From a virus: DNA of 42,432 bases. How positions within the stretch are numbered: position 1 is the first letter of the stretch; every line of letters starts with the position of its first letter. The notes under the pieces are model-generated. The model saw only the letters and a program-made list of their open reading frames with translations, had not been told where the DNA came from and ran no database searches. The position numbers and the translations under genes are program-made. Of this stretch, positions 1 through 42,432 are shown piece by piece. The stretch lies in IMG/VR virus record IMGVR_UViG_3300042294_004190, positions 1-42,432 of that record; one strand, written 5' to 3'.

Positions 1-2
1 AA

Positions 3-2765
3 CAAGTTATTAATGTTGGAACTTCTGCTAGTGATGGCACAGGAGATCCATTACGCACAGCGTTTACTAAAATTAATGACAACTTTTCTGAACTCTACGG
101 ATCCGTAGATAACGAAGGATTAACCTATGGCAATGTTTCATCAAATGTTTCGGGTATAACATTTAATGTAACTAGGTACACAGAAAGCTATTCAGCCAAT
201 CCTGTACTACAGGGCACTGGCCAAGTTGTAGGCAATGTTTATTTAATACGTGGCAATGTGCTAGGTGGTACTACACCATTAAATGATGTCCTTCTAACTG
301 TAACTTCACTTGCCAATGTAACTGTTGGAAACATTGCTACAGTTTCTGCGGTTGGTATACCAGTTTCTCCTGTTTTAAGAGTAAACGGACTGACTGGAAA
401 TGTAACATTAACAGTTAATAATATAACAGGCGCAGCTAGCATTGCATATGTAGATAGCCTTATAAATTCAGAAATAGTTGATGTTACAAATATTATAAAC
501 TCTGTTCAGGCCAACGTTAATGCCGCTAATACCCTAATTGCAACAAACACAAATAGAATAACTGCGGCAAATATTGAAATAAATTCCCTTAGAGCAAATA
601 TTACTGCGGCAAATTTAGTAATTGCTTCGATTAATAATTCTAATGTTGATGCTGTTAATGCTAATGTAACTGCTGCTAATGCAAAAATTGCAAGCATTGA
701 TGCTAACCTCGGCACAAAGTCTACTCTAATAACAAATCTACAAAGCAACACAGGAATATTAGCTGCCTATATTAACACAATTAATGCAAACGTAACTAGT
801 GCTAACTCTGCAATATTAACTAATACTAATAGAGTAGCAGCAGCTAACATAGAAATTAATTCGTTAAGGGCAAACATTACGGCAGCAAATTTAGCTATTT
901 CTGCAATCAATGTTGCTTCTATTAATGCTAACTTGTCTGCTGCTAATGCAGCTATTTCTATCCTGCAGTCCAATTCTGCTAGTCAAGCATTAGATATTGA
1001 CAGTTTAACATCTAATGCTGCTTCCCAAGCAGCAGATATAATTACACTCACAGCTAATGCAAGTAGTCAGACTACATCTATTAATTCAATAAATGCTAAC
1101 ATAGGATCTTATCAAATATTTGCAAATGCAAATGTAAGCGGGTTGGCTTCGTCAATTAATTTAATTAATGCTAATATTATAGCTGCAAACTTAAATTTAA
1201 TATCTTTACAGTCCAATGCAGCAGCACAAGCATTAGAACTTGATAATTTATTATCAAACGCAATTGTGCAAGAGACTGTATTAATAGGTTTGACTAATAA
1301 TGTCAATTCCATTCAATCTAACGTATCAGCGGCTAACGTTAACATAAGCACATTATTATCAAACGCCACTACACAAGCAACTCAAATAAATTTAATAAAT
1401 GCCAATCTAACTGCGGCAAACATAAACATTACAAATTTGCAGGCAAATCTAGGTGCGTTCCAAATTAACTTACAATCTAATTTGGGAGCATATCAAACCT
1501 ATGCAAATGCCAATGTTGTGGCTATACAAGCCAATTTGGGTGCTTACCAGACATATGCAAATGCCAATGTTGCTGCGATACAAACCAATGTCGTGGCAAT
1601 ACAAGCCAATTTGGGAGCATATCAAACCTATGCAAATGCCAATGTTGTGGCTATACAAGCCAATTTGGGAGCATATCAAACCTATGCAAATGCCAATGTT
1701 GCTGCAATACAAACCAATGTCGTGGCAATACAAGCCAATTTGGGTGCTTACCAGACATATGCAAATGCCAATGTTGTGGCTATACAAGCCAATTTGGGTG
1801 CTTACCAGACATATGCAAATGCCAATGTTGTGGCTATACAAGCCAATTTGGGTGCTTACCAGACATATGCCAATTCAGCACTGCAATCAGCAAACCTAAA
1901 CATAGCCTCGAAAGCAAATTTGTCAGGAGCAATATTTTCAGGAAATGTTCAATCTGATTACTTGTTAGCAAATGCTAATTTAAAGGTAAGTGGAATCATT
2001 GAGTCAGTTCAAACTCAAAATAGTATCAACTATCCAAATCTAGGAGGCAGATTTGTAGCCAATGTTGATAGCAATTATCAAATTGTAGTTCAAAATTTAA
2101 GCGATAGTATAAATGCCACGTCGGAGTTAAAATTAGTAGGCGACACCGGGGACAACCAAAATCATTATATGTCTATAGGAATTCATAGTAGCAATTATGA
2201 TAACCCCTGGCAAGGCACAATATTTAATGATAAGCCATTTGATGGATTCATTGAATGCGTAGGTGGTAATGTTATTATAAAAACTTTGAGCAACGTTTTC
2301 TTGGGCGCAGGAAATGCACTGGTTTATCTATTAAATAGTAATATTTTTTCACTAGGTACTTCTAATTTACAATTTCAAGATGGCACTGTACAATCATCAG
2401 CGATTACAGATGTACCAGGATTATATGCAAATATTGGTAATTTGCAAATTAGTTTAGATACTTTGGACAGTAATGTTGGTAACATTAGCACTACTGTTGA
2501 TACAATAGTAATTGATTTTAACTTACTAGATGCTAACGTTGGAAACATTAGCACTATTGTTGATACAACAGTAATTGATCTAAATTTATTAAGTGCTAAT
2601 GTTGGCGCATTTGAAACTTATATTGACGCGAATGTTGGATCACTTTCTAATATAGGATCACAACCATATACTCCTAATAATGCAGCTAACTATAACGCCA
2701 CAATAACTAACATACAAGATGCATTAGATGAGCTAGCGGCAAGATTAAAAGCATTAGGTGGATAA
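3..2765 (+). CDS. Tail fibre-like structural protein, 5' end cut off by window
   Basis: Open from base 3, so the true start lies just left of the window; about 920 residues are visible. The first visible residues (GTSASDGTGDPLRTAF, then KINDNFSELY) match the beginning of the gene at 2783, so probably only a few codons are missing. A GTG at 258 is an internal codon, not the start. The body is a long series of Asn/Ala/Ile-rich degenerate repeats of the type INANVTAAN, as expected for an elongated fibre shaft. It is interrupted by a near-identical tandem array at 1476-1886. The C-terminal part (from about 1990) is less repetitive and may fold as a globular tip. Likely a virion tail-fibre or baseplate-attached protein acting in host recognition; the exact T4 equivalent is not recognisable. 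Confidence 0.75.
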   Translation, partial: QVINVGTSASDGTGDPLRTAFTKINDNFSELYGSVDNEGLTYGNVSSNVSGITFNVTRYTESYSANPVLQGTGQVVGNVYLIRGNVLGGTTPLNDVLLTVTSLANVTVGNIATVSAVGIPVSPVLRVNGLTGNVTLTVNNITGAASIAYVDSLINSEIVDVTNIINSVQANVNAANTLIATNTNRITAANIEINSLRANITAANLVIASINNSNVDAVNANVTAANAKIASIDANLGTKSTLITNLQSNTGILAAYINTINANVTSANSAILTNTNRVAAANIEINSLRANITAANLAISAINVASINANLSAANAAISILQSNSASQALDIDSLTSNAASQAADIITLTANASSQTTSINSINANIGSYQIFANANVSGLASSINLINANIIAANLNLISLQSNAAAQALELDNLLSNAIVQETVLIGLTNNVNSIQSNVSAANVNISTLLSNATTQATQINLINANLTAANINITNLQANLGAFQINLQSNLGAYQTYANANVVAIQANLGAYQTYANANVAAIQTNVVAIQANLGAYQTYANANVVAIQANLGAYQTYANANVAAIQTNVVAIQANLGAYQTYANANVVAIQANLGAYQTYANANVVAIQANLGAYQTYANSALQSANLNIASKANLSGAIFSGNVQSDYLLANANLKVSGIIESVQTQNSINYPNLGGRFVANVDSNYQIVVQNLSDSINATSELKLVGDTGDNQNHYMSIGIHSSNYDNPWQGTIFNDKPFDGFIECVGGNVIIKTLSNVFLGAGNALVYLLNSNIFSLGTSNLQFQDGTVQSSAITDVPGLYANIGNLQISLDTLDSNVGNISTTVDTIVIDFNLLDANVGNISTIVDTTVIDLNLLSANVGAFETYIDANVGSLSNIGSQPYTPNNAANYNATITNIQDALDELAARLKALGG
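1476..1886 (+). repeat. 54-base in-frame tandem repeat array in tail fibre gene
   Basis: Seven copies of an 18-codon unit (ANLGAYQTYANANVVAIQ type) start at 1476, 1530, 1605, 1659, 1734, 1788 and 1842; the last is partial. A 21-base insert encoding TNVVAIQ follows copies 2 and 4. The copies fall into two nucleotide haplotypes with the same protein sequence: 'gga gca tat caa acc' (copies 1, 3, 4) and 'ggt gct tac cag aca' (copies 2, 5, 6, 7). Near identity at DNA level indicates recent duplication or gene conversion. Open frames overlapping it on both strands are by-products of the repeat. Confidence 0.92.
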
Positions 2766-2782
2766 AATAACTTGGATAAAAC

Positions 2783-4864
2783 ATGGCAATAAACAATATT
2801 AACATAGGTGCAGTAGCCAATGATGGCACAGGTGATCCAATCAGGACAGCTTTTGATACTGTCAATGACAATTTTAGTTTTGTACAGGCAGGATTATTTG
2901 CTGGCACTGAACCTTCAATAATAAGTGCTGTAAGTGTAACTGGCGGTTACTTGTATTCAAATAGCTATGTTTATGCAACAACTTATGTTAATGCAGGAAG
3001 TGTAGTAGCAGGAACAGTAACTAGCAATGGTAATTTATATGTTAGTCAACAAGGTGCTTATATTGTTGGTAATGTTAGTATTATAGGCAATTTATCAGTC
3101 TCTGGTTCGCAATTAGCTACACAAACAAGTAACTCTACTGCCCCTATTATTTTGATACATGCTAATGCTGCTCCGTACACTGTAAATGATCTTAAAGATA
3201 TAGGCCTAGAATGGCAATACTATGATGGAGCCGACAAATATGGATTTTTAGGCAGACAAAACAGTACTGGTAGTTTAGTTTATTTAGACGATGTAGTTGA
3301 TACAGCAAATGTTATCACATCAGGTACATTTGGTAATGTTCAATTTGGACAACTTCTATTAAGTAATACAACATCATCAACCAGTAACGTGACAGGCGCA
3401 CTTCAGGTAGTTGGCGGTGCTGGTATCCAGGGTAATGTTTTTGTTCAAAGTAATGTTTTTGTTGGTAATACAGCAAACGTTGGTAATCTAGTTGTGCGTG
3501 GTAATGTAGAAGGTAGCATGTATTTCAATGGCGGAGCAGATACCATATATATAGGCGGTAGTCCGGTGCAAACAGCGGCAACCGCATTTAATGGTGGCCC
3601 AATAGGATTACCCACTACATTCAATGATACCACACAATCAACCTCGGCAATTTCTGGAGCTGTGCAAATAAGAGGTGGACTGGGTGTAGCTGGCAATGTG
3701 TGGGTAGGCAACCTACAATCAAACATTGGTGGCAATGTCAGAGCCAATGTGCAAGGAAACATTTTTACCGCAGCTCAACCCTATATAACAAGTTTAGGAA
3801 CTCTTACCGGATTAGATGTGTCCGGTCAGATCAATGCCAATGACATAAGCCCAAATGCCAACAACACGTATGTTTTAGGGACCGGCACCAGTGATAGATG
3901 GAGTAAACTGTGGGTATTCGATATAGACATGAGTGGAACTTTAACTGGTGGCACAGTTAACGGGACCGGAGGAACTCATACTGGTAACATAGCAATTAAC
4001 ACAGCCACAGCAGCGGCACTGACATCTACCACCGCAGTAGGTGAATTGTTTGAATCAGGACCAACCACAATCAGAATTGGTGGCGGTGGTGTTACGCAAT
4101 TTAGAAATAATACAAAAGCAACATCAACTTCGACAGGTGCAGTAGTTCTTACCGGTGGCATGGCAATCAGTACAGGTGCAAATCTTTACATAGGCGGAAG
4201 TGCCGGAAACGCTATTGTGGCTACTGGAATGATCTGGACCAATAATATATTAGAAACCTCAAGCAATACGCAGGCTACCTCAACCACCACTGGAGCTTTA
4301 CAAATACAAGGAGGAGCCAGCCTTACGCAGGGTAATTTGTATATTGGTGGTAGCGGCGGCAATTCAATTGTTGCAACTGGTAATGTTGGCGTGGTTGGCC
4401 ATATTTTGCCTTTTGGAGCCAACATAACTTATAACTTAGGTAGCGTTACTCAATGGTGGAATACTTTCTATGGAGTTTCGACACAAGCTAGATACGCTGA
4501 CTTAGCAGAAAGATATGTAGCAGACTCAGATTATTCGCCTGGCACCGTTGTAGTCTTTGGGGGAGATCAAGAAATTACCGTAACTGATACTTTTGCTGAT
4601 ATACGTGTTGCTGGTGTCGTGTCAACTAATCCTGCATATCTCATGAATGCTGCTTCTCCAGGATTACCAATTGCATTACGTGGCAGAGTGCCTGTGCAGG
4701 TACTAGGAGCTGTAAGTAAAGGTGATCTACTCGTTACATCAGCTCAGGCCGGTTTTGCCCAGAGTATAGGACAAGCAAATAATTTTGGTCAGGCAGTATT
4801 TGCAAAAAGTTTAGTTACTGATGGTAGAAATGGTAGTAAAATTATCGAGGCGGTTATAATTTAA
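2783..4864 (+). CDS. Tail fibre-like protein with self-processing-type C-terminus
   Basis: 693 residues. The N-terminus (NDGTGDPIRTAFDTVNDNFS, residues 13-32) is the same module as in the preceding gene. The middle holds at least four repeats of the form T.STS..TGA..V.GG.....GN.YVGG (about 3360-4390), a pattern familiar from tail-fibre proteins of marine T4-like phages. The C-terminus contains ARYADLAERYVADSDYSPGT followed by a Val/Gly-rich beta region. It resembles the Peptidase_G2-type assembly domains of phage appendages, in which a C-terminal piece helps trimerise the fibre; that assignment rests on motif memory only. It follows the previous stop by 17 bases and is one base from the next gene, so the fibre genes are co-transcribed. 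Confidence 0.75.
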   Translation: MAINNINIGAVANDGTGDPIRTAFDTVNDNFSFVQAGLFAGTEPSIISAVSVTGGYLYSNSYVYATTYVNAGSVVAGTVTSNGNLYVSQQGAYIVGNVSIIGNLSVSGSQLATQTSNSTAPIILIHANAAPYTVNDLKDIGLEWQYYDGADKYGFLGRQNSTGSLVYLDDVVDTANVITSGTFGNVQFGQLLLSNTTSSTSNVTGALQVVGGAGIQGNVFVQSNVFVGNTANVGNLVVRGNVEGSMYFNGGADTIYIGGSPVQTAATAFNGGPIGLPTTFNDTTQSTSAISGAVQIRGGLGVAGNVWVGNLQSNIGGNVRANVQGNIFTAAQPYITSLGTLTGLDVSGQINANDISPNANNTYVLGTGTSDRWSKLWVFDIDMSGTLTGGTVNGTGGTHTGNIAINTATAAALTSTTAVGELFESGPTTIRIGGGGVTQFRNNTKATSTSTGAVVLTGGMAISTGANLYIGGSAGNAIVATGMIWTNNILETSSNTQATSTTTGALQIQGGASLTQGNLYIGGSGGNSIVATGNVGVVGHILPFGANITYNLGSVTQWWNTFYGVSTQARYADLAERYVADSDYSPGTVVVFGGDQEITVTDTFADIRVAGVVSTNPAYLMNAASPGLPIALRGRVPVQVLGAVSKGDLLVTSAQAGFAQSIGQANNFGQAVFAKSLVTDGRNGSKIIEAVII
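3360..4390 (+). repeat. Degenerate STSSTTGAL...GG repeats within tail fibre
   Basis: Four protein-level repeats, near 3365-3470, 3620-3715, 4100-4230 and 4255-4390, share Ser/Thr-rich TSTSTGA followed by a GG turn and a YIGG or VGN strand. A fifth copy lies in another gene at about 9076-9165 (TGSTSSTTGALVVNGG). The DNA copies have diverged, so this is an old structural repeat, unlike the recent array at 1476. Confidence 0.75.
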
Positions 4865-4865
4865 A

Positions 4866-7800
4866 ATGAGTGTCATTACTTGGATAACACCTCGAGGCGA
4901 TTTAGGAACCATTCCTGAAAATACGTTTTATTCTTATCAACTTGAAGCGGTTGATAGCAGTCAGCAAGATTTATTTTATAGTTTTATCAGTGGTAATTTG
5001 CCCGGAGGGATGTACGTAACACGCACCGGAGAATTACGCGGAATACCAACTATTCTCAGTTCAGTTAATCAAACATTTGTAAGCACTTTTACTATAAGGG
5101 CAACTAATCCAAACGGAGATGTAGCCGATAGAACTTTTAGTGTAACTGTCAGTAATATCAATGGTCCACAGATAATTCCCAAACCAGATTTTATTGGCGC
5201 ATGGTTTGATGGAAATTTTTTAGATTATACTTTTAATGCTGTAAATGATAATCCAAATGCTGTGCAAACCTGGAGCATTATAGACGGCGACATTCCATTG
5301 GGCACGACATTTGATTCAAATGGTAGATTATCTGGTTATGTAAGTATTATAGCTCAAAATATTACCAGTCTGGGCTTTGAAGCAGCACCAATTGAATCTG
5401 TTATTTACGATGCATTACCAATTAGTACAGATAGATTTTATAATTTTACTGTACAAGCAGATGACGGATTCAAGACTGAGACATATAATGTAAGATTGCT
5501 TATTGTAAGTAAGGGCAATTATACTGCAGATAATAGTCTTACTTTAATAAACAATTCATTTATAAAAGTCGATGCAGATAATAGTTACAGACCAATTATT
5601 TTAAATAACCCTTCATCTCTACCTATTGTTGTTGCAGGTAATACATTTGCTTATAAATTTATTGCCTACGATCCTGAAGATGAAGATGTAAAATGGAAAA
5701 TTGACGAATTAGAATTCAGTGGTATGGACGATTTAGATGCCGCAGCAGAACAAACAATAATTGGAAACGGAACATCAGGTCCATATAGTATGAGTCAATC
5801 ACCATTGAACGCTGCCAGGATAGTTGTACAGGTAAACGGTGTGTTATATACTGCCTATACTGATTACACCACGGCAGGAAATCAATTAACGTTTGTAAGT
5901 CTAACTCCCGGTGTTACTGATACCATCTATATACAATTTATCGCAGTGAATACGGGTTATGATTCAATACTTTTTGATCAAGGAGCCAGTGGGCTACCGT
6001 CTGGGTTATCTATAAATCAGTCTACAGGCTGGGTAATAGGCGTATTACCTGACCAAACAGAAAGTTTTGTGACTTATTCTTTTATAGTTATTGCATATAG
6101 AACTTCAAACATAAATGAACAAAGTGATCCTGTAACTTTTTCACTAACAGTTAAACAAACTATTAATGAAGAAATAATCTGGACGACAGCAAGAGATTTA
6201 GGAACTATTGATAATGGTGCTGTTAGTGAAATAAGTATCAGTGCTTATAACACTTTAGGCAAAGAATTAGTCTATTCGTTAATTTATGCACCGTTTAGGA
6301 AAATTCCACAAGGGCTCAAATTTTTACAAAGTGGGCAAATGGTTGGACGTACTTCGTTTAGATATTTTAGTTTAGATGGCCAATCCGCTACAATTAATGT
6401 TACTTCCACACAAGATTTGACAGTAGGCATGACTGTGCAAGGTGTAGGAGTGGCACAAGGTTGTCGATTAACCGCAATCGTTGATGCTAATACTATAGAA
6501 GTTCGGCCAGCAATTTATGTTACACAAGGATCAATTTTAGTATTTACAAATGATTTAATACAAAAAGCAGTCAGCACAACTACAAATGCGATATCTACTG
6601 TAATTGATAGTGGAACAACAACTTTTGATCAACAATGTGGATTTACTATTAAAGCCACTTCAATTGATGGTACGATTTCGGCCACTAAAGAATTTACAAT
6701 CATAGTAAGGCCAAGAAATTTAGCACCGTATGAAAATGTTTATTTTAAAGCACTACCTAGCTATACAGCAAGAAACAGTTGGGCTAATATTACAAAAGAT
6801 GAAACAATTTTTCCTTCTGAACTTATTTACAGGCCCGATGATACCTATTTTGGTGTACAACAAAGTTTCAAATCTTTATTTTTATCTGGATTAGCAGCCT
6901 CAACTGCGGAAACATTTGTGTCTGCAATAAATAGAAATCATTATTTTAAGAGATTAAACTTTGGACAAATTAAGACTGCAAGAGCAGTTAATGAAAATGG
7001 CGACGTTGACTACGAAGTTGTATATGTTGATCTAATAGATGAACAATCTTTTGGCACTGCAGGTCCTCCTTTAGAAGTTCAATTGACGATAGCAAATAGT
7101 TTTCTTTTTAACAATCAAGCATATAATATTATCTACCCTAATAGTTTCCCTAATATGCAAAAAAGGTTAGAGAATGGAATAGGATATACAAATAGAAGCA
7201 CTTTACCTGGTTGGATGACCAGTGTGCAAGAAGACGGCATGGTTTTAGGTTTAATAAGATGTGTTGTATTGGCATATACAAAACCAGGAGCTTCAAAACT
7301 AATTGCATATAGATTAGAAAACAGTGGATTTGAAATAAATTCTATTCCATTTATTGCAGACAGATACCAATGGGACAACTATCTATCAAGATTTTATAAC
7401 ACAGAAACTAATAGTTTTGAGCCAAGTGTACCCACTACTTTTGACAAATACCCAACTATTACACAAGGATCTGCTATAATTGACACAATTATAACAAATA
7501 CCGTAACGAACTCAAATGTTATTACTATTCCAAATAATATAAACATTGGGTATGGATGGACGGTACAGAGTCGAAGTGCTAACCTGTCAATTCCCGAAAA
7601 CACCACAATTAGTAATTACAACTCAAGTGGCAATGTACTTTCCATAACGAGTAATATAAATGTTCAAGCTGGTCAGAGTATAAGAATCAATGGAGAAGCC
7701 AGCGTTGATTATGCAGTAAGTACCCCGTTTAGCACCATCGATGGGGAAAATTTAAGTGCTGTAAGAGATAATTTCTTAATTGATGGTGTAAGAGAATTTA

Positions 7801-8384
7801 ATCAAAGAAGTAAAATTATTTTTGCTCAACAATATGGATATGGGGGCATTAATGACGGATGGATAAATTCAAGTGGTCAAGCTATACCAGGATATTTGTC
7901 AAAAGTAAGTGGTGCGTCTGTTATTAACCAACAAGGGGGAGTATGGGAATTAACTTGGACTGAATTCGCAGAATTGGGGTTTGATGATAATAGTATAGGA
8001 TTTGATGAAGAAGGCGAAGAGTTAAATTTCAGCCATTTTGATCAAGGTAATGACGCAGAGGTAAAATTAACCTTTTTATTAGAAATAATTGTAAATCAGA
8101 CAGTGAAAGTTAGAACCGGAGACACTTATAAAGTTTCAACTTTGCAGTATCAAACTTTCCCCGGCCAAATCATACCATCGTACTTTATTTTCCAAAATCC
8201 TACAGGAATTTTCCGTACAGCAGAAACTACTTTTGATGGCGGAACATGTGTGGTGCGCGAAGGATTTACTGCTGGAAATTCCTTTGCTGGAGGCACCACC
8301 TTTGGCAGTAATAAAGATATTTGGATCGTTCCGGAATCTTTAGATAAATATATTAAATTCCCACAGATTGGAGTATTTGTATAA
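4866..8384 (+). CDS. Large structural protein with Ig-like (He_PIG-type) repeats
   Basis: 1172 residues, starting one base after the preceding stop. The N-terminal half holds repeats typical of putative Ig domains: a strand such as DLGTIPENTFYSYQLEA followed by LPGGMYVTRTGELRGIP. Copies lie near residues 10-62, 115-165, 255-400 and 440-500 (a later one reads GLPSGLSINQSTGWVIGV). Such domains are common on exposed phage tail and capsid proteins and are thought to make weak contacts with cell-surface glycans. The C-terminal half is not repetitive and ends with a Gly/Thr/Phe-rich stretch (FAGGTTFGSNKD). Its position among fibre genes suggests a baseplate or tail accessory protein. No enzymatic motif was seen. 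Confidence 0.7.
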   Translation: MSVITWITPRGDLGTIPENTFYSYQLEAVDSSQQDLFYSFISGNLPGGMYVTRTGELRGIPTILSSVNQTFVSTFTIRATNPNGDVADRTFSVTVSNINGPQIIPKPDFIGAWFDGNFLDYTFNAVNDNPNAVQTWSIIDGDIPLGTTFDSNGRLSGYVSIIAQNITSLGFEAAPIESVIYDALPISTDRFYNFTVQADDGFKTETYNVRLLIVSKGNYTADNSLTLINNSFIKVDADNSYRPIILNNPSSLPIVVAGNTFAYKFIAYDPEDEDVKWKIDELEFSGMDDLDAAAEQTIIGNGTSGPYSMSQSPLNAARIVVQVNGVLYTAYTDYTTAGNQLTFVSLTPGVTDTIYIQFIAVNTGYDSILFDQGASGLPSGLSINQSTGWVIGVLPDQTESFVTYSFIVIAYRTSNINEQSDPVTFSLTVKQTINEEIIWTTARDLGTIDNGAVSEISISAYNTLGKELVYSLIYAPFRKIPQGLKFLQSGQMVGRTSFRYFSLDGQSATINVTSTQDLTVGMTVQGVGVAQGCRLTAIVDANTIEVRPAIYVTQGSILVFTNDLIQKAVSTTTNAISTVIDSGTTTFDQQCGFTIKATSIDGTISATKEFTIIVRPRNLAPYENVYFKALPSYTARNSWANITKDETIFPSELIYRPDDTYFGVQQSFKSLFLSGLAASTAETFVSAINRNHYFKRLNFGQIKTARAVNENGDVDYEVVYVDLIDEQSFGTAGPPLEVQLTIANSFLFNNQAYNIIYPNSFPNMQKRLENGIGYTNRSTLPGWMTSVQEDGMVLGLIRCVVLAYTKPGASKLIAYRLENSGFEINSIPFIADRYQWDNYLSRFYNTETNSFEPSVPTTFDKYPTITQGSAIIDTIITNTVTNSNVITIPNNINIGYGWTVQSRSANLSIPENTTISNYNSSGNVLSITSNINVQAGQSIRINGEASVDYAVSTPFSTIDGENLSAVRDNFLIDGVREFNQRSKIIFAQQYGYGGINDGWINSSGQAIPGYLSKVSGASVINQQGGVWELTWTEFAELGFDDNSIGFDEEGEELNFSHFDQGNDAEVKLTFLLEIIVNQTVKVRTGDTYKVSTLQYQTFPGQIIPSYFIFQNPTGIFRTAETTFDGGTCVVREGFTAGNSFAGGTTFGSNKDIWIVPESLDKYIKFPQIGVFV

Positions 8385-9512
8385 ATGACAAGCCAAGTTA
8401 ATCCAAATAATATTGATGGTACTTATCCTGTTGCCGGGCAAGATAATGACAGCCAAGGTTTTCGCGATAATTTTACTAACATTAGAAACAATTTTACTTT
8501 TGTTAAAGCCGAAATTGAAGATATTCAAAATAAAGCGGTTTTAAAAAGCGCACTTTTAAACACAACATTAAGCAATGATTTTGCCGGTAACGCAATAGTT
8601 AACCCTACCCTAACAGCCTGGCGTGAAACATATAATAACATTGGAGCTGTTAGTGGAAGTGTTACTATCAATTTTACAAATGGTAATTTCCAAAAAATTA
8701 CTATGGCAGGATCAACTACGCTAACATTTAGTTGGCCTTCAAATGCTAGCTCACAATATGCAAGCATTAAGTTATGGGTAAGCAACCCAAATTCTGCCTA
8801 TGTATTAACCTTTCCTAACTCATTGACATTAGGCAATCCTTCTAGCATTATAGGATTCAGTGGAAATACAATCACTTTTAGTTCAACAGAAATTTCAAAC
8901 TCGACCGATTATTTCTTTGAAATCTTCACAGTTGATGGCGGAACCACTTTAGGTATCAGAGATTTAGGAAGAAATAGAGATTTTGACGGTAACACATTTA
9001 GCGTAGCCGGATCATTTACAGCAAATGGTACTGCCACTTTAGGTTCAGGTTCAAGTAATGTTGTTGTTGCAGCTACCACTGGCTCAACTTCATCCACTAC
9101 AGGAGCATTAGTAGTTAACGGAGGTGTAGGTGTAAGTGGCAATACATTTGTCAACGGTAATCTCATAATTAACAACGGTATTATAAATCCAGATTATTTA
9201 CTTGCTAATGTTGTTACCGGACAGAATCTTTTTGCCAACGTAAATTATAATAGATTTATTGCTAATTGCAGCCCAACTGGTACAGTAGCCAACCTTTTTA
9301 TTACACTACCCGATTCAATAGAAGATGGTAGAATCATTGATATTACTTCAATGACTGCTATCACAAGTTGTTTTGTATCAAACATGACGCCAGATGTAAC
9401 TTCTGTATATGGGTTGGCCAACAACTGGTCTGCATCTGCTAGTTTAACTAACTCAGTTTCGATTAAATTACTTTATAACTCATCAGTTGGTAGATGGTTT
9501 AAAGTAGGATAA
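8385..9512 (+). CDS. Tail fibre-like structural protein
   Basis: 375 residues; the ATG directly abuts the previous TAA. The N-terminus (QGFRDNFTNIRNNFTFVKAE) is a diverged version of the NDNFS module of the genes at 3 and 2783. It is followed by AVLKSALLNTTLSNDFAGN, a phrase I associate with other T4-like tail proteins. One STSSTTGALVVNGGVGVSGN repeat lies at about residues 232-255. The C-terminus is beta-rich and ends VGRWFKVG. Last gene of the fibre cluster, before a promoter region at 9531. Likely a short fibre or attachment protein; the receptor is unknown. Confidence 0.7.
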   Translation: MTSQVNPNNIDGTYPVAGQDNDSQGFRDNFTNIRNNFTFVKAEIEDIQNKAVLKSALLNTTLSNDFAGNAIVNPTLTAWRETYNNIGAVSGSVTINFTNGNFQKITMAGSTTLTFSWPSNASSQYASIKLWVSNPNSAYVLTFPNSLTLGNPSSIIGFSGNTITFSSTEISNSTDYFFEIFTVDGGTTLGIRDLGRNRDFDGNTFSVAGSFTANGTATLGSGSSNVVVAATTGSTSSTTGALVVNGGVGVSGNTFVNGNLIINNGIINPDYLLANVVTGQNLFANVNYNRFIANCSPTGTVANLFITLPDSIEDGRIIDITSMTAITSCFVSNMTPDVTSVYGLANNWSASASLTNSVSIKLLYNSSVGRWFKVG

Positions 9513-9530
9513 TTTTTTTTACTGCTATAA

Positions 9531-9559
9531 TTGACTTCTAGTTTTGCATAGTTTATAAT
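9531..9559 (+). promoter_or_regulatory. Sigma70-type promoter for mazG operon
   Basis: TTGACT at 9531-9536, a 17-base spacer and a perfect TATAAT at 9554-9559. The predicted transcript start is near 9566, with an AGGAG ribosome site at 9570-9574 and the ATG at 9582. This is the only intergenic gap (69 bases) before a long run of coupled genes, so it probably drives an early or middle operon with the host polymerase. Confidence 0.8.
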
Positions 9560-9571
9560 TGTGCAAACTAG
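9538..9571. promoter_or_regulatory. Inverted repeat around the -10 box (possible operator)
   Basis: CTAGTTTTGCA (9538-9548) is complementary to TGCAAACTAG (9562-9571), ten pairs with one bulged T. The arms flank the -10 box and overlap the transcript start. Because the left arm lies upstream of the predicted start, it cannot be a simple RNA hairpin; a DNA operator is the more natural reading. No regulator is identified. Confidence 0.5.
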
Positions 9572-9581
9572 GAGTTTTTTT

Positions 9582-10016
9582 ATGACTGTAGATTTAGAGC
9601 GATATCAAGAGTTTGTTGAGGCTGTAACCAGTAAACCTTCCAATGATCTCACAACCTTCATGACCAGACTAGATCAACTTGATGGCAATTGGGATGTTGA
9701 AGTAAAAGGTCATGGACCAGATATCAATGTTCCTTTGCTACTCACCGCTGCCTTAGGTTTAGCAGCAGAAACAGGCGAGTTTTGTGAAATACCAAAAAAA
9801 ATATATTTCCAAGGTAAACCCTTGAATGAAGAAAATTTATTTCATATGAAACGAGAACTGGGTGATATCATGTGGTATTGGATCAATGCTTGTAGAGCAT
9901 TAAGATTAAATCCAAACGACGTTATTGAAGAAAATGTAAATAAATTAAAAGCTCGTTATCCCGGTGGCGAATTTGATGTACACCACTCCGAAAACAGGAG
10001 CGAAGGAGATTTATAA
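9582..10016 (+). CDS. mazG: MazG-like nucleoside triphosphate pyrophosphohydrolase
   Basis: 144 residues. The ATG at 9582 is chosen because AGGAG sits eight bases upstream; an in-frame GTG at 9561 overlaps the promoter and is rejected. MazG-family enzymes hydrolyse (d)NTPs or related nucleotides to monophosphates and pyrophosphate through a metal site on an all-helical fold. Visible signatures are GLAAETGEFCE and RELGDIMWYWINACR, with the E..E and E..D pairs that bind magnesium. The C-terminal KLKARYPGGEFD phrase is typical of phage MazG. Marine T4-like phages often carry mazG, thought to adjust nucleotide pools during infection. It overlaps the next gene by one base (TAATG). Confidence 0.85.
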   Translation: MTVDLERYQEFVEAVTSKPSNDLTTFMTRLDQLDGNWDVEVKGHGPDINVPLLLTAALGLAAETGEFCEIPKKIYFQGKPLNEENLFHMKRELGDIMWYWINACRALRLNPNDVIEENVNKLKARYPGGEFDVHHSENRSEGDL

Positions 10017-10252
10017 TGCATCCATTGGTACCAGACTTGTCAGGTTTAAGCACAGAAGACCTACATAAAAAATATAATGAATTACTTCAAAAATTAAATC
10101 AGGCATACAAATTTGGACCTAGCGGTGCTATACCGCAAATGCAAATGATACTAGAAAACTATAGGTATGAAATGGATGTACGTAATAGGAAAATATTAGA
10201 AGAAATGGAAGCAAAGAATGACAAGTTTAAAGGCATAATTGATATTCAATGA
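10016..10252 (+). CDS. Small helical protein, unknown function
   Basis: 78 residues, not recognised. The sequence (LSTEDLHKKYNELLQKLNQA, later MILENYRYEMDVRN) is almost wholly helical and charged, consistent with a short coiled coil. No signal peptide, metal motif or membrane segment is seen. It starts on the last base of mazG and overlaps the next gene by four bases, so it is translationally coupled within the nucleotide and replication operon. Confidence 0.65.
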   Translation: MHPLVPDLSGLSTEDLHKKYNELLQKLNQAYKFGPSGAIPQMQMILENYRYEMDVRNRKILEEMEAKNDKFKGIIDIQ

Positions 10253-10767
10253 AGTACGATAAATTTGGGCAAGGCTATGTGTCTAGCACAGAGTTGTGCG
10301 ATTTACTTTATAAAAATCCAGACATTGATTTAAATTTGTTTTATGTTGAAGATTGGAGTCAATACAACAGCGCAGTCCACACAACCTTTGCAGACCTACC
10401 GCAGGTCAAACAATATCATCCTTACCCAGATGATTATTCTGTTGATGTATTTCATAAGAGTAGACAAGATGTATGGAATATGCCCGCGAAATACGTCGAT
10501 ATGAATATTGCTCAATGGTTGTTAGATCAATGTAAAACAGAAGTTGAACTACAAAGAGTTGGCAGTGAATTACTGTTATATCAAGAACGCAATTTATTTC
10601 CATTATTAAGACAACTAAAATACATAATAGATACTTGGAGATCAAATAACATAGTATGGGGCGTAGGTCGAGGATCAAGTGTAGCTAGCTATGTTTTGTA
10701 TCTAATCGGAGTTCATCAAATTAACAGTATATATTATGATTTAGACATACATGAATTCTTACGATAA
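10249..10767 (+). CDS. Truncated DnaE-like (bacterial Pol III alpha) protein lacking the catalytic core
   Basis: 172 residues. The C-terminal third resembles the entry to the polymerase domain of bacterial DNA polymerase III alpha. A helical ERNLFPLLRQLKYIIDTW stretch is followed by VWGVGRGSSVASYVLYLIGV (residues 136-155) and YDLDIHEFLR at the end, matching the GPGRGSGAGSLVAY...LLFERFLNPER region of DnaE. The protein stops exactly where DnaE continues into the segment with its catalytic aspartates, so it cannot polymerise DNA by itself. The first about 95 residues match nothing I recognise. It may be a binding module or decoy acting on replication or nucleotides. It overlaps the upstream gene by four bases (ATGA). 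Confidence 0.65.
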   Translation: MKYDKFGQGYVSSTELCDLLYKNPDIDLNLFYVEDWSQYNSAVHTTFADLPQVKQYHPYPDDYSVDVFHKSRQDVWNMPAKYVDMNIAQWLLDQCKTEVELQRVGSELLLYQERNLFPLLRQLKYIIDTWRSNNIVWGVGRGSSVASYVLYLIGVHQINSIYYDLDIHEFLR

Positions 10768-10770
10768 ATA
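10763..10770 (+). promoter_or_regulatory. Putative T4-type late promoter (GATAAATA)
   Basis: GATAAATAC ends the upstream gene, 27 bases before the ATG at 10790. It fits the NATAAATA motif seen before several other genes here and T4's TATAAATA late -10 element. Confidence 0.5.
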
Positions 10771-10789
10771 CCCGCACAAGGAGATTTAG

Positions 10790-11197
10790 ATGACAAAAAG
10801 AGTTTACAGAACTGCTAATGGTAGAAGTATTAACATTGACGCTATAATAGCACAAAATGAAGATTCAATCGCCATTGGAAACATGAAAGTAAATGCAAGA
10901 GGTGACGAGTTAGGTCCAGGTGGCAAAATTGAGCGTTCTAAAGATAAAGTTATGGCCGACTACTATAAATTAAACACTCCGGTTGCATCCGATCTAATTC
11001 CAACTCCAAGAGAACCAGCTAAAAAAGATTTAGTCGATGATTGGGTTGAACCTATAATTACAGTAACTGATTCAGTAGAAGAACAGTTGGATGAAATTGA
11101 AGTTAAACCACCTAGAGGAAGTCTAGCTAGTTCAGTCTCAAAAACACAATTACCAAAAATTCCAGAACCTAAGAAAACTGGTCCAACTAGAATTTAA
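10790..11197 (+). CDS. Conserved T4-like phage protein, unknown function
   Basis: 135 residues with a strong ribosome site (AAGGAG, 10778-10783). The opening KRVYRTANGRSINIDAIIAQNE, followed by AIGNMKVNARGDELGPGGKI, is a phrase I associate with hypothetical proteins in many marine T4-like phages. The C-terminal half is acidic, then Pro/Lys-rich and probably disordered, ending PKIPEPKKTGPTRI. A late promoter motif just upstream suggests virion-related expression even though it sits in a replication-type operon. No enzymatic motif. Confidence 0.7.
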   Translation: MTKRVYRTANGRSINIDAIIAQNEDSIAIGNMKVNARGDELGPGGKIERSKDKVMADYYKLNTPVASDLIPTPREPAKKDLVDDWVEPIITVTDSVEEQLDEIEVKPPRGSLASSVSKTQLPKIPEPKKTGPTRI

Positions 11198-11208
11198 GCG
11201 AGGAAAAC

Positions 11209-11631
11209 ATGGCAGTCGAAAATCCGTTTGATCAAAAACGTGGATATCAATTTGGTTTACACATAGATGGCGAAATAAAACCTCTTCATGACAGTATAAT
11301 TGTTACTGACATGAGCTTTGAAGGTAGACAACTAGCCAGCGGTATAGTATTATTAGGTGATGATGGTAAAACAGACGGCATTCGTCCACGCTGGGCAAGA
11401 GTATATGCTGTTGGACCTGAGCAGCGAGATATTCGTGTTGGTCAATGGGTGCTTGTTGAACACGGCCGATGGAGCCGAGGTGTAAAGATCGTTAAAGATG
11501 ATCAAGAAACGATTATACGCAGAGCAGATCCTGGGGCAATTATTTTTGTATCAGATACCGAACCTGAACACATAGACACAATTTCAAATGCACTCCACGC
11601 AGAACGACGCACAAGAGAACAATACGAATGA
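11209..11631 (+). CDS. GroES-like co-chaperonin (role of T4 gp31)
   Basis: 140 residues, longer than GroES (about 97) and T4 gp31 (111). Residues 22-100 follow the GroES beta-barrel: IKPLHDSIIVTDM, then a loop carrying SGIVLLGDDGKTDG, then RWARVYAVGPEQRDIRVGQW. The SGIVLLG segment matches the GroES mobile-loop IVL tripeptide that docks on GroEL, so contact with host GroEL is likely conserved. In T4, gp31 replaces GroES so that the major capsid protein can fold inside GroEL. The extra roughly 30 C-terminal residues (ISNALHAERRTREQYE) are helical and of unknown role. No GroEL is encoded in this window. Confidence 0.8.
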   Translation: MAVENPFDQKRGYQFGLHIDGEIKPLHDSIIVTDMSFEGRQLASGIVLLGDDGKTDGIRPRWARVYAVGPEQRDIRVGQWVLVEHGRWSRGVKIVKDDQETIIRRADPGAIIFVSDTEPEHIDTISNALHAERRTREQYE

Positions 11632-12428
11632 TATTAACATTACCATTACGCAGAGCTCATACACTTGAGCTGATAGATTACGGCTATGACGACCATTGTA
11701 TTTGGTTAGAAATGGACCATCAATTTGAACGTGTTCCTAGTTTTAAAGAAATTTTTGACTACTATGCTGTAAAAAATCATTGGAGTAAATGGATAACTCC
11801 GGGTACAACCTGCATAGACATAGGAGGACACTCAGGTGATACGGCCATTCCCATGATGGTATACAGTCGTGGAACAGTATTAACAGTTGAGCCCAACCCA
11901 ACTATACGTCCATACCTAGAACTAAACTGCCATCTTAACAGACACTTAGGTGGCACTTTTGTTATTGCCTCAGAAGCAGTTACTGACAAAAATGCAGATA
12001 ATTTAACTTTTAAGGATCATCATAATGGCATGTGTAACGGAGGATTAGTAGGAGAGAATTGGGACGCAGAAACACAGGCCAGGATGGCTGGAATGAGTGG
12101 AGATAGTATTCAAGTTTCAGGATTGACTTTAGAATCAATGTTGCACAAATATCTAACCAATGACGAAATAGCTAACATTGGTTTTATAAAAACTGATACT
12201 GAAGGACACGACATAGAAATTATTCGCAATATTCGTGATATTCTAATAAAATACAAACCCGTGTTGTTTACAGAATGGTTCGCTCAATACAGTCAAGCTG
12301 ATACAGCAGAACTGTTCCGTGTAATAAATGATGCAGGCTATGTTGCATTAAATCCATTGACAATGGAAGAATCAGATCCTAGCATTCGTAGCGAGGATTT
12401 AGTTTGTTTACATCGAGATAATATATGA
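11628..12428 (+). CDS. FkbM-family SAM-dependent methyltransferase
   Basis: 266 residues, overlapping the co-chaperonin by four bases. The SAM-binding signature TCIDIGGHSGDTAIPM (about residues 59-74) is followed by the acidic strand end VLTVEPNPTIRPYLELN. The FkbM-type block IKTDTEGHDIEIIRNI lies at about residues 188-203. Family members usually O-methylate sugars or small molecules. In a phage this could modify a surface glycan, the virion or a host metabolite; the substrate cannot be read from the sequence. It lies between a co-chaperonin and a clamp loader, so the neighbours give no functional clue. Confidence 0.75.
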   Translation: MILTLPLRRAHTLELIDYGYDDHCIWLEMDHQFERVPSFKEIFDYYAVKNHWSKWITPGTTCIDIGGHSGDTAIPMMVYSRGTVLTVEPNPTIRPYLELNCHLNRHLGGTFVIASEAVTDKNADNLTFKDHHNGMCNGGLVGENWDAETQARMAGMSGDSIQVSGLTLESMLHKYLTNDEIANIGFIKTDTEGHDIEIIRNIRDILIKYKPVLFTEWFAQYSQADTAELFRVINDAGYVALNPLTMEESDPSIRSEDLVCLHRDNI

Positions 12429-13345
12429 AGGAATTATGGACTGAAAAATATCGTCCACAAACACTAGATGGATACGTTTTCACCGATCCTATACAAAAGG
12501 AACAAATTGAATACTTTGTAAGCGAAAAAAGTATTCCACATCTACTTTTTATTGGACCTGCCGGTACAGGAAAAACTACACTAGCTAAAATATTAGTTAA
12601 TAGTCTTGAAATTGATTCTTATGATTTTTTGCAGGTAAATGCATCTAGAGATAATGGTGTTGATTTTTTAAAAACTAAAATTGAAGGTTTTGTAAGTACA
12701 TTACCATTTGGCGATTTAAAGATTGTGTTGTTAGATGAAGCAGATTATCTGAGTCATAATGCACAGGCTATCCTACGTGGATTAATGGAGACTTACCAAA
12801 GTCAGGCTAGATTTATTTTAACAGCAAATCTTGCCCATAAAATAATTGCTCCTTTAAAAAGTCGTTGCCAGCAAATTATTATAGACAAGACAGATCAAAC
12901 TGATTTTACAAGCAGAGCTGCAACTGTTCTTATAAACGAAAATATAGAATTTGATCTAGACACACTAGATAGTTTTGTTAAAGCAACATATCCTGATTTA
13001 CGTAGTTGTTTAAAACTACTACAAACAAATAGCGTGTCAGGAAAACTAGTATTATCACGATCCAGCAGCGGATCTAACTCAGCTGATCATAAATTAGAAG
13101 TAATAAATCTATTTAAACAAGGCAAGATCAAAGAAGGAAGAACTTTATTATGTACACATACTTCAGCTGACGAAATGGAGGAAGTGTTTCGTTGGATGTA
13201 CGATAATCTTGATCTTTGGGGAGACACTCAGGACAAACAAGATCAGGCAATTTTAATTATTCGCAAAGGTTTAGTTAATCATCCTATAATTGCCGATCCT
13301 GAAATAAATTTAAGTGCTACACTAGTTGAATTATCTCAAATATGA
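12425..13345 (+). CDS. 44: Sliding-clamp loader ATPase (gp44/RFC-like)
   Basis: 306 residues, close to T4 gp44 (319). It begins with the RFC-type phrase LWTEKYRPQTLDGYVF. Walker A GPAGTGKT is at residues 44-51, Walker B VLLDEADYLS at 101-110, sensor 1 ILTAN at 131-135 and the arginine-finger SRC motif at 146-148. The protein should load the gp45 clamp onto primed DNA for the gp43 polymerase, whose gene starts at 41828. The small subunit gp62 is not recognisable nearby. It overlaps the methyltransferase by four bases (ATGA). Confidence 0.92.
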   Translation: MKELWTEKYRPQTLDGYVFTDPIQKEQIEYFVSEKSIPHLLFIGPAGTGKTTLAKILVNSLEIDSYDFLQVNASRDNGVDFLKTKIEGFVSTLPFGDLKIVLLDEADYLSHNAQAILRGLMETYQSQARFILTANLAHKIIAPLKSRCQQIIIDKTDQTDFTSRAATVLINENIEFDLDTLDSFVKATYPDLRSCLKLLQTNSVSGKLVLSRSSSGSNSADHKLEVINLFKQGKIKEGRTLLCTHTSADEMEEVFRWMYDNLDLWGDTQDKQDQAILIIRKGLVNHPIIADPEINLSATLVELSQI

Positions 13346-13716
13346 AAAAACAAAAAATATATCTGTTAGCAAACTATAGTGCTAAACCTAAAAATCCTGC
13401 CAAGACACATATTCCTGGGTATATGAAAGATCCAGCTAATGTTAGATATGACGAGCAAGTTCATATAAGCACAAAGTTACGACCAAAAGATTTAAACAGC
13501 GCAAAAATCATTATTAATTTAAGTGATAAAGAAGTGCAAATTAATAATTTTAATAATAATAAAAATTTTAACGATTTATTTAAATATTTTTTTAAAGGTT
13601 ACCACAAATATATTACCGATGTTATGGTACAACTTGATGCTGAATATTTTAATAGTATGTTAGATGAATTACAGGCAGAAGTAGACGCAGGTAAAAATGA
13701 AGAAATACAAACTTAG
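13342..13716 (+). CDS. Unknown protein in clamp-loader operon
   Basis: 124 residues, not recognised. It is basic at the N-terminus (KKQKIYLLANYSAKPKNPAK), then Asn/Phe/Lys-rich, with a helical C-terminus (YFNSMLDELQAEVDAG). It occupies the position where T4 has gp62, the small clamp-loader subunit, but it is shorter than gp62 (187 residues) and I see no convincing similarity, so the assignment is not made. It overlaps the clamp loader by four bases. Confidence 0.6.
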   Translation: MKKQKIYLLANYSAKPKNPAKTHIPGYMKDPANVRYDEQVHISTKLRPKDLNSAKIIINLSDKEVQINNFNNNKNFNDLFKYFFKGYHKYITDVMVQLDAEYFNSMLDELQAEVDAGKNEEIQT

Positions 13717-14020
13717 CGATAGTGGTGCTAGAGGTTGGTTCATAGGAGATTTTCCTGAAGCCGTAATTCGCACCAAAGACTTTGAATGTTGTTGGCAACA
13801 AAACAAAGCTGGTACTAAGGACAAACCACATACGCATAAAATTATTACTGAAATTCAACTTATTACACGTGGTAGCATGATAATAAACAATCAAGTATTT
13901 AAATCTGGCGATATTTACGTAAGTGAGCCCGGTGAAGAATATCATGCGGAATATTTAGAAGATACGGAAGTAGTTGCTGTAAAATTTCCAAGTATTCCTG
14001 GCGATAAATATTATATATGA
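13697..14020 (+). CDS. Small cupin-fold protein
   Basis: 107 residues, a single cupin barrel. The metal-site pattern is visible as KPHTHKIITEIQLITRGSM (H..H, then E) and, after a GD turn (FKSGDIYVSEPGEEYHAEY), the second-motif histidine. Cupins range from isomerases and dioxygenases to binding proteins, so no reaction is assigned. It overlaps the upstream gene by 20 bases. A second, larger cupin occurs at 19835. Confidence 0.7.
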   Translation: MKKYKLSDSGARGWFIGDFPEAVIRTKDFECCWQQNKAGTKDKPHTHKIITEIQLITRGSMIINNQVFKSGDIYVSEPGEEYHAEYLEDTEVVAVKFPSIPGDKYYI

Positions 14021-14253
14021 GCGGTATATTTAAGGCAATGAAAGCAAAAAAGAAAAGGGCCGTGGATCCAAATGCTCCACCTAGACCCAATCTTATGACT
14101 CATGACGTCAAAATTAGAGATCAGCAAAACATAATTTCAAATATGCAATTTGAAATTTACAATTTAAAAGATAGCGTAAGATCATTACAAAACAAACTCA
14201 ACAATCAAACTGTTTATCTGCAAGCAGTACATTCAAAAATAAAAAATAAATGA
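14017..14253 (+). CDS. Small coiled-coil protein, unknown function
   Basis: 78 residues. A basic N-terminus (FKAMKAKKKRAVDPNAPPRP) is followed by a regular heptad-like helix (IISNMQFEIYNLKDSVRSLQ), predicting a short coiled coil. Such small basic coiled-coil proteins are frequent in phage early operons, but none is recognised here. Four-base overlaps with both neighbours show translational coupling. Confidence 0.65.
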   Translation: MSGIFKAMKAKKKRAVDPNAPPRPNLMTHDVKIRDQQNIISNMQFEIYNLKDSVRSLQNKLNNQTVYLQAVHSKIKNK

Positions 14254-14753
14254 ATACACTTTATTTAGACATGGACGGAGTCGTGGCAGACTTCGATGAG
14301 TATGCTTTTCGTGCATTTGGATTCGCTCCTAGTATTGGCATCTATACTGACGATAAATGGAATAAACTTGCTACAAATCCTAGAATATATCGAGACTTGC
14401 TCCCTACAGAATATGCTCAGCGATTGTACCAAGAGTGTGTTAAACTGTGTTTAAAATATAATTATAACTGGGCATTCTTAACTGCTGTACCAAAAAGAAA
14501 CGATGTTAAATTTGCATTTTATGATAAAGTTGAATGGGCACAAAAATACTTCCCTAATGTGCCTGTTTTTTTTGGTCCATATAGTAAAGATAAACACCAA
14601 CATTGTAAAATCAATGATATTTTGATTGATGATAGACAAAGCAATATTGATGAATGGAATGCAGCAGGGGGTATCGCTATATTACATAGAGATTACGAAA
14701 GTACAATATTACAACTGAATCATTATATGCCGCAGGTTTCGTTACAGGCATAA
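14250..14753 (+). CDS. HAD-family 5'(3')-deoxyribonucleotidase-like protein
   Basis: 167 residues. It opens with LYLDMDGVVADFDEYAFRAF, the HAD motif I with both catalytic aspartates (DMDG). A Ser/Thr motif II is in NWAFLTAVP, a Lys follows, and motif IV is ILIDDRQSNIDEWNAAGG. This arrangement fits the 5'-nucleotidase C family (deoxyribonucleotidases) found in T4-like phages, which dephosphorylate (d)NMPs. It would suit an operon beginning with MazG. It is the last plus-strand gene of the operon, and its final 31 bases overlap the end of the convergent gene at 14723. Confidence 0.75.
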   Translation: MNTLYLDMDGVVADFDEYAFRAFGFAPSIGIYTDDKWNKLATNPRIYRDLLPTEYAQRLYQECVKLCLKYNYNWAFLTAVPKRNDVKFAFYDKVEWAQKYFPNVPVFFGPYSKDKHQHCKINDILIDDRQSNIDEWNAAGGIAILHRDYESTILQLNHYMPQVSLQA

Positions 14754-15712
14754 ATTTTACCTTCTAACACAGTTTTATCCCAAGTTTTTTCGATAGCATT
14801 AAACCATTCAATGGTCCTGTCTAATCCATATTCTAATGCATTATTTTGTTTAATTAAAGGGAGTAATCGAAATGTTCGTGGATCTCCTGGTTTGTTTTTG
14901 GGATACAAACCTAACCAGCAACAAGGATATACTTCCCCATTGGCAGATATATAAATTTCATTATTTTTTTTAGCATAACATGAAATCTTTTTCTCTTGTA
15001 TTGGTACTTTTTTAAGTGTTAAATCAGGATCCTTAATGTAGTGTTTGTATTGATCGTACAGATTATTAAAATCCGTATCACCGTTATAATCACCTATCAC
15101 ATGGCTAAATTTTTTATCTCTTGTAAAAACAACAGTAGTATCTCTACCGGCATCAATCAACTCAAATCTATTAAATCCTAGTTTTTTTGATAATTGTTGT
15201 GCAGTTTCAATTTGATGAAGATTGTGTTTAAATTTTATCATTGCCCAAACTGCAACACCACCAGCTTCAATAAATTTTTTAGCGTTTTCTATAATTAAAT
15301 TATAGTCGGTATATTGACGGTAAAGAACGTGAGTATCTTCGAGCCCATCTAATCTAAATTGAACTTCAACACCTAACTCCCCTAAACGTTTCCAAATATT
15401 TGGTCTACCACTTGCGTTGGTACTTATTATAATTTTTAATTTTTGATTTGAGGATAAAAAATATTCTACAATTTCCAGGCCATCACGAGCAGTAATAAAA
15501 TCTCCAAAATTGCCGTTAATTAATATTTGATCAAGTTGTAATAAGAAAGGAACTGTGAAAATTTGTTGAGCTTGTTCTAAACTCATATCGCATATTGGAT
15601 ATGTGTCTATTATATCAACACCTCGAAAATTTCTTGGACACTCAGGGCACGCCGCGTTGCACCTAGTTGAAATTTCTAAATGAACACGGCGTATATTTTT
15701 ATATTCTAGCAT
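14723..15712 (-). CDS. Radical SAM protein with SPASM/twitch-like C-terminus
   Basis: 329 residues on the minus strand. The 4Fe-4S cluster motif CNAACPEC (C18, C22, C25) follows the first strand HLEISTR. The later radical SAM strands are visible (ILINGNFGDFITA, IIISTNASG, VQFRLDGLED). Near the C-terminus ISCYAKKNNEIYISANGEVY followed by PCCW indicates an auxiliary-cluster domain of SPASM/twitch type. Such enzymes abstract hydrogen from peptides or small molecules; the substrate is unknown. The 3' end overlaps the plus-strand gene ending at 14753. A second, differently organised radical SAM gene is at 39219. Confidence 0.82.
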   Translation of the reverse strand: MLEYKNIRRVHLEISTRCNAACPECPRNFRGVDIIDTYPICDMSLEQAQQIFTVPFLLQLDQILINGNFGDFITARDGLEIVEYFLSSNQKLKIIISTNASGRPNIWKRLGELGVEVQFRLDGLEDTHVLYRQYTDYNLIIENAKKFIEAGGVAVWAMIKFKHNLHQIETAQQLSKKLGFNRFELIDAGRDTTVVFTRDKKFSHVIGDYNGDTDFNNLYDQYKHYIKDPDLTLKKVPIQEKKISCYAKKNNEIYISANGEVYPCCWLGLYPKNKPGDPRTFRLLPLIKQNNALEYGLDRTIEWFNAIEKTWDKTVLEGKIYACNETCGI

Positions 15713-15729
15713 CCAGTATTTAAACTATA

Positions 15730-16479
15730 TCATTCCTCCCCGTATAATTTAAGAACTTCGCTTACAGCAGGATGCCGTCTGACATCTTTGACTGCAAATT
15801 CTACACCAGCAATATATTGGCTATCAAATTTTGACATTAAATTTTGAAAATCCAACAATCCGTTGTCCTTGGCCCTACGGTCGGCCTGCTGTGTATCGCC
15901 TGTAATGACCATCTTGGAGTTTTCGCCTAGTCGAGTTAACAGCATTTTCATCTGACTTGGTGTCGCGTTTTGCATTTCATCTGCAATAATCCACGATTGT
16001 TTAAATGTCCGTCCTCGCATGTATGCTAGTGGAGCAATCTCAATATATTTTTCTTCTAGCAAACGTACGACCTCCTGTGGTCTATAATATTCTTCTACAA
16101 TATCAAAAATAGGCCTAGTCCAAGGTTCCATTTTTTGATTTAGTGTGCCCGGCAAAAATCCATGTTGCTCGTCGTCAACGCCTACTGCCGGTCTGGTTAT
16201 AACAATCTTAGAACATTCACCTGCTCTAAATGCTTTTAACGCAGCCAACACAGCCAACATAGTTTTCCCTGTGCCTGCCGGGCCTGTAGCGTAAACTATT
16301 AAGCGTTGTGGATTTTGTAAGAGATCTATATATTTTTCTTGATTGAGACTTTTAGGGATTAATTGAATGGTGCGGCGTTGTTTTTGATATGAATCAATTT
16401 GTACTACTTGTAATTGTGCTGCTTCGCTTTTTCGGCGCTTGCTCAAGACTTCCTCCTTTGTAGTTGGTGGATCTGTCAT
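15730..16479 (-). CDS. phoH: PhoH-like ATPase
   Basis: 249 residues on the minus strand. Walker A GPAGTGKT is at residues 66-73, the conserved IVITRPAV at 93-99, Walker B IIADEMQN at 164-171 and the ITGDTQQAD motif at 192-200. PhoH-family proteins are P-loop ATPases related to superfamily 1 helicases, probably acting on RNA. They are very common in marine phages, although the link to phosphate stress is unproven. The first about 40 residues are basic and extended relative to the core. A weak TGTAAATA late-type motif lies about 50 bases upstream. Confidence 0.9.
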   Translation of the reverse strand: MTDPPTTKEEVLSKRRKSEAAQLQVVQIDSYQKQRRTIQLIPKSLNQEKYIDLLQNPQRLIVYATGPAGTGKTMLAVLAALKAFRAGECSKIVITRPAVGVDDEQHGFLPGTLNQKMEPWTRPIFDIVEEYYRPQEVVRLLEEKYIEIAPLAYMRGRTFKQSWIIADEMQNATPSQMKMLLTRLGENSKMVITGDTQQADRRAKDNGLLDFQNLMSKFDSQYIAGVEFAVKDVRRHPAVSEVLKLYGEE

Positions 16480-16604
16480 TGCCTTGTCCCTTGAGTGGGC
16501 TTGGCTTTTTTTATCAAGTCCACGAAGTATTTACATGCGTTTTTTTGTTCCGAAAAGTGCTAGTTTATGAATAAATTATCATACTAAGTAATTGTTTTTG
16601 CTGA
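16480..16604. other. Intergenic region upstream of phoH
   Basis: 125 bases without a gene. On the minus strand it carries TGTAAATA (16528-16535), a weak match to the late promoter motif, about 50 bases from the phoH start, and a purine-rich AAGGGACAAGG before the ATG. No convincing terminator stem or sigma70 promoter was found. Confidence 0.35.
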
Positions 16605-17468
16605 TTATTCAAAGCATTGCATTAAAGATTTAGTCGATGTAGGAAAACTATTCAAACCAAAGCATTTCATTGTCATACCTCTTTTTTTAAACTTATATTG
16701 TAAAAGAGATTCACTAATTATATCCAAACTATCCCAAGTAAGACTTTTATTTTGCACGGTGTTTTCAAATATAGTTTGCATAGTAGTGTGTTTATCAATG
16801 ATATATTGTTGTTTTGATAACCAAAGTTTTGAAAATTCGTGCAAACTTTTTTCATCATCAAATGTTAAATTAGAGTATTTAATAATTTTTTGAACAGTTT
16901 CCTCAAAATTATCTAATAAATTTTGAGGATTAAGATTAAGCCAGTTAGATTCTGACAGAGTGTGAGCATCAGTCATCATTGGAATAAAATCTTCATAAGT
17001 TAAACTCAAATATTCGCGTAATTCCCATCGCTGCATATCAGACACTGTTTTATATTCGGAATTCCATTGACGAATATTTTCTAATTTAGATTGCAGTATA
17101 ATTTTATTTGGAATTTTGTAAAAACCAAAAAATTCATTTTTTTCCACTGCTGCTTCGTTATCTAAAGTAATAAAAATAACTTTACTATTCTCATTAAAAG
17201 ATTTAAATTGCAGAATAGTTTCTTTAACTGTAGCGTGATTTAAATTAGGATAAACTGGGGTAAAAATGTTTCCAGAACTTGTTTTTATAAGCTCAAACTT
17301 ATCATGCCATATTAAGTGTGCTTCTTTAGAAAATCCATGCATGGATCCATCATCAAGCACTTGAGTTTCTATTGTTTCAAATTCTTTAGAAAATTTCCTT
17401 ATACAATATTCAATTGTAGAACCAAACCCGCCGGCTGGAAAAAAGATAATTATTTTTCTCGATGCCAT
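16605..17468 (-). CDS. Unknown protein, paralogue of the protein at 18569 (sulfotransferase-like P-loop start)
   Basis: About 287 residues. The ATG at 17468 is preferred to an in-frame TTG six bases earlier. It opens KIIIFFPAGGFGSTIEYCIR, a strand-loop-helix like the PAPS-binding start of sulfotransferases. It clearly matches the divergent gene at 18569: MQRWELREYLSL versus MEVWELREFLSL, NFEETVQKIIK versus RFEETMVNLLK, and CFGLNSFPTSTKSL versus CFNLNIFPTSTVEL at the C-termini. The start overlaps the end of the upstream methyltransferase gene. No catalytic role is proven. Confidence 0.7.
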   Translation of the reverse strand: MASRKIIIFFPAGGFGSTIEYCIRKFSKEFETIETQVLDDGSMHGFSKEAHLIWHDKFELIKTSSGNIFTPVYPNLNHATVKETILQFKSFNENSKVIFITLDNEAAVEKNEFFGFYKIPNKIILQSKLENIRQWNSEYKTVSDMQRWELREYLSLTYEDFIPMMTDAHTLSESNWLNLNPQNLLDNFEETVQKIIKYSNLTFDDEKSLHEFSKLWLSKQQYIIDKHTTMQTIFENTVQNKSLTWDSLDIISESLLQYKFKKRGMTMKCFGLNSFPTSTKSLMQCFE

Positions 17469-17971
17469 TCGCAATATATTCTGTTATTCAAATCATCTTG
17501 AATGTCAACTGCTCGAAAATCAAATTCTTTAGCATAACTTACTAGCAAAGATTTTGACCAAGGAAAAAATTCTATAGATCGGCATTCATTGTTTCCGTGA
17601 TCTTTTAGTCCAGGGTTCACACGCCAATATATTCTAGATTTTGGTTTTAATAAATTTATTACACACTTGATTTGATTTTTAATTGTTTTTTCACTACCAA
17701 AATTAATACTACCTAAACAAAAGGCCACATCAAATCTTAATTCTGTCTCAAAATCTTCTATGGTAGTTTGGTAGTCGGCTTGACCAAATGCAGGATCAAT
17801 TCCAATTAAATTTGCTATTAATGGTTTAAATGAATTAATACCGCATCCAACATCTAGCACCCATTCATCAGGTTTTACTTTTTTAGCAAGACTTAGTCCA
17901 GAATAGTTATAGATATTCAAATGGCCTCGCCAATGCTGACTGAAATAATTATTGAGTAGTTGTTGCTCCAT
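17450..17971 (-). CDS. Class-I SAM-dependent methyltransferase
   Basis: 173 residues from the ATG at 17971. A longer frame reaches 18040 but would overlap the start of the divergent gene at 17985, so the internal start is preferred. SAM motif I is VLDVGCGINSF, followed by the acidic residue in LIGIDPAFG and by FDVAFCLGSINFG as motif IV. It is short for the family. Substrate unknown. It is co-directional with 16605, and its stop overlaps that gene's start. Only 13 bases separate it from the divergent sulfotransferase-like gene, so its promoter must lie inside that neighbour. Confidence 0.75.
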   Translation of the reverse strand: MEQQLLNNYFSQHWRGHLNIYNYSGLSLAKKVKPDEWVLDVGCGINSFKPLIANLIGIDPAFGQADYQTTIEDFETELRFDVAFCLGSINFGSEKTIKNQIKCVINLLKPKSRIYWRVNPGLKDHGNNECRSIEFFPWSKSLLVSYAKEFDFRAVDIQDDLNNRIYCEWHREK

Positions 17972-17984
17972 ATAATTACTTATT

Positions 17985-18572
17985 ATGCTACCCGAGAGAA
18001 TATTTTTTACAGGCGTGCCCGGATCGCGATGGTCCGGCATTGCTCAAATTTTGGAAACAATTCCTGGATTTAATACCAGTGACCGTACACCAGAACGCAC
18101 TTACACGCATCATAGTTATACCGGACATTTAGGAGCCTATTTTGGATGGGGTATGGAGTTTGAACCTGTTATTAAATGGGTAGGAGAAAATTATATAGAC
18201 CAAGCTTGGAAAGATCCTGGTGGTTGCCGTTTAGTGAAAAGTCACCAATGGCCAGATAAATTTGATGAAATAGAGAAATTTTATCCAGATGATTGGATTA
18301 TGTTAGTGTATCGTCCTGATATGTCCAGTTTTGCCTGGTGGCATGAGGCCGGAGGATTTCAAATTAAATACCCTAGCTATGAATGGTATAAAGATGAAGC
18401 AGATATGTTACACGAGATATCAAGAACCAATAAACTTATATTGGAGTATGCTTGCAAAAAACAAGCTAATTGGAATTATTTTACGCCAAAATGGGTAGTA
18501 GAAAACTTTGGTACAGCGATACAAATTCCAAAAATACATTCGGACATATTAGTAACCTTAATAAAACAATGA
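17985..18572 (+). CDS. Sulfotransferase-like protein
   Basis: 195 residues. The N-terminus IFFTGVPGSRWSGIAQILE matches the 5'-phosphosulfate-binding loop of PAPS-dependent sulfotransferases (strand, small-residue loop with R/S, helix). CRLVKSHQWPDKF corresponds to the strand preceding the 3'-phosphate region, and WIMLVYRPDMSSFAWWHEAG supplies the R..S motif. Such enzymes move sulfate from PAPS to sugars or other hydroxyls; the substrate is unknown. The gene is divergent from the methyltransferase at 17450 and overlaps the next gene by four bases (ATGA). Confidence 0.72.
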   Translation: MLPERIFFTGVPGSRWSGIAQILETIPGFNTSDRTPERTYTHHSYTGHLGAYFGWGMEFEPVIKWVGENYIDQAWKDPGGCRLVKSHQWPDKFDEIEKFYPDDWIMLVYRPDMSSFAWWHEAGGFQIKYPSYEWYKDEADMLHEISRTNKLILEYACKKQANWNYFTPKWVVENFGTAIQIPKIHSDILVTLIKQ

Positions 18573-19570
18573 ACGATAGAGTGGCAATTTATTACCATCC
18601 AGGAAATTATGGAACTTTTGTTGAATGGTGTTTGAACTATTTTAGTGATCCATTATTTAATGTTGAATTGCCATTTAATGAATCCGGAAATGCTCATAAA
18701 TTCAACAAACATACTGTTGTAGCCTCAGATAAAATGTTTCAAGAAGCTGTAAAAAATAACAACAAATTTGTAAGATTACATCCAGGGTCTACCAGTTATG
18801 AATTTAGAAAATTATTGCTAACTCCAAAACAAACAGTGAATTGTTACAGACAAGAATTAAAATTACTTGAACAACATTTTAATTATATAATTGTTATACA
18901 TTGTAACATTGAAAATATGCTGTGGTATAATAATAATGTGATAAAATGTTTTGATGAAAAAAATTACATTAATTTAAAACACATAGAGCGAAATGAAATT
19001 CAAGATTATGAAGGAGTATTCTCTAAGAGTTTAAATGAACATATTTTGTTTAGGCTTAAGGAATCTAGTAAACACCTTGTTGCAAGTTGGAATAAGGATT
19101 CCATACAAGATATGGAAGTTTGGGAACTAAGGGAGTTTCTTTCTTTATATCTGTATGAAGAATGGATAAATGTACATCAGGAATTAGGCATACTTGATAA
19201 AGAATTTCCTAACATAATATTTTTAGAAATAAGTCAATTACGAGACAGGTTTGAAGAAACAATGGTCAATCTATTAAAAAGTCTTAATTTAAAACAAATT
19301 AGGCATGATGTAAATTATGTTTTTGAAAATTGGAGTAAACTGCAATATTTTAAAACTAGAGATTCAGAAGTAAACAATATTGTTCGTTGTATTATGGATG
19401 GTAAGGACCTTTCGTGGCACGAGTTATCAATCATTGACGAAGCAGAAATACAGCGACAACTTAGAAATAATGGATGGGAAATACAATGTTTCAATTTGAA
19501 TATTTTTCCTACCTCTACGGTAGAACTGAGACCTTTACTCCTGAAAATAAACAATGATTATCAACACTAG
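18569..19570 (+). CDS. Unknown protein, paralogue of the protein at 16605
   Basis: 333 residues. The ATG at 18569 (MNDRVAIYYHPGNYGTFVEW) overlaps the previous stop as ATGA and is chosen over upstream in-frame ATGs that lie inside the sulfotransferase-like gene. The strand-loop-helix HPGNYGTFVEWCLNYF resembles a sulfotransferase P-loop. It shares the WELREFLSL block, the FEET helix and the C-terminal FPTSTVEL with the divergent gene at 16605. A 60-base line inside it (19141) counts only 27% GC, lower than typical structural genes here. No catalytic residue is identified with confidence. Confidence 0.7.
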   Translation: MNDRVAIYYHPGNYGTFVEWCLNYFSDPLFNVELPFNESGNAHKFNKHTVVASDKMFQEAVKNNNKFVRLHPGSTSYEFRKLLLTPKQTVNCYRQELKLLEQHFNYIIVIHCNIENMLWYNNNVIKCFDEKNYINLKHIERNEIQDYEGVFSKSLNEHILFRLKESSKHLVASWNKDSIQDMEVWELREFLSLYLYEEWINVHQELGILDKEFPNIIFLEISQLRDRFEETMVNLLKSLNLKQIRHDVNYVFENWSKLQYFKTRDSEVNNIVRCIMDGKDLSWHELSIIDEAEIQRQLRNNGWEIQCFNLNIFPTSTVELRPLLLKINNDYQH

Positions 19571-19599
19571 TAGTTGTTTCGTTTAACCTTACTTGTTAA

Positions 19600-19830
19600 A
19601 TGAAAGATCACGTTTGGTATATTAAATACTGTAGTGCCGTAACAATTTTAACTGCTATGGTATTTCATGTATTAGGTATTACGCCCTGGAACAGTTTCTT
19701 ACAAATGCTAGGCGCAGCAGGATGGGTCTATGTAGGCTATCGTTGGAAAGAACGTGCCCTAATGCTTAATTTTATTCCACAGTTTTTTATAATCATTCCA
19801 GGTTTAATTTATATGTATTTTTATAGGTGA
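19600..19830 (+). CDS. Small membrane protein (DUF6552-like)
   Basis: 76 residues with two or three membrane segments: around 8-26 (YCSAVTILTAMVFHVLGI), 31-48 and 56-74 (FIPQFFIIIPGLIYMYF), separated by a short basic turn (GYRWKERA). The layout resembles small phage membrane proteins I know as DUF6552; that label is a tentative memory match. A similar layout occurs at 41523. No signal peptide or lipobox, and only a weak ribosome site. Confidence 0.6.
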   Translation: MKDHVWYIKYCSAVTILTAMVFHVLGITPWNSFLQMLGAAGWVYVGYRWKERALMLNFIPQFFIIIPGLIYMYFYR

Positions 19831-19834
19831 TATT

Positions 19835-20497
19835 ATGATGTTAAATGTTCGAGGTGTTTTTGAAACTGACGATCGTTGGCCTTTGCGATTGACCAAACTA
19901 GAAGCAGGAGAGAGTCGTGCCTTTGATTCAACTCGAGGCACTTACTACGTTATGTTGCAGCACGCTAGTTATTACAGTGACACGGTAAAATTAGAAAATG
20001 TAAATGCTGCATTGACAATTAATAATCATTTTACTATCAAGTGTAATCAAGGAACTGCCGTGGTAATTGAATACATGGGCTTACGATTGTTAGAAAGCAG
20101 ATACTATGTACAAGACAAACTAGGTATGGGCAACCTAAGTTACATGGATGGTGGTACCAACACAACAGCAGTAAATCCCGGCCGCTTAGGTGATCCTGTA
20201 ATTAATTATGTTTTTTTTCCTGCCGGAATGCAGCAAACACTACATACTCATCCAAGTCATCGTGTTGGAATAGTCATTAAAGGAAAAGGAAAAGTTGATT
20301 TAGATAATGGAGATTTCTTATTGCAGCAGGGCGACGTTTTCTTTCTGCAACGTAATGTTTTGCACAACTTTATGTGCCCTTATAACGAAGATGTTGTATT
20401 GTTTGTATTTGCTCCTGATTCTGGCACTGGTCCAACAGATGAAGTTAACCCTTTGAAAATTAGAACTTATGTCGGACAACAAAGATACGCAAGATAA
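19835..20497 (+). CDS. Cupin-domain protein
   Basis: 220 residues. A beta-rich N-terminal half (residues 1-110) precedes a complete C-terminal cupin. The metal motif is HTHPSHRVGIVIKGKGKVDL, followed by LLQQGDVFFLQRNVLHNF with the second-motif histidine. The N-terminal half may be a degenerate second cupin. Possible roles include sugar-nucleotide isomerase or small-molecule dioxygenase; no substrate can be assigned. The last 29 bases overlap the next gene. Confidence 0.75.
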   Translation: MMLNVRGVFETDDRWPLRLTKLEAGESRAFDSTRGTYYVMLQHASYYSDTVKLENVNAALTINNHFTIKCNQGTAVVIEYMGLRLLESRYYVQDKLGMGNLSYMDGGTNTTAVNPGRLGDPVINYVFFPAGMQQTLHTHPSHRVGIVIKGKGKVDLDNGDFLLQQGDVFFLQRNVLHNFMCPYNEDVVLFVFAPDSGTGPTDEVNPLKIRTYVGQQRYAR

Positions 20498-21143
20498 ACG
20501 TTTGCTAATTATAACCGGGCCTCAGGGATCTGGTAACCATTTATTCAGCAGACTGTTAAGTTTACATCCTAGTGTTTCTGGATGGGAAGAGTTGAAAGAA
20601 AAGTATTGGGTTCCAAGTGATTTGGAACCGTTTGCTGATTTTTGGATCAATCCTGAGTCGCTTACCCGAGCTAAATTTTATGGGTATAAATATCATTTGG
20701 CCAATGTCAGTTGTCCGTTTATGTACGACGGAGTTCGCTATGTGCCAAAAATTTTAGAAGTTGCAGAACATGCCAGTGTATTGGGTGTTGATGTACAGAT
20801 CGCAATAATCGTGAGAGATCAGAATATCAATGCAGAACAACAACGGCGTGTGCGTGGCGAAGTTACAACACCTATAGCTCAAAACTACTATTATAATACA
20901 TTATTGACTTCTAAATTTCCGGTACATTTTTTAGATCATGAAGCATTTTTCCTGCATAAACAACATTACTTGAAATGGATATCTAAAATACTTGATTTTC
21001 CGGTTGAGTTAGACAGTGAAAAAATCAATCAATTTATAGATAAAGACGCTAACCATAAGTACATTAAGTATGTTGAGAAATACTGGTTGGACCAGGAAGT
21101 TTGGTCAGGCATACGGTCTAAAGAAGCTCGCGGTTTAAAATAA
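20469..21143 (+). CDS. Sulfotransferase-like P-loop protein
   Basis: 224 residues. LLIITGPQGSGNHLFSRLLS (about residues 12-31) is a clear P-loop-like segment followed by a helix and HPSVSGWEEL, as at the start of sulfotransferase-family proteins. VDVQIAIIVRDQNINAEQQR is consistent with the R..N/S 3'-phosphate-binding segment. It could instead be a kinase-like P-loop protein. It is the last gene of the accessory island before the late promoter at 21146. Confidence 0.62.
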   Translation: MSDNKDTQDKRLLIITGPQGSGNHLFSRLLSLHPSVSGWEELKEKYWVPSDLEPFADFWINPESLTRAKFYGYKYHLANVSCPFMYDGVRYVPKILEVAEHASVLGVDVQIAIIVRDQNINAEQQRRVRGEVTTPIAQNYYYNTLLTSKFPVHFLDHEAFFLHKQHYLKWISKILDFPVELDSEKINQFIDKDANHKYIKYVEKYWLDQEVWSGIRSKEARGLK

Positions 21144-21145
21144 CA

Positions 21146-21153
21146 CATAAATA
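21146..21153 (+). promoter_or_regulatory. Putative T4-type late promoter (CATAAATA)
   Basis: CATAAATA lies 26 bases before the ATG at 21179, followed by a strong AAGGAG ribosome site at 21168-21173. It is in true intergenic DNA. Confidence 0.65.
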
Positions 21154-21178
21154 TTAAGGTATATACAAGGAGTTCCAC

Positions 21179-21874
21179 ATGAACGCAAAACAATTTGTAC
21201 AAAAAATCGTTGACGATAATCAAGCACTTTTCCGTGCCAGCCAACATAATGTAAAGGCTTATTTTGACAGCAAGCCAACACAAGAAGAGCTTGTTGAACA
21301 TTTTATCGGACGCATGGTTAACGAGCGCATGAATATGGTAGAGATTAGCCAAGCTATTGCTAACATGCCAGCAGACGCAGATCCAGTTGAGCTACAACTG
21401 CTTACCCAACAAGCACATGATGAAGCCGTACACTTCCGCTTAGTTAAAGAAGTCATTGAGCATATTCAAGGCTCCCCAGTTGACGTCGAAGCTGCTATTG
21501 CTCGTGAAGCAGCTAAGCCAACTGCTAAAGGTGCCGGACTATTGGCCAAGTATGGCGCACAAGATGATGCTGCTGCTTTAGCTGCTTATCAATTGGTAGC
21601 TGAAGGGCGAGCAGAAGCTGTATGGAATCAAATGGCCGACTGCATCGAAGACGAATTCATTAGCAAAGCATACGCTAAAATTGCCAAGGACGAAGGCTTC
21701 CACAGCAAGATAGGTGCTAGGGCATTAGAAAAACTAGTTACTTCCAAAGAAGAACAACAGCGTATTTCGTTATTAGTTGCACAAATGCGTCGAGATTTGT
21801 ATGAAATCAGCTGCCGCAACACTACAGCAGCAGAAGACGGAAAGCAATTAGTAGCAGACGCTTACGGCTGGTAA
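21179..21874 (+). CDS. Ferritin-like di-iron protein
   Basis: 231 residues, almost all helical. The metal pattern of a four-helix di-iron bundle is visible: E49 in VNERMNMVEI, E82..H85 in HDEAVHF, E142 or E146 in VAEGRAEAVWN, and E172..H175 in KDEGFHSKIG. The two E..H motifs are the hallmark of the superfamily, which includes ferritins, oxygenases and R2-like oxidases; the subfamily is not settled. Two 60-base lines counted (21421 and 21661) are 45-47% GC, well above the 27-33% of three other lines counted elsewhere. A late promoter and strong ribosome site suggest high late expression. Confidence 0.72.
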   Translation: MNAKQFVQKIVDDNQALFRASQHNVKAYFDSKPTQEELVEHFIGRMVNERMNMVEISQAIANMPADADPVELQLLTQQAHDEAVHFRLVKEVIEHIQGSPVDVEAAIAREAAKPTAKGAGLLAKYGAQDDAAALAAYQLVAEGRAEAVWNQMADCIEDEFISKAYAKIAKDEGFHSKIGARALEKLVTSKEEQQRISLLVAQMRRDLYEISCRNTTAAEDGKQLVADAYGW

Positions 21875-21875
21875 T

Positions 21876-22424
21876 TTGAAGATAGGACTAAGTCAACGAG
21901 TCCTGTTACACAAAAACAGAGCGTATGACGCATTAGAGCATGGATGGTATTCATACTTAAAGGCGCATACGCTTTTTCCTATTGCGAACAGGCCAAAACA
22001 AAATTTTGAAGCTTTAGCAGACGAGCTAGATGCTTACATTATCACAGGCGGCGATGACAGCACTGAACGCAGAATAACAGAGATAAGAACAGCATTGACT
22101 TTTATGAAACGTCAAAAACCTATTATTGGCATTTGTCACGGAGCTTTTTTATTAACAGATATACTGGGAGGAAATATAGTAGATATTGATGGGCATAGCG
22201 GTGTCAACCATGAAATAAACTATTTTGGCGAAATATTACAAGTAAACAGTTATCATACACAAACAATAAAAACCACCCATAAACATGCAACAATTTTAGC
22301 TTATGATGATCAAGGCAATTGCGAGTCCTGGATTGATAACAAAATGGCTGGCATAGTTTGGCACCCAGAAAGGATGGATGCACCCTGGATTCCAGAAGAA
22401 ATTGAACAATTGTTCGATAAATAA
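21876..22424 (+). CDS. Class-I glutamine amidotransferase-like (peptidase C26) protein
   Basis: 182 residues starting at TTG one base after the previous stop; no ATG fits the N-terminal strand KIGLSQRVLL. The nucleophile elbow GICHGAFLL places Cys at residue 87. The partner residues are H163 and E165 in VWHPERMD. NSYHTQTI (residues 124-131) matches the gamma-glutamyl-GABA hydrolase group. The predicted activity is cleavage of a gamma-glutamyl amide, or supply of ammonia to a partner; no synthetase is recognised next to it. Short for the C26 family (about 250), so a minimal version. Confidence 0.8.
   Translation: MKIGLSQRVLLHKNRAYDALEHGWYSYLKAHTLFPIANRPKQNFEALADELDAYIITGGDDSTERRITEIRTALTFMKRQKPIIGICHGAFLLTDILGGNIVDIDGHSGVNHEINYFGEILQVNSYHTQTIKTTHKHATILAYDDQGNCESWIDNKMAGIVWHPERMDAPWIPEEIEQLFDK
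22416..22423 (+). promoter_or_regulatory. Possible late promoter (GATAAATA)
   Basis: GATAAATA spans the last codons and stop of the upstream gene, 19-26 bases before the ATG at 22442. Because it encodes Asp-Lys-stop it could be chance. Confidence 0.35.
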
Positions 22425-22441
22425 CTAATATTGGATTTACT

Positions 22442-22990
22442 ATGGCCACAGATATAAACGACGTTTTAGAAAACATAAAAGAAATTTCAATGACAGACAG
22501 TGCTGTTAATACATTGCTGGATTTTGAACGTGTTATAGATGAACTTGACGTATATGCATTTCAAAATTGGAAGCGTGGTGAACTTGTACAAGGGCCAAAA
22601 TACGAAAAATATTTTGTTGTTTGTACATTCATGTGGCCTTACAAAAAAATGCCAGATCCTAGAGGAGGCGAACGCCTGCTAGATTATGGCTGTGAAATCA
22701 AGTACAAAAAAGACATACTAGAGTATCCTATTAAAGTTAAAGATCAAAAAGACTTTAAACCCGGCACAAAAGTACCTAAATTAGCTAGAGCGCCAGTTTG
22801 GTTGGTTGAAATTGTAATGCCAAAAAAACTCATGCAAGAAATTAATCAGGGCAGTTTGGAACTGGAGTCAGGTACAGTAGATGTTGAAGATATTGAATCA
22901 AGTTATGAAGAAGGACTTGATCAAAAGGAATATCAGACTGATGCAGAATCACCCAACGCAGCAGCGCAAGGAATGCCAAATGCAGCATAA
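22442..22990 (+). CDS. Conserved phage protein, unknown function
   Basis: 182 residues. An N-terminal helix is followed by a mixed alpha/beta core with KYEKYFVVCTFMWPYKKMPD and RGGERLLDYGCEIKYKKDI, and then an acidic, Ala/Asn-rich disordered tail. I have an impression of similar proteins in marine T4-like phages but cannot name a family. It overlaps the next gene by 11 bases, and the two are probably expressed together. Confidence 0.65.
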   Translation: MATDINDVLENIKEISMTDSAVNTLLDFERVIDELDVYAFQNWKRGELVQGPKYEKYFVVCTFMWPYKKMPDPRGGERLLDYGCEIKYKKDILEYPIKVKDQKDFKPGTKVPKLARAPVWLVEIVMPKKLMQEINQGSLELESGTVDVEDIESSYEEGLDQKEYQTDAESPNAAAQGMPNAA

Positions 22991-23528
22991 TATAAATGAA
23001 GGACTAGAACAAAACGATCTAGCTAGACTAATAACACCAGAATTGCACATAGACGAGTATAAAAGTAAAATGGGCAAAGATGAAGATATCGTAGTTTTTA
23101 GTTTTAAAGTAAGCGGTCGTGAGCCAGCCGAAGATTTAGTTAATTTTATAGAAAAAGGCTATGAGTGGGTTCTAGATGCAGATGTTAGTGCAGGTGAATT
23201 GGACGATGGCGATTTTTTAGTTTTTGTTGAATGTGATCGTGATCCTAGTGTGGCAGAAAACGTTATCGCAATGATGAACGACATAATGAACTTGACTAGT
23301 CAAGTAACAGAGGAATGGTCAATACAAATTAGATCTAAACCTAACAAACTAGATTTAACCGTGGACAACATTAAAAATAATGTTCCTTTGACTCCAGCAT
23401 CGTATCAAGCACAATATGGTAAAAAAGGGTTAGACGAAATGCGTACAGCAGCAGGCGTGGCAGTAACTACTTGTGCACCTATAAACGACCATACTCAAAC
23501 CATAAGAAGCCTAGCTGGCATTCTTTAA
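22980..23528 (+). CDS. Conserved phage protein, unknown function
   Basis: 182 residues from the ATG at 22980. Upstream in-frame ATGs lie inside the previous gene, and AAGGA sits about eight bases before this one. The core has alternating strands and helices (DIVVFSFKVSGREPAEDLVN, then FLVFVECDRDPSVAENVI), and the C-terminal part includes PASYQAQYGKKGLDEMRTAA. No membrane segment or catalytic motif is seen. It is the last gene before the lysis cassette promoter. Confidence 0.65.
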   Translation: MQHNINEGLEQNDLARLITPELHIDEYKSKMGKDEDIVVFSFKVSGREPAEDLVNFIEKGYEWVLDADVSAGELDDGDFLVFVECDRDPSVAENVIAMMNDIMNLTSQVTEEWSIQIRSKPNKLDLTVDNIKNNVPLTPASYQAQYGKKGLDEMRTAAGVAVTTCAPINDHTQTIRSLAGIL

Positions 23529-23537
23529 CCAAAATAG

Positions 23538-23545
23538 CATAAATA
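23538..23545 (+). promoter_or_regulatory. Putative T4-type late promoter (CATAAATA) for lysis cassette
   Basis: CATAAATACT in true intergenic DNA, 26 bases before the ATG at 23571. It overlaps the left edge of a perfect palindrome (23543-23567). Confidence 0.65.
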
Positions 23546-23567
23546 CTGTTAGTTCAACTAACAGTAT
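23543..23567. promoter_or_regulatory. Perfect 12-bp palindrome before the lysis cassette
   Basis: ATACTGTTAGTT (23543-23554) and AACTAACAGTAT (23556-23567) are exact reverse complements around one central base. The palindrome spans the late promoter's downstream half and ends three bases before the ATG. No Shine-Dalgarno is visible. It could be an operator or, if transcribed, a start-codon-proximal hairpin. Confidence 0.75.
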
Positions 23568-23570
23568 ATT

Positions 23571-24062
23571 ATGTGGCTTTTACATTTACTTCCTGATTCA
23601 CTGATTCTTTTTATAACTTACGCGATGCTATTCTTTGGATTAGCAGGACTTATAGTGGGTTTTTTACTTGATAAACTTGCAGTCAAAATTGTTTCATTTA
23701 TAGTTTTCTGTTGCGGCATTTATTGGTACGGCGGGTATTCTACGGAAATGCAGTGGCGTGCCAGAGTCGAAGAGATGGAAGCTAAAGTAAAGCTAGCCGA
23801 AGCCAAATCACAGCAGGCCAATGCAGAGATAGAGCAGCGAGTAGTAGAAAAAACAAAAGCGGTGCGTGACAAAGGTCGCAAACAAGTAGAGTATATCCAT
23901 AGATTAGTCGAAGGAAAAACTGTTGAAATTGTTAAAGATATGAGTGAACAAGAAAAACAAGTGTTCTTGGCCAAACAAAAAGAACTACAAGACGCACTCA
24001 AGAACTGTCCTGTACCTAGAATAATTGTAGAAGAACATAATAAGGCAGCAGATCCAAAATGA
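23571..24062 (+). CDS. Putative inner-membrane spanin (Rz-like)
   Basis: 163 residues. Two hydrophobic stretches (about 8-33 and 36-52) are followed by a long charged helix (EEMEAKVKLAEAKSQQANAE onward to about 140), matching the membrane anchor plus periplasmic coiled coil of an i-spanin. Most i-spanins have one anchor, so the double segment is unusual. The overlapping downstream lipoprotein gene (24059) is the expected o-spanin partner, and an endolysin follows. Together they would fuse inner and outer membranes at lysis. Expression is likely late. Confidence 0.7.
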   Translation: MWLLHLLPDSLILFITYAMLFFGLAGLIVGFLLDKLAVKIVSFIVFCCGIYWYGGYSTEMQWRARVEEMEAKVKLAEAKSQQANAEIEQRVVEKTKAVRDKGRKQVEYIHRLVEGKTVEIVKDMSEQEKQVFLAKQKELQDALKNCPVPRIIVEEHNKAADPK

Positions 24063-24325
24063 AAACTTTAGTTTTATTAGTACCTTTATTTTTAGTGGGT
24101 TGTTCAACAACTGTCCCTGTAGTTGCCAAATTTCCAGCTGCGCCAAAGTCTTTAACCGAACCTTGTCCGGCACTACAAAAAATAGAAGGTGAGCAAGTTT
24201 CAATTGTTGATTTACATACCAAGGTAGTTGAGAATTATACACTATATTATGAATGTGCAATTAAAGTAGAAGAATGGAATACGTGGTATACCAAACAGAA
24301 AAAAATATTTGAGGAAATAAAATGA
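24059..24325 (+). CDS. Putative outer-membrane spanin lipoprotein (Rz1-like)
   Basis: 88 residues with a lipoprotein signal: hydrophobic LVLLVPLFLVGC ending in a lipobox with C15. The mature part is short, with a Pro/Lys segment (AKFPAAPKSLTEPCPALQK) and a C-terminal amphipathic helix. Size, lipidation and position right after the putative i-spanin (four-base overlap) support an o-spanin. Two mature Cys (in EPCPAL and YECAIK) could form disulfides. Confidence 0.75.
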   Translation: MKTLVLLVPLFLVGCSTTVPVVAKFPAAPKSLTEPCPALQKIEGEQVSIVDLHTKVVENYTLYYECAIKVEEWNTWYTKQKKIFEEIK

Positions 24326-24372
24326 CACAAGAGCAAGAAGCTTGCCCCAAATGCGGCGGCAAACATAACTAA
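24322..24372 (+). CDS. Micro-ORF, 16 residues, CPKCGGKH motif
   Basis: ATG at 24322 overlaps the o-spanin stop as ATGA; the peptide is MTQEQEACPKCGGKHN. GAGGAAATAA upstream could serve as a ribosome site. The CxxC...H arrangement is a half zinc-ribbon. The four-base coupling matches real gene junctions in this genome, but the size is below what can be called with certainty. Confidence 0.35.
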   Translation: MTQEQEACPKCGGKHN

Positions 24373-24386
24373 AAAGGACTAACCAA

Positions 24387-25004
24387 ATGGAACTAACTAA
24401 AGAGCAGCTAAAAGAACTTCTACCAAAAAATCCCTACATTGACCACTGGCATCGTGCCTTGAGTCAATTGTTACCAGATTATGAAATTAACACACCTCAA
24501 AGAATTGCTGCCTTTATGGCACAGTGCGCTCATGAGAGTGGTAATTTTGTTTTTCTAACTGAAAACTTAAATTATAAAGCAGAAAGCCTTATGAAAATAT
24601 TTGGCAAGTATTTCAAAGACATAGCAACTGCCAAGGCTTACGAAAAGAAACCAGAAAAAATTGCAAATAGAATTTATGCTAATCGTATGGGCAATGGCGA
24701 CGAGGCCAGTGGAGATGGATATCGTTATCGTGGTCGCGGACTAATTCAATTGACTGGTAAAACAAACTATACCTGGTTTGCGGCTTCGTTGGAAATTAGT
24801 GCAGAAGAAGCAGCCGAATACACACAAACCTTCGAAGGTGCAGCACAATCAGCATGTTGGTTCTGGGAAACTAACAAGTTGAACAATGAAGCCGACAAAG
24901 GTGACATCAAAACAATGACTAGAAAAATTAATGGTGGTTTTATCGGTCTAGATGATCGTATCAAGCATTACAATCATGCCCTGCATGTTCTAGGAGTTCA
25001 TTGA
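24387..25004 (+). CDS. GH19-family endolysin (chitinase-like lysozyme)
   Basis: 205 residues. The first catalytic Glu is E50 in AQCAHESGNF; the second is E106 in GNGDEASGDGYRYRGRGLIQ, followed by LTGKTNY. This is the GH19 signature found in phage endolysins that cleave the glycan chains of peptidoglycan. No signal peptide, so it needs a holin to reach the periplasm. It follows the spanin pair and has an AAAAGGAC ribosome site. Overlaps the next gene by four bases. Confidence 0.9.
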   Translation: MELTKEQLKELLPKNPYIDHWHRALSQLLPDYEINTPQRIAAFMAQCAHESGNFVFLTENLNYKAESLMKIFGKYFKDIATAKAYEKKPEKIANRIYANRMGNGDEASGDGYRYRGRGLIQLTGKTNYTWFAASLEISAEEAAEYTQTFEGAAQSACWFWETNKLNNEADKGDIKTMTRKINGGFIGLDDRIKHYNHALHVLGVH

Positions 25005-25243
25005 TGAAATATCTATTCTTACTACTAGCACTTCCTTTATTGGTAGCTTGCGAGGAAAGATATAGATATCCCTGTCAAGACCCTGATAACTGGGAAACCA
25101 AAGAATGTAAAAAACCATTTTGTAGTGCAAACGGCACTTGCCCAGAAGATTTAACACCATATGAAAAAGACAAAACAGGTGGACAAACTGGTAATAACTT
25201 TGCACCAGTTGCACCCGCACCAAGAAAAGGAGAATGTAAATGA
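25001..25243 (+). CDS. Second small lipoprotein in lysis cassette
   Basis: 80 residues. The signal LFLLLALPLLVAC ends in a lipobox with C17. The mature peptide is Cys-rich for its size (RYPCQDPDNWETKECKKPFC, then CPEDL and a final GECK), suggesting disulfides after export. It could be an alternative o-spanin, an envelope-protecting (superinfection) lipoprotein or a structural lipoprotein. Four-base overlaps on both sides. Confidence 0.7.
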   Translation: MMKYLFLLLALPLLVACEERYRYPCQDPDNWETKECKKPFCSANGTCPEDLTPYEKDKTGGQTGNNFAPVAPAPRKGECK

Positions 25244-25752
25244 TTAAAGATATTTGGGAAGGCCCAAGATACACAACCGAAGAACTCAATGTAAGACTAA
25301 AATTCTTCATTGGCATCGTTTTAGGCCTTACACTATTTGGTATTGTATTTGTGGTATTATATAGTTTAATTTTTGTAACTCAGCCAATGAATGGTATGAG
25401 TCCAGTGGATAACAAGTTTTTTGAACTTATTATTCCTATTGCCACATTCTTGACTGGTACACTTAGTGGTATTATGTTAGCCGGGGATGATAAAGAATTA
25501 CGAGCCAAGGCACTAGATGCTGCTAACAAACCTTATACTCCACCTCCGCCACCGCCTGCGCCATCGGGCGGATTTAGTGGATCAACACCTGGGTTTTCTA
25601 GGATTGAGCCAACATTAGATCCACTAGGTTCACTAGGCAGCAGTTCAATGTCGTCTTTGGCAGATATGGCATTAAGTAGCTTTACACCTAGTGTGGGCGC
25701 AGGATTCGGCGGGAAGGAAGCACCTGTTCAACCTGATCATCCGGAACGATAA
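25240..25752 (+). CDS. Membrane protein with Pro/Gly-rich tail, holin candidate
   Basis: 170 residues. Two membrane segments (about 23-47, FFIGIVLGLTLFGIVFVVLY, and 62-82) are followed by PPPPPPAP and a low-complexity Gly/Ser/Pro tail. The paired segments and position right after the endolysin are compatible with a holin or antiholin, but the long disordered tail is unusual. Its stop shares one base with the next gene. Confidence 0.6.
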   Translation: MIKDIWEGPRYTTEELNVRLKFFIGIVLGLTLFGIVFVVLYSLIFVTQPMNGMSPVDNKFFELIIPIATFLTGTLSGIMLAGDDKELRAKALDAANKPYTPPPPPPAPSGGFSGSTPGFSRIEPTLDPLGSLGSSSMSSLADMALSSFTPSVGAGFGGKEAPVQPDHPER

Positions 25753-25979
25753 TGTTGTTTTTAGTCAAAATGCTTTCGGGAGAAAGCGAAACCAATCCTA
25801 GTAGTAAACGAGTAATTACTTTTTTAGCTTTTATACTAGTAGCGATTGGTTTTATAGCAGAATTATTTTTTGAAAAAAAAGTAAGTCCGCAAACATTTGA
25901 CGCAATGATGTACATAGTATTAGGCGGTTTAGGTTTTACAGCATCAGAAAAATTTACTAAAAAAGGAACAACAAAATGA
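25752..25979 (+). CDS. Small two-segment membrane protein, holin candidate
   Basis: 75 residues. Membrane segments at about 24-42 (ITFLAFILVAIGFIAELFF) and 50-66 (AMMYIVLGGLGFTASEKF) are joined by a charged turn (EKKVSPQTFD) and end in a Lys-rich tail (TKKGTTK). Size, two segments and a basic C-terminus fit class II holins. It is the better holin candidate of the two neighbouring membrane proteins. Confidence 0.6.
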   Translation: MLFLVKMLSGESETNPSSKRVITFLAFILVAIGFIAELFFEKKVSPQTFDAMMYIVLGGLGFTASEKFTKKGTTK

Positions 25980-26167
25980 AAAAACTATTTGCAATTGTAT
26001 TAGTAGCCTTAATGCCAGTGGCATTTGCAGCAGAGGAGAAACGAGTTTGTGTCAAAGAATTTGATAACAAAACCAACAAAGAAAAAGAAGTTTGCAAGAC
26101 AATTAAAGTACACAAGAAGTTAGAAGGTACTAAAATTGAAGATGCAAAAAAAGACGGTAAGAAATAA
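25976..26167 (+). CDS. Small secreted basic peptide
   Basis: 63 residues. A classic signal peptide (KKLFAIVLVALMPVAFAAEE, cleavage likely after AFA) leaves a Lys-rich mature peptide with Cys in RVCVKEF and EVCKTI that could form a disulfide. Function unknown; last gene of the lysis cassette, directly before a terminator. Four-base overlap with the gene before. Confidence 0.65.
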   Translation: MKKLFAIVLVALMPVAFAAEEKRVCVKEFDNKTNKEKEVCKTIKVHKKLEGTKIEDAKKDGKK

Positions 26168-26187
26168 TTAACACTTATTTAGATACC

Positions 26188-26214
26188 AAAGCCCAGTATT
26201 ACTGGGCTTTTTTT
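26188..26214 (+). terminator. Rho-independent terminator after lysis cassette
   Basis: AAAGCCCAG, a five-base TATTA loop and CTGGGCTTT form a nine-pair stem followed by a run of T. It closes the lysis operon just before the next promoter. Confidence 0.88.
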
Positions 26215-26216
26215 GT

Positions 26217-26245
26217 TTGACAAACTGTTTGAAAAGGTATATAAT
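26217..26245 (+). promoter_or_regulatory. Consensus sigma70 promoter for dnaJ-clpA
   Basis: TTGACA (26217-26222), a 17-base spacer and TATAAT (26240-26245): both boxes are perfect. The expected transcript start is six or seven bases after the -10, at or next to the ATG at 26252, so the message may be leaderless. It follows a terminator with no gap. Confidence 0.88.
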
Positions 26246-26251
26246 TGTACT

Positions 26252-27118
26252 ATGACTCATTACGACACCTTAGGTATTTCAGAATCTGCCAGTCTGGATG
26301 AAATTAAAAAGGCCTATCGTAAACTGGCCAATCAACATCATCCTGACAAAGGCGGTGATACAACAAAGTTTCAACAAATTCAATCTGCATACGAAATACT
26401 AATAGATAATAATCGCCGGGCACAATATGATGCAGAACGTCGAGGTATGGGCGGTTTTAGATTTACTGTGAACGGGCAAGACATGGGCAGTGGTATGCCT
26501 CCGGAAATGGAAGACATGTTACGTAACTTTGGATTTGCGTTTGGTCCTGGTTTTGCAAATAACGCAGATCCATTTAATGTCTTTAGACAACCTAGACGTA
26601 ATAAAGATTTGCAAATTGAAATAGTTGTTAGTTTAGCTAGCACTTTAAATGAACAAATAAAAATAATTAATATCAAAACCAGCAACGGTGAAATGTTTCC
26701 AGTAGAGGTAAGAATTCCTAGAGGAGTCAGGCCAAGTTCTACAATAAAATATACAGGCCTAGGCGATAACTTTTTTAACTCATTGCCGAGAGGAGATCTT
26801 TATATTAAAATTAATATAGAATCAAATTTAGAGTTTGGAATTGATAATTTAGATTTAATTAAAAATATAGAAATAGATTGCATTCAAGCAATGATAGGTT
26901 GCACGTATGCAATTAAAGGTTTAGATGATAAAATTTTTGAATTAAGTATACCTCCTGGTACACAACATGATACTCGTTTGCGTATTCCTAATCAAGGATT
27001 ATATGTCATGGATCAAAACATACGAGGTTCCTTAATTGCGGTAATTAAAATTCTTGTGCCTAAAGACATCTCCGATTATCAACAGACTACATTAAAACAA
27101 CTTTTCAACATTCACTAA
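26252..27118 (+). CDS. DnaJ/CbpA-like J-domain co-chaperone
   Basis: 288 residues. The ATG at 26252 is chosen because the longer frame from 26213 would start upstream of the promoter. The J-domain spans residues 1-62 with the Hsp70-activating HPD at 30-32 (NQHHPDKGGDTTKFQQIQSA). A Gly/Phe/Met-rich linker (GMGGFRFTVNG) follows. The Cys-rich zinc domain of true DnaJ is absent, so it is CbpA-like (class B). Two C-terminal substrate-binding domains follow, with IPRGVRPSSTIKYTGLGDN and LSIPPGTQHDTRLRIPNQG. It would recruit host DnaK. The next gene is nine bases away, implying joint action with ClpA. Confidence 0.85.
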   Translation: MTHYDTLGISESASLDEIKKAYRKLANQHHPDKGGDTTKFQQIQSAYEILIDNNRRAQYDAERRGMGGFRFTVNGQDMGSGMPPEMEDMLRNFGFAFGPGFANNADPFNVFRQPRRNKDLQIEIVVSLASTLNEQIKIINIKTSNGEMFPVEVRIPRGVRPSSTIKYTGLGDNFFNSLPRGDLYIKINIESNLEFGIDNLDLIKNIEIDCIQAMIGCTYAIKGLDDKIFELSIPPGTQHDTRLRIPNQGLYVMDQNIRGSLIAVIKILVPKDISDYQQTTLKQLFNIH

Positions 27119-27127
27119 ATAATTTTT

Positions 27128-29416
27128 ATGCTGCAGACTAATCCAGAAATTGATCATATTGTTTTAGAGGCAACCGCTTTGGCAAAACAATTAAGTCACG
27201 AGTATGTTACTTTAGAACATGTATTTTTATCAATGGTAAGATACGAGCCATTTAAAGATTTATTAAATGAGTTTGGTGCTGATACAGAGGGATTAGAAAA
27301 CGACCTCGAAGCTTATCTGTTACAGGCTACCAATCTTATTGTAGAATCCAATGAACCTAAAAAAACACATAGTCTAGAAAGAACATTTAATAGAGCGTTC
27401 ACACAAGTTCTTTTTAGTTCTAGAACCCATATAGAATTAATGGATTTGTTTCTAAGTATTCATGCCGAATCTAATAGTTATGCTCATTATTTTATGATTA
27501 AGTACGGGCTTGATAGAGCAAAACTAGTTGAAATTTATAATAAAAGTTATAAATCTGATGCTAAAAAAATAATGAGCAATACCAATAGAGCCGATAAAGT
27601 TTTAGAACACTATTGCACTAATCTTAATAAACTGGCCGAAGAAGGAAAAATAGATCCTGTCATTGGCAGAACTCAAGAAACAACCGACATAATTGAAATT
27701 CTAGCAAGAAGAAATAAATCTAATGTATTAATGGTAGGCGATCCCGGGGTAGGAAAAACTGCGATTGCAGAAGGACTAGCTTTATCAATTGTAACAAAAA
27801 CTGTTCCTGAATATTTACATGATTACACTGTGTACAATTTAGATATTGGCACTCTACTAGCAGGCAGTAAATACCGCGGAGATTTTGAAGAAAAAATACA
27901 GGAAATAATTCAAGCACTGAATGTAAAATCAAAAACAATATTGTTCATTGATGAAGCACATCAAATGCGCGGAGCAGGTGCTGGTAGTCAGAGTAGTGTT
28001 GATTTTTCTAATATGATTAAACCTGCATTAAGTAAAGGCAAAATTAAAGTTATTGCGAGCACCACTTGGGAAGAATATACACAAAGTTTTGAAAAAGATC
28101 GTGCTTTGATGCGCAGATTTCAGCGAGTTACTATAGATGAACCTAGGCCAGAAATAGCAAAAGAAATATTGTATGGATTAAGATTCGCATTTGAAAAATT
28201 TCATGGTGGTAAGGTACTAGATGAAGCTATTGAGGCAGCAGTTGACCTATCTGTCAGATATCAAACAGATAAAAAATTGCCTGACAAAGCTATAGATTTA
28301 ATTGATGCATGTTGTGCTAAAAATAAAATACGCAGCACTATTTGGACTGTTACACGTAGTGACATAATTACCTCTATAAGTAAAATTACTCAAATACCTG
28401 TTGACCAATTGGGAGAACAACAAAACAGTAATGGCATAGCAACATTAGAGGAAAAAATTAAAGATAGACTGTATGGTCAAGACAATGCAGTTGATAATGT
28501 ATTAGAAAAAATATATGTAAGCAAAGCAGGATTAAAAACATTGAATAAACCAATTGGCAATTTTTTGTTTCTTGGCCCAACTGGTACAGGTAAGACCGAA
28601 TTGGCAAAACTGCTTTCTGAATATCTTGGCATGAAATTACTTAGATATGATATGAGTGAATATCAAGAAAGACATACAGTGGCAAAATTAATTGGTGCTC
28701 CTCCTGGTTATGTAGGCTATGAGGATGGTAATCTTGGAGGTGGTTTACTTATTTCTGATATAGAAAAAAATCCAAACTGTTTGATATTAATGGATGAAAT
28801 AGAAAAGGCTCATCCAGATGTAAGTAATATTTTACTTCAAATGATGGATGAAGGCACAGTTACTAGCAGCAATGGTAAAAAAGCAGATTGTAGAAACGCA
28901 ATAATTATATTAACATCTAATCTTGGAGCAGCAGATAACGAACGAAATACAATTGGATTTACTACAAGTCTAGACAAAGAAGGCGAAGATGATCGAGCAG
29001 TCAAGGACTTTTTTAAACCTGAATTTAGAAATAGATTAGACGGCGTAATTAAGTTTAATAAATTGAATCACTTAAGCATAAGAAAAATTGTAAACAAATT
29101 TATTTCTGAATTGAATGACTTGCTGCAAGAAAAACAGATGCGTGTACGGCTTACAGAAAAAGCAGTTGATGAATTAATTGCAACTGGGTTTGATTCAAAA
29201 ATGGGTGCCAGACCTTTACAAAGAAAAATTAACGAGGTTATTAAAGTACCTCTCAGTAAAAAAATATTATTTGACAATTTAATGCAAGGCACAACAATCA
29301 TAATTGATTTTGCAGATAACAATTTTATTTTTCAATCAGTAGAAACATCTAACTTTCAACATAGAATAGACGAAAATGGATACATCGTTTTGGAAGCACC
29401 AGTCGCCCAATATTGA
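27128..29416 (+). CDS. ClpA-like AAA+ unfoldase with a ClpP-docking-type loop
   Basis: 762 residues, the size of ClpA (758). An N-terminal Clp-N domain (LSHEYVTLEHVFLSM) precedes two AAA+ domains. D1 has Walker A GDPGVGKT (204-211), pore loop KYRG (248-251) and Walker B LFIDEAH (272-278). D2 has Walker A GPTGTGKT (483-490), pore loop GYVG (527-530) and Walker B LILMDEIEKAH (552-562). There is no ClpB-type middle coiled coil. NERNTIGF (604-611) sits where ClpA and ClpX carry the IGL/IGF loop that binds ClpP. No ClpP is in the window, so use of host ClpP is the simplest idea. Confidence 0.88.
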   Translation: MLQTNPEIDHIVLEATALAKQLSHEYVTLEHVFLSMVRYEPFKDLLNEFGADTEGLENDLEAYLLQATNLIVESNEPKKTHSLERTFNRAFTQVLFSSRTHIELMDLFLSIHAESNSYAHYFMIKYGLDRAKLVEIYNKSYKSDAKKIMSNTNRADKVLEHYCTNLNKLAEEGKIDPVIGRTQETTDIIEILARRNKSNVLMVGDPGVGKTAIAEGLALSIVTKTVPEYLHDYTVYNLDIGTLLAGSKYRGDFEEKIQEIIQALNVKSKTILFIDEAHQMRGAGAGSQSSVDFSNMIKPALSKGKIKVIASTTWEEYTQSFEKDRALMRRFQRVTIDEPRPEIAKEILYGLRFAFEKFHGGKVLDEAIEAAVDLSVRYQTDKKLPDKAIDLIDACCAKNKIRSTIWTVTRSDIITSISKITQIPVDQLGEQQNSNGIATLEEKIKDRLYGQDNAVDNVLEKIYVSKAGLKTLNKPIGNFLFLGPTGTGKTELAKLLSEYLGMKLLRYDMSEYQERHTVAKLIGAPPGYVGYEDGNLGGGLLISDIEKNPNCLILMDEIEKAHPDVSNILLQMMDEGTVTSSNGKKADCRNAIIILTSNLGAADNERNTIGFTTSLDKEGEDDRAVKDFFKPEFRNRLDGVIKFNKLNHLSIRKIVNKFISELNDLLQEKQMRVRLTEKAVDELIATGFDSKMGARPLQRKINEVIKVPLSKKILFDNLMQGTTIIIDFADNNFIFQSVETSNFQHRIDENGYIVLEAPVAQY

Positions 29417-30098
29417 CATTAAAGAATCAACTAAACAATTTTATAATCAATATTATTTTAGACTAGATATATACGCACCCGGTTGTAAAAGTATTCGTTG
29501 CGACGATGTTAGGGATGACATAGATCGTAGGCGCAATTGGGTAAGAGATTATAGACGGCAAGGGTCTTGGTGGAATAAACAACTGGCAGAATACCTACAA
29601 CATGCAGACATTGGTTTTTTGTATAGCTTAAAGGATTTGTATTATGAATATCCTGATGTTAAGATAAGAACCGAAGAACCAAAAGTTTCAGTATATGCTA
29701 CAGATGAACTGGTACTACAATCAGTGGCTAAGTCTATGGATCCAGGATATAGAGATAATCTGTCATCTATCACAGGTCCTGCTGATGAAAAAATAAAAGC
29801 CATTCTTGACAAACATGTAGTTTTAGTAAAAAATCCTCCAAAATACAAGTGGAGAATCTGGCTACGAGAAAAACAATTTGATGTAGGTGTAAGACATCAA
29901 GTACTAGCATATTTAGATAGTCTTGGTGATTTAATAAGAATTTCGGATCATTCTAGAGCCAATTTAGAAAAAGAACACAATTGGATTTGGGGAGCTAATT
30001 TTTACACCAACGATAAACATGTGGCAACTTTTCTTACATTAATTCATCCAGATTTAATTAGAGAAGTTTCAGAGCTGGTATGCTTGGATAATAAATAG
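29376..30098 (+). CDS. Unknown protein coupled to clpA
   Basis: 240 residues, not recognised. The start overlaps the end of clpA by 41 bases in another frame. It is rich in Tyr, Trp, Arg and Asp (CDDVRDDIDRRRNWVRDYRR, YKWRIWLREKQFDV) and looks soluble, with mixed helix and strand. The C-terminal HNWIWGANFYTNDKHVATFL phrase seems distinctive and may help a homology search. A late promoter motif overlaps its stop codon. Confidence 0.6.
   Translation: MDTSFWKHQSPNIDIKESTKQFYNQYYFRLDIYAPGCKSIRCDDVRDDIDRRRNWVRDYRRQGSWWNKQLAEYLQHADIGFLYSLKDLYYEYPDVKIRTEEPKVSVYATDELVLQSVAKSMDPGYRDNLSSITGPADEKIKAILDKHVVLVKNPPKYKWRIWLREKQFDVGVRHQVLAYLDSLGDLIRISDHSRANLEKEHNWIWGANFYTNDKHVATFLTLIHPDLIREVSELVCLDNK
30090..30097 (+). 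promoter_or_regulatory. Possible late promoter (AATAAATA)
   Basis: AATAAATA overlaps the upstream stop codon, 26-33 bases before the ATG at 30123, the same spacing as other late motifs here. The overlap with coding sequence makes chance possible. Confidence 0.45.
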
Positions 30099-30122
30099 AT
30101 ATATTATTCAAGGATTGCTAGT

Positions 30123-30293
30123 ATGGCAAAAATACACGAGGAAGTAATAGTAATAACCATTAGTAAATTAGTTAAAGACAGCGATGCAGCAGATGCTCCC
30201 GATCTTGCAAACACAGAAATCATTGCAGCACTAGGATCAGTGGCCGAAGAGTTATTTGGCAGCGGCGTTGTAGTCGAAGTAAGTAAAGCCTAA
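30123..30293 (+). CDS. Small conserved phage protein
   Basis: 56 residues (MAKIHEEVIVITISKLVKDS onward). CAAGGATTG upstream supplies a ribosome site. A beta strand, an acidic helix and a final strand (SGVVVEVSKA) suggest a compact domain. I associate similar MAKIHEE small proteins with other T4-like marine phages, without a function. It lies between a late promoter motif and the glycosyltransferase gene. Confidence 0.7.
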   Translation: MAKIHEEVIVITISKLVKDSDAADAPDLANTEIIAALGSVAEELFGSGVVVEVSKA

Positions 30294-30315
30294 TCAAAAT
30301 TTAAGAGAGAAATCA

Positions 30316-31254
30316 ATGACCAAAAAAATTATTGGAGATAAAGCCTCTACGCAGGCAAGTGCAGTTGCAGCAATTAAAGAAGCAGCAGCCAAAAGATCAG
30401 CATCTCAACCTAATCCACAAGATGCTGTGTCTTTGATTAAAGCGGCAGCAGCCAAACAACAGTCAGCACCACAGCAACAAGGTGTGCCTTTTGATTTTAC
30501 CAAATGTCATTTACATATTGGTATGCCTTGTTATGGTGGTAATGTCAGTGAACCTACAATGACATCTTTGCTGCGTTTTATTTTAATGGCTCAACAAGTT
30601 GGTTTGAATTGGTCATTAGACACAATGGTTAATGAAAGTTTAGTAACAAGAGCTAGAAACAACTTAATGGCCAAAATGATGACCAATCAAAGTGCAACAC
30701 ATTTTATGTTTATTGATGCCGATATTCGTTTTCAGCCAGAATCAATATTACAGATGATGGCCTGTGACAAAGATGTAATAGGTGGCCTATATCCTAAAAA
30801 AGCTTTGCCCGTAAACTATGTGATTAATCTTAAGCGTGAAACCAAAGTTCAAGGTGATATCTTTACTGTAGACACCATGGGCACAGGTTTCTTGCTGTTC
30901 AAACGCCATGTGTACGAAAAGCTTTGTGCTGCACATCCTGAAACCAAGTATGTCGATGATGTAGGCTTAGGCAAACAATACGAACCAACTATGTACAGCA
31001 TCTTTGATGTAGAAATTGACGAAAAAGGCCATTACTTATCTGAGGATTGGTTGTTTTGTCGTAGATGGAGCGCTTTGGGTGGAGAAATTTGGGCACATGG
31101 TAAAGTATTATTAAACCATATTGGACACTATGAATTTGTCGGAGATCTAAGCAAGATGCCACAATTTGGTCCAACTGGCGATGCGCCACAAATTGATGCA
31201 GGGCCTGCTGCACTTCAAGATGCTATTAAAATGGCACAAAAAACTCCTGCTTAA
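30316..31254 (+). CDS. Glycosyltransferase-like protein (GT-A fold)
   Basis: 312 residues. The N-terminal about 60 residues are a low-complexity Ala/Lys/Gln leader with two related repeats (AAIKEAAAKR, SLIKAAAAKQ). The catalytic domain starts HLHIGMPCYGG, has ESLVTRARNNLMAKM, and carries the metal-binding DxD as MFIDADIRFQ (D134, D136). GGLYPKK and MGTGFLLFKRHVYEKL follow, with a late acidic motif SEDWLFCRRW. This fits GT2/Anp1-like transferases seen in T4-like phages. It may glycosylate DNA, virion or surface polymer; the acceptor is unknown. Ribosome site AGAGAG upstream. Confidence 0.78.
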   Translation: MTKKIIGDKASTQASAVAAIKEAAAKRSASQPNPQDAVSLIKAAAAKQQSAPQQQGVPFDFTKCHLHIGMPCYGGNVSEPTMTSLLRFILMAQQVGLNWSLDTMVNESLVTRARNNLMAKMMTNQSATHFMFIDADIRFQPESILQMMACDKDVIGGLYPKKALPVNYVINLKRETKVQGDIFTVDTMGTGFLLFKRHVYEKLCAAHPETKYVDDVGLGKQYEPTMYSIFDVEIDEKGHYLSEDWLFCRRWSALGGEIWAHGKVLLNHIGHYEFVGDLSKMPQFGPTGDAPQIDAGPAALQDAIKMAQKTPA

Positions 31255-31262
31255 AATATAAT

Positions 31263-31742
31263 ATGACTACAGAAACTCTCAATTTTAAAATAGGTTTAAG
31301 TCGATCTTCCGTTTCAAAAGAACCAGAATTTTCAATTCATGTAGGCGATACCGAATATGTGTCTGGATTTTTAACAAAACAACCTAATGAAATAGAATAC
31401 TTCACATTTGATGCCGAAGTTGATGAAGGCGAAAGTTCAATTACAATTCGACTTAAAAACAAAGCAGATTCTGATACGGTTAAAGATGCCGATGGTAACA
31501 TAATTCAGGATATAATATTAAACGTTGAGAGTATCGAGGTTGATGAAATAAATCTTAGACAAATGCTATGGACACACAGTGATTACCGTCCAAAGTACTC
31601 TTTAAGTTTCGTATCGGAACAAAAAAAATTGGGAATCAAATTAGAAGATTCTATAAAAAGCTGCGTAAATCTTGGTTGGAATGGCGACTGGAGTATTAGT
31701 TTTACAAGTCCTTTTTACATTTGGTTACTAGAAAACATTTAA
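31263..31742 (+). CDS. Beta-sandwich protein resembling a carbohydrate-binding module
   Basis: 159 residues, nearly all beta. FKIGLSRSSVSKEPEFSIHV, followed by VDEGESSITIRLKNKADSDT and a strand ending VESIEVDEINL, resembles the Ca-dependent xylan-binding CBM36/60 fold; this is an inference from layout, not from a search. The protein at 32677 has the same plan. Possibly a virion decoration protein that binds glycans. Eight bases after the glycosyltransferase stop. Confidence 0.6.
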   Translation: MTTETLNFKIGLSRSSVSKEPEFSIHVGDTEYVSGFLTKQPNEIEYFTFDAEVDEGESSITIRLKNKADSDTVKDADGNIIQDIILNVESIEVDEINLRQMLWTHSDYRPKYSLSFVSEQKKLGIKLEDSIKSCVNLGWNGDWSISFTSPFYIWLLENI

Positions 31743-31750
31743 ACTAAATA
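31743..31750 (+). promoter_or_regulatory. Putative late promoter (ACTAAATA)
   Basis: ACTAAATAC lies 22-29 bases before the ATG at 31772, in intergenic DNA. It differs by one base from the NATAAATA pattern. Confidence 0.45.
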
Positions 31751-31771
31751 CAGTAATATTATGGAATTTTC

Positions 31772-32677
31772 ATGTTTATTACTGATTTATTTGAATCCTA
31801 TGTAGCAGAAGCCGGCCCGCAGTTGGTAGTACTTTATCCGGGCCGTTTTCAACCTTTCCATCTTGGACACAATGATGTATTCCGTAGTCTTCAAGCAAAG
31901 TTTGGTCGAGACAATGTGTACATTGCTACTAGCAATAAAGTAGAACTTCCTAAAAGTCCTTTTAACTTTTCTGAAAAAACTGTATTCATGAATGCAGCTG
32001 GTGTGCCCAGTGACCGCATCATTGAAGTAACAAATCCTTACAAACTACCAGAACCTCAGTTCAATCCAGCTAACACAATTTTTGTAGCAGCAGTGGGTGC
32101 TCCTGATCGAGACCGATTACGCCCCGATAGCCTAAAAAAAGATGGAAGTCCTGGGTATTTTAAAACTTTTGAAAGTTTAGATAAATGTTTAACTGCTGAC
32201 AAGCACGGGTATGTAATAATAGCAGATGAGCGACAAAAAATTATTAATATAAACGGCAAACCAGTAGACGTAAGTCATGGAACGCCTGCCAGGGCAGCAT
32301 GGAACGCTGTTAGAGATAATTCCAAAGGCAGAACAGAATATCTACTACAAATGTTCGGCAGAGATGATCCTGAACTAGGACGCATCTTAGACAAAATACC
32401 ACAAACAGTAAATGAAGAAGCAGCAGGTGTTGGTGTAATCGCCAAAAAAGGACAAGAAAAAGATCCTCGTTACATGATGAGTTTGACCAAAGATATCCGC
32501 CCCGGAGAAGTAGGCCGCCAATTGAAGAAAATGCATTTGGCTGACAGTGTAGAACAGTTACAAGAACAAATTGCTACACTAAAAGAAAAATGGAGTGCCA
32601 AATACAAGCGGTCAATTAATTGTAATAGCCCACGAGGATTCAGTCAAAGAGCCCATTGTCAAGGCAGGAAAAAATAA
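31772..32677 (+). CDS. NMNAT/NadR-like nucleotidyltransferase with a possible capsid-targeting leader
   Basis: 301 residues. Residues 18-35 (LVVLYPGRFQPFHLGHND) contain the nucleotidyltransferase GRFQPFHLGH motif that binds ATP, as in NMN adenylyltransferases. Later core segments include NVYIATSNKVELPKSPFNFS. The matching C-terminal ISSSTxR signature was not confirmed. The N-terminus MFITDLFESYVAEAG looks like a short leader ending in an xxE/A site of T4 prohead-protease type. The C-terminus (NCNSPRGFSQRAHCQGRKK) is a basic Cys/His tail I associate with other marine phage proteins. The pathway may be NAD metabolism. Its stop shares one base with the next gene. Confidence 0.75.
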   Translation: MFITDLFESYVAEAGPQLVVLYPGRFQPFHLGHNDVFRSLQAKFGRDNVYIATSNKVELPKSPFNFSEKTVFMNAAGVPSDRIIEVTNPYKLPEPQFNPANTIFVAAVGAPDRDRLRPDSLKKDGSPGYFKTFESLDKCLTADKHGYVIIADERQKIININGKPVDVSHGTPARAAWNAVRDNSKGRTEYLLQMFGRDDPELGRILDKIPQTVNEEAAGVGVIAKKGQEKDPRYMMSLTKDIRPGEVGRQLKKMHLADSVEQLQEQIATLKEKWSAKYKRSINCNSPRGFSQRAHCQGRKK

Positions 32678-32991
32678 TGGAGCATAAACTGCAAGTAGCA
32701 GTCCATGCTCATTGGAATGATACTGCGCCAGTTTATAGAATATATGTTGATGATGATTTGTTGACTGAAAGAACTTTTGGATATCAATCATATCAGTTTT
32801 ACATCCTAGAACATATACTTTGCAATCTTGACGATGGAACACATTATCTAAAATTGGTAAATTTAAGCCACAACAGCAGATTTGAGTTAAAAAATTTCCA
32901 CGTTGATGACCAACCTATTGCAGCAAATAATCTTAGTATGACACCCAACGAGTTGTTATGGAATTTTACAATTGATAATCTATTACGTTAA
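32677..32991 (+). CDS. Small beta protein resembling a carbohydrate-binding module
   Basis: 104 residues from the ATG at 32677, which overlaps the upstream TAA by one base; an upstream TTG is rejected. Strand-rich: KLQVAVHAHWNDTAPVYRIY, then HYLKLVNLSHNSRFELKNFH. It has the same two-sheet plan as the protein at 31263, so the two may be related binding modules that flank the nucleotidyltransferase gene. No catalytic residues. Confidence 0.58.
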   Translation: MEHKLQVAVHAHWNDTAPVYRIYVDDDLLTERTFGYQSYQFYILEHILCNLDDGTHYLKLVNLSHNSRFELKNFHVDDQPIAANNLSMTPNELLWNFTIDNLLR

Positions 32992-32999
32992 AATAAATA
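32992..32999 (+). promoter_or_regulatory. Putative late promoter (AATAAATA)
   Basis: AATAAATAT directly follows the upstream stop, 21-28 bases before the ATG at 33020. Confidence 0.55.
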
Positions 33000-33019
33000 T
33001 ATTAAATTAGGAAACACAA

Positions 33020-33985
33020 ATGAAACCAACAGAATTTATCGTAGAAAACAGCATCATTGCACAGGAAGCCGATGACATGCATCGTGATCATGAAGTGCAA
33101 ATGGCCCGTAGTCAATTGTATAGTGCAGCACAAGCAGCTATTCAAATCCACAAAATGCTTAAAAATGTTAGCGAAATGGAAGGACTAGAAGGATGGGTTC
33201 AAACCAAGATTGCAGTGGCAAGTGAGTATTTAGAAAGTGTTCAAGATTATCTAAAGTACGAACAAGTAAGTCAAGAATCAGAAATGATGCCGTTTGCTGA
33301 GGCCGCTGCTGACTATGCGTTGAATGAACTAATTTCTAAAAAAGTTAAAGAACAATCTTCAGCAATACCTCAAATTCCTGCTCTTCCTCCAACAGACGGA
33401 GAACTTAATCAAGGCGAAAGAGTCTATTCTAATCCCGATGGTACAAGATCATATGCTGGAGCATTTGGCAAATTTACATATGATAAATCTGGTAAAGCAA
33501 GAGAATATTCAGCACCAGATCTTGGCGGCCTGTCTCAACGAACTAATTTAGACACAGGTGAAAAAACTACCACTGTATATACAGGTGATATGGCAGCTTC
33601 AACTACACCTCGAAGAGATCAAAGCACAGTAAAAACTGCAATGGCTAGAGTCGGCCCGAATACAGTAGATATGGCACAAGGTATTGGTTTTGGAGGCGCA
33701 GGCAAAGATGTTCAACAAGGTGGCAACCAAGTTGTAAGTATTACTAATCCTCAAAACAAGACTCACAGCTTTGCAGGTAGAGTTCCTAGTTCACAAGAAA
33801 TTGGCAGCTCATTGAATGAGAAAAATAAAAAATTAAAGGAGACAGCGACCGGCGGTGGATCAAGTTCAGGCGGCATCGCTACATCATTGAGCGGGCCCGG
33901 TCATAAAAAAACATCAGGTGTGCCAAAAAAACTAGGCAATGCTCATAAGCCAAAGCGTGTTGAAGTAGGCAAAGGTGTTTACTAA
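33020..33985 (+). CDS. Unknown modular protein, possible internal virion protein
   Basis: 321 residues. The start KPTEFIVENSIIAQEADD resembles a T4 internal-protein leader (MKTYxEFI type) ending in a QE/A site. A helical region follows (residues 20-110, YSAAQAAIQIHKMLKNVSEM), then a Gly/Thr/Gln-rich low-complexity region (residues 120-320) with a basic end (HKKTSGVPKKLGNAHKPKRV). Not an enzyme by any motif I can see. Ribosome site TAGGAAA. It shares its final base with the next ATG. Confidence 0.6.
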   Translation: MKPTEFIVENSIIAQEADDMHRDHEVQMARSQLYSAAQAAIQIHKMLKNVSEMEGLEGWVQTKIAVASEYLESVQDYLKYEQVSQESEMMPFAEAAADYALNELISKKVKEQSSAIPQIPALPPTDGELNQGERVYSNPDGTRSYAGAFGKFTYDKSGKAREYSAPDLGGLSQRTNLDTGEKTTTVYTGDMAASTTPRRDQSTVKTAMARVGPNTVDMAQGIGFGGAGKDVQQGGNQVVSITNPQNKTHSFAGRVPSSQEIGSSLNEKNKKLKETATGGGSSSGGIATSLSGPGHKKTSGVPKKLGNAHKPKRVEVGKGVY

Positions 33986-34485
33986 TGAGTAACATCAAAG
34001 TGCTTCTAGAAAAAATGGATCAAATGGCCGCTGCCGAGCGTAAACCGTCAGGTCCAAGTTGGCCGGGGTATTGGAAAGGAAAAGATAGTGCCAAGAAATC
34101 ACGCAGCCGCATGGTAGGTGATGGTGCTGCTGAAAGTGTTGAAGAAGATATTGAATCTGTTCTTAGAAAACAATTTATGGAGTACGGAGCACCCGGCTCT
34201 GGGATTGGTAACGACACTGCCACGAACCCTGCCGAGGTATTTGCCAAAGGTCAGCAGGATAAAGCTGTAAAAGATCAAACTCGCGGTCAAATATCAGGAT
34301 TGGTTGCACAATTGCAAGGAACGCGAGCACAACTGGCAGATATGAACAAACAATTTCCGCAAGGTGCCAATCCTGTAGAAAAAGCAATGAGCTTGCAACA
34401 AATGTCAGCACAAAAAATAGGCGTTAAAAAACAAATAGAAGATCTGTCTGCGCAGATTGCAGCACTTAGACAACAGGCAATGTAA
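33985..34485 (+). CDS. Unknown modular protein with GYWKG-type motif
   Basis: 166 residues. The N-terminal part has LLEKMDQMAAAERKPSGPSW followed by PGYWKGKDSAKKSRSRMVGD. I recall this GPxxPGYWKG...VG segment as recurrent in hypothetical proteins of marine T4-like phages, with no known function. The C-terminal half is helical and Gln-rich (GLVAQLQGTRAQLADMNKQF), probably a coiled coil. Coupled to both neighbours by near-zero spacing. Confidence 0.6.
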   Translation: MSNIKVLLEKMDQMAAAERKPSGPSWPGYWKGKDSAKKSRSRMVGDGAAESVEEDIESVLRKQFMEYGAPGSGIGNDTATNPAEVFAKGQQDKAVKDQTRGQISGLVAQLQGTRAQLADMNKQFPQGANPVEKAMSLQQMSAQKIGVKKQIEDLSAQIAALRQQAM

Positions 34486-34486
34486 C

Positions 34487-35971
34487 ATGTTTATAAATGA
34501 TATCTTTAAGAAAACATTAAACGAAGGCGGGTTTGATATCCCTGAAATCCCAAGAGCGCCTCAACCAAAACCAATCAAAGATAAAACAGTTGATGAAGCA
34601 GGCCCATTCAGTTATGGTGCTAAAAAGCCTAGAAAAGGTAGTGTGGCAGATCTTGCTGCACAAAAGCGTAAAGAACAAGAAAAAGGCCGACAGCCTATTG
34701 AGCCTAAAGACCAACGGGTTGGCGTTGCTCGGGTTAAGAAGGATGTATCAGAAGGTGTAACTAGCCCAGAAATTAAGCAAGCATACGATGCCGTAATGAA
34801 GACTGAGCCTAAGAGTCCCGAAAGACGACGAGCAATTGCTCATTATCAAAGGCTTCGTACAGCAGCTCTTGACAAGAAAAAAGAACAAGGTGTGGCAGAA
34901 GGCAGAGGAAATATAGAAGCATTAAGAACAGAGTTGATGGGCGAATATTTAAACATCTATTACAATGCCCTGGATGGTTGGAATATGACTGATCATATAA
35001 TTAATCTGCAAGATGTTTACGGTCGTGTAAAAAGAAGTAGGGATCCTGTATTACAACAAACTTATAACCTTCTCATGAATCATGCCGAAGAAAACATAGA
35101 TGTTCAAGCCTCAGCGGCACTAAAAGCAATACGAACATTAGGCGATGAGCCCAATTATACTCCTCCGCCAAGACCACCAATGTCGCCAGAGGATTCGGCC
35201 CGGGCAGATGCTTTTGTAAACCAATTCTTAGCAGCATTGGTATCGAATGGTATTAAAACACATCCTGATTGGCAAAAAAACAATGACAAAGGTGTGGCGG
35301 AAGGCTTTGATGATCTTGATCGGTTTATGAAAGACAAGTACGGTCCACAACCTAGAGGTGGCAGCGGAATAAAAACTGGTACATATGGTAGTCCAAGAAG
35401 AAAGCGTGGCCGTCCAACAGGAGCTGAATCGCTAAGTGGCGGCAGTGATATTCCACATGCTGTAGATTTTGATCGGCCGCATTCAGAACGATCAGCTGGT
35501 CGTAAACTGCCTAGATTCAGTGACGACTATGATGCAATAAAGCGTAGTGAAGTAGACGAAGGTTCTGCACAAGATAAACTATACAAACGTCATCAAGAAT
35601 TGCGTAAGAAGTCTGGACTTCCTGATCCTGACTACTATAAAGAATTAAAGGCAAGTTATGATCTCCCTGATCAAGAGCGTTATGCTAAACAAAAAGAAAT
35701 CAAACAAAAGTATAAAGTAACCAACGAAGATCGTGAACAGTATATTGAAGAACTTGGTCGTGCCGGTTATGAAGTTATAACGGAAAAGAGAATGACCTGT
35801 CCTGAGTGTGGTGGCGCTGCTTACGAAGACAAAATCCTAGCAGAGAAACAGGATGCTTGTTATCACAAAGTAAAGAGTCGTTATAAAGTATGGCCAAGTG
35901 CCTATGCATCAGGTGCGCTAGTACGCTGCCGTAAAAAAGGCGCAAAGAATTGGGGCAACAAAAGTAAATGA
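34487..35971 (+). CDS. Modular low-complexity protein with VAEG-type motifs and Cys C-terminus
   Basis: 494 residues from the ATG at 34487; the longer frame overlaps the previous gene. The start MFINDIFKKTLNEGGFDIPE again looks like a leader with an LNE/G site. Further short motifs of the same kind recur: DVSEGVT, GVAEGRGN, GVAEGFDD and EVDEGSAQ. Between them are basic Pro/Lys/Arg-rich stretches. Residues 440-494 form a Cys domain: TCPECGGAAYEDK, then DACYHKVKSRYKVWPSAYAS followed by LVRCRKKGAKNWGNKS, a tail I associate with marine phage and giant-virus proteins. Function unknown; nucleic-acid binding is possible. Confidence 0.62.
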   Translation: MFINDIFKKTLNEGGFDIPEIPRAPQPKPIKDKTVDEAGPFSYGAKKPRKGSVADLAAQKRKEQEKGRQPIEPKDQRVGVARVKKDVSEGVTSPEIKQAYDAVMKTEPKSPERRRAIAHYQRLRTAALDKKKEQGVAEGRGNIEALRTELMGEYLNIYYNALDGWNMTDHIINLQDVYGRVKRSRDPVLQQTYNLLMNHAEENIDVQASAALKAIRTLGDEPNYTPPPRPPMSPEDSARADAFVNQFLAALVSNGIKTHPDWQKNNDKGVAEGFDDLDRFMKDKYGPQPRGGSGIKTGTYGSPRRKRGRPTGAESLSGGSDIPHAVDFDRPHSERSAGRKLPRFSDDYDAIKRSEVDEGSAQDKLYKRHQELRKKSGLPDPDYYKELKASYDLPDQERYAKQKEIKQKYKVTNEDREQYIEELGRAGYEVITEKRMTCPECGGAAYEDKILAEKQDACYHKVKSRYKVWPSAYASGALVRCRKKGAKNWGNKSK

Positions 35972-36546
35972 AACATAGAGAACTCTTAGAAGCTTGTTGG
36001 CAGGGCTATCAACAACGTGGTATGAAGAAAAAAGGCGACCGCCAGGTACCTAACTGTGTCAAGATGAGCGAACAAGAACTAGAAGAAGATCTGAAAAAAT
36101 GGTTTAGAGAAAAATGGGTTAGATTTGGCCCAGACGGAAAGATCAGAGGCGAGTGCGGCGGTAGAGATTCTGGCGAAGGTAAACCAAAATGTTTACCAGC
36201 AAGTAAAGCACACGCTCTAGGCAAAAAAGGTCGTGCTAGCTCCGCAGCAAAGAAACGCAGAGAAGACCCCAATCCCGAGCGCCGCGGACCGGCCAAGAAT
36301 GTAGCAACCAAGACTCGCGGTATGAAAGAACAAGGCATACCTGAACTACAACCACCTCCAGAAAAACAACAGGAACCTAATGCGTTACAAAAAGGCTTGG
36401 GTTTTCTTGGTAAAGTTTTAACTGTGAACAGATTGATACAGAACCCTGCACAATCTGCAGAGCAGGAAATAAAAAATTATATTGACCCGTCAAGACAAAA
36501 TCATAGTATAATTAGAAGAATGCAGCAAGATAAAGATCAACAATAA
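35968..36546 (+). CDS. Basic protein with DUF5872-like domain
   Basis: 192 residues, four-base overlap with the gene before. Residues 40-120 contain KWFREKWVRFGPDGKIRGEC, then GEGKPKCLPASKAHALGKKG and a Lys/Arg-rich RREDPNPERRGPAKN run. This matches my memory of the DUF5872 family, found in T4-like phages and giant viruses. Cys in RGECGG and KPKCLP may bind metal. The C-terminal part is Gln/Pro-rich. The start (KHRELLEACWQGYQQRG) has an LLE/A site. Function unknown; strongly basic, so DNA binding is plausible. Confidence 0.65.
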   Translation: MKHRELLEACWQGYQQRGMKKKGDRQVPNCVKMSEQELEEDLKKWFREKWVRFGPDGKIRGECGGRDSGEGKPKCLPASKAHALGKKGRASSAAKKRREDPNPERRGPAKNVATKTRGMKEQGIPELQPPPEKQQEPNALQKGLGFLGKVLTVNRLIQNPAQSAEQEIKNYIDPSRQNHSIIRRMQQDKDQQ

Positions 36547-36558
36547 TGTGTTCAATCA

Positions 36559-37209
36559 ATGTCATTTCTCGTAGCTAACATACCGCCCATACATTCTTAC
36601 ATCAGGCGCGAATTTCTTTACGATTTTGAACGAGGTCATGGTGAATATGAACCTTGCATTTGGATTACGATCAAAAGCATTCGTGGACAAGCATTTAGAA
36701 TAGAGGCATACTTACCGAACTATGGCGCACTTTATGACAAACTACCTTTACATGCGTTTGTGTCACGCACAGAGAATCTTGACATATCAAATTTTTTACC
36801 TTTAGATTCATTACAAATATGGGACTGTTTTGATTATGACGTTGCTGTTATACAAAAAGCATTTCTAAAAAATCTCAGTTGCAAGTTCTATGCCAAAGAC
36901 AAGCAAATGTATTCTGGCAATTACCTTTTTACCGTAGATAACGCACATTCAGATCAAAATACTATAGACACCGGATACAGTGAATGGCCTGAAGATCATA
37001 AGAGTTTTAACTTCATTGAACTAGACAATGGACAGTATGCCGCACAACCTAATAATCGTTGTTTATTTTTTGATGCAGCAAGCAATCCTAGTAATATGAA
37101 GTTTCCTGACTTTCGAGTTTGTACTCGAAAATATGTTGTAGAACAAAATCCCAAATGGCGTTTGGGTGACACTGATACAGTGATGTATGAAAAATCAAAG
37201 GGAGAATAA
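36559..37209 (+). CDS. Conserved T4-like phage protein, unknown function
   Basis: 216 residues. The opening SFLVANIPPIHSYIRREFLY, then CIWITIKSIRGQAFRIEAYL and LPNYGALYDKLPLHAF, is a pattern I know from hypothetical proteins in cyanophages and related T4-like phages. Beta-rich N-terminus; the middle has NNRCLFFDAASNPSNMKFPD. No catalytic motif. It follows the DUF5872-like gene by 12 bases and is followed within two bases by a tiny basic gene. Confidence 0.7.
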   Translation: MSFLVANIPPIHSYIRREFLYDFERGHGEYEPCIWITIKSIRGQAFRIEAYLPNYGALYDKLPLHAFVSRTENLDISNFLPLDSLQIWDCFDYDVAVIQKAFLKNLSCKFYAKDKQMYSGNYLFTVDNAHSDQNTIDTGYSEWPEDHKSFNFIELDNGQYAAQPNNRCLFFDAASNPSNMKFPDFRVCTRKYVVEQNPKWRLGDTDTVMYEKSKGE

Positions 37210-37211
37210 AA

Positions 37212-37361
37212 ATGGCAAAAGCAAAAGGTTCCGCAACCGGCAAACCAGCAATTGATCATGTTGTTAAGCGCACTCACATTGGAGGTCTTAGACCAAAAAC
37301 TAGCTCAATGAACAAAAGTTACAAACGCAGCTACAAAGCCAATAGAGGGCAAGGTAGATAA
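37212..37361 (+). CDS. Tiny basic protein (49 residues)
   Basis: Reads MAKAKGSATGKPAIDHVVKR onward, ending KSYKRSYKANRGQGR: very rich in Lys/Arg/Gly, with a good ribosome site (GGGAGAA). I recall similar short proteins ending RGQGR or RGQGK in T4-like phages. Likely binds nucleic acid or packs with DNA; not proven. Last gene before the convergent minus-strand gene at 37366, with only four bases between and no terminator stem visible. Confidence 0.7.
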   Translation: MAKAKGSATGKPAIDHVVKRTHIGGLRPKTSSMNKSYKRSYKANRGQGR

Positions 37362-37365
37362 AAAA

Positions 37366-38730
37366 TTAAAAAAATTGTTTTAATAAGAAATTTAGGTTAT
37401 CGTCGTAATAAAGTTTCATTAGATGATAAAAATTGTGTTGCACAATTGGTTCAATTTTTTGTAAAATCACTTCCTGATCAATTTTAACAAGTTTTTTCAT
37501 TTCTTGAATTATCAATTCTTGTCTTTGATCTAGATCGGTAACTTTGTCATATGATTCGTCAATTACAGTATCAAATGTTTTAAAGCCTAGATTTCTTAAC
37601 TTTTCTAAATAGTTTGCTACACCTACAACTAAAAACATTCTTTTAGCTAAAATAGGTTTAGCAATTTTTTCGGTCATAAAATACGTTTCATTTTCAGTTA
37701 TAAAATTTTCAAAAAAATGTGTTTCAAAAACAATCGAATATGCAGTTTGATTATAAAAATCTAGATCAATAAATTGACTCAGTGATAGATAAATATTACC
37801 TAACATAAATTTACATGTTGTGTCTGGTAGATTATCTACAATTATTCTACTGGCATTTGTTTTGTCCTGTGTAAATTTTAACTCTGGATTATCTTTTTTT
37901 ACTACTTCTAGGAATTTCTGAGGAATCGAAAATGTATTCTCTTTTATTAACATATATTCCTTTGGCCAGTTATGAACAGTTACTAAACAGTATTCCAACA
38001 ACTTATTTTTTTGCATTTTTTGATAAAAACTTGTTCTATGTTGTTTAGGTTTACCAAATAAACAATCAAAAAACAATGGTTTTTTTACATTGTAGTTTAA
38101 CAAATTTAGTTGTCGATTTAATACCCAACTTTGGATATTAATGTGCGCGGTTTCTATTAGCCACCATTGCAATTTAATGTTTGTGGCATTTTTAAAAAAA
38201 GTTGTTTGGCCAATGAATATTGTATTAGGTAAATCAATTGCAGGAAAGAAAGTTTTAATTTTACGATAGTCACTCATTTCTGGTATGAAAATAATGTTTA
38301 GTAAAACATTATCTTGAATAAAATCACGATTATTATAGAATATAGTTTCGTAATGTTCATGTTCCTGATTCATCCATGTTTTTGAAACTATAATTTTTTT
38401 TTCTTTTTTAGCTGCTTTGAATATTTCAAAGTCAAAAACATACACTGCATTGGCATGGAGAAAAATGTAGTTTTTAAAATCTAAATACCAATTAATCAAT
38501 GATAACTGCACATATACTATTTCTGATGCTTGTACTTCATTATTAACAATATCTATGCATGTTTGCATTGATGCTGTTGGGTTCATATTAAGTATTTTGC
38601 ATTCAAAATTAGGAATTCTAAAATCTTTGTCTGGAAAAGTTTGATTTATTTCATAAAAACGATAAATGTCAAAAAGAAGATTTTCACAGCCTCGTAGGTT
38701 AAGTAAATAGAATTTACAGATGTTTAACAT
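37366..38730 (-). CDS. Putative glycosyltransferase (fucosyltransferase/GT10-like C-terminus)
   Basis: 454 residues on the minus strand. The C-terminal third (about residues 330-400) reads ENETYFMTEKIAKPILAKRM, then FLVVGVANYLEKLRNLGFKT and FDTVIDESYD, matching the FxTEK...P...G...L..LGF pattern of GT10 fucosyltransferase-like enzymes. The N-terminal part is not recognised. Two 60-base lines counted (38041, 38281) are 20-22% GC, far below the surroundings, indicating separate ancestry. A perfect TATAAATA late promoter precedes it. The role may be modification of virion or host glycans. Confidence 0.62.
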   Translation of the reverse strand: MLNICKFYLLNLRGCENLLFDIYRFYEINQTFPDKDFRIPNFECKILNMNPTASMQTCIDIVNNEVQASEIVYVQLSLINWYLDFKNYIFLHANAVYVFDFEIFKAAKKEKKIIVSKTWMNQEHEHYETIFYNNRDFIQDNVLLNIIFIPEMSDYRKIKTFFPAIDLPNTIFIGQTTFFKNATNIKLQWWLIETAHINIQSWVLNRQLNLLNYNVKKPLFFDCLFGKPKQHRTSFYQKMQKNKLLEYCLVTVHNWPKEYMLIKENTFSIPQKFLEVVKKDNPELKFTQDKTNASRIIVDNLPDTTCKFMLGNIYLSLSQFIDLDFYNQTAYSIVFETHFFENFITENETYFMTEKIAKPILAKRMFLVVGVANYLEKLRNLGFKTFDTVIDESYDKVTDLDQRQELIIQEMKKLVKIDQEVILQKIEPIVQHNFYHLMKLYYDDNLNFLLKQFF

Positions 38731-38738
38731 GGTAATTG

Positions 38739-38746
38739 AATAAATA
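38739..38746 (+). promoter_or_regulatory. Putative late promoter (AATAAATA) for Dps-like gene
   Basis: AATAAATAC lies 33-40 bases before the ATG at 38779. It is the plus-strand half of a divergent pair with the minus-strand promoter at 38756-38763. Confidence 0.65.
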
Positions 38747-38755
38747 CTTTGTTAG

Positions 38756-38763
38756 TATTTATA
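38756..38763 (-). promoter_or_regulatory. Late promoter (TATAAATA) for the minus-strand gene
   Basis: Read on the minus strand this is exactly TATAAATA followed by C, the T4 late consensus, 26 bases before the ATG at 38730. Confidence 0.72.
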
Positions 38764-38778
38764 ATAGGTATTTTAAGC

Positions 38779-39213
38779 ATGGAATCGTTACACAAAGCTC
38801 TTAAAATTGCGTTTTCAAGTGAATTTGCTTTTTATTTGAAGGCACACTATTTTCATTGGAATGTAGAAGGATCTAATTTTCCACAATATCATGAACTTTT
38901 TGGAACCATTTACGAAGAAGTTTATGGTAATATAGATAAATTTGCTGAGGAAATTAGAGCGTCTGGTGCATACACACCTGGGTCATTTACAAGATTCAGT
39001 GCTTTAAGCATGATAGATGACGAAACACAGGTGCTACCGGCTGAATCTATGTTAGTAGAACTTCTTGAAGACAGCAATAAAATGCAAGAGATGTTTCGCA
39101 TAGTATTCAGAGCAGCTGAAGAATTAGGGTTACATGGTTTAAGTGACTTTCTGGCTAGTAGACAAGATGCCCACGCCAAACATTCTTGGATGTTAAGATC
39201 AACCCTAAAATAG
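38779..39213 (+). CDS. Dps-like ferritin-family protein
   Basis: 144 residues from the ATG at 38779; a TTG at 38749 is in frame but overlaps promoter DNA. The Dps ferroxidase signature is visible: HYFHWNVEGSNFPQYHELF followed by YGNIDKFAEEIRASG. H26, H38, D53 and E57 are the expected iron ligands, shared between subunits. Dps forms 12-subunit shells that oxidise and store iron and protect DNA. Shorter than E. coli Dps (167), without the Lys-rich N-terminal tail. Late promoter upstream. Confidence 0.8.
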   Translation: MESLHKALKIAFSSEFAFYLKAHYFHWNVEGSNFPQYHELFGTIYEEVYGNIDKFAEEIRASGAYTPGSFTRFSALSMIDDETQVLPAESMLVELLEDSNKMQEMFRIVFRAAEELGLHGLSDFLASRQDAHAKHSWMLRSTLK

Positions 39214-39218
39214 ATTGA

Positions 39219-40376
39219 ATGATTCATTTATCACCAAAAATTGGCAAAAACTTTTGCTACGCCCCTTGGACCAATATACATTTAAATCCACAAGGCTCAT
39301 ATAAAACTTGTTGCGGTGGCGGAGTTGATATAGCGGATTTGCGAAAGCAATCAATCAAAGAAGTATACAGTTCACAAACACTGATTCAAATTAAAAAAGA
39401 TTTACTTGATAACAAAATCACCAACAACTGCGATAACTGCTATCGTCAAGAATCAATGTCAAGTATTAGTGAAAGAAATTGGTATGACGACATTTCTGAC
39501 AGACAAACTATTGGTATAGATAATATACAGAAAAGTTATTTACAAAATTTGGATATCAGATGGAGTACTACTTGTAACCTAAGTTGCTCATACTGTAGTC
39601 ATGATGCAAGCAGTCAATGGGCAGCATATAAAAAAATTCCAATTGAAAGATTAGACTATTCAGACACTATTCATGATATTATAGAATTTATTGAAGAAAA
39701 TAAAAACACACTAAGAAATTTAGGTTTGTTAGGCGGAGAGCCGTTGTTACAAAAAGAGAATAACCTGCTTTTAGATGTAATATCAGATAATGTTCATATA
39801 AACATTGTTACTAACCTTAGTGTCCCTCTCGAAAATAATAAAATATTCCATAAGCTATTATCAAAAAAGAATGTTGCATGGGATATAAGTTTTGATACCA
39901 TCGAAGATAGATTCGAATATGTAAGACATGGAGCAGATTGGAATAATCAAATCAATAATATTAGATATTTGCAAAGTCTAATAGCAGATAAACCCGGACA
40001 TAGCATAGGTACCGCAGCAGTTTATTCTATCTACAATGCCTTAAATTTGTCAACAATACATGAATACTTTAAGCAAAATAATCTACCAACACTTAGATGG
40101 AATGAATTACATCATCCGTCAATTTTATCAGTAATAAATTTACCTGAAAAATTTAAATTGATTGCAGTAAGAGAACTTGAAAACTCAATTTCGTATCATA
40201 CACAACCTAGACAAATTAATTTTTTACAAGAAATGGCTAACAATTTGAGTAAAATCTCAAACAGCAGTAAAGATTGTACTGAAATTTACAAGTGGCATGA
40301 AACACAGGAAAACACTTATTGGCCAGATTTTAAACACAAGTTTAGCAAATTATGGTCTGAATATAGAGAAATATAA
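39219..40376 (+). CDS. Radical SAM protein with N-terminal SPASM/twitch-like segment
   Basis: 385 residues. The radical SAM cluster motif is CNLSCSYC (C119, C123, C126), preceded by LDIRWSTT and followed by LGLLGGEPLLQ, the glycine-rich GGEP motif. An unusual Cys-rich region precedes it: CYAPWTNIHLNPQGSYKTCC (C13, C31, C32) and CDNCYRQ (C71, C74), a set that could hold an auxiliary cluster. This 'twitch before core' layout is known in phage and environmental radical SAM proteins of undefined substrate. It follows the Dps-like gene by five bases and shares its last base with the next gene. Confidence 0.82.
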   Translation: MIHLSPKIGKNFCYAPWTNIHLNPQGSYKTCCGGGVDIADLRKQSIKEVYSSQTLIQIKKDLLDNKITNNCDNCYRQESMSSISERNWYDDISDRQTIGIDNIQKSYLQNLDIRWSTTCNLSCSYCSHDASSQWAAYKKIPIERLDYSDTIHDIIEFIEENKNTLRNLGLLGGEPLLQKENNLLLDVISDNVHINIVTNLSVPLENNKIFHKLLSKKNVAWDISFDTIEDRFEYVRHGADWNNQINNIRYLQSLIADKPGHSIGTAAVYSIYNALNLSTIHEYFKQNNLPTLRWNELHHPSILSVINLPEKFKLIAVRELENSISYHTQPRQINFLQEMANNLSKISNSSKDCTEIYKWHETQENTYWPDFKHKFSKLWSEYREI

Positions 40377-40948
40377 TGTTATTAGTTTACATACACGGTG
40401 CTAGTGCAACTAGCGAAAGTTTTAATTACATAAGAAAACAAATTAAAGGTAAAGAGCTTTTAATTAACTACGATAGCAGAAATGGTTTTGAAAAAAATTT
40501 AGAAAACATGAAAGAGCTACTAAGTGCTCAAAAGGACATGTTTTTTATTTGCCATAGTTTAGGTGGTATCTATGCTTTACACCTGGCACACGAATTTACC
40601 GACCAAGTCTTGGGCGCGGTAACACTAAGTACTCCATATGGTGGAGCAGAGTCGGCTGATGTGGCAAAATATTTTTTACCTTACAGCAGATTGTTAAAAG
40701 ATATTGGTCCAAATTCTTGGGCTTTAAAAAAAGCCAGACAAATTGAGTTTAGCAAATCATGGTTAAATATCGTAACAACAACCGGTTCGGCACCATGGAT
40801 TTCTGCACCCAATGATGGCGTGGTAACAATTAATAGTCAGCGATCGCGAGAAGACATTATGGATCTAATTGAATTAGAGTGTAATCATTATGAAGTCGTT
40901 CTCAATGATCAAGTTATCAACATTATCAAAAAAAGATTACCTAAATGA
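40376..40948 (+). CDS. Alpha/beta hydrolase (lipase/esterase-like)
   Basis: 190 residues. The oxyanion strand LLVYIHGASAT is followed by the nucleophile elbow FICHSLGGIYALHLA with S61. A probable acid is in APNDGVVT and a terminal His in ECNHYEVVL. This is a minimal alpha/beta hydrolase without a lid; the substrate is unknown (ester, thioester or lipid). The start overlaps the radical SAM stop by one base, so the two are coupled and may act in one pathway. Confidence 0.78.
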   Translation: MLLVYIHGASATSESFNYIRKQIKGKELLINYDSRNGFEKNLENMKELLSAQKDMFFICHSLGGIYALHLAHEFTDQVLGAVTLSTPYGGAESADVAKYFLPYSRLLKDIGPNSWALKKARQIEFSKSWLNIVTTTGSAPWISAPNDGVVTINSQRSREDIMDLIELECNHYEVVLNDQVINIIKKRLPK

Positions 40949-41124
40949 TAGCAGAAATTTTAGTCTGGGGATTTTTTAGTGCAATGGGCTGGATGGCTGC
41001 AAATTGGGCTATGGACAAAGTTGTACCAGAAAAAACAGAGACACAAGTTTGCTCTGAATGGCGTGAAGAACAATTACTAAATGGTACGGTTCAAAGAACA
41101 CGTACTTGCCAATCAAAAAAATAA
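40945..41124 (+). CDS. Small single-pass membrane protein (59 residues)
   Basis: ATG at 40945 overlaps the hydrolase stop (ATGA). One membrane helix at about 4-22 (EILVWGFFSAMGWMAANWAM) is followed by a soluble tail with two Cys (QVCSEW and RTCQSKK), possibly oxidised outside the cytoplasm. No lipobox. Four-base coupling and good codon content support a real gene. Function unknown. Confidence 0.65.
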   Translation: MIAEILVWGFFSAMGWMAANWAMDKVVPEKTETQVCSEWREEQLLNGTVQRTRTCQSKK

Positions 41125-41190
41125 GTCTTCACCTTAGGACCGTGAAGGCGCGGCTGCTGCGCTATCCAAAGGAGTCGTGCCCCGAGGATA
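41125..41190 (+). ncRNA. GC-rich, strongly structured intergenic element (candidate RNA)
   Basis: 66 bases, 40 of them G or C (61%), in an AT-rich genome. Three hairpins follow one another. CTTCAC pairs with GTGAAG (41127-41132 with 41142-41147). GCGCGG pairs with CTGCGC, including one G-U (41148-41153 with 41157-41162). TATCC pairs with GGATA (41163-41167 with 41186-41190), enclosing TCG/CGA and a bulge carrying AAAGGAG. No T-loop or cloverleaf, so not a tRNA. No known ribozyme core was recognised. It could be a small RNA, a 3'-end or processing element, or a regulator of the downstream replication genes. Confidence 0.55.
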
Positions 41191-41265
41191 AAAGTGAGCA
41201 ATATAATGTTGTGTTTCAATAAAAAATCATTTATAATAATTTAACTTAACCTATTAGGAGATACT
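41191..41265 (+). promoter_or_regulatory. AT-rich leader with -10-like boxes
   Basis: Two TATAAT boxes, at 41202-41207 and 41232-41237. The second has TTGTGT 17 bases upstream, a poor -35. An AGGAG ribosome site (within ATTAGGAGATACT) precedes the ATG at 41266. Probably a weak or activator-dependent promoter for the DsbA-like gene and polymerase. Confidence 0.45.
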
Positions 41266-41526
41266 ATGAGTTCAAGAATGTTCTCTTCAGAACAAAAGGC
41301 CAAACTCACGCAAATAATTAATGAAGGCATGACCATTATGCAAGAGGTCGAAGATCTAAATGCCGGACTTAGTGATACTATTAAAGCAGTTGCTGAAGAA
41401 ATGGAAATTAAACCTGCCATTCTTAAAAAAGCTATTCGCACTGCATTCAAATCAAAACTTGGTGAAGAAAATGCCGATAATGAAGAATTAAATACTATTC
41501 TTCAAACAGTAGGCAAAACTCTTTGA
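41266..41526 (+). CDS. Small helical protein, DsbA (T4 late transcription/dsDNA-binding)-like candidate
   Basis: 86 residues, all helical and charged: QKAKLTQIINEGMTIMQEVE, then GLSDTIKAVAEEMEIKPAIL and KKAIRTAFKSKL, which reads as a helix-turn-helix. Length and style match T4 DsbA (89 residues), a double-stranded DNA-binding protein linked to late transcription. The similarity is by layout only. It is the first gene after the structured intergenic element and is coupled to the next gene. Confidence 0.5.
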   Translation: MSSRMFSSEQKAKLTQIINEGMTIMQEVEDLNAGLSDTIKAVAEEMEIKPAILKKAIRTAFKSKLGEENADNEELNTILQTVGKTL

Positions 41527-41813
41527 ACGATCATTTATACAAAATTTTCAATTGGATTCAAGATGATTGGCAAAGTAATCGTCTAAGATTTTTCATTGAA
41601 GTATTAGCTTGGGGTTGCAGTGTTGGCTGTGCGTTGACCTTTGCCTTGACTGTGCCTAATCCGCCATTGTATTGGCTTTATCCTTTTTGGATAACTGGTT
41701 GTCTGTTGTATTCATGGGCTGCTTGGACAAGGAAAAGTTTTGGTATGCTTTTAAATTATTTGCTTATAACAGCCATTGATGCCATTGGCCTTGTTAGATT
41801 ATTGCTTTCATAA
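41523..41813 (+). CDS. Small multi-pass membrane protein
   Basis: 96 residues, starting at a TTG that overlaps the previous stop. Three hydrophobic stretches at about 22-44 (FFIEVLAWGCSVGCALTFAL), 49-67 (WLYPFWITGCLLYSWAAW) and 73-95. The layout resembles the small membrane protein at 19600. No known family assigned; function unknown. Confidence 0.6.
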   Translation: MNDHLYKIFNWIQDDWQSNRLRFFIEVLAWGCSVGCALTFALTVPNPPLYWLYPFWITGCLLYSWAAWTRKSFGMLLNYLLITAIDAIGLVRLLLS

Positions 41814-41827
41814 TATAATTACAATTT

Positions 41828-42432
41828 ATGAGTTATGTTGACGCACTATATGACCGCGGCCAAGATCGTATCCATATCGTGGAACGTGTCGGAGGAGAGA
41901 GGGTATACAAAGAATATCCAGCCAACTACATATTCTACTACGACGATCCGCGTGGTAAATTTCGTACTGTTTACGGTACTCCAGTTAGTAGGTTTTCATC
42001 CAGATCAAATAAAGAATTTCAAAAAGAGCTTCGTATTAACAGCAACAAACGTCTTTGGGAATCAGATATTAATCCAGTATTCCGTTGTCTCGAAGAAAAC
42101 TATTTGGGGGCAAACTCTCCTCGGCTACATACTGCATTTTTTGACATTGAGGTTGACTTTGATCCGGTAAGAGGTTTTAGTAAGCCCGAAGATCCTTTTA
42201 ATCCAATTACAGCAATAAGTGTATATCTAGATTGGATGGATCGACTAGTTACGTTGGTCGTTCCTCCTAAAAGTTATTCATGGGAAACGGCACAAGAAAT
42301 TTGCAATCAATATGATAACTGTTTCTTGTTTGAACGCGAAGAAGATCTACTTAACACTTTTCTAGATATCATCGATGACGCAGATATCTTGAGCGGCTGG
42401 AACAGTGAAGGTTTTGATATTCCATACATGGT
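41828..42432 (+). CDS. 43: Family-B DNA polymerase (gp43-like), N-terminal part, runs off the window
   Basis: The first 201 residues are visible. The ATG at 41828 opens MSYVDALYDRGQDRIHIVER. The exonuclease domain begins with HTAFFDIEVDF, the Exo I motif DxE that binds catalytic metals. SGWNSEGFDIPYM is the Exo II motif (NxxxFD). These features and the T4-like neighbours identify the replicative polymerase with 3'-5' proofreading. The palm and thumb lie beyond the right edge. It would work with the clamp loader encoded at 12425. A shadow frame at 41835 is not a gene. Confidence 0.93.
   Translation, partial: MSYVDALYDRGQDRIHIVERVGGERVYKEYPANYIFYYDDPRGKFRTVYGTPVSRFSSRSNKEFQKELRINSNKRLWESDINPVFRCLEENYLGANSPRLHTAFFDIEVDFDPVRGFSKPEDPFNPITAISVYLDWMDRLVTLVVPPKSYSWETAQEICNQYDNCFLFEREEDLLNTFLDIIDDADILSGWNSEGFDIPYM

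Follow-up and report, generated by a model that had tools for sequence, protein, structure and literature searches.

Two members of a divergent family with a predicted sulfotransferase-like fold lie in a recurrent, loosely assembled gene island of phages

The stretch of DNA described here (the window) is an entire IMG/VR record of 42,432 bases, and the sequence of its first 19,278 bases appears to run on into a 107.6-kb contig of a second IMG/VR record, with identity throughout the 10,671 bases compared. The clamp-loader gene of the window shares 53% identity with its counterpart in PA5oct-like Pseudomonas jumbo phages, which would place the phage within the T4-like supergroup of large phages; a gene for an FkbM-type methyltransferase (PF05050, E 1.2e-12; window 11628-12428) adjoins it. 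Our subject is a block of four genes (Table 1), in which a methyltransferase-like gene (MT) and a sulfotransferase-like gene (ST) lie back to back, flanked by two paralogues, parA and parB, of a family that we name FAM. The best start for parA is the ATG at 17468, giving an overlap of 19 nt with the stop of MT, and that for parB is the ATG at 18569, overlapping the stop of ST by 4 nt; these overlaps between reading frames suggest co-translation of parA with MT, and of parB with ST. The divergent starts of MT (17971) and ST (17985) are separated by only 13 bases (17972-17984), such that promoters would have to sit within the opposite genes, and a promoter search between the two gave a signal that was not above that of shuffles.

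Table 1. Coordinates of the genes and features discussed; positions refer to the window unless a related record is named
Feature	Position	Strand	Remarks
Radical SAM/SPASM gene	14723..15712	-	Within same minus-strand run; phrog_21308 E 1.8e-21; PF04055 E 0.0015
PhoH-like gene	15730..16479	-	Left border of island; PF02562 E 1.7e-68
parA (FAM paralogue A), 287 aa	16605..17468	-	Sulfotransferase-like fold (predicted) without canonical PAPS residues
C-terminal module of parA	16608..16841	-	Same module as that of parB
MT, methyltransferase-like, small class I SAM type, 173 aa	17450..17971	-	
ST, sulfotransferase-like P-loop gene, 195 aa	17985..18572	+	GxPGS loop, K-S-H motif, R110
parB (FAM paralogue B), 333 aa	18569..19570	+	
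C-terminal module of parB	19331..19543	+	EAxIQxxLRxxGxELKCYNLNxFP
DUF6552 small protein	19600..19830	+	Conserved-island member; PF20189 E 8.9e-12
cupinB, cupin-domain protein	19835..20497	+	PF07883 E 1.7e-11
ST2, candidate P-loop-like transferase	20469..21143	+	GPQGSGNH loop, invariant RD; tandem in some loci
Ferritin-like / PaaA-PaaC-like protein, candidate di-iron oxygenase	21179..21874	+	PF05138 E 5.6e-4, PF13668 E 1.9e-3, both under curated cut-off
Class I glutamine amidotransferase / peptidase C26	21876..22424	+	PF07722 E 8.7e-13
Conserved protein of island	22442-22990		
Desaturase fusions	L058:7872-9029, L061:7794-9047, L074:5090-6256		Adjoin DNA polymerase-like gene
Short APS-kinase-like genes	L077:586-1020 (-), L078:835-1260, L079:651-1064 (-)		In large FAM-carrying phage records

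The original prediction, made from the sequence of the window, held that the two outer genes are clearly related, and this is borne out: parA and parB are 27% identical over 322 aa (BLASTP, E 2e-24), and every word quoted in its support is present (WELREYLSL/WELREFLSL, FEETVQKIIK/FEETMVNLLK, and FPTST in both). It also described a near mirror-image block. Here the gene order stands, and a common mirrored origin does not. The syntenic relative of parA, again located between PhoH and MT, is found in L047 (43% identity), and in a maximum-likelihood tree parA groups with L047:7998 and L053, on a branch that is not starred; the nearest relative of parB is that of L039 (53% identity), with which it groups at a support of 100/100, and constraining parA and parB as sisters is rejected (p-AU 7e-49). 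The paralogues belong to different clades, or subfamilies, of separate ancestry, and the ‘mirror image’ is therefore one of gene order only. Long inverted repeats were looked for in the DNA of the block and none were found, which together with the tree rules out an inverted duplication as its origin. A reading of the pair as a mirrored outer unit is not supported either, since a close sister (L011/L012) has the same PhoH-MT-ST-DUF6552 arrangement with neither FAM gene.

Alignment-based scans of IMG/VR viral contigs gathered FAM relatives in 32 clusters. Sequence searches of Pfam, PHROGs, NCBIfam and the PDB returned no convincing match, INPHARED phage genomes yielded no relatives, and none were confirmed in bacterial or archaeal genomes, where the scan used a single short peptide pattern and is weak evidence of absence. 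FAM is a previously unnamed, virus-associated family, encountered in this analysis only in viral contigs. One relative (L109:659-1367) has its frame broken into two overlapping frames, and may be a copy in decay or reflect an error in sequencing; other relatives keep the frame intact.

An AlphaFold2 model of parA, built from a 27-sequence alignment, is of high confidence (pLDDT 92.8, pTM 0.90), and it bears out the anticipated likeness to sulfotransferase folds at a distant level: in a Foldseek comparison with the PDB, sulfotransferases account for 50/50 of the best matches listed (best E 1.7e-4). TM-scores against solved sulfotransferases are just 0.26-0.39, with large rmsd, and parA thus resembles the fold family rather than any single enzyme. 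Against BFVD, the top matches are uncharacterised proteins of uncultured Caudovirales (TM 0.55-0.65), followed by several proteins named sulfotransferase. By homology, we infer the same fold for parB. On the strength of the model, FAM is best described as a divergent family of predicted sulfotransferase fold, and not as a demonstrated sulfotransferase.

The comparison with cytosolic and bacterial PAPS-dependent sulfotransferases (such as SULT2A1, PDB 3rnl) makes this distinction clear. The predicted topology is the same, with a β-loop-helix start and parallel strands, but the catalytic lysine of the 5'-phosphosulfate loop is absent after the first strand in 27/27 FAM members, the 3'-phosphate Arg/Ser motif (R-x7-S) is absent from its expected region, and FAM carries an additional, invariant C-terminal module. 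The suggestion that both paralogues open with a PAPS-binding-like loop accordingly survives only in part: the strand-loop-helix does lie within a sulfotransferase-like fold (in the parA model), but the residues do not support use of PAPS. Judged on its residues, FAM would fall outside the PAPS-dependent sulfotransferases on two defining features, and may still act as a group transferase. Of its 12 invariant positions, 11 fall in the C-terminal half (R151, E152, S155, W216, E253, Q257, C269, L272, N273, F275 and P276, parA numbering), and P74 is the twelfth.

The most conserved part of FAM is the C-terminal module of ~60 residues, with the motif EAxIQxxLRxxGxELKCYNLNxFP. Together with a short WxxRExxS stretch, the same module forms the N terminus of fatty-acid desaturase-like proteins in three lineages (L058, L061 and L074), each with three intact His boxes; Pfam FA_desaturase (PF00487) is matched by L061 (3.2e-12) and L074 (8.5e-7), and the assignment of L058 depends solely on alignment and its His boxes. 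When the fusions are left out of the FAM profile, it still recovers all three, at E 3e-22 to 3e-17. Neither parA nor parB, in contrast, has a desaturase domain. Because these fusions retain the module but lack the sulfotransferase-like core, it probably constitutes a recognition unit in its own right.

Turning to the two inner genes, MT has weak matches to Pfam Methyltransf_25 (E 0.056) and to the PDB (E 0.029), and its D-x-G-C-G motif (a candidate SAM-binding motif I) is invariant across 12 relatives. In ST, residues P12-G13-S14, K85-S86-H87 and R110 are invariant in 13/13, with a W, not S, at position R+8; a fold search returned a mix of NMP kinases (adenylate-kinase-like) and sulfotransferases at E 0.025 and above, and ST is likely to be of sulfotransferase-like class. 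The MT/ST pair was found in 15/15 viral loci of the ST search. FAM and ST profiles do not align convincingly, and no direct profile homology between the two was seen (hhalign probability 1.2%). Sulfotransfer_3 (PF13469) genes have been reported from marine OM43 phage genomes, where the function of phage sulfotransferases is said to remain unclear (PMC10580990). FAM is likewise phage-borne and sulfotransferase-like, but has no Pfam match to PF13469, and a single ST relative reaches it, at E 0.059.

These observations bear upon the most straightforward alternative that we considered, in which FAM, ST and ST2 are all PAPS-dependent sulfotransferases of a plain sulfation cassette that acts on a small molecule or a glycan and obtains its PAPS either from the host or through an APS-kinase-like enzyme of the phage. 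The predicted fold of parA and the retention of the GxPGS, KSH and R110 elements by ST are consistent with this, as is the HP that follows the R/V strand in members of the parB clade and resembles the KTHLP catalytic region. An APS-kinase-like gene is also present, above the Pfam cut-off, in four large FAM-carrying records (G005, G007, G016 and G017); against this, the encoded proteins score 27-40 bits where NCBIfam cut-offs are 127 and above, and the 107-kb contig of this phage, itself incomplete, contains none. Taken with the missing P-loop lysine and Arg/Ser motif of FAM, this leads us to consider a simple sulfation cassette unlikely. (The APS-kinase-like gene was also tried as a marker of the clade and set aside as unspecific, with relatives in Stenotrophomonas, Xanthomonas and Clavibacter phages.)

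Beyond the window, the order PhoH, MT, ST, DUF6552, ferritin-like protein, amidotransferase, ST2 and conserved protein recurs, whole or in part, in related records. FAM occupies at least five positions within it: between PhoH and MT (the window and L047), between MT and ST in either orientation (L040-L042, L056 and L047), after ST (the window and L039, which has only parB of the two FAM genes), after DUF6552 (L014-L017) and before DUF6552 (L026). The proposed four-gene cassette is therefore to be recast; what is conserved is the MT/ST pair with its downstream genes, and FAM is a shifting accessory, as its absence from L011/L012 indicates. The genes do recur together, as had been supposed, with both MT and ST lying ≤6 kb from FAM in 8/32 clusters (two of these with two FAM copies), a raw count for which there is no background rate; the remaining 24/32 have no MT/ST pair near FAM, partly because of contig ends. 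A radical SAM gene lies within 6 kb of FAM in 12/32 clusters, again as a raw count with no background rate, and frequently accompanies FAM where it sits among replication genes. In L112, a gene that reads as amidinotransferase-like (6501-7634) has the helicase-like gene on one side and a radical SAM gene on the other. The island is real, recurrent and loosely assembled, and in the window it holds two members of the new family of divergent, predicted sulfotransferase fold.

It could nonetheless be argued that FAM genes are unrelated ‘morons’, acquired phage by phage, and that their neighbourhood is a variable insertion spot with no common pathway. Their absence from close sisters would fit, as would the locations of FAM elsewhere, where it is flanked by genes for a primase and a replicative helicase, precedes a gp47-like gene or, in the desaturase fusions, adjoins a DNA polymerase gene (all names read from the sequences). 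The association with MT and ST in varied positions and orientations, and that with radical SAM genes, argue against such independent acquisition, with a strength that is uncertain for lack of a background rate, and we regard it as rather unlikely.

The same locations beside primase, helicase, gp47 and polymerase genes, along with the NMP kinases among the fold matches of ST, might instead point to a FAM protein that acts on nucleic acid, be it a replication accessory, a DNA-hypermodification kinase or a homing-like element. Fold searches with FAM lead to sulfotransferases and not to kinases or nucleases, there is no Walker A lysine, and the fusions of its module are to desaturases, all of which make a role of this kind very unlikely.

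Last, the island amidotransferase deserves comment. Gamma-glutamyl-CDP-amidate hydrolase (NF045546) is the best NCBIfam family for 4/4 amidotransferases tested (window, L011, L026 and L041), but all are far under its cut-off of 250, the window protein at 55.9 bits (E 5.9e-15) and its relatives at 49-92 bits (for L041, 92.4 against 46 for the next family). A phosphoramidate-like transfer, in which the amidotransferase and the APS-kinase-like proteins of the four large records would serve as gamma-glutamyl-CDP-amidate hydrolase and cytidine-diphosphoramidate kinase (roles that we equate, by assumption, with those of the C. jejuni enzymes) and a sulfotransferase-fold protein would take the transferred group from a PAPS-like 3'-phospho donor, is a weak competitor and most improbable, since NTP_transferase, NTP_transf_3 and PPDK_N were all absent from the six, possibly incomplete, records searched, leaving the cytidylyltransferase and glutamine kinase steps missing and the full pathway not found, and since the PAPS reductase family, sought as a sign of sulfate metabolism, was likewise absent.

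Synthesising these findings, we tentatively favour a model in which FAM is accessory cargo within a tailoring island of large T4-supergroup phages that most likely modifies one class of target. MT and the sulfotransferase-like enzyme ST would form the core of the island, with DUF6552, the amidotransferase, the ferritin-like protein, ST2 and cupins as companions, and the shared target would be, for example, a glycan or lipid of the host envelope, or a small metabolite. We suggest that ST may act as a group transferase, that the C-terminal module of FAM may recognise the target or a partner, and that its degenerate P-loop core may either use a non-canonical donor or serve as a scaffold; the island would presumably be of benefit to the phage. 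We also consider, as a distinctly improbable combination, that the module is a new targeting domain through which varied tailoring enzymes are brought to a single shared substrate or carrier, and that the sulfotransferase-fold part transfers a non-sulfate group from an unusual donor.

Whichever of these applies, the analysis defines a hitherto unnamed family with a predicted sulfotransferase-like fold, in which most of the invariant residues fall outside the donor site, together with a portable module also present on desaturases. It thereby offers a concrete handle on the role of phage-borne sulfotransferase-like genes, with both residues and partners now named for tests.

Follow-up and report, generated by a model that had tools for sequence, protein, structure and literature searches.

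The internal proteins of bacteriophage T4 are a classic small set, the injected anti-restriction and host-takeover factors of coliphages. In the T4 record (AF158101), IPII and IPIII start with MKTYQEFIAE and IPI with MKTFKEF. IPI, IPII, IPIII and Alt carry capsid-targeting sequences, and gp21 cuts after L/I-X-E (PMC9026906, PMC3012670). In cyanophages, mass spectrometry has placed homologous enzymes and homologous basic modules in virions, including the NMNAT/cytidylyltransferases of S-CREM2, S-SZBM1, S-SCSM1, S-CBWM1 and S-SM1; these proteomes are standard tryptic searches whose authors warn of possible contamination by such enzymes, and the parts of the papers that describe them report no cut ends and propose no route into the head for the NMNAT/cytidylyltransferase (PMC10665884, PMC9146016, PMC9602691, PMC3037559).

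We analysed a 42,432-nucleotide stretch of DNA from a T4-like aquatic phage (hereafter the window), in which positions 31772–36546 (+ strand) form a candidate capsid-cargo operon. The first-pass annotation had suggested that its products are internal proteins targeted to the capsid and bearing prohead-protease sites of the T4 type. This is still the best explanation, given the gp21-gp22-gp23 genes of the lineage and the virion-detected homologues with leaders like those of T4 internal proteins, and we consider it probable that the operon encodes T4-like capsid cargo that would be targeted by leaders, cut by a gp21-type protease and, for the polyprotein, split in the head. As the prohead assembles, the short leader of each cargo protein would dock on the gp22 core, and the protease would then cut after (I/L/V/F)xE, releasing the cargo within the head. 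Once packaged, the chain encoded at 34487 would be split between its modules into small, mostly basic proteins and peptides, and the NMNAT-like protein would likewise be cut at the leader and ahead of the basic tail. On ejection together with the DNA, the freed cargo would serve to take over the host early or to counter its defences.

The operon resembles the T4 internal proteins and Alt in its short leaders ending in (I/L/V)xE, in the gp21, gp22 and gp23 of its lineage, in apparent late expression and in diverse, often basic bodies; its NAD-related enzyme may be a parallel to Alt. Unlike the T4 set, it has polyproteins of several modules with candidate sites recurring between them, separators conserved as DNA and exchange of modules, as well as leaders of a second type (MF..DLF) and a P1' residue broader than A/G. 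As far as they are described in the phiKZ and SPN3US papers, the inner-body and ejection proteins of those phages are similar in that many of them lose a propeptide to a prohead protease (gp175/gp245) cutting at a short xxE motif, but the propeptides are long, with several internal cuts, and shuffled cargo modules with sites recurring between them are not reported there (PMC5694885, PMC10052503). Polyvalent proteins (Iyer et al. 2017, PMC5512222) are also multidomain, predicted to be transferred with DNA and include ParB-like domains, whereas the modules here are short, mostly unannotated and separated by prohead-protease-like sites, and the proteins have T4-type leaders.

Probable late genes with T4-type leaders

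Head genes were not found within the 42-kb window, from which the head region is absent. Longer contigs of the same lineage that carry relatives of the cargo genes have a T4-type gp20-core-gp21-gp22-gp23 arrangement, which supplies the protease, core and shell through relatives. No relatives were found in bacterial genomes. A late-promoter-like CTAAATA of T4 type (31744..31750, +) lies 28 nt 5′ of the NMNAT-like gene, and (A/C/G)TAAATA stands at about the same distance in 13/13 relatives. Similarly, ATAAATA (32993..32999, +) precedes the 33020 gene, and ATAAATA or CTAAATA is found 5′ of that gene in 17/17 loci, the spacing at both genes being ~25–35 nt. Judged by promoter motifs, both genes would be transcribed late, as are those of the T4 IP/Alt class.

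The four leaders originally picked out (at 31772, 33020, 34487 and 35968) are in frame and conserved in relatives. That of the NMNAT-like protein, MFITDLFE8/SYVAE13/ (31772..31810, +), has two candidate cut sites; M1, L6, F7 and E8 are conserved in 13/13 relatives and E13 in 12/13, with A, D, N or Q at P1'. The MF..(D/N)LF leader type also occurs, in relatives, on an extra core-cluster gene adjoining the portal gene. The domain that follows (31820..32416, +; GRFQPFHLGH and SHGTPAR) scores over the cut-off for Pfam CTP_transf_like (PF01467, 26.4 bits), and NMNATs are the best matches of the protein among solved sequences. GRFQPFHLGH is invariant among relatives except for L31, and the (H/T)xGH motif assigns the protein to the NMNAT/cytidylyltransferase superfamily, within which sequence does not decide between NMN and another nucleotidyl acceptor. 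A structure model added little (pLDDT 67; weak fold matches, E > 0.001). The protein shares its enzyme class with the cyanomyovirus virion enzymes, two of which have the leaders MKNFSSFLTE/A (S-CREM2 ORF154) and MRFRQFIIE/A; it differs in having MFITDLFE and a C-terminal basic module.

The 33020 protein (33020..33982, +) combines a leader, MKPTEFIVE9/ (33020..33046, +), with a helical 'DHEVQMARS...GWVQ.KI..A.(E/D)Y' module that has homologues inside modular cyanophage proteins of DSL-LC02, S-SM2, S-SRM01 and S-RIM50. The leader is close to that of T4 IPII/IPIII, and MK..(E/D/H)F(I/V/L)xE9 is retained in 20/23 distinct relatives, even at 40–46% body identity. The site first assigned to this protein was AQE16/A. 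We rejected it as the main site: AxE shows no enrichment in the gp22 of the lineage (4 observed, 5.9 expected), and AQE16 is missing from the most divergent relatives while FxxE9 persists; cutting at FIVE9/N is more likely on these alignments. Candidate capsid-targeting leaders of the operon include MFITDLFESYVAE and MKPTEFIVE. The next protein (33985..34482, +), missed in the first-pass annotation, has a leader of the same kind, MSNIKVLLE9/K, with (L/I)xE9 in nearly all of 22 relatives. The polyprotein starts with MFINDIFKKTLNE13/ (34487..34525, +), and four relatives with the same N-terminus have MF(V/I)ND(L/I)FKK..(L)(N/D)E. The last protein (35968..36543, +) starts with MKHRELLE8/, and M(K/R)(Y/F)x(E/D)(I/L)LE8 recurs in ~24 relatives. 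Thus the leader is kept while the bodies vary, as in the IP/Alt class, though P3 is sometimes V or F.

Such leaders are short and information-poor, and the exact site is absent from some of them, so we considered whether they could be ordinary N-terminal helices of late proteins that have no packaging role and resemble T4 by coincidence. About six of the 288 N-termini of the related genome G003 would look similar by chance; 18 were observed, and two gene clusters account for seven of these. In a second genome (G013) there were 10 where 3.5 would be expected, though most of the 10 do not look like cargo, and for this reason the genome-wide census is weak by itself. The virion data bear on the same question, since homologues detected in virions carry such leaders. 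In S-CREM2 (virion set from Table 3 of PMC10665884), these include a kinase (MKRFDAFLTE/E), a SAM hydrolase (MKDFDSFLEE), Cas9 (..FASFMAE/AA) and ORF136 (MQTFSMFFSE/D), besides the cytidylyltransferase. F(F/I/L/M/V)xE at residues 4–30 occurs in 6/28 non-structural virion proteins and 4/167 undetected proteins (P = 7e-4), although this pattern was refined after the sequences were seen, and a stricter form taken from T4 tests the point more fairly. Together with the retention of leaders on diverging bodies, these observations make coincidental helices very improbable.

A candidate cut-site rule at module boundaries

Candidate protease sites are enriched in the gp22 of the lineage. (I/L)xE(A/G/S) occurs 35 times against 7.2 expected, and VxE(A/G/S) 15 times against 3.9 expected. 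Valine at P3 is acceptable because of this enrichment, so that of the two departures from the T4 preference initially allowed, V stood and A did not. The scaffold comparison proposed at the outset bears out sites with I, L or V at P3, and the alignment of homologue N-termini does so in part: the leader Glu is kept while bodies diverge, but A or G is not required at P1', which includes K, D, N and Q in the operon, K and D/N also standing before modules.

The rule recurs within the proteins. LKE directly precedes the C-terminal basic module KWSAKYKRSINCNSPRGFSQRAHCQGRKK of the NMNAT-like protein (32588..32674, +); a stand-alone 39-aa form of this module type in phage SynMITS9220M01 starts MKTFKQFQE/GWSNKYKK..., which, like the 33020 leader, matches the T4 IP leaders. 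In the polyprotein body (34526..35968, +), candidate cuts fall between modules at codon ends 34597 (VDE/A), 34753 (VSE/G), 34900 (VAE/G), 35302 (VAE/G) and 35560 (VDE/G), the last four being the internal repeats already reported, in frame. LAE directly precedes the C-terminal basic module KQDACYHKVKSRYKVWPSAYASGALVRCRKKGAKNWGNKSK (35846..35968, +), which matches 365 phage records. The 35968 protein carries module ACWQGYQQRGMKKKGDRQVPNCV and, after LEE, a DUF5872-like DLKKWFREKW module. Virion-detected S-CREM2 ORF160 contains the KQDACYHKVKSRYKVWPSAYASGALVRCRKKGAKNWGNKSK-type module together with both modules of the 35968 protein. The DACY module of cyanophage isolates often has several residues between it and the nearest site.

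Relatives of the 34487 protein have its modules re-ordered or swapped at the candidate cut sites (e.g. in loci L117 and L054), and from its sequence we conclude that it is a shuffled polyprotein with VAEG motifs as separators between modules. Since the rule recurs between modules, a single packaged chain would yield a set of pieces. The modules have a median length of 75 aa and most are unannotated; the middle ones have no protein or DNA match in isolated phages. The protein has no Pfam domain above its cut-off, and among ten relatives only Sigma70_r4 and, marginally, DUF5872 pass, RMF and ParB_N being weak. Hence, by Pfam, neither it nor these relatives match the domain content of polyvalent proteins, whose chains each hold two to 15 conflict domains that can be recognised, most of them enzymatic.

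It could be argued that the leaders package the proteins but that VxE/G inside the chain marks only a linker or the scar of a recombination event, so that the polyprotein is ejected whole, as a multidomain 'polyvalent' protein. A small, flexible peptide such as GVAEG would fit, and in other phages an injected protein with several domains can remain uncut (PMC5512222). However, a linker needs neither a hydrophobic residue at -3 nor Glu at -1, yet the rule holds immediately upstream of the KWSAKYKRSINCNSPRGFSQRAHCQGRKK-type module in 37/37 contexts ((I/L/V/M)xE), of the KQDACYHKVKSRYKVWPSAYASGALVRCRKKGAKNWGNKSK-type module in 65/67 ((I/L/M)xE) and of the DUF5872-like module in 47/48 ((I/L/V/M)xE), compared with 0–3% for (I/L/V/M/F)xE at a control position 15 residues upstream. 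A generic glycine linker at all boundaries is ruled out, as many lack glycine, and the middle and upstream residues vary widely. The same (I/L/V)xE rule is, moreover, the one enriched in gp22. We therefore regard an uncut polyprotein as unlikely and favour cutting in the head.

A separator conserved as DNA

The GVAE/G separators are conserved at the DNA level as CAAGGTGTGGCGGAAGGC, in one frame and strand, with copies in the polyprotein at 34886..34903 (+; CAAGGTGTGGCAGAAGGC, encoding QGVAE/G) and 35288..35305 (+; AAAGGTGTGGCGGAAGGC, encoding KGVAE/G). DNA separators were not found in some relatives (G003, G013). Chance does not account for the 14-mer (0.005 expected, 52 unique contexts), nor does ordinary codon bias: the Ala codon is GCG in 53/62 separators and in 7% of cases elsewhere in the same ORFs, so conservation goes beyond codon bias. 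As it also exceeds what the peptide needs, DNA-level reasons alone could maintain the separator, which would suit an uncut chain. In locus L247, by contrast, leader and separator adjoin back to back (MRATEFIIE/GVAE/G), against that reading.

A further possibility is that the repeat matters chiefly as DNA, as a recombination site or cassette site through which modules spread in frame, with the peptide incidental. The near-identical DNA with its rare codon fits this, as do its occurrence in 120 or more stretches of viral DNA and the proportion of homology junctions coinciding with the repeat on the side of both partners (8.8%; 0.08% expected). Nevertheless, GVAEG is in the longest open frame in 52/52 unique contexts from related loci and in 108/110 from a DNA-only search, and many functional-looking sites keep the spacing rule with other codons or residues (VDE, VSE, LAE, LKE). 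A purely DNA-level role thus seems improbable. Among ORFs found only via the DNA separator, (I/L/V/M/F)xE ends at residues 7–20 in 78/110 (71%), compared with 557/1420 (39%) of other ORFs (P = 9e-11), with no difference at a control position. The short (I/L/V)xE motif is found in many proteins, as the control ORFs illustrate.

Phages may swap modules at the separators, where the in-frame repeat encodes QGVAE/G. Tentatively, and as a possibility somewhat short of even, one short DNA sequence might serve as both recombination junction and prohead-protease site, giving a combinatorial cargo system in which modules are shuffled and the mixes cut in the head. New here, at the level of sequence, is a polyprotein of shuffled modules with (I/L/V/M)xE boundaries and DNA-conserved, in-frame separators.

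Consequences for aquatic T4-like phages

If this model is correct, hundreds of aquatic T4-like phage proteins that lack annotation would be recognisable as capsid cargo by their first dozen residues, and one rule would parse polyproteins into effector modules. It would explain the presence of NMNAT, kinase, SAM hydrolase and even Cas9 in cyanophage virions. Effector repertoires would have a new route of evolution in a DNA repeat that also encodes a protease site, and a phage could deliver a mixture of host-takeover proteins together with its DNA.

Leaders of the candidate cargo proteins

The window does contain, in frame, all the T4-type capsid-targeting leaders proposed in the first-pass annotation and the internal VSEG, VAEG and VDEG motifs. 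They belong to genes starting at 31772 (NMNAT-like, 301 aa), 33020 (321 aa), 34487 (494 aa) and 35968 (192 aa); the gene at 33985 (166 aa), absent from that list, has a comparable leader, MSNIKVLLE/K (a slash marks a candidate prohead-protease cut). Conservation of leaders across homologues, which had been suggested as a check, was borne out. All 13 NMNAT relatives share M1, L6, F7 and E8 and 12 of them E13, with A, D, N or Q as the next residue. Given that MFITDLFEA is all that is left of the leader in the most divergent relatives, LFE8 is at least as good a candidate cut site as VAE13. Of 23 distinct relatives, 20 retain the 33020 leader, MK..(E/D/H)F(I/V/L)xE9, even where body identity is as low as 40–46%, whereas AQE16, the site originally chosen, is missing from divergent relatives and is the less likely cut site. 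The window version, MKPTEFIVE, closely resembles MKTYQEFIAE of T4 IPII/IPIII, as given in the T4 record. About 24 relatives share the 35968 leader, M(K/R)(Y/F)x(E/D)(I/L)LE8.

Virion proteins of cyanophage relatives

NMNAT/cytidylyltransferase is reported, in the accessible text of four papers, from virions of S-SM1 (PMC3037559), S-SCSM1 and S-CBWM1 (PMC9602691), S-SZBM1 (PMC9146016) and S-CREM2 (PMC10665884); two of these texts name contamination as possible, and none proposes a packaging mechanism for NMNAT. From the genome sequences, the virion enzyme begins MKNFSSFLTE/A in S-CREM2 and MRFRQFIIE/A in S-SZBM1. Other non-structural S-CREM2 virion proteins include a kinase beginning MKRFDAFLTE, a SAM hydrolase beginning MKDFDSFLEE, and further proteins beginning MKDLHSFLTE and MQTFSMFFSE. 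The virion-detected Cas9 of this phage (OR473000 7704-10313, locus L148) has a capsid-targeting-like FASFMAE/AA near residue 25, which suggests that Cas9 is packaged. Across S-CREM2, the T4-derived pattern F(F/I/L/M/V)xE occurs within residues 4–30 of 6/28 non-structural virion proteins versus 4/167 undetected proteins (Fisher P = 7e-4; P = 3e-5 for a pattern refined post hoc, after the data had been seen).

S-CREM2 ORF160, detected in virions with 7 unique peptides, holds both the 34487 module DACYHKV..WPSAYASGALV..WGNKSK and the 35968 modules, CWPGYEKKGTKK and a DUF5872-like module. Cyanophage T4-GC119 proteins, encoded beside the gp15/gp16 genes, consist of these same modules, and a 39-aa protein of SynMITS9220M01 amounts to a single basic module behind a T4-like leader, MKTFKQFQE/GWSNKYKKSIDC... 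In the P-SSM2 annotation (L146), gp13, gp14, gp15, gp18, gp19, gp20 and T4-GC119 carry the note 'similar to Synechococcus phage S-SM1 protein' and the terminase genes are without it, a pattern that would fit a label for proteins detected in S-SM1 virions; the Syn33 annotation (L299) is consistent for T4-GC119.

Module junctions and the DNA-conserved separator

Polyproteins of the 34487 type are built of modules (median 75 aa) that have been shuffled or swapped among relatives; GV(A/S/T)E/G marks many of the junctions. We counted unique module contexts in viral loci, using the same test shifted 15 residues upstream as a control. The motif (I/L/V/M)xE lies directly ahead of the KWSxKYK module in 37/37 contexts (control 0/35), at most 3 residues ahead of DACYxK in 65/67 (3/88), and ahead of the DUF5872-like and CWxGY modules in 47/48 (1/55) and 44/65 (9/46), respectively. 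Since the middle residue and all upstream sequence vary, what stays constant ahead of the modules is the T4 cleavage rule, L/I-X-E (PMC9026906).

The separator is also conserved as DNA, (C/G)AAGGTGTGGCGGAAGG(C/T). In 62 protein-defined GVAEG sites, which are not phylogenetically independent, Ala is GCG in 53 and Val is GTG in 54, versus 7.2% and 18% in the remainder of these ORFs. Related loci totalling 2.09 Mb contain the 14-mer in 52 unique contexts (0.005 expected), always on a single strand and in a single frame. A DNA-only scan placed it in at least 120 viral stretches; among the matches listed, no open frame is longer than that of GVAEG in 108/110 contexts, and 78/110 ORFs have (I/L/V/M/F)xE ending at residues 7–20, versus 557/1420 other ORFs (P = 9e-11); at a control position the two sets of ORFs do not differ. 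Many of the leaders on separator ORFs are clearly T4-like (MRAHEFIVE, MRATEFIIE/GVAE/G, MRFTEFISE, MRAQEFITE). Where two ORFs share nucleotide homology, it breaks off at the repeat in each of them in 8.8% of cases, versus 0.08% at random, although the conserved repeat may itself anchor alignment ends. Alternatively, the polyprotein might stay uncut in the head, its internal motifs serving as linkers; this would still leave the module rule unexplained, and likewise the leader statistics.

Head genes, late-promoter-like motifs and a possible role in infection

No head genes are in view in the 42-kb window. Contigs carrying relatives of NMNAT, 33020 and 34487 also encode T4-type gp23 (PF07068) and gp21 (PF03420), and portal, core proteins, gp21, gp22 and gp23 are arranged in T4 order. 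The gp22 scaffold of this lineage is enriched in (I/L)xE(A/G/S) (35 observed, 7.2 expected) and VxE(A/G/S) (15 versus 3.9), but not in AxE (4 versus 5.9). The initial concern over sites with V or A in place of I/L is thereby answered for V, whereas A is disfavoured. At their C-termini, gp22 proteins (L141-L145) read (V/I)..(I/M/F)(K/R)RLAG(L/I), and a very similar ELxxIRKLAG(L/I) stands at ends or starts of cargo-like polyproteins and small ORFs (for example in L217, L182, L102 and L104); this string is possibly a second head-targeting motif. A 72–79-aa gene adjoining the portal gene (L141 5287-5517, L142 8369-8587, L143 8885-9124) begins MFLAELYQ, MVLTELYQ or MILRELFY, resembling MF..DLF cargo leaders, and possibly encodes an extra core protein.

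A late-promoter-like (A/C/G)TAAATA precedes the gene at every NMNAT (13/13) and 33020 (17/17) locus examined. Six of the 12 plus-strand ATAAATA in the window sit 24–36 nt before a start codon (10764, 21147, 22417, 23539, 30091 and 32993; 0.14 expected), and T4-type late promoters probably drive many window genes. Elsewhere in the window, at 26213-29416, Pfam DnaJ and DnaJ_C mark a DnaJ-like gene, directly followed by a Clp-type AAA+ ATPase-looking gene, a chaperone pairing that is unusual in a phage.

For the window phage we infer, from its sequence and its relatives, a chain in which the leader would attach each cargo protein to the gp22 core and gp21 would cleave after (I/L/V/F)xE. Polyproteins would thus be split into small, mostly basic modules held alongside the DNA, and the freed modules would be ejected with it. 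The T4 capsid-targeting idea is already known, and a T4 review proposed that leaders enable a variety of proteins to be packaged by related phages (PMC9026906). Our literature search, which covered few subscription journals, turned up no report of capsid-targeting leaders on cyanophage virion enzymes, of polyprotein cargo in which prohead-protease sites recur or of a DNA-conserved separator; this is weak evidence that they are new.

Sigma-70 region 4 is a recognisable polyprotein module in the related locus L059 (7673-11320; E = 1.2e-17) and a candidate packaged transcription factor; modules elsewhere match RMF and ParB_N weakly. Such modules would suit a role in controlling the host's transcription and translation early on, and the NMNAT-like enzyme might replenish NAD+ at the onset of infection.
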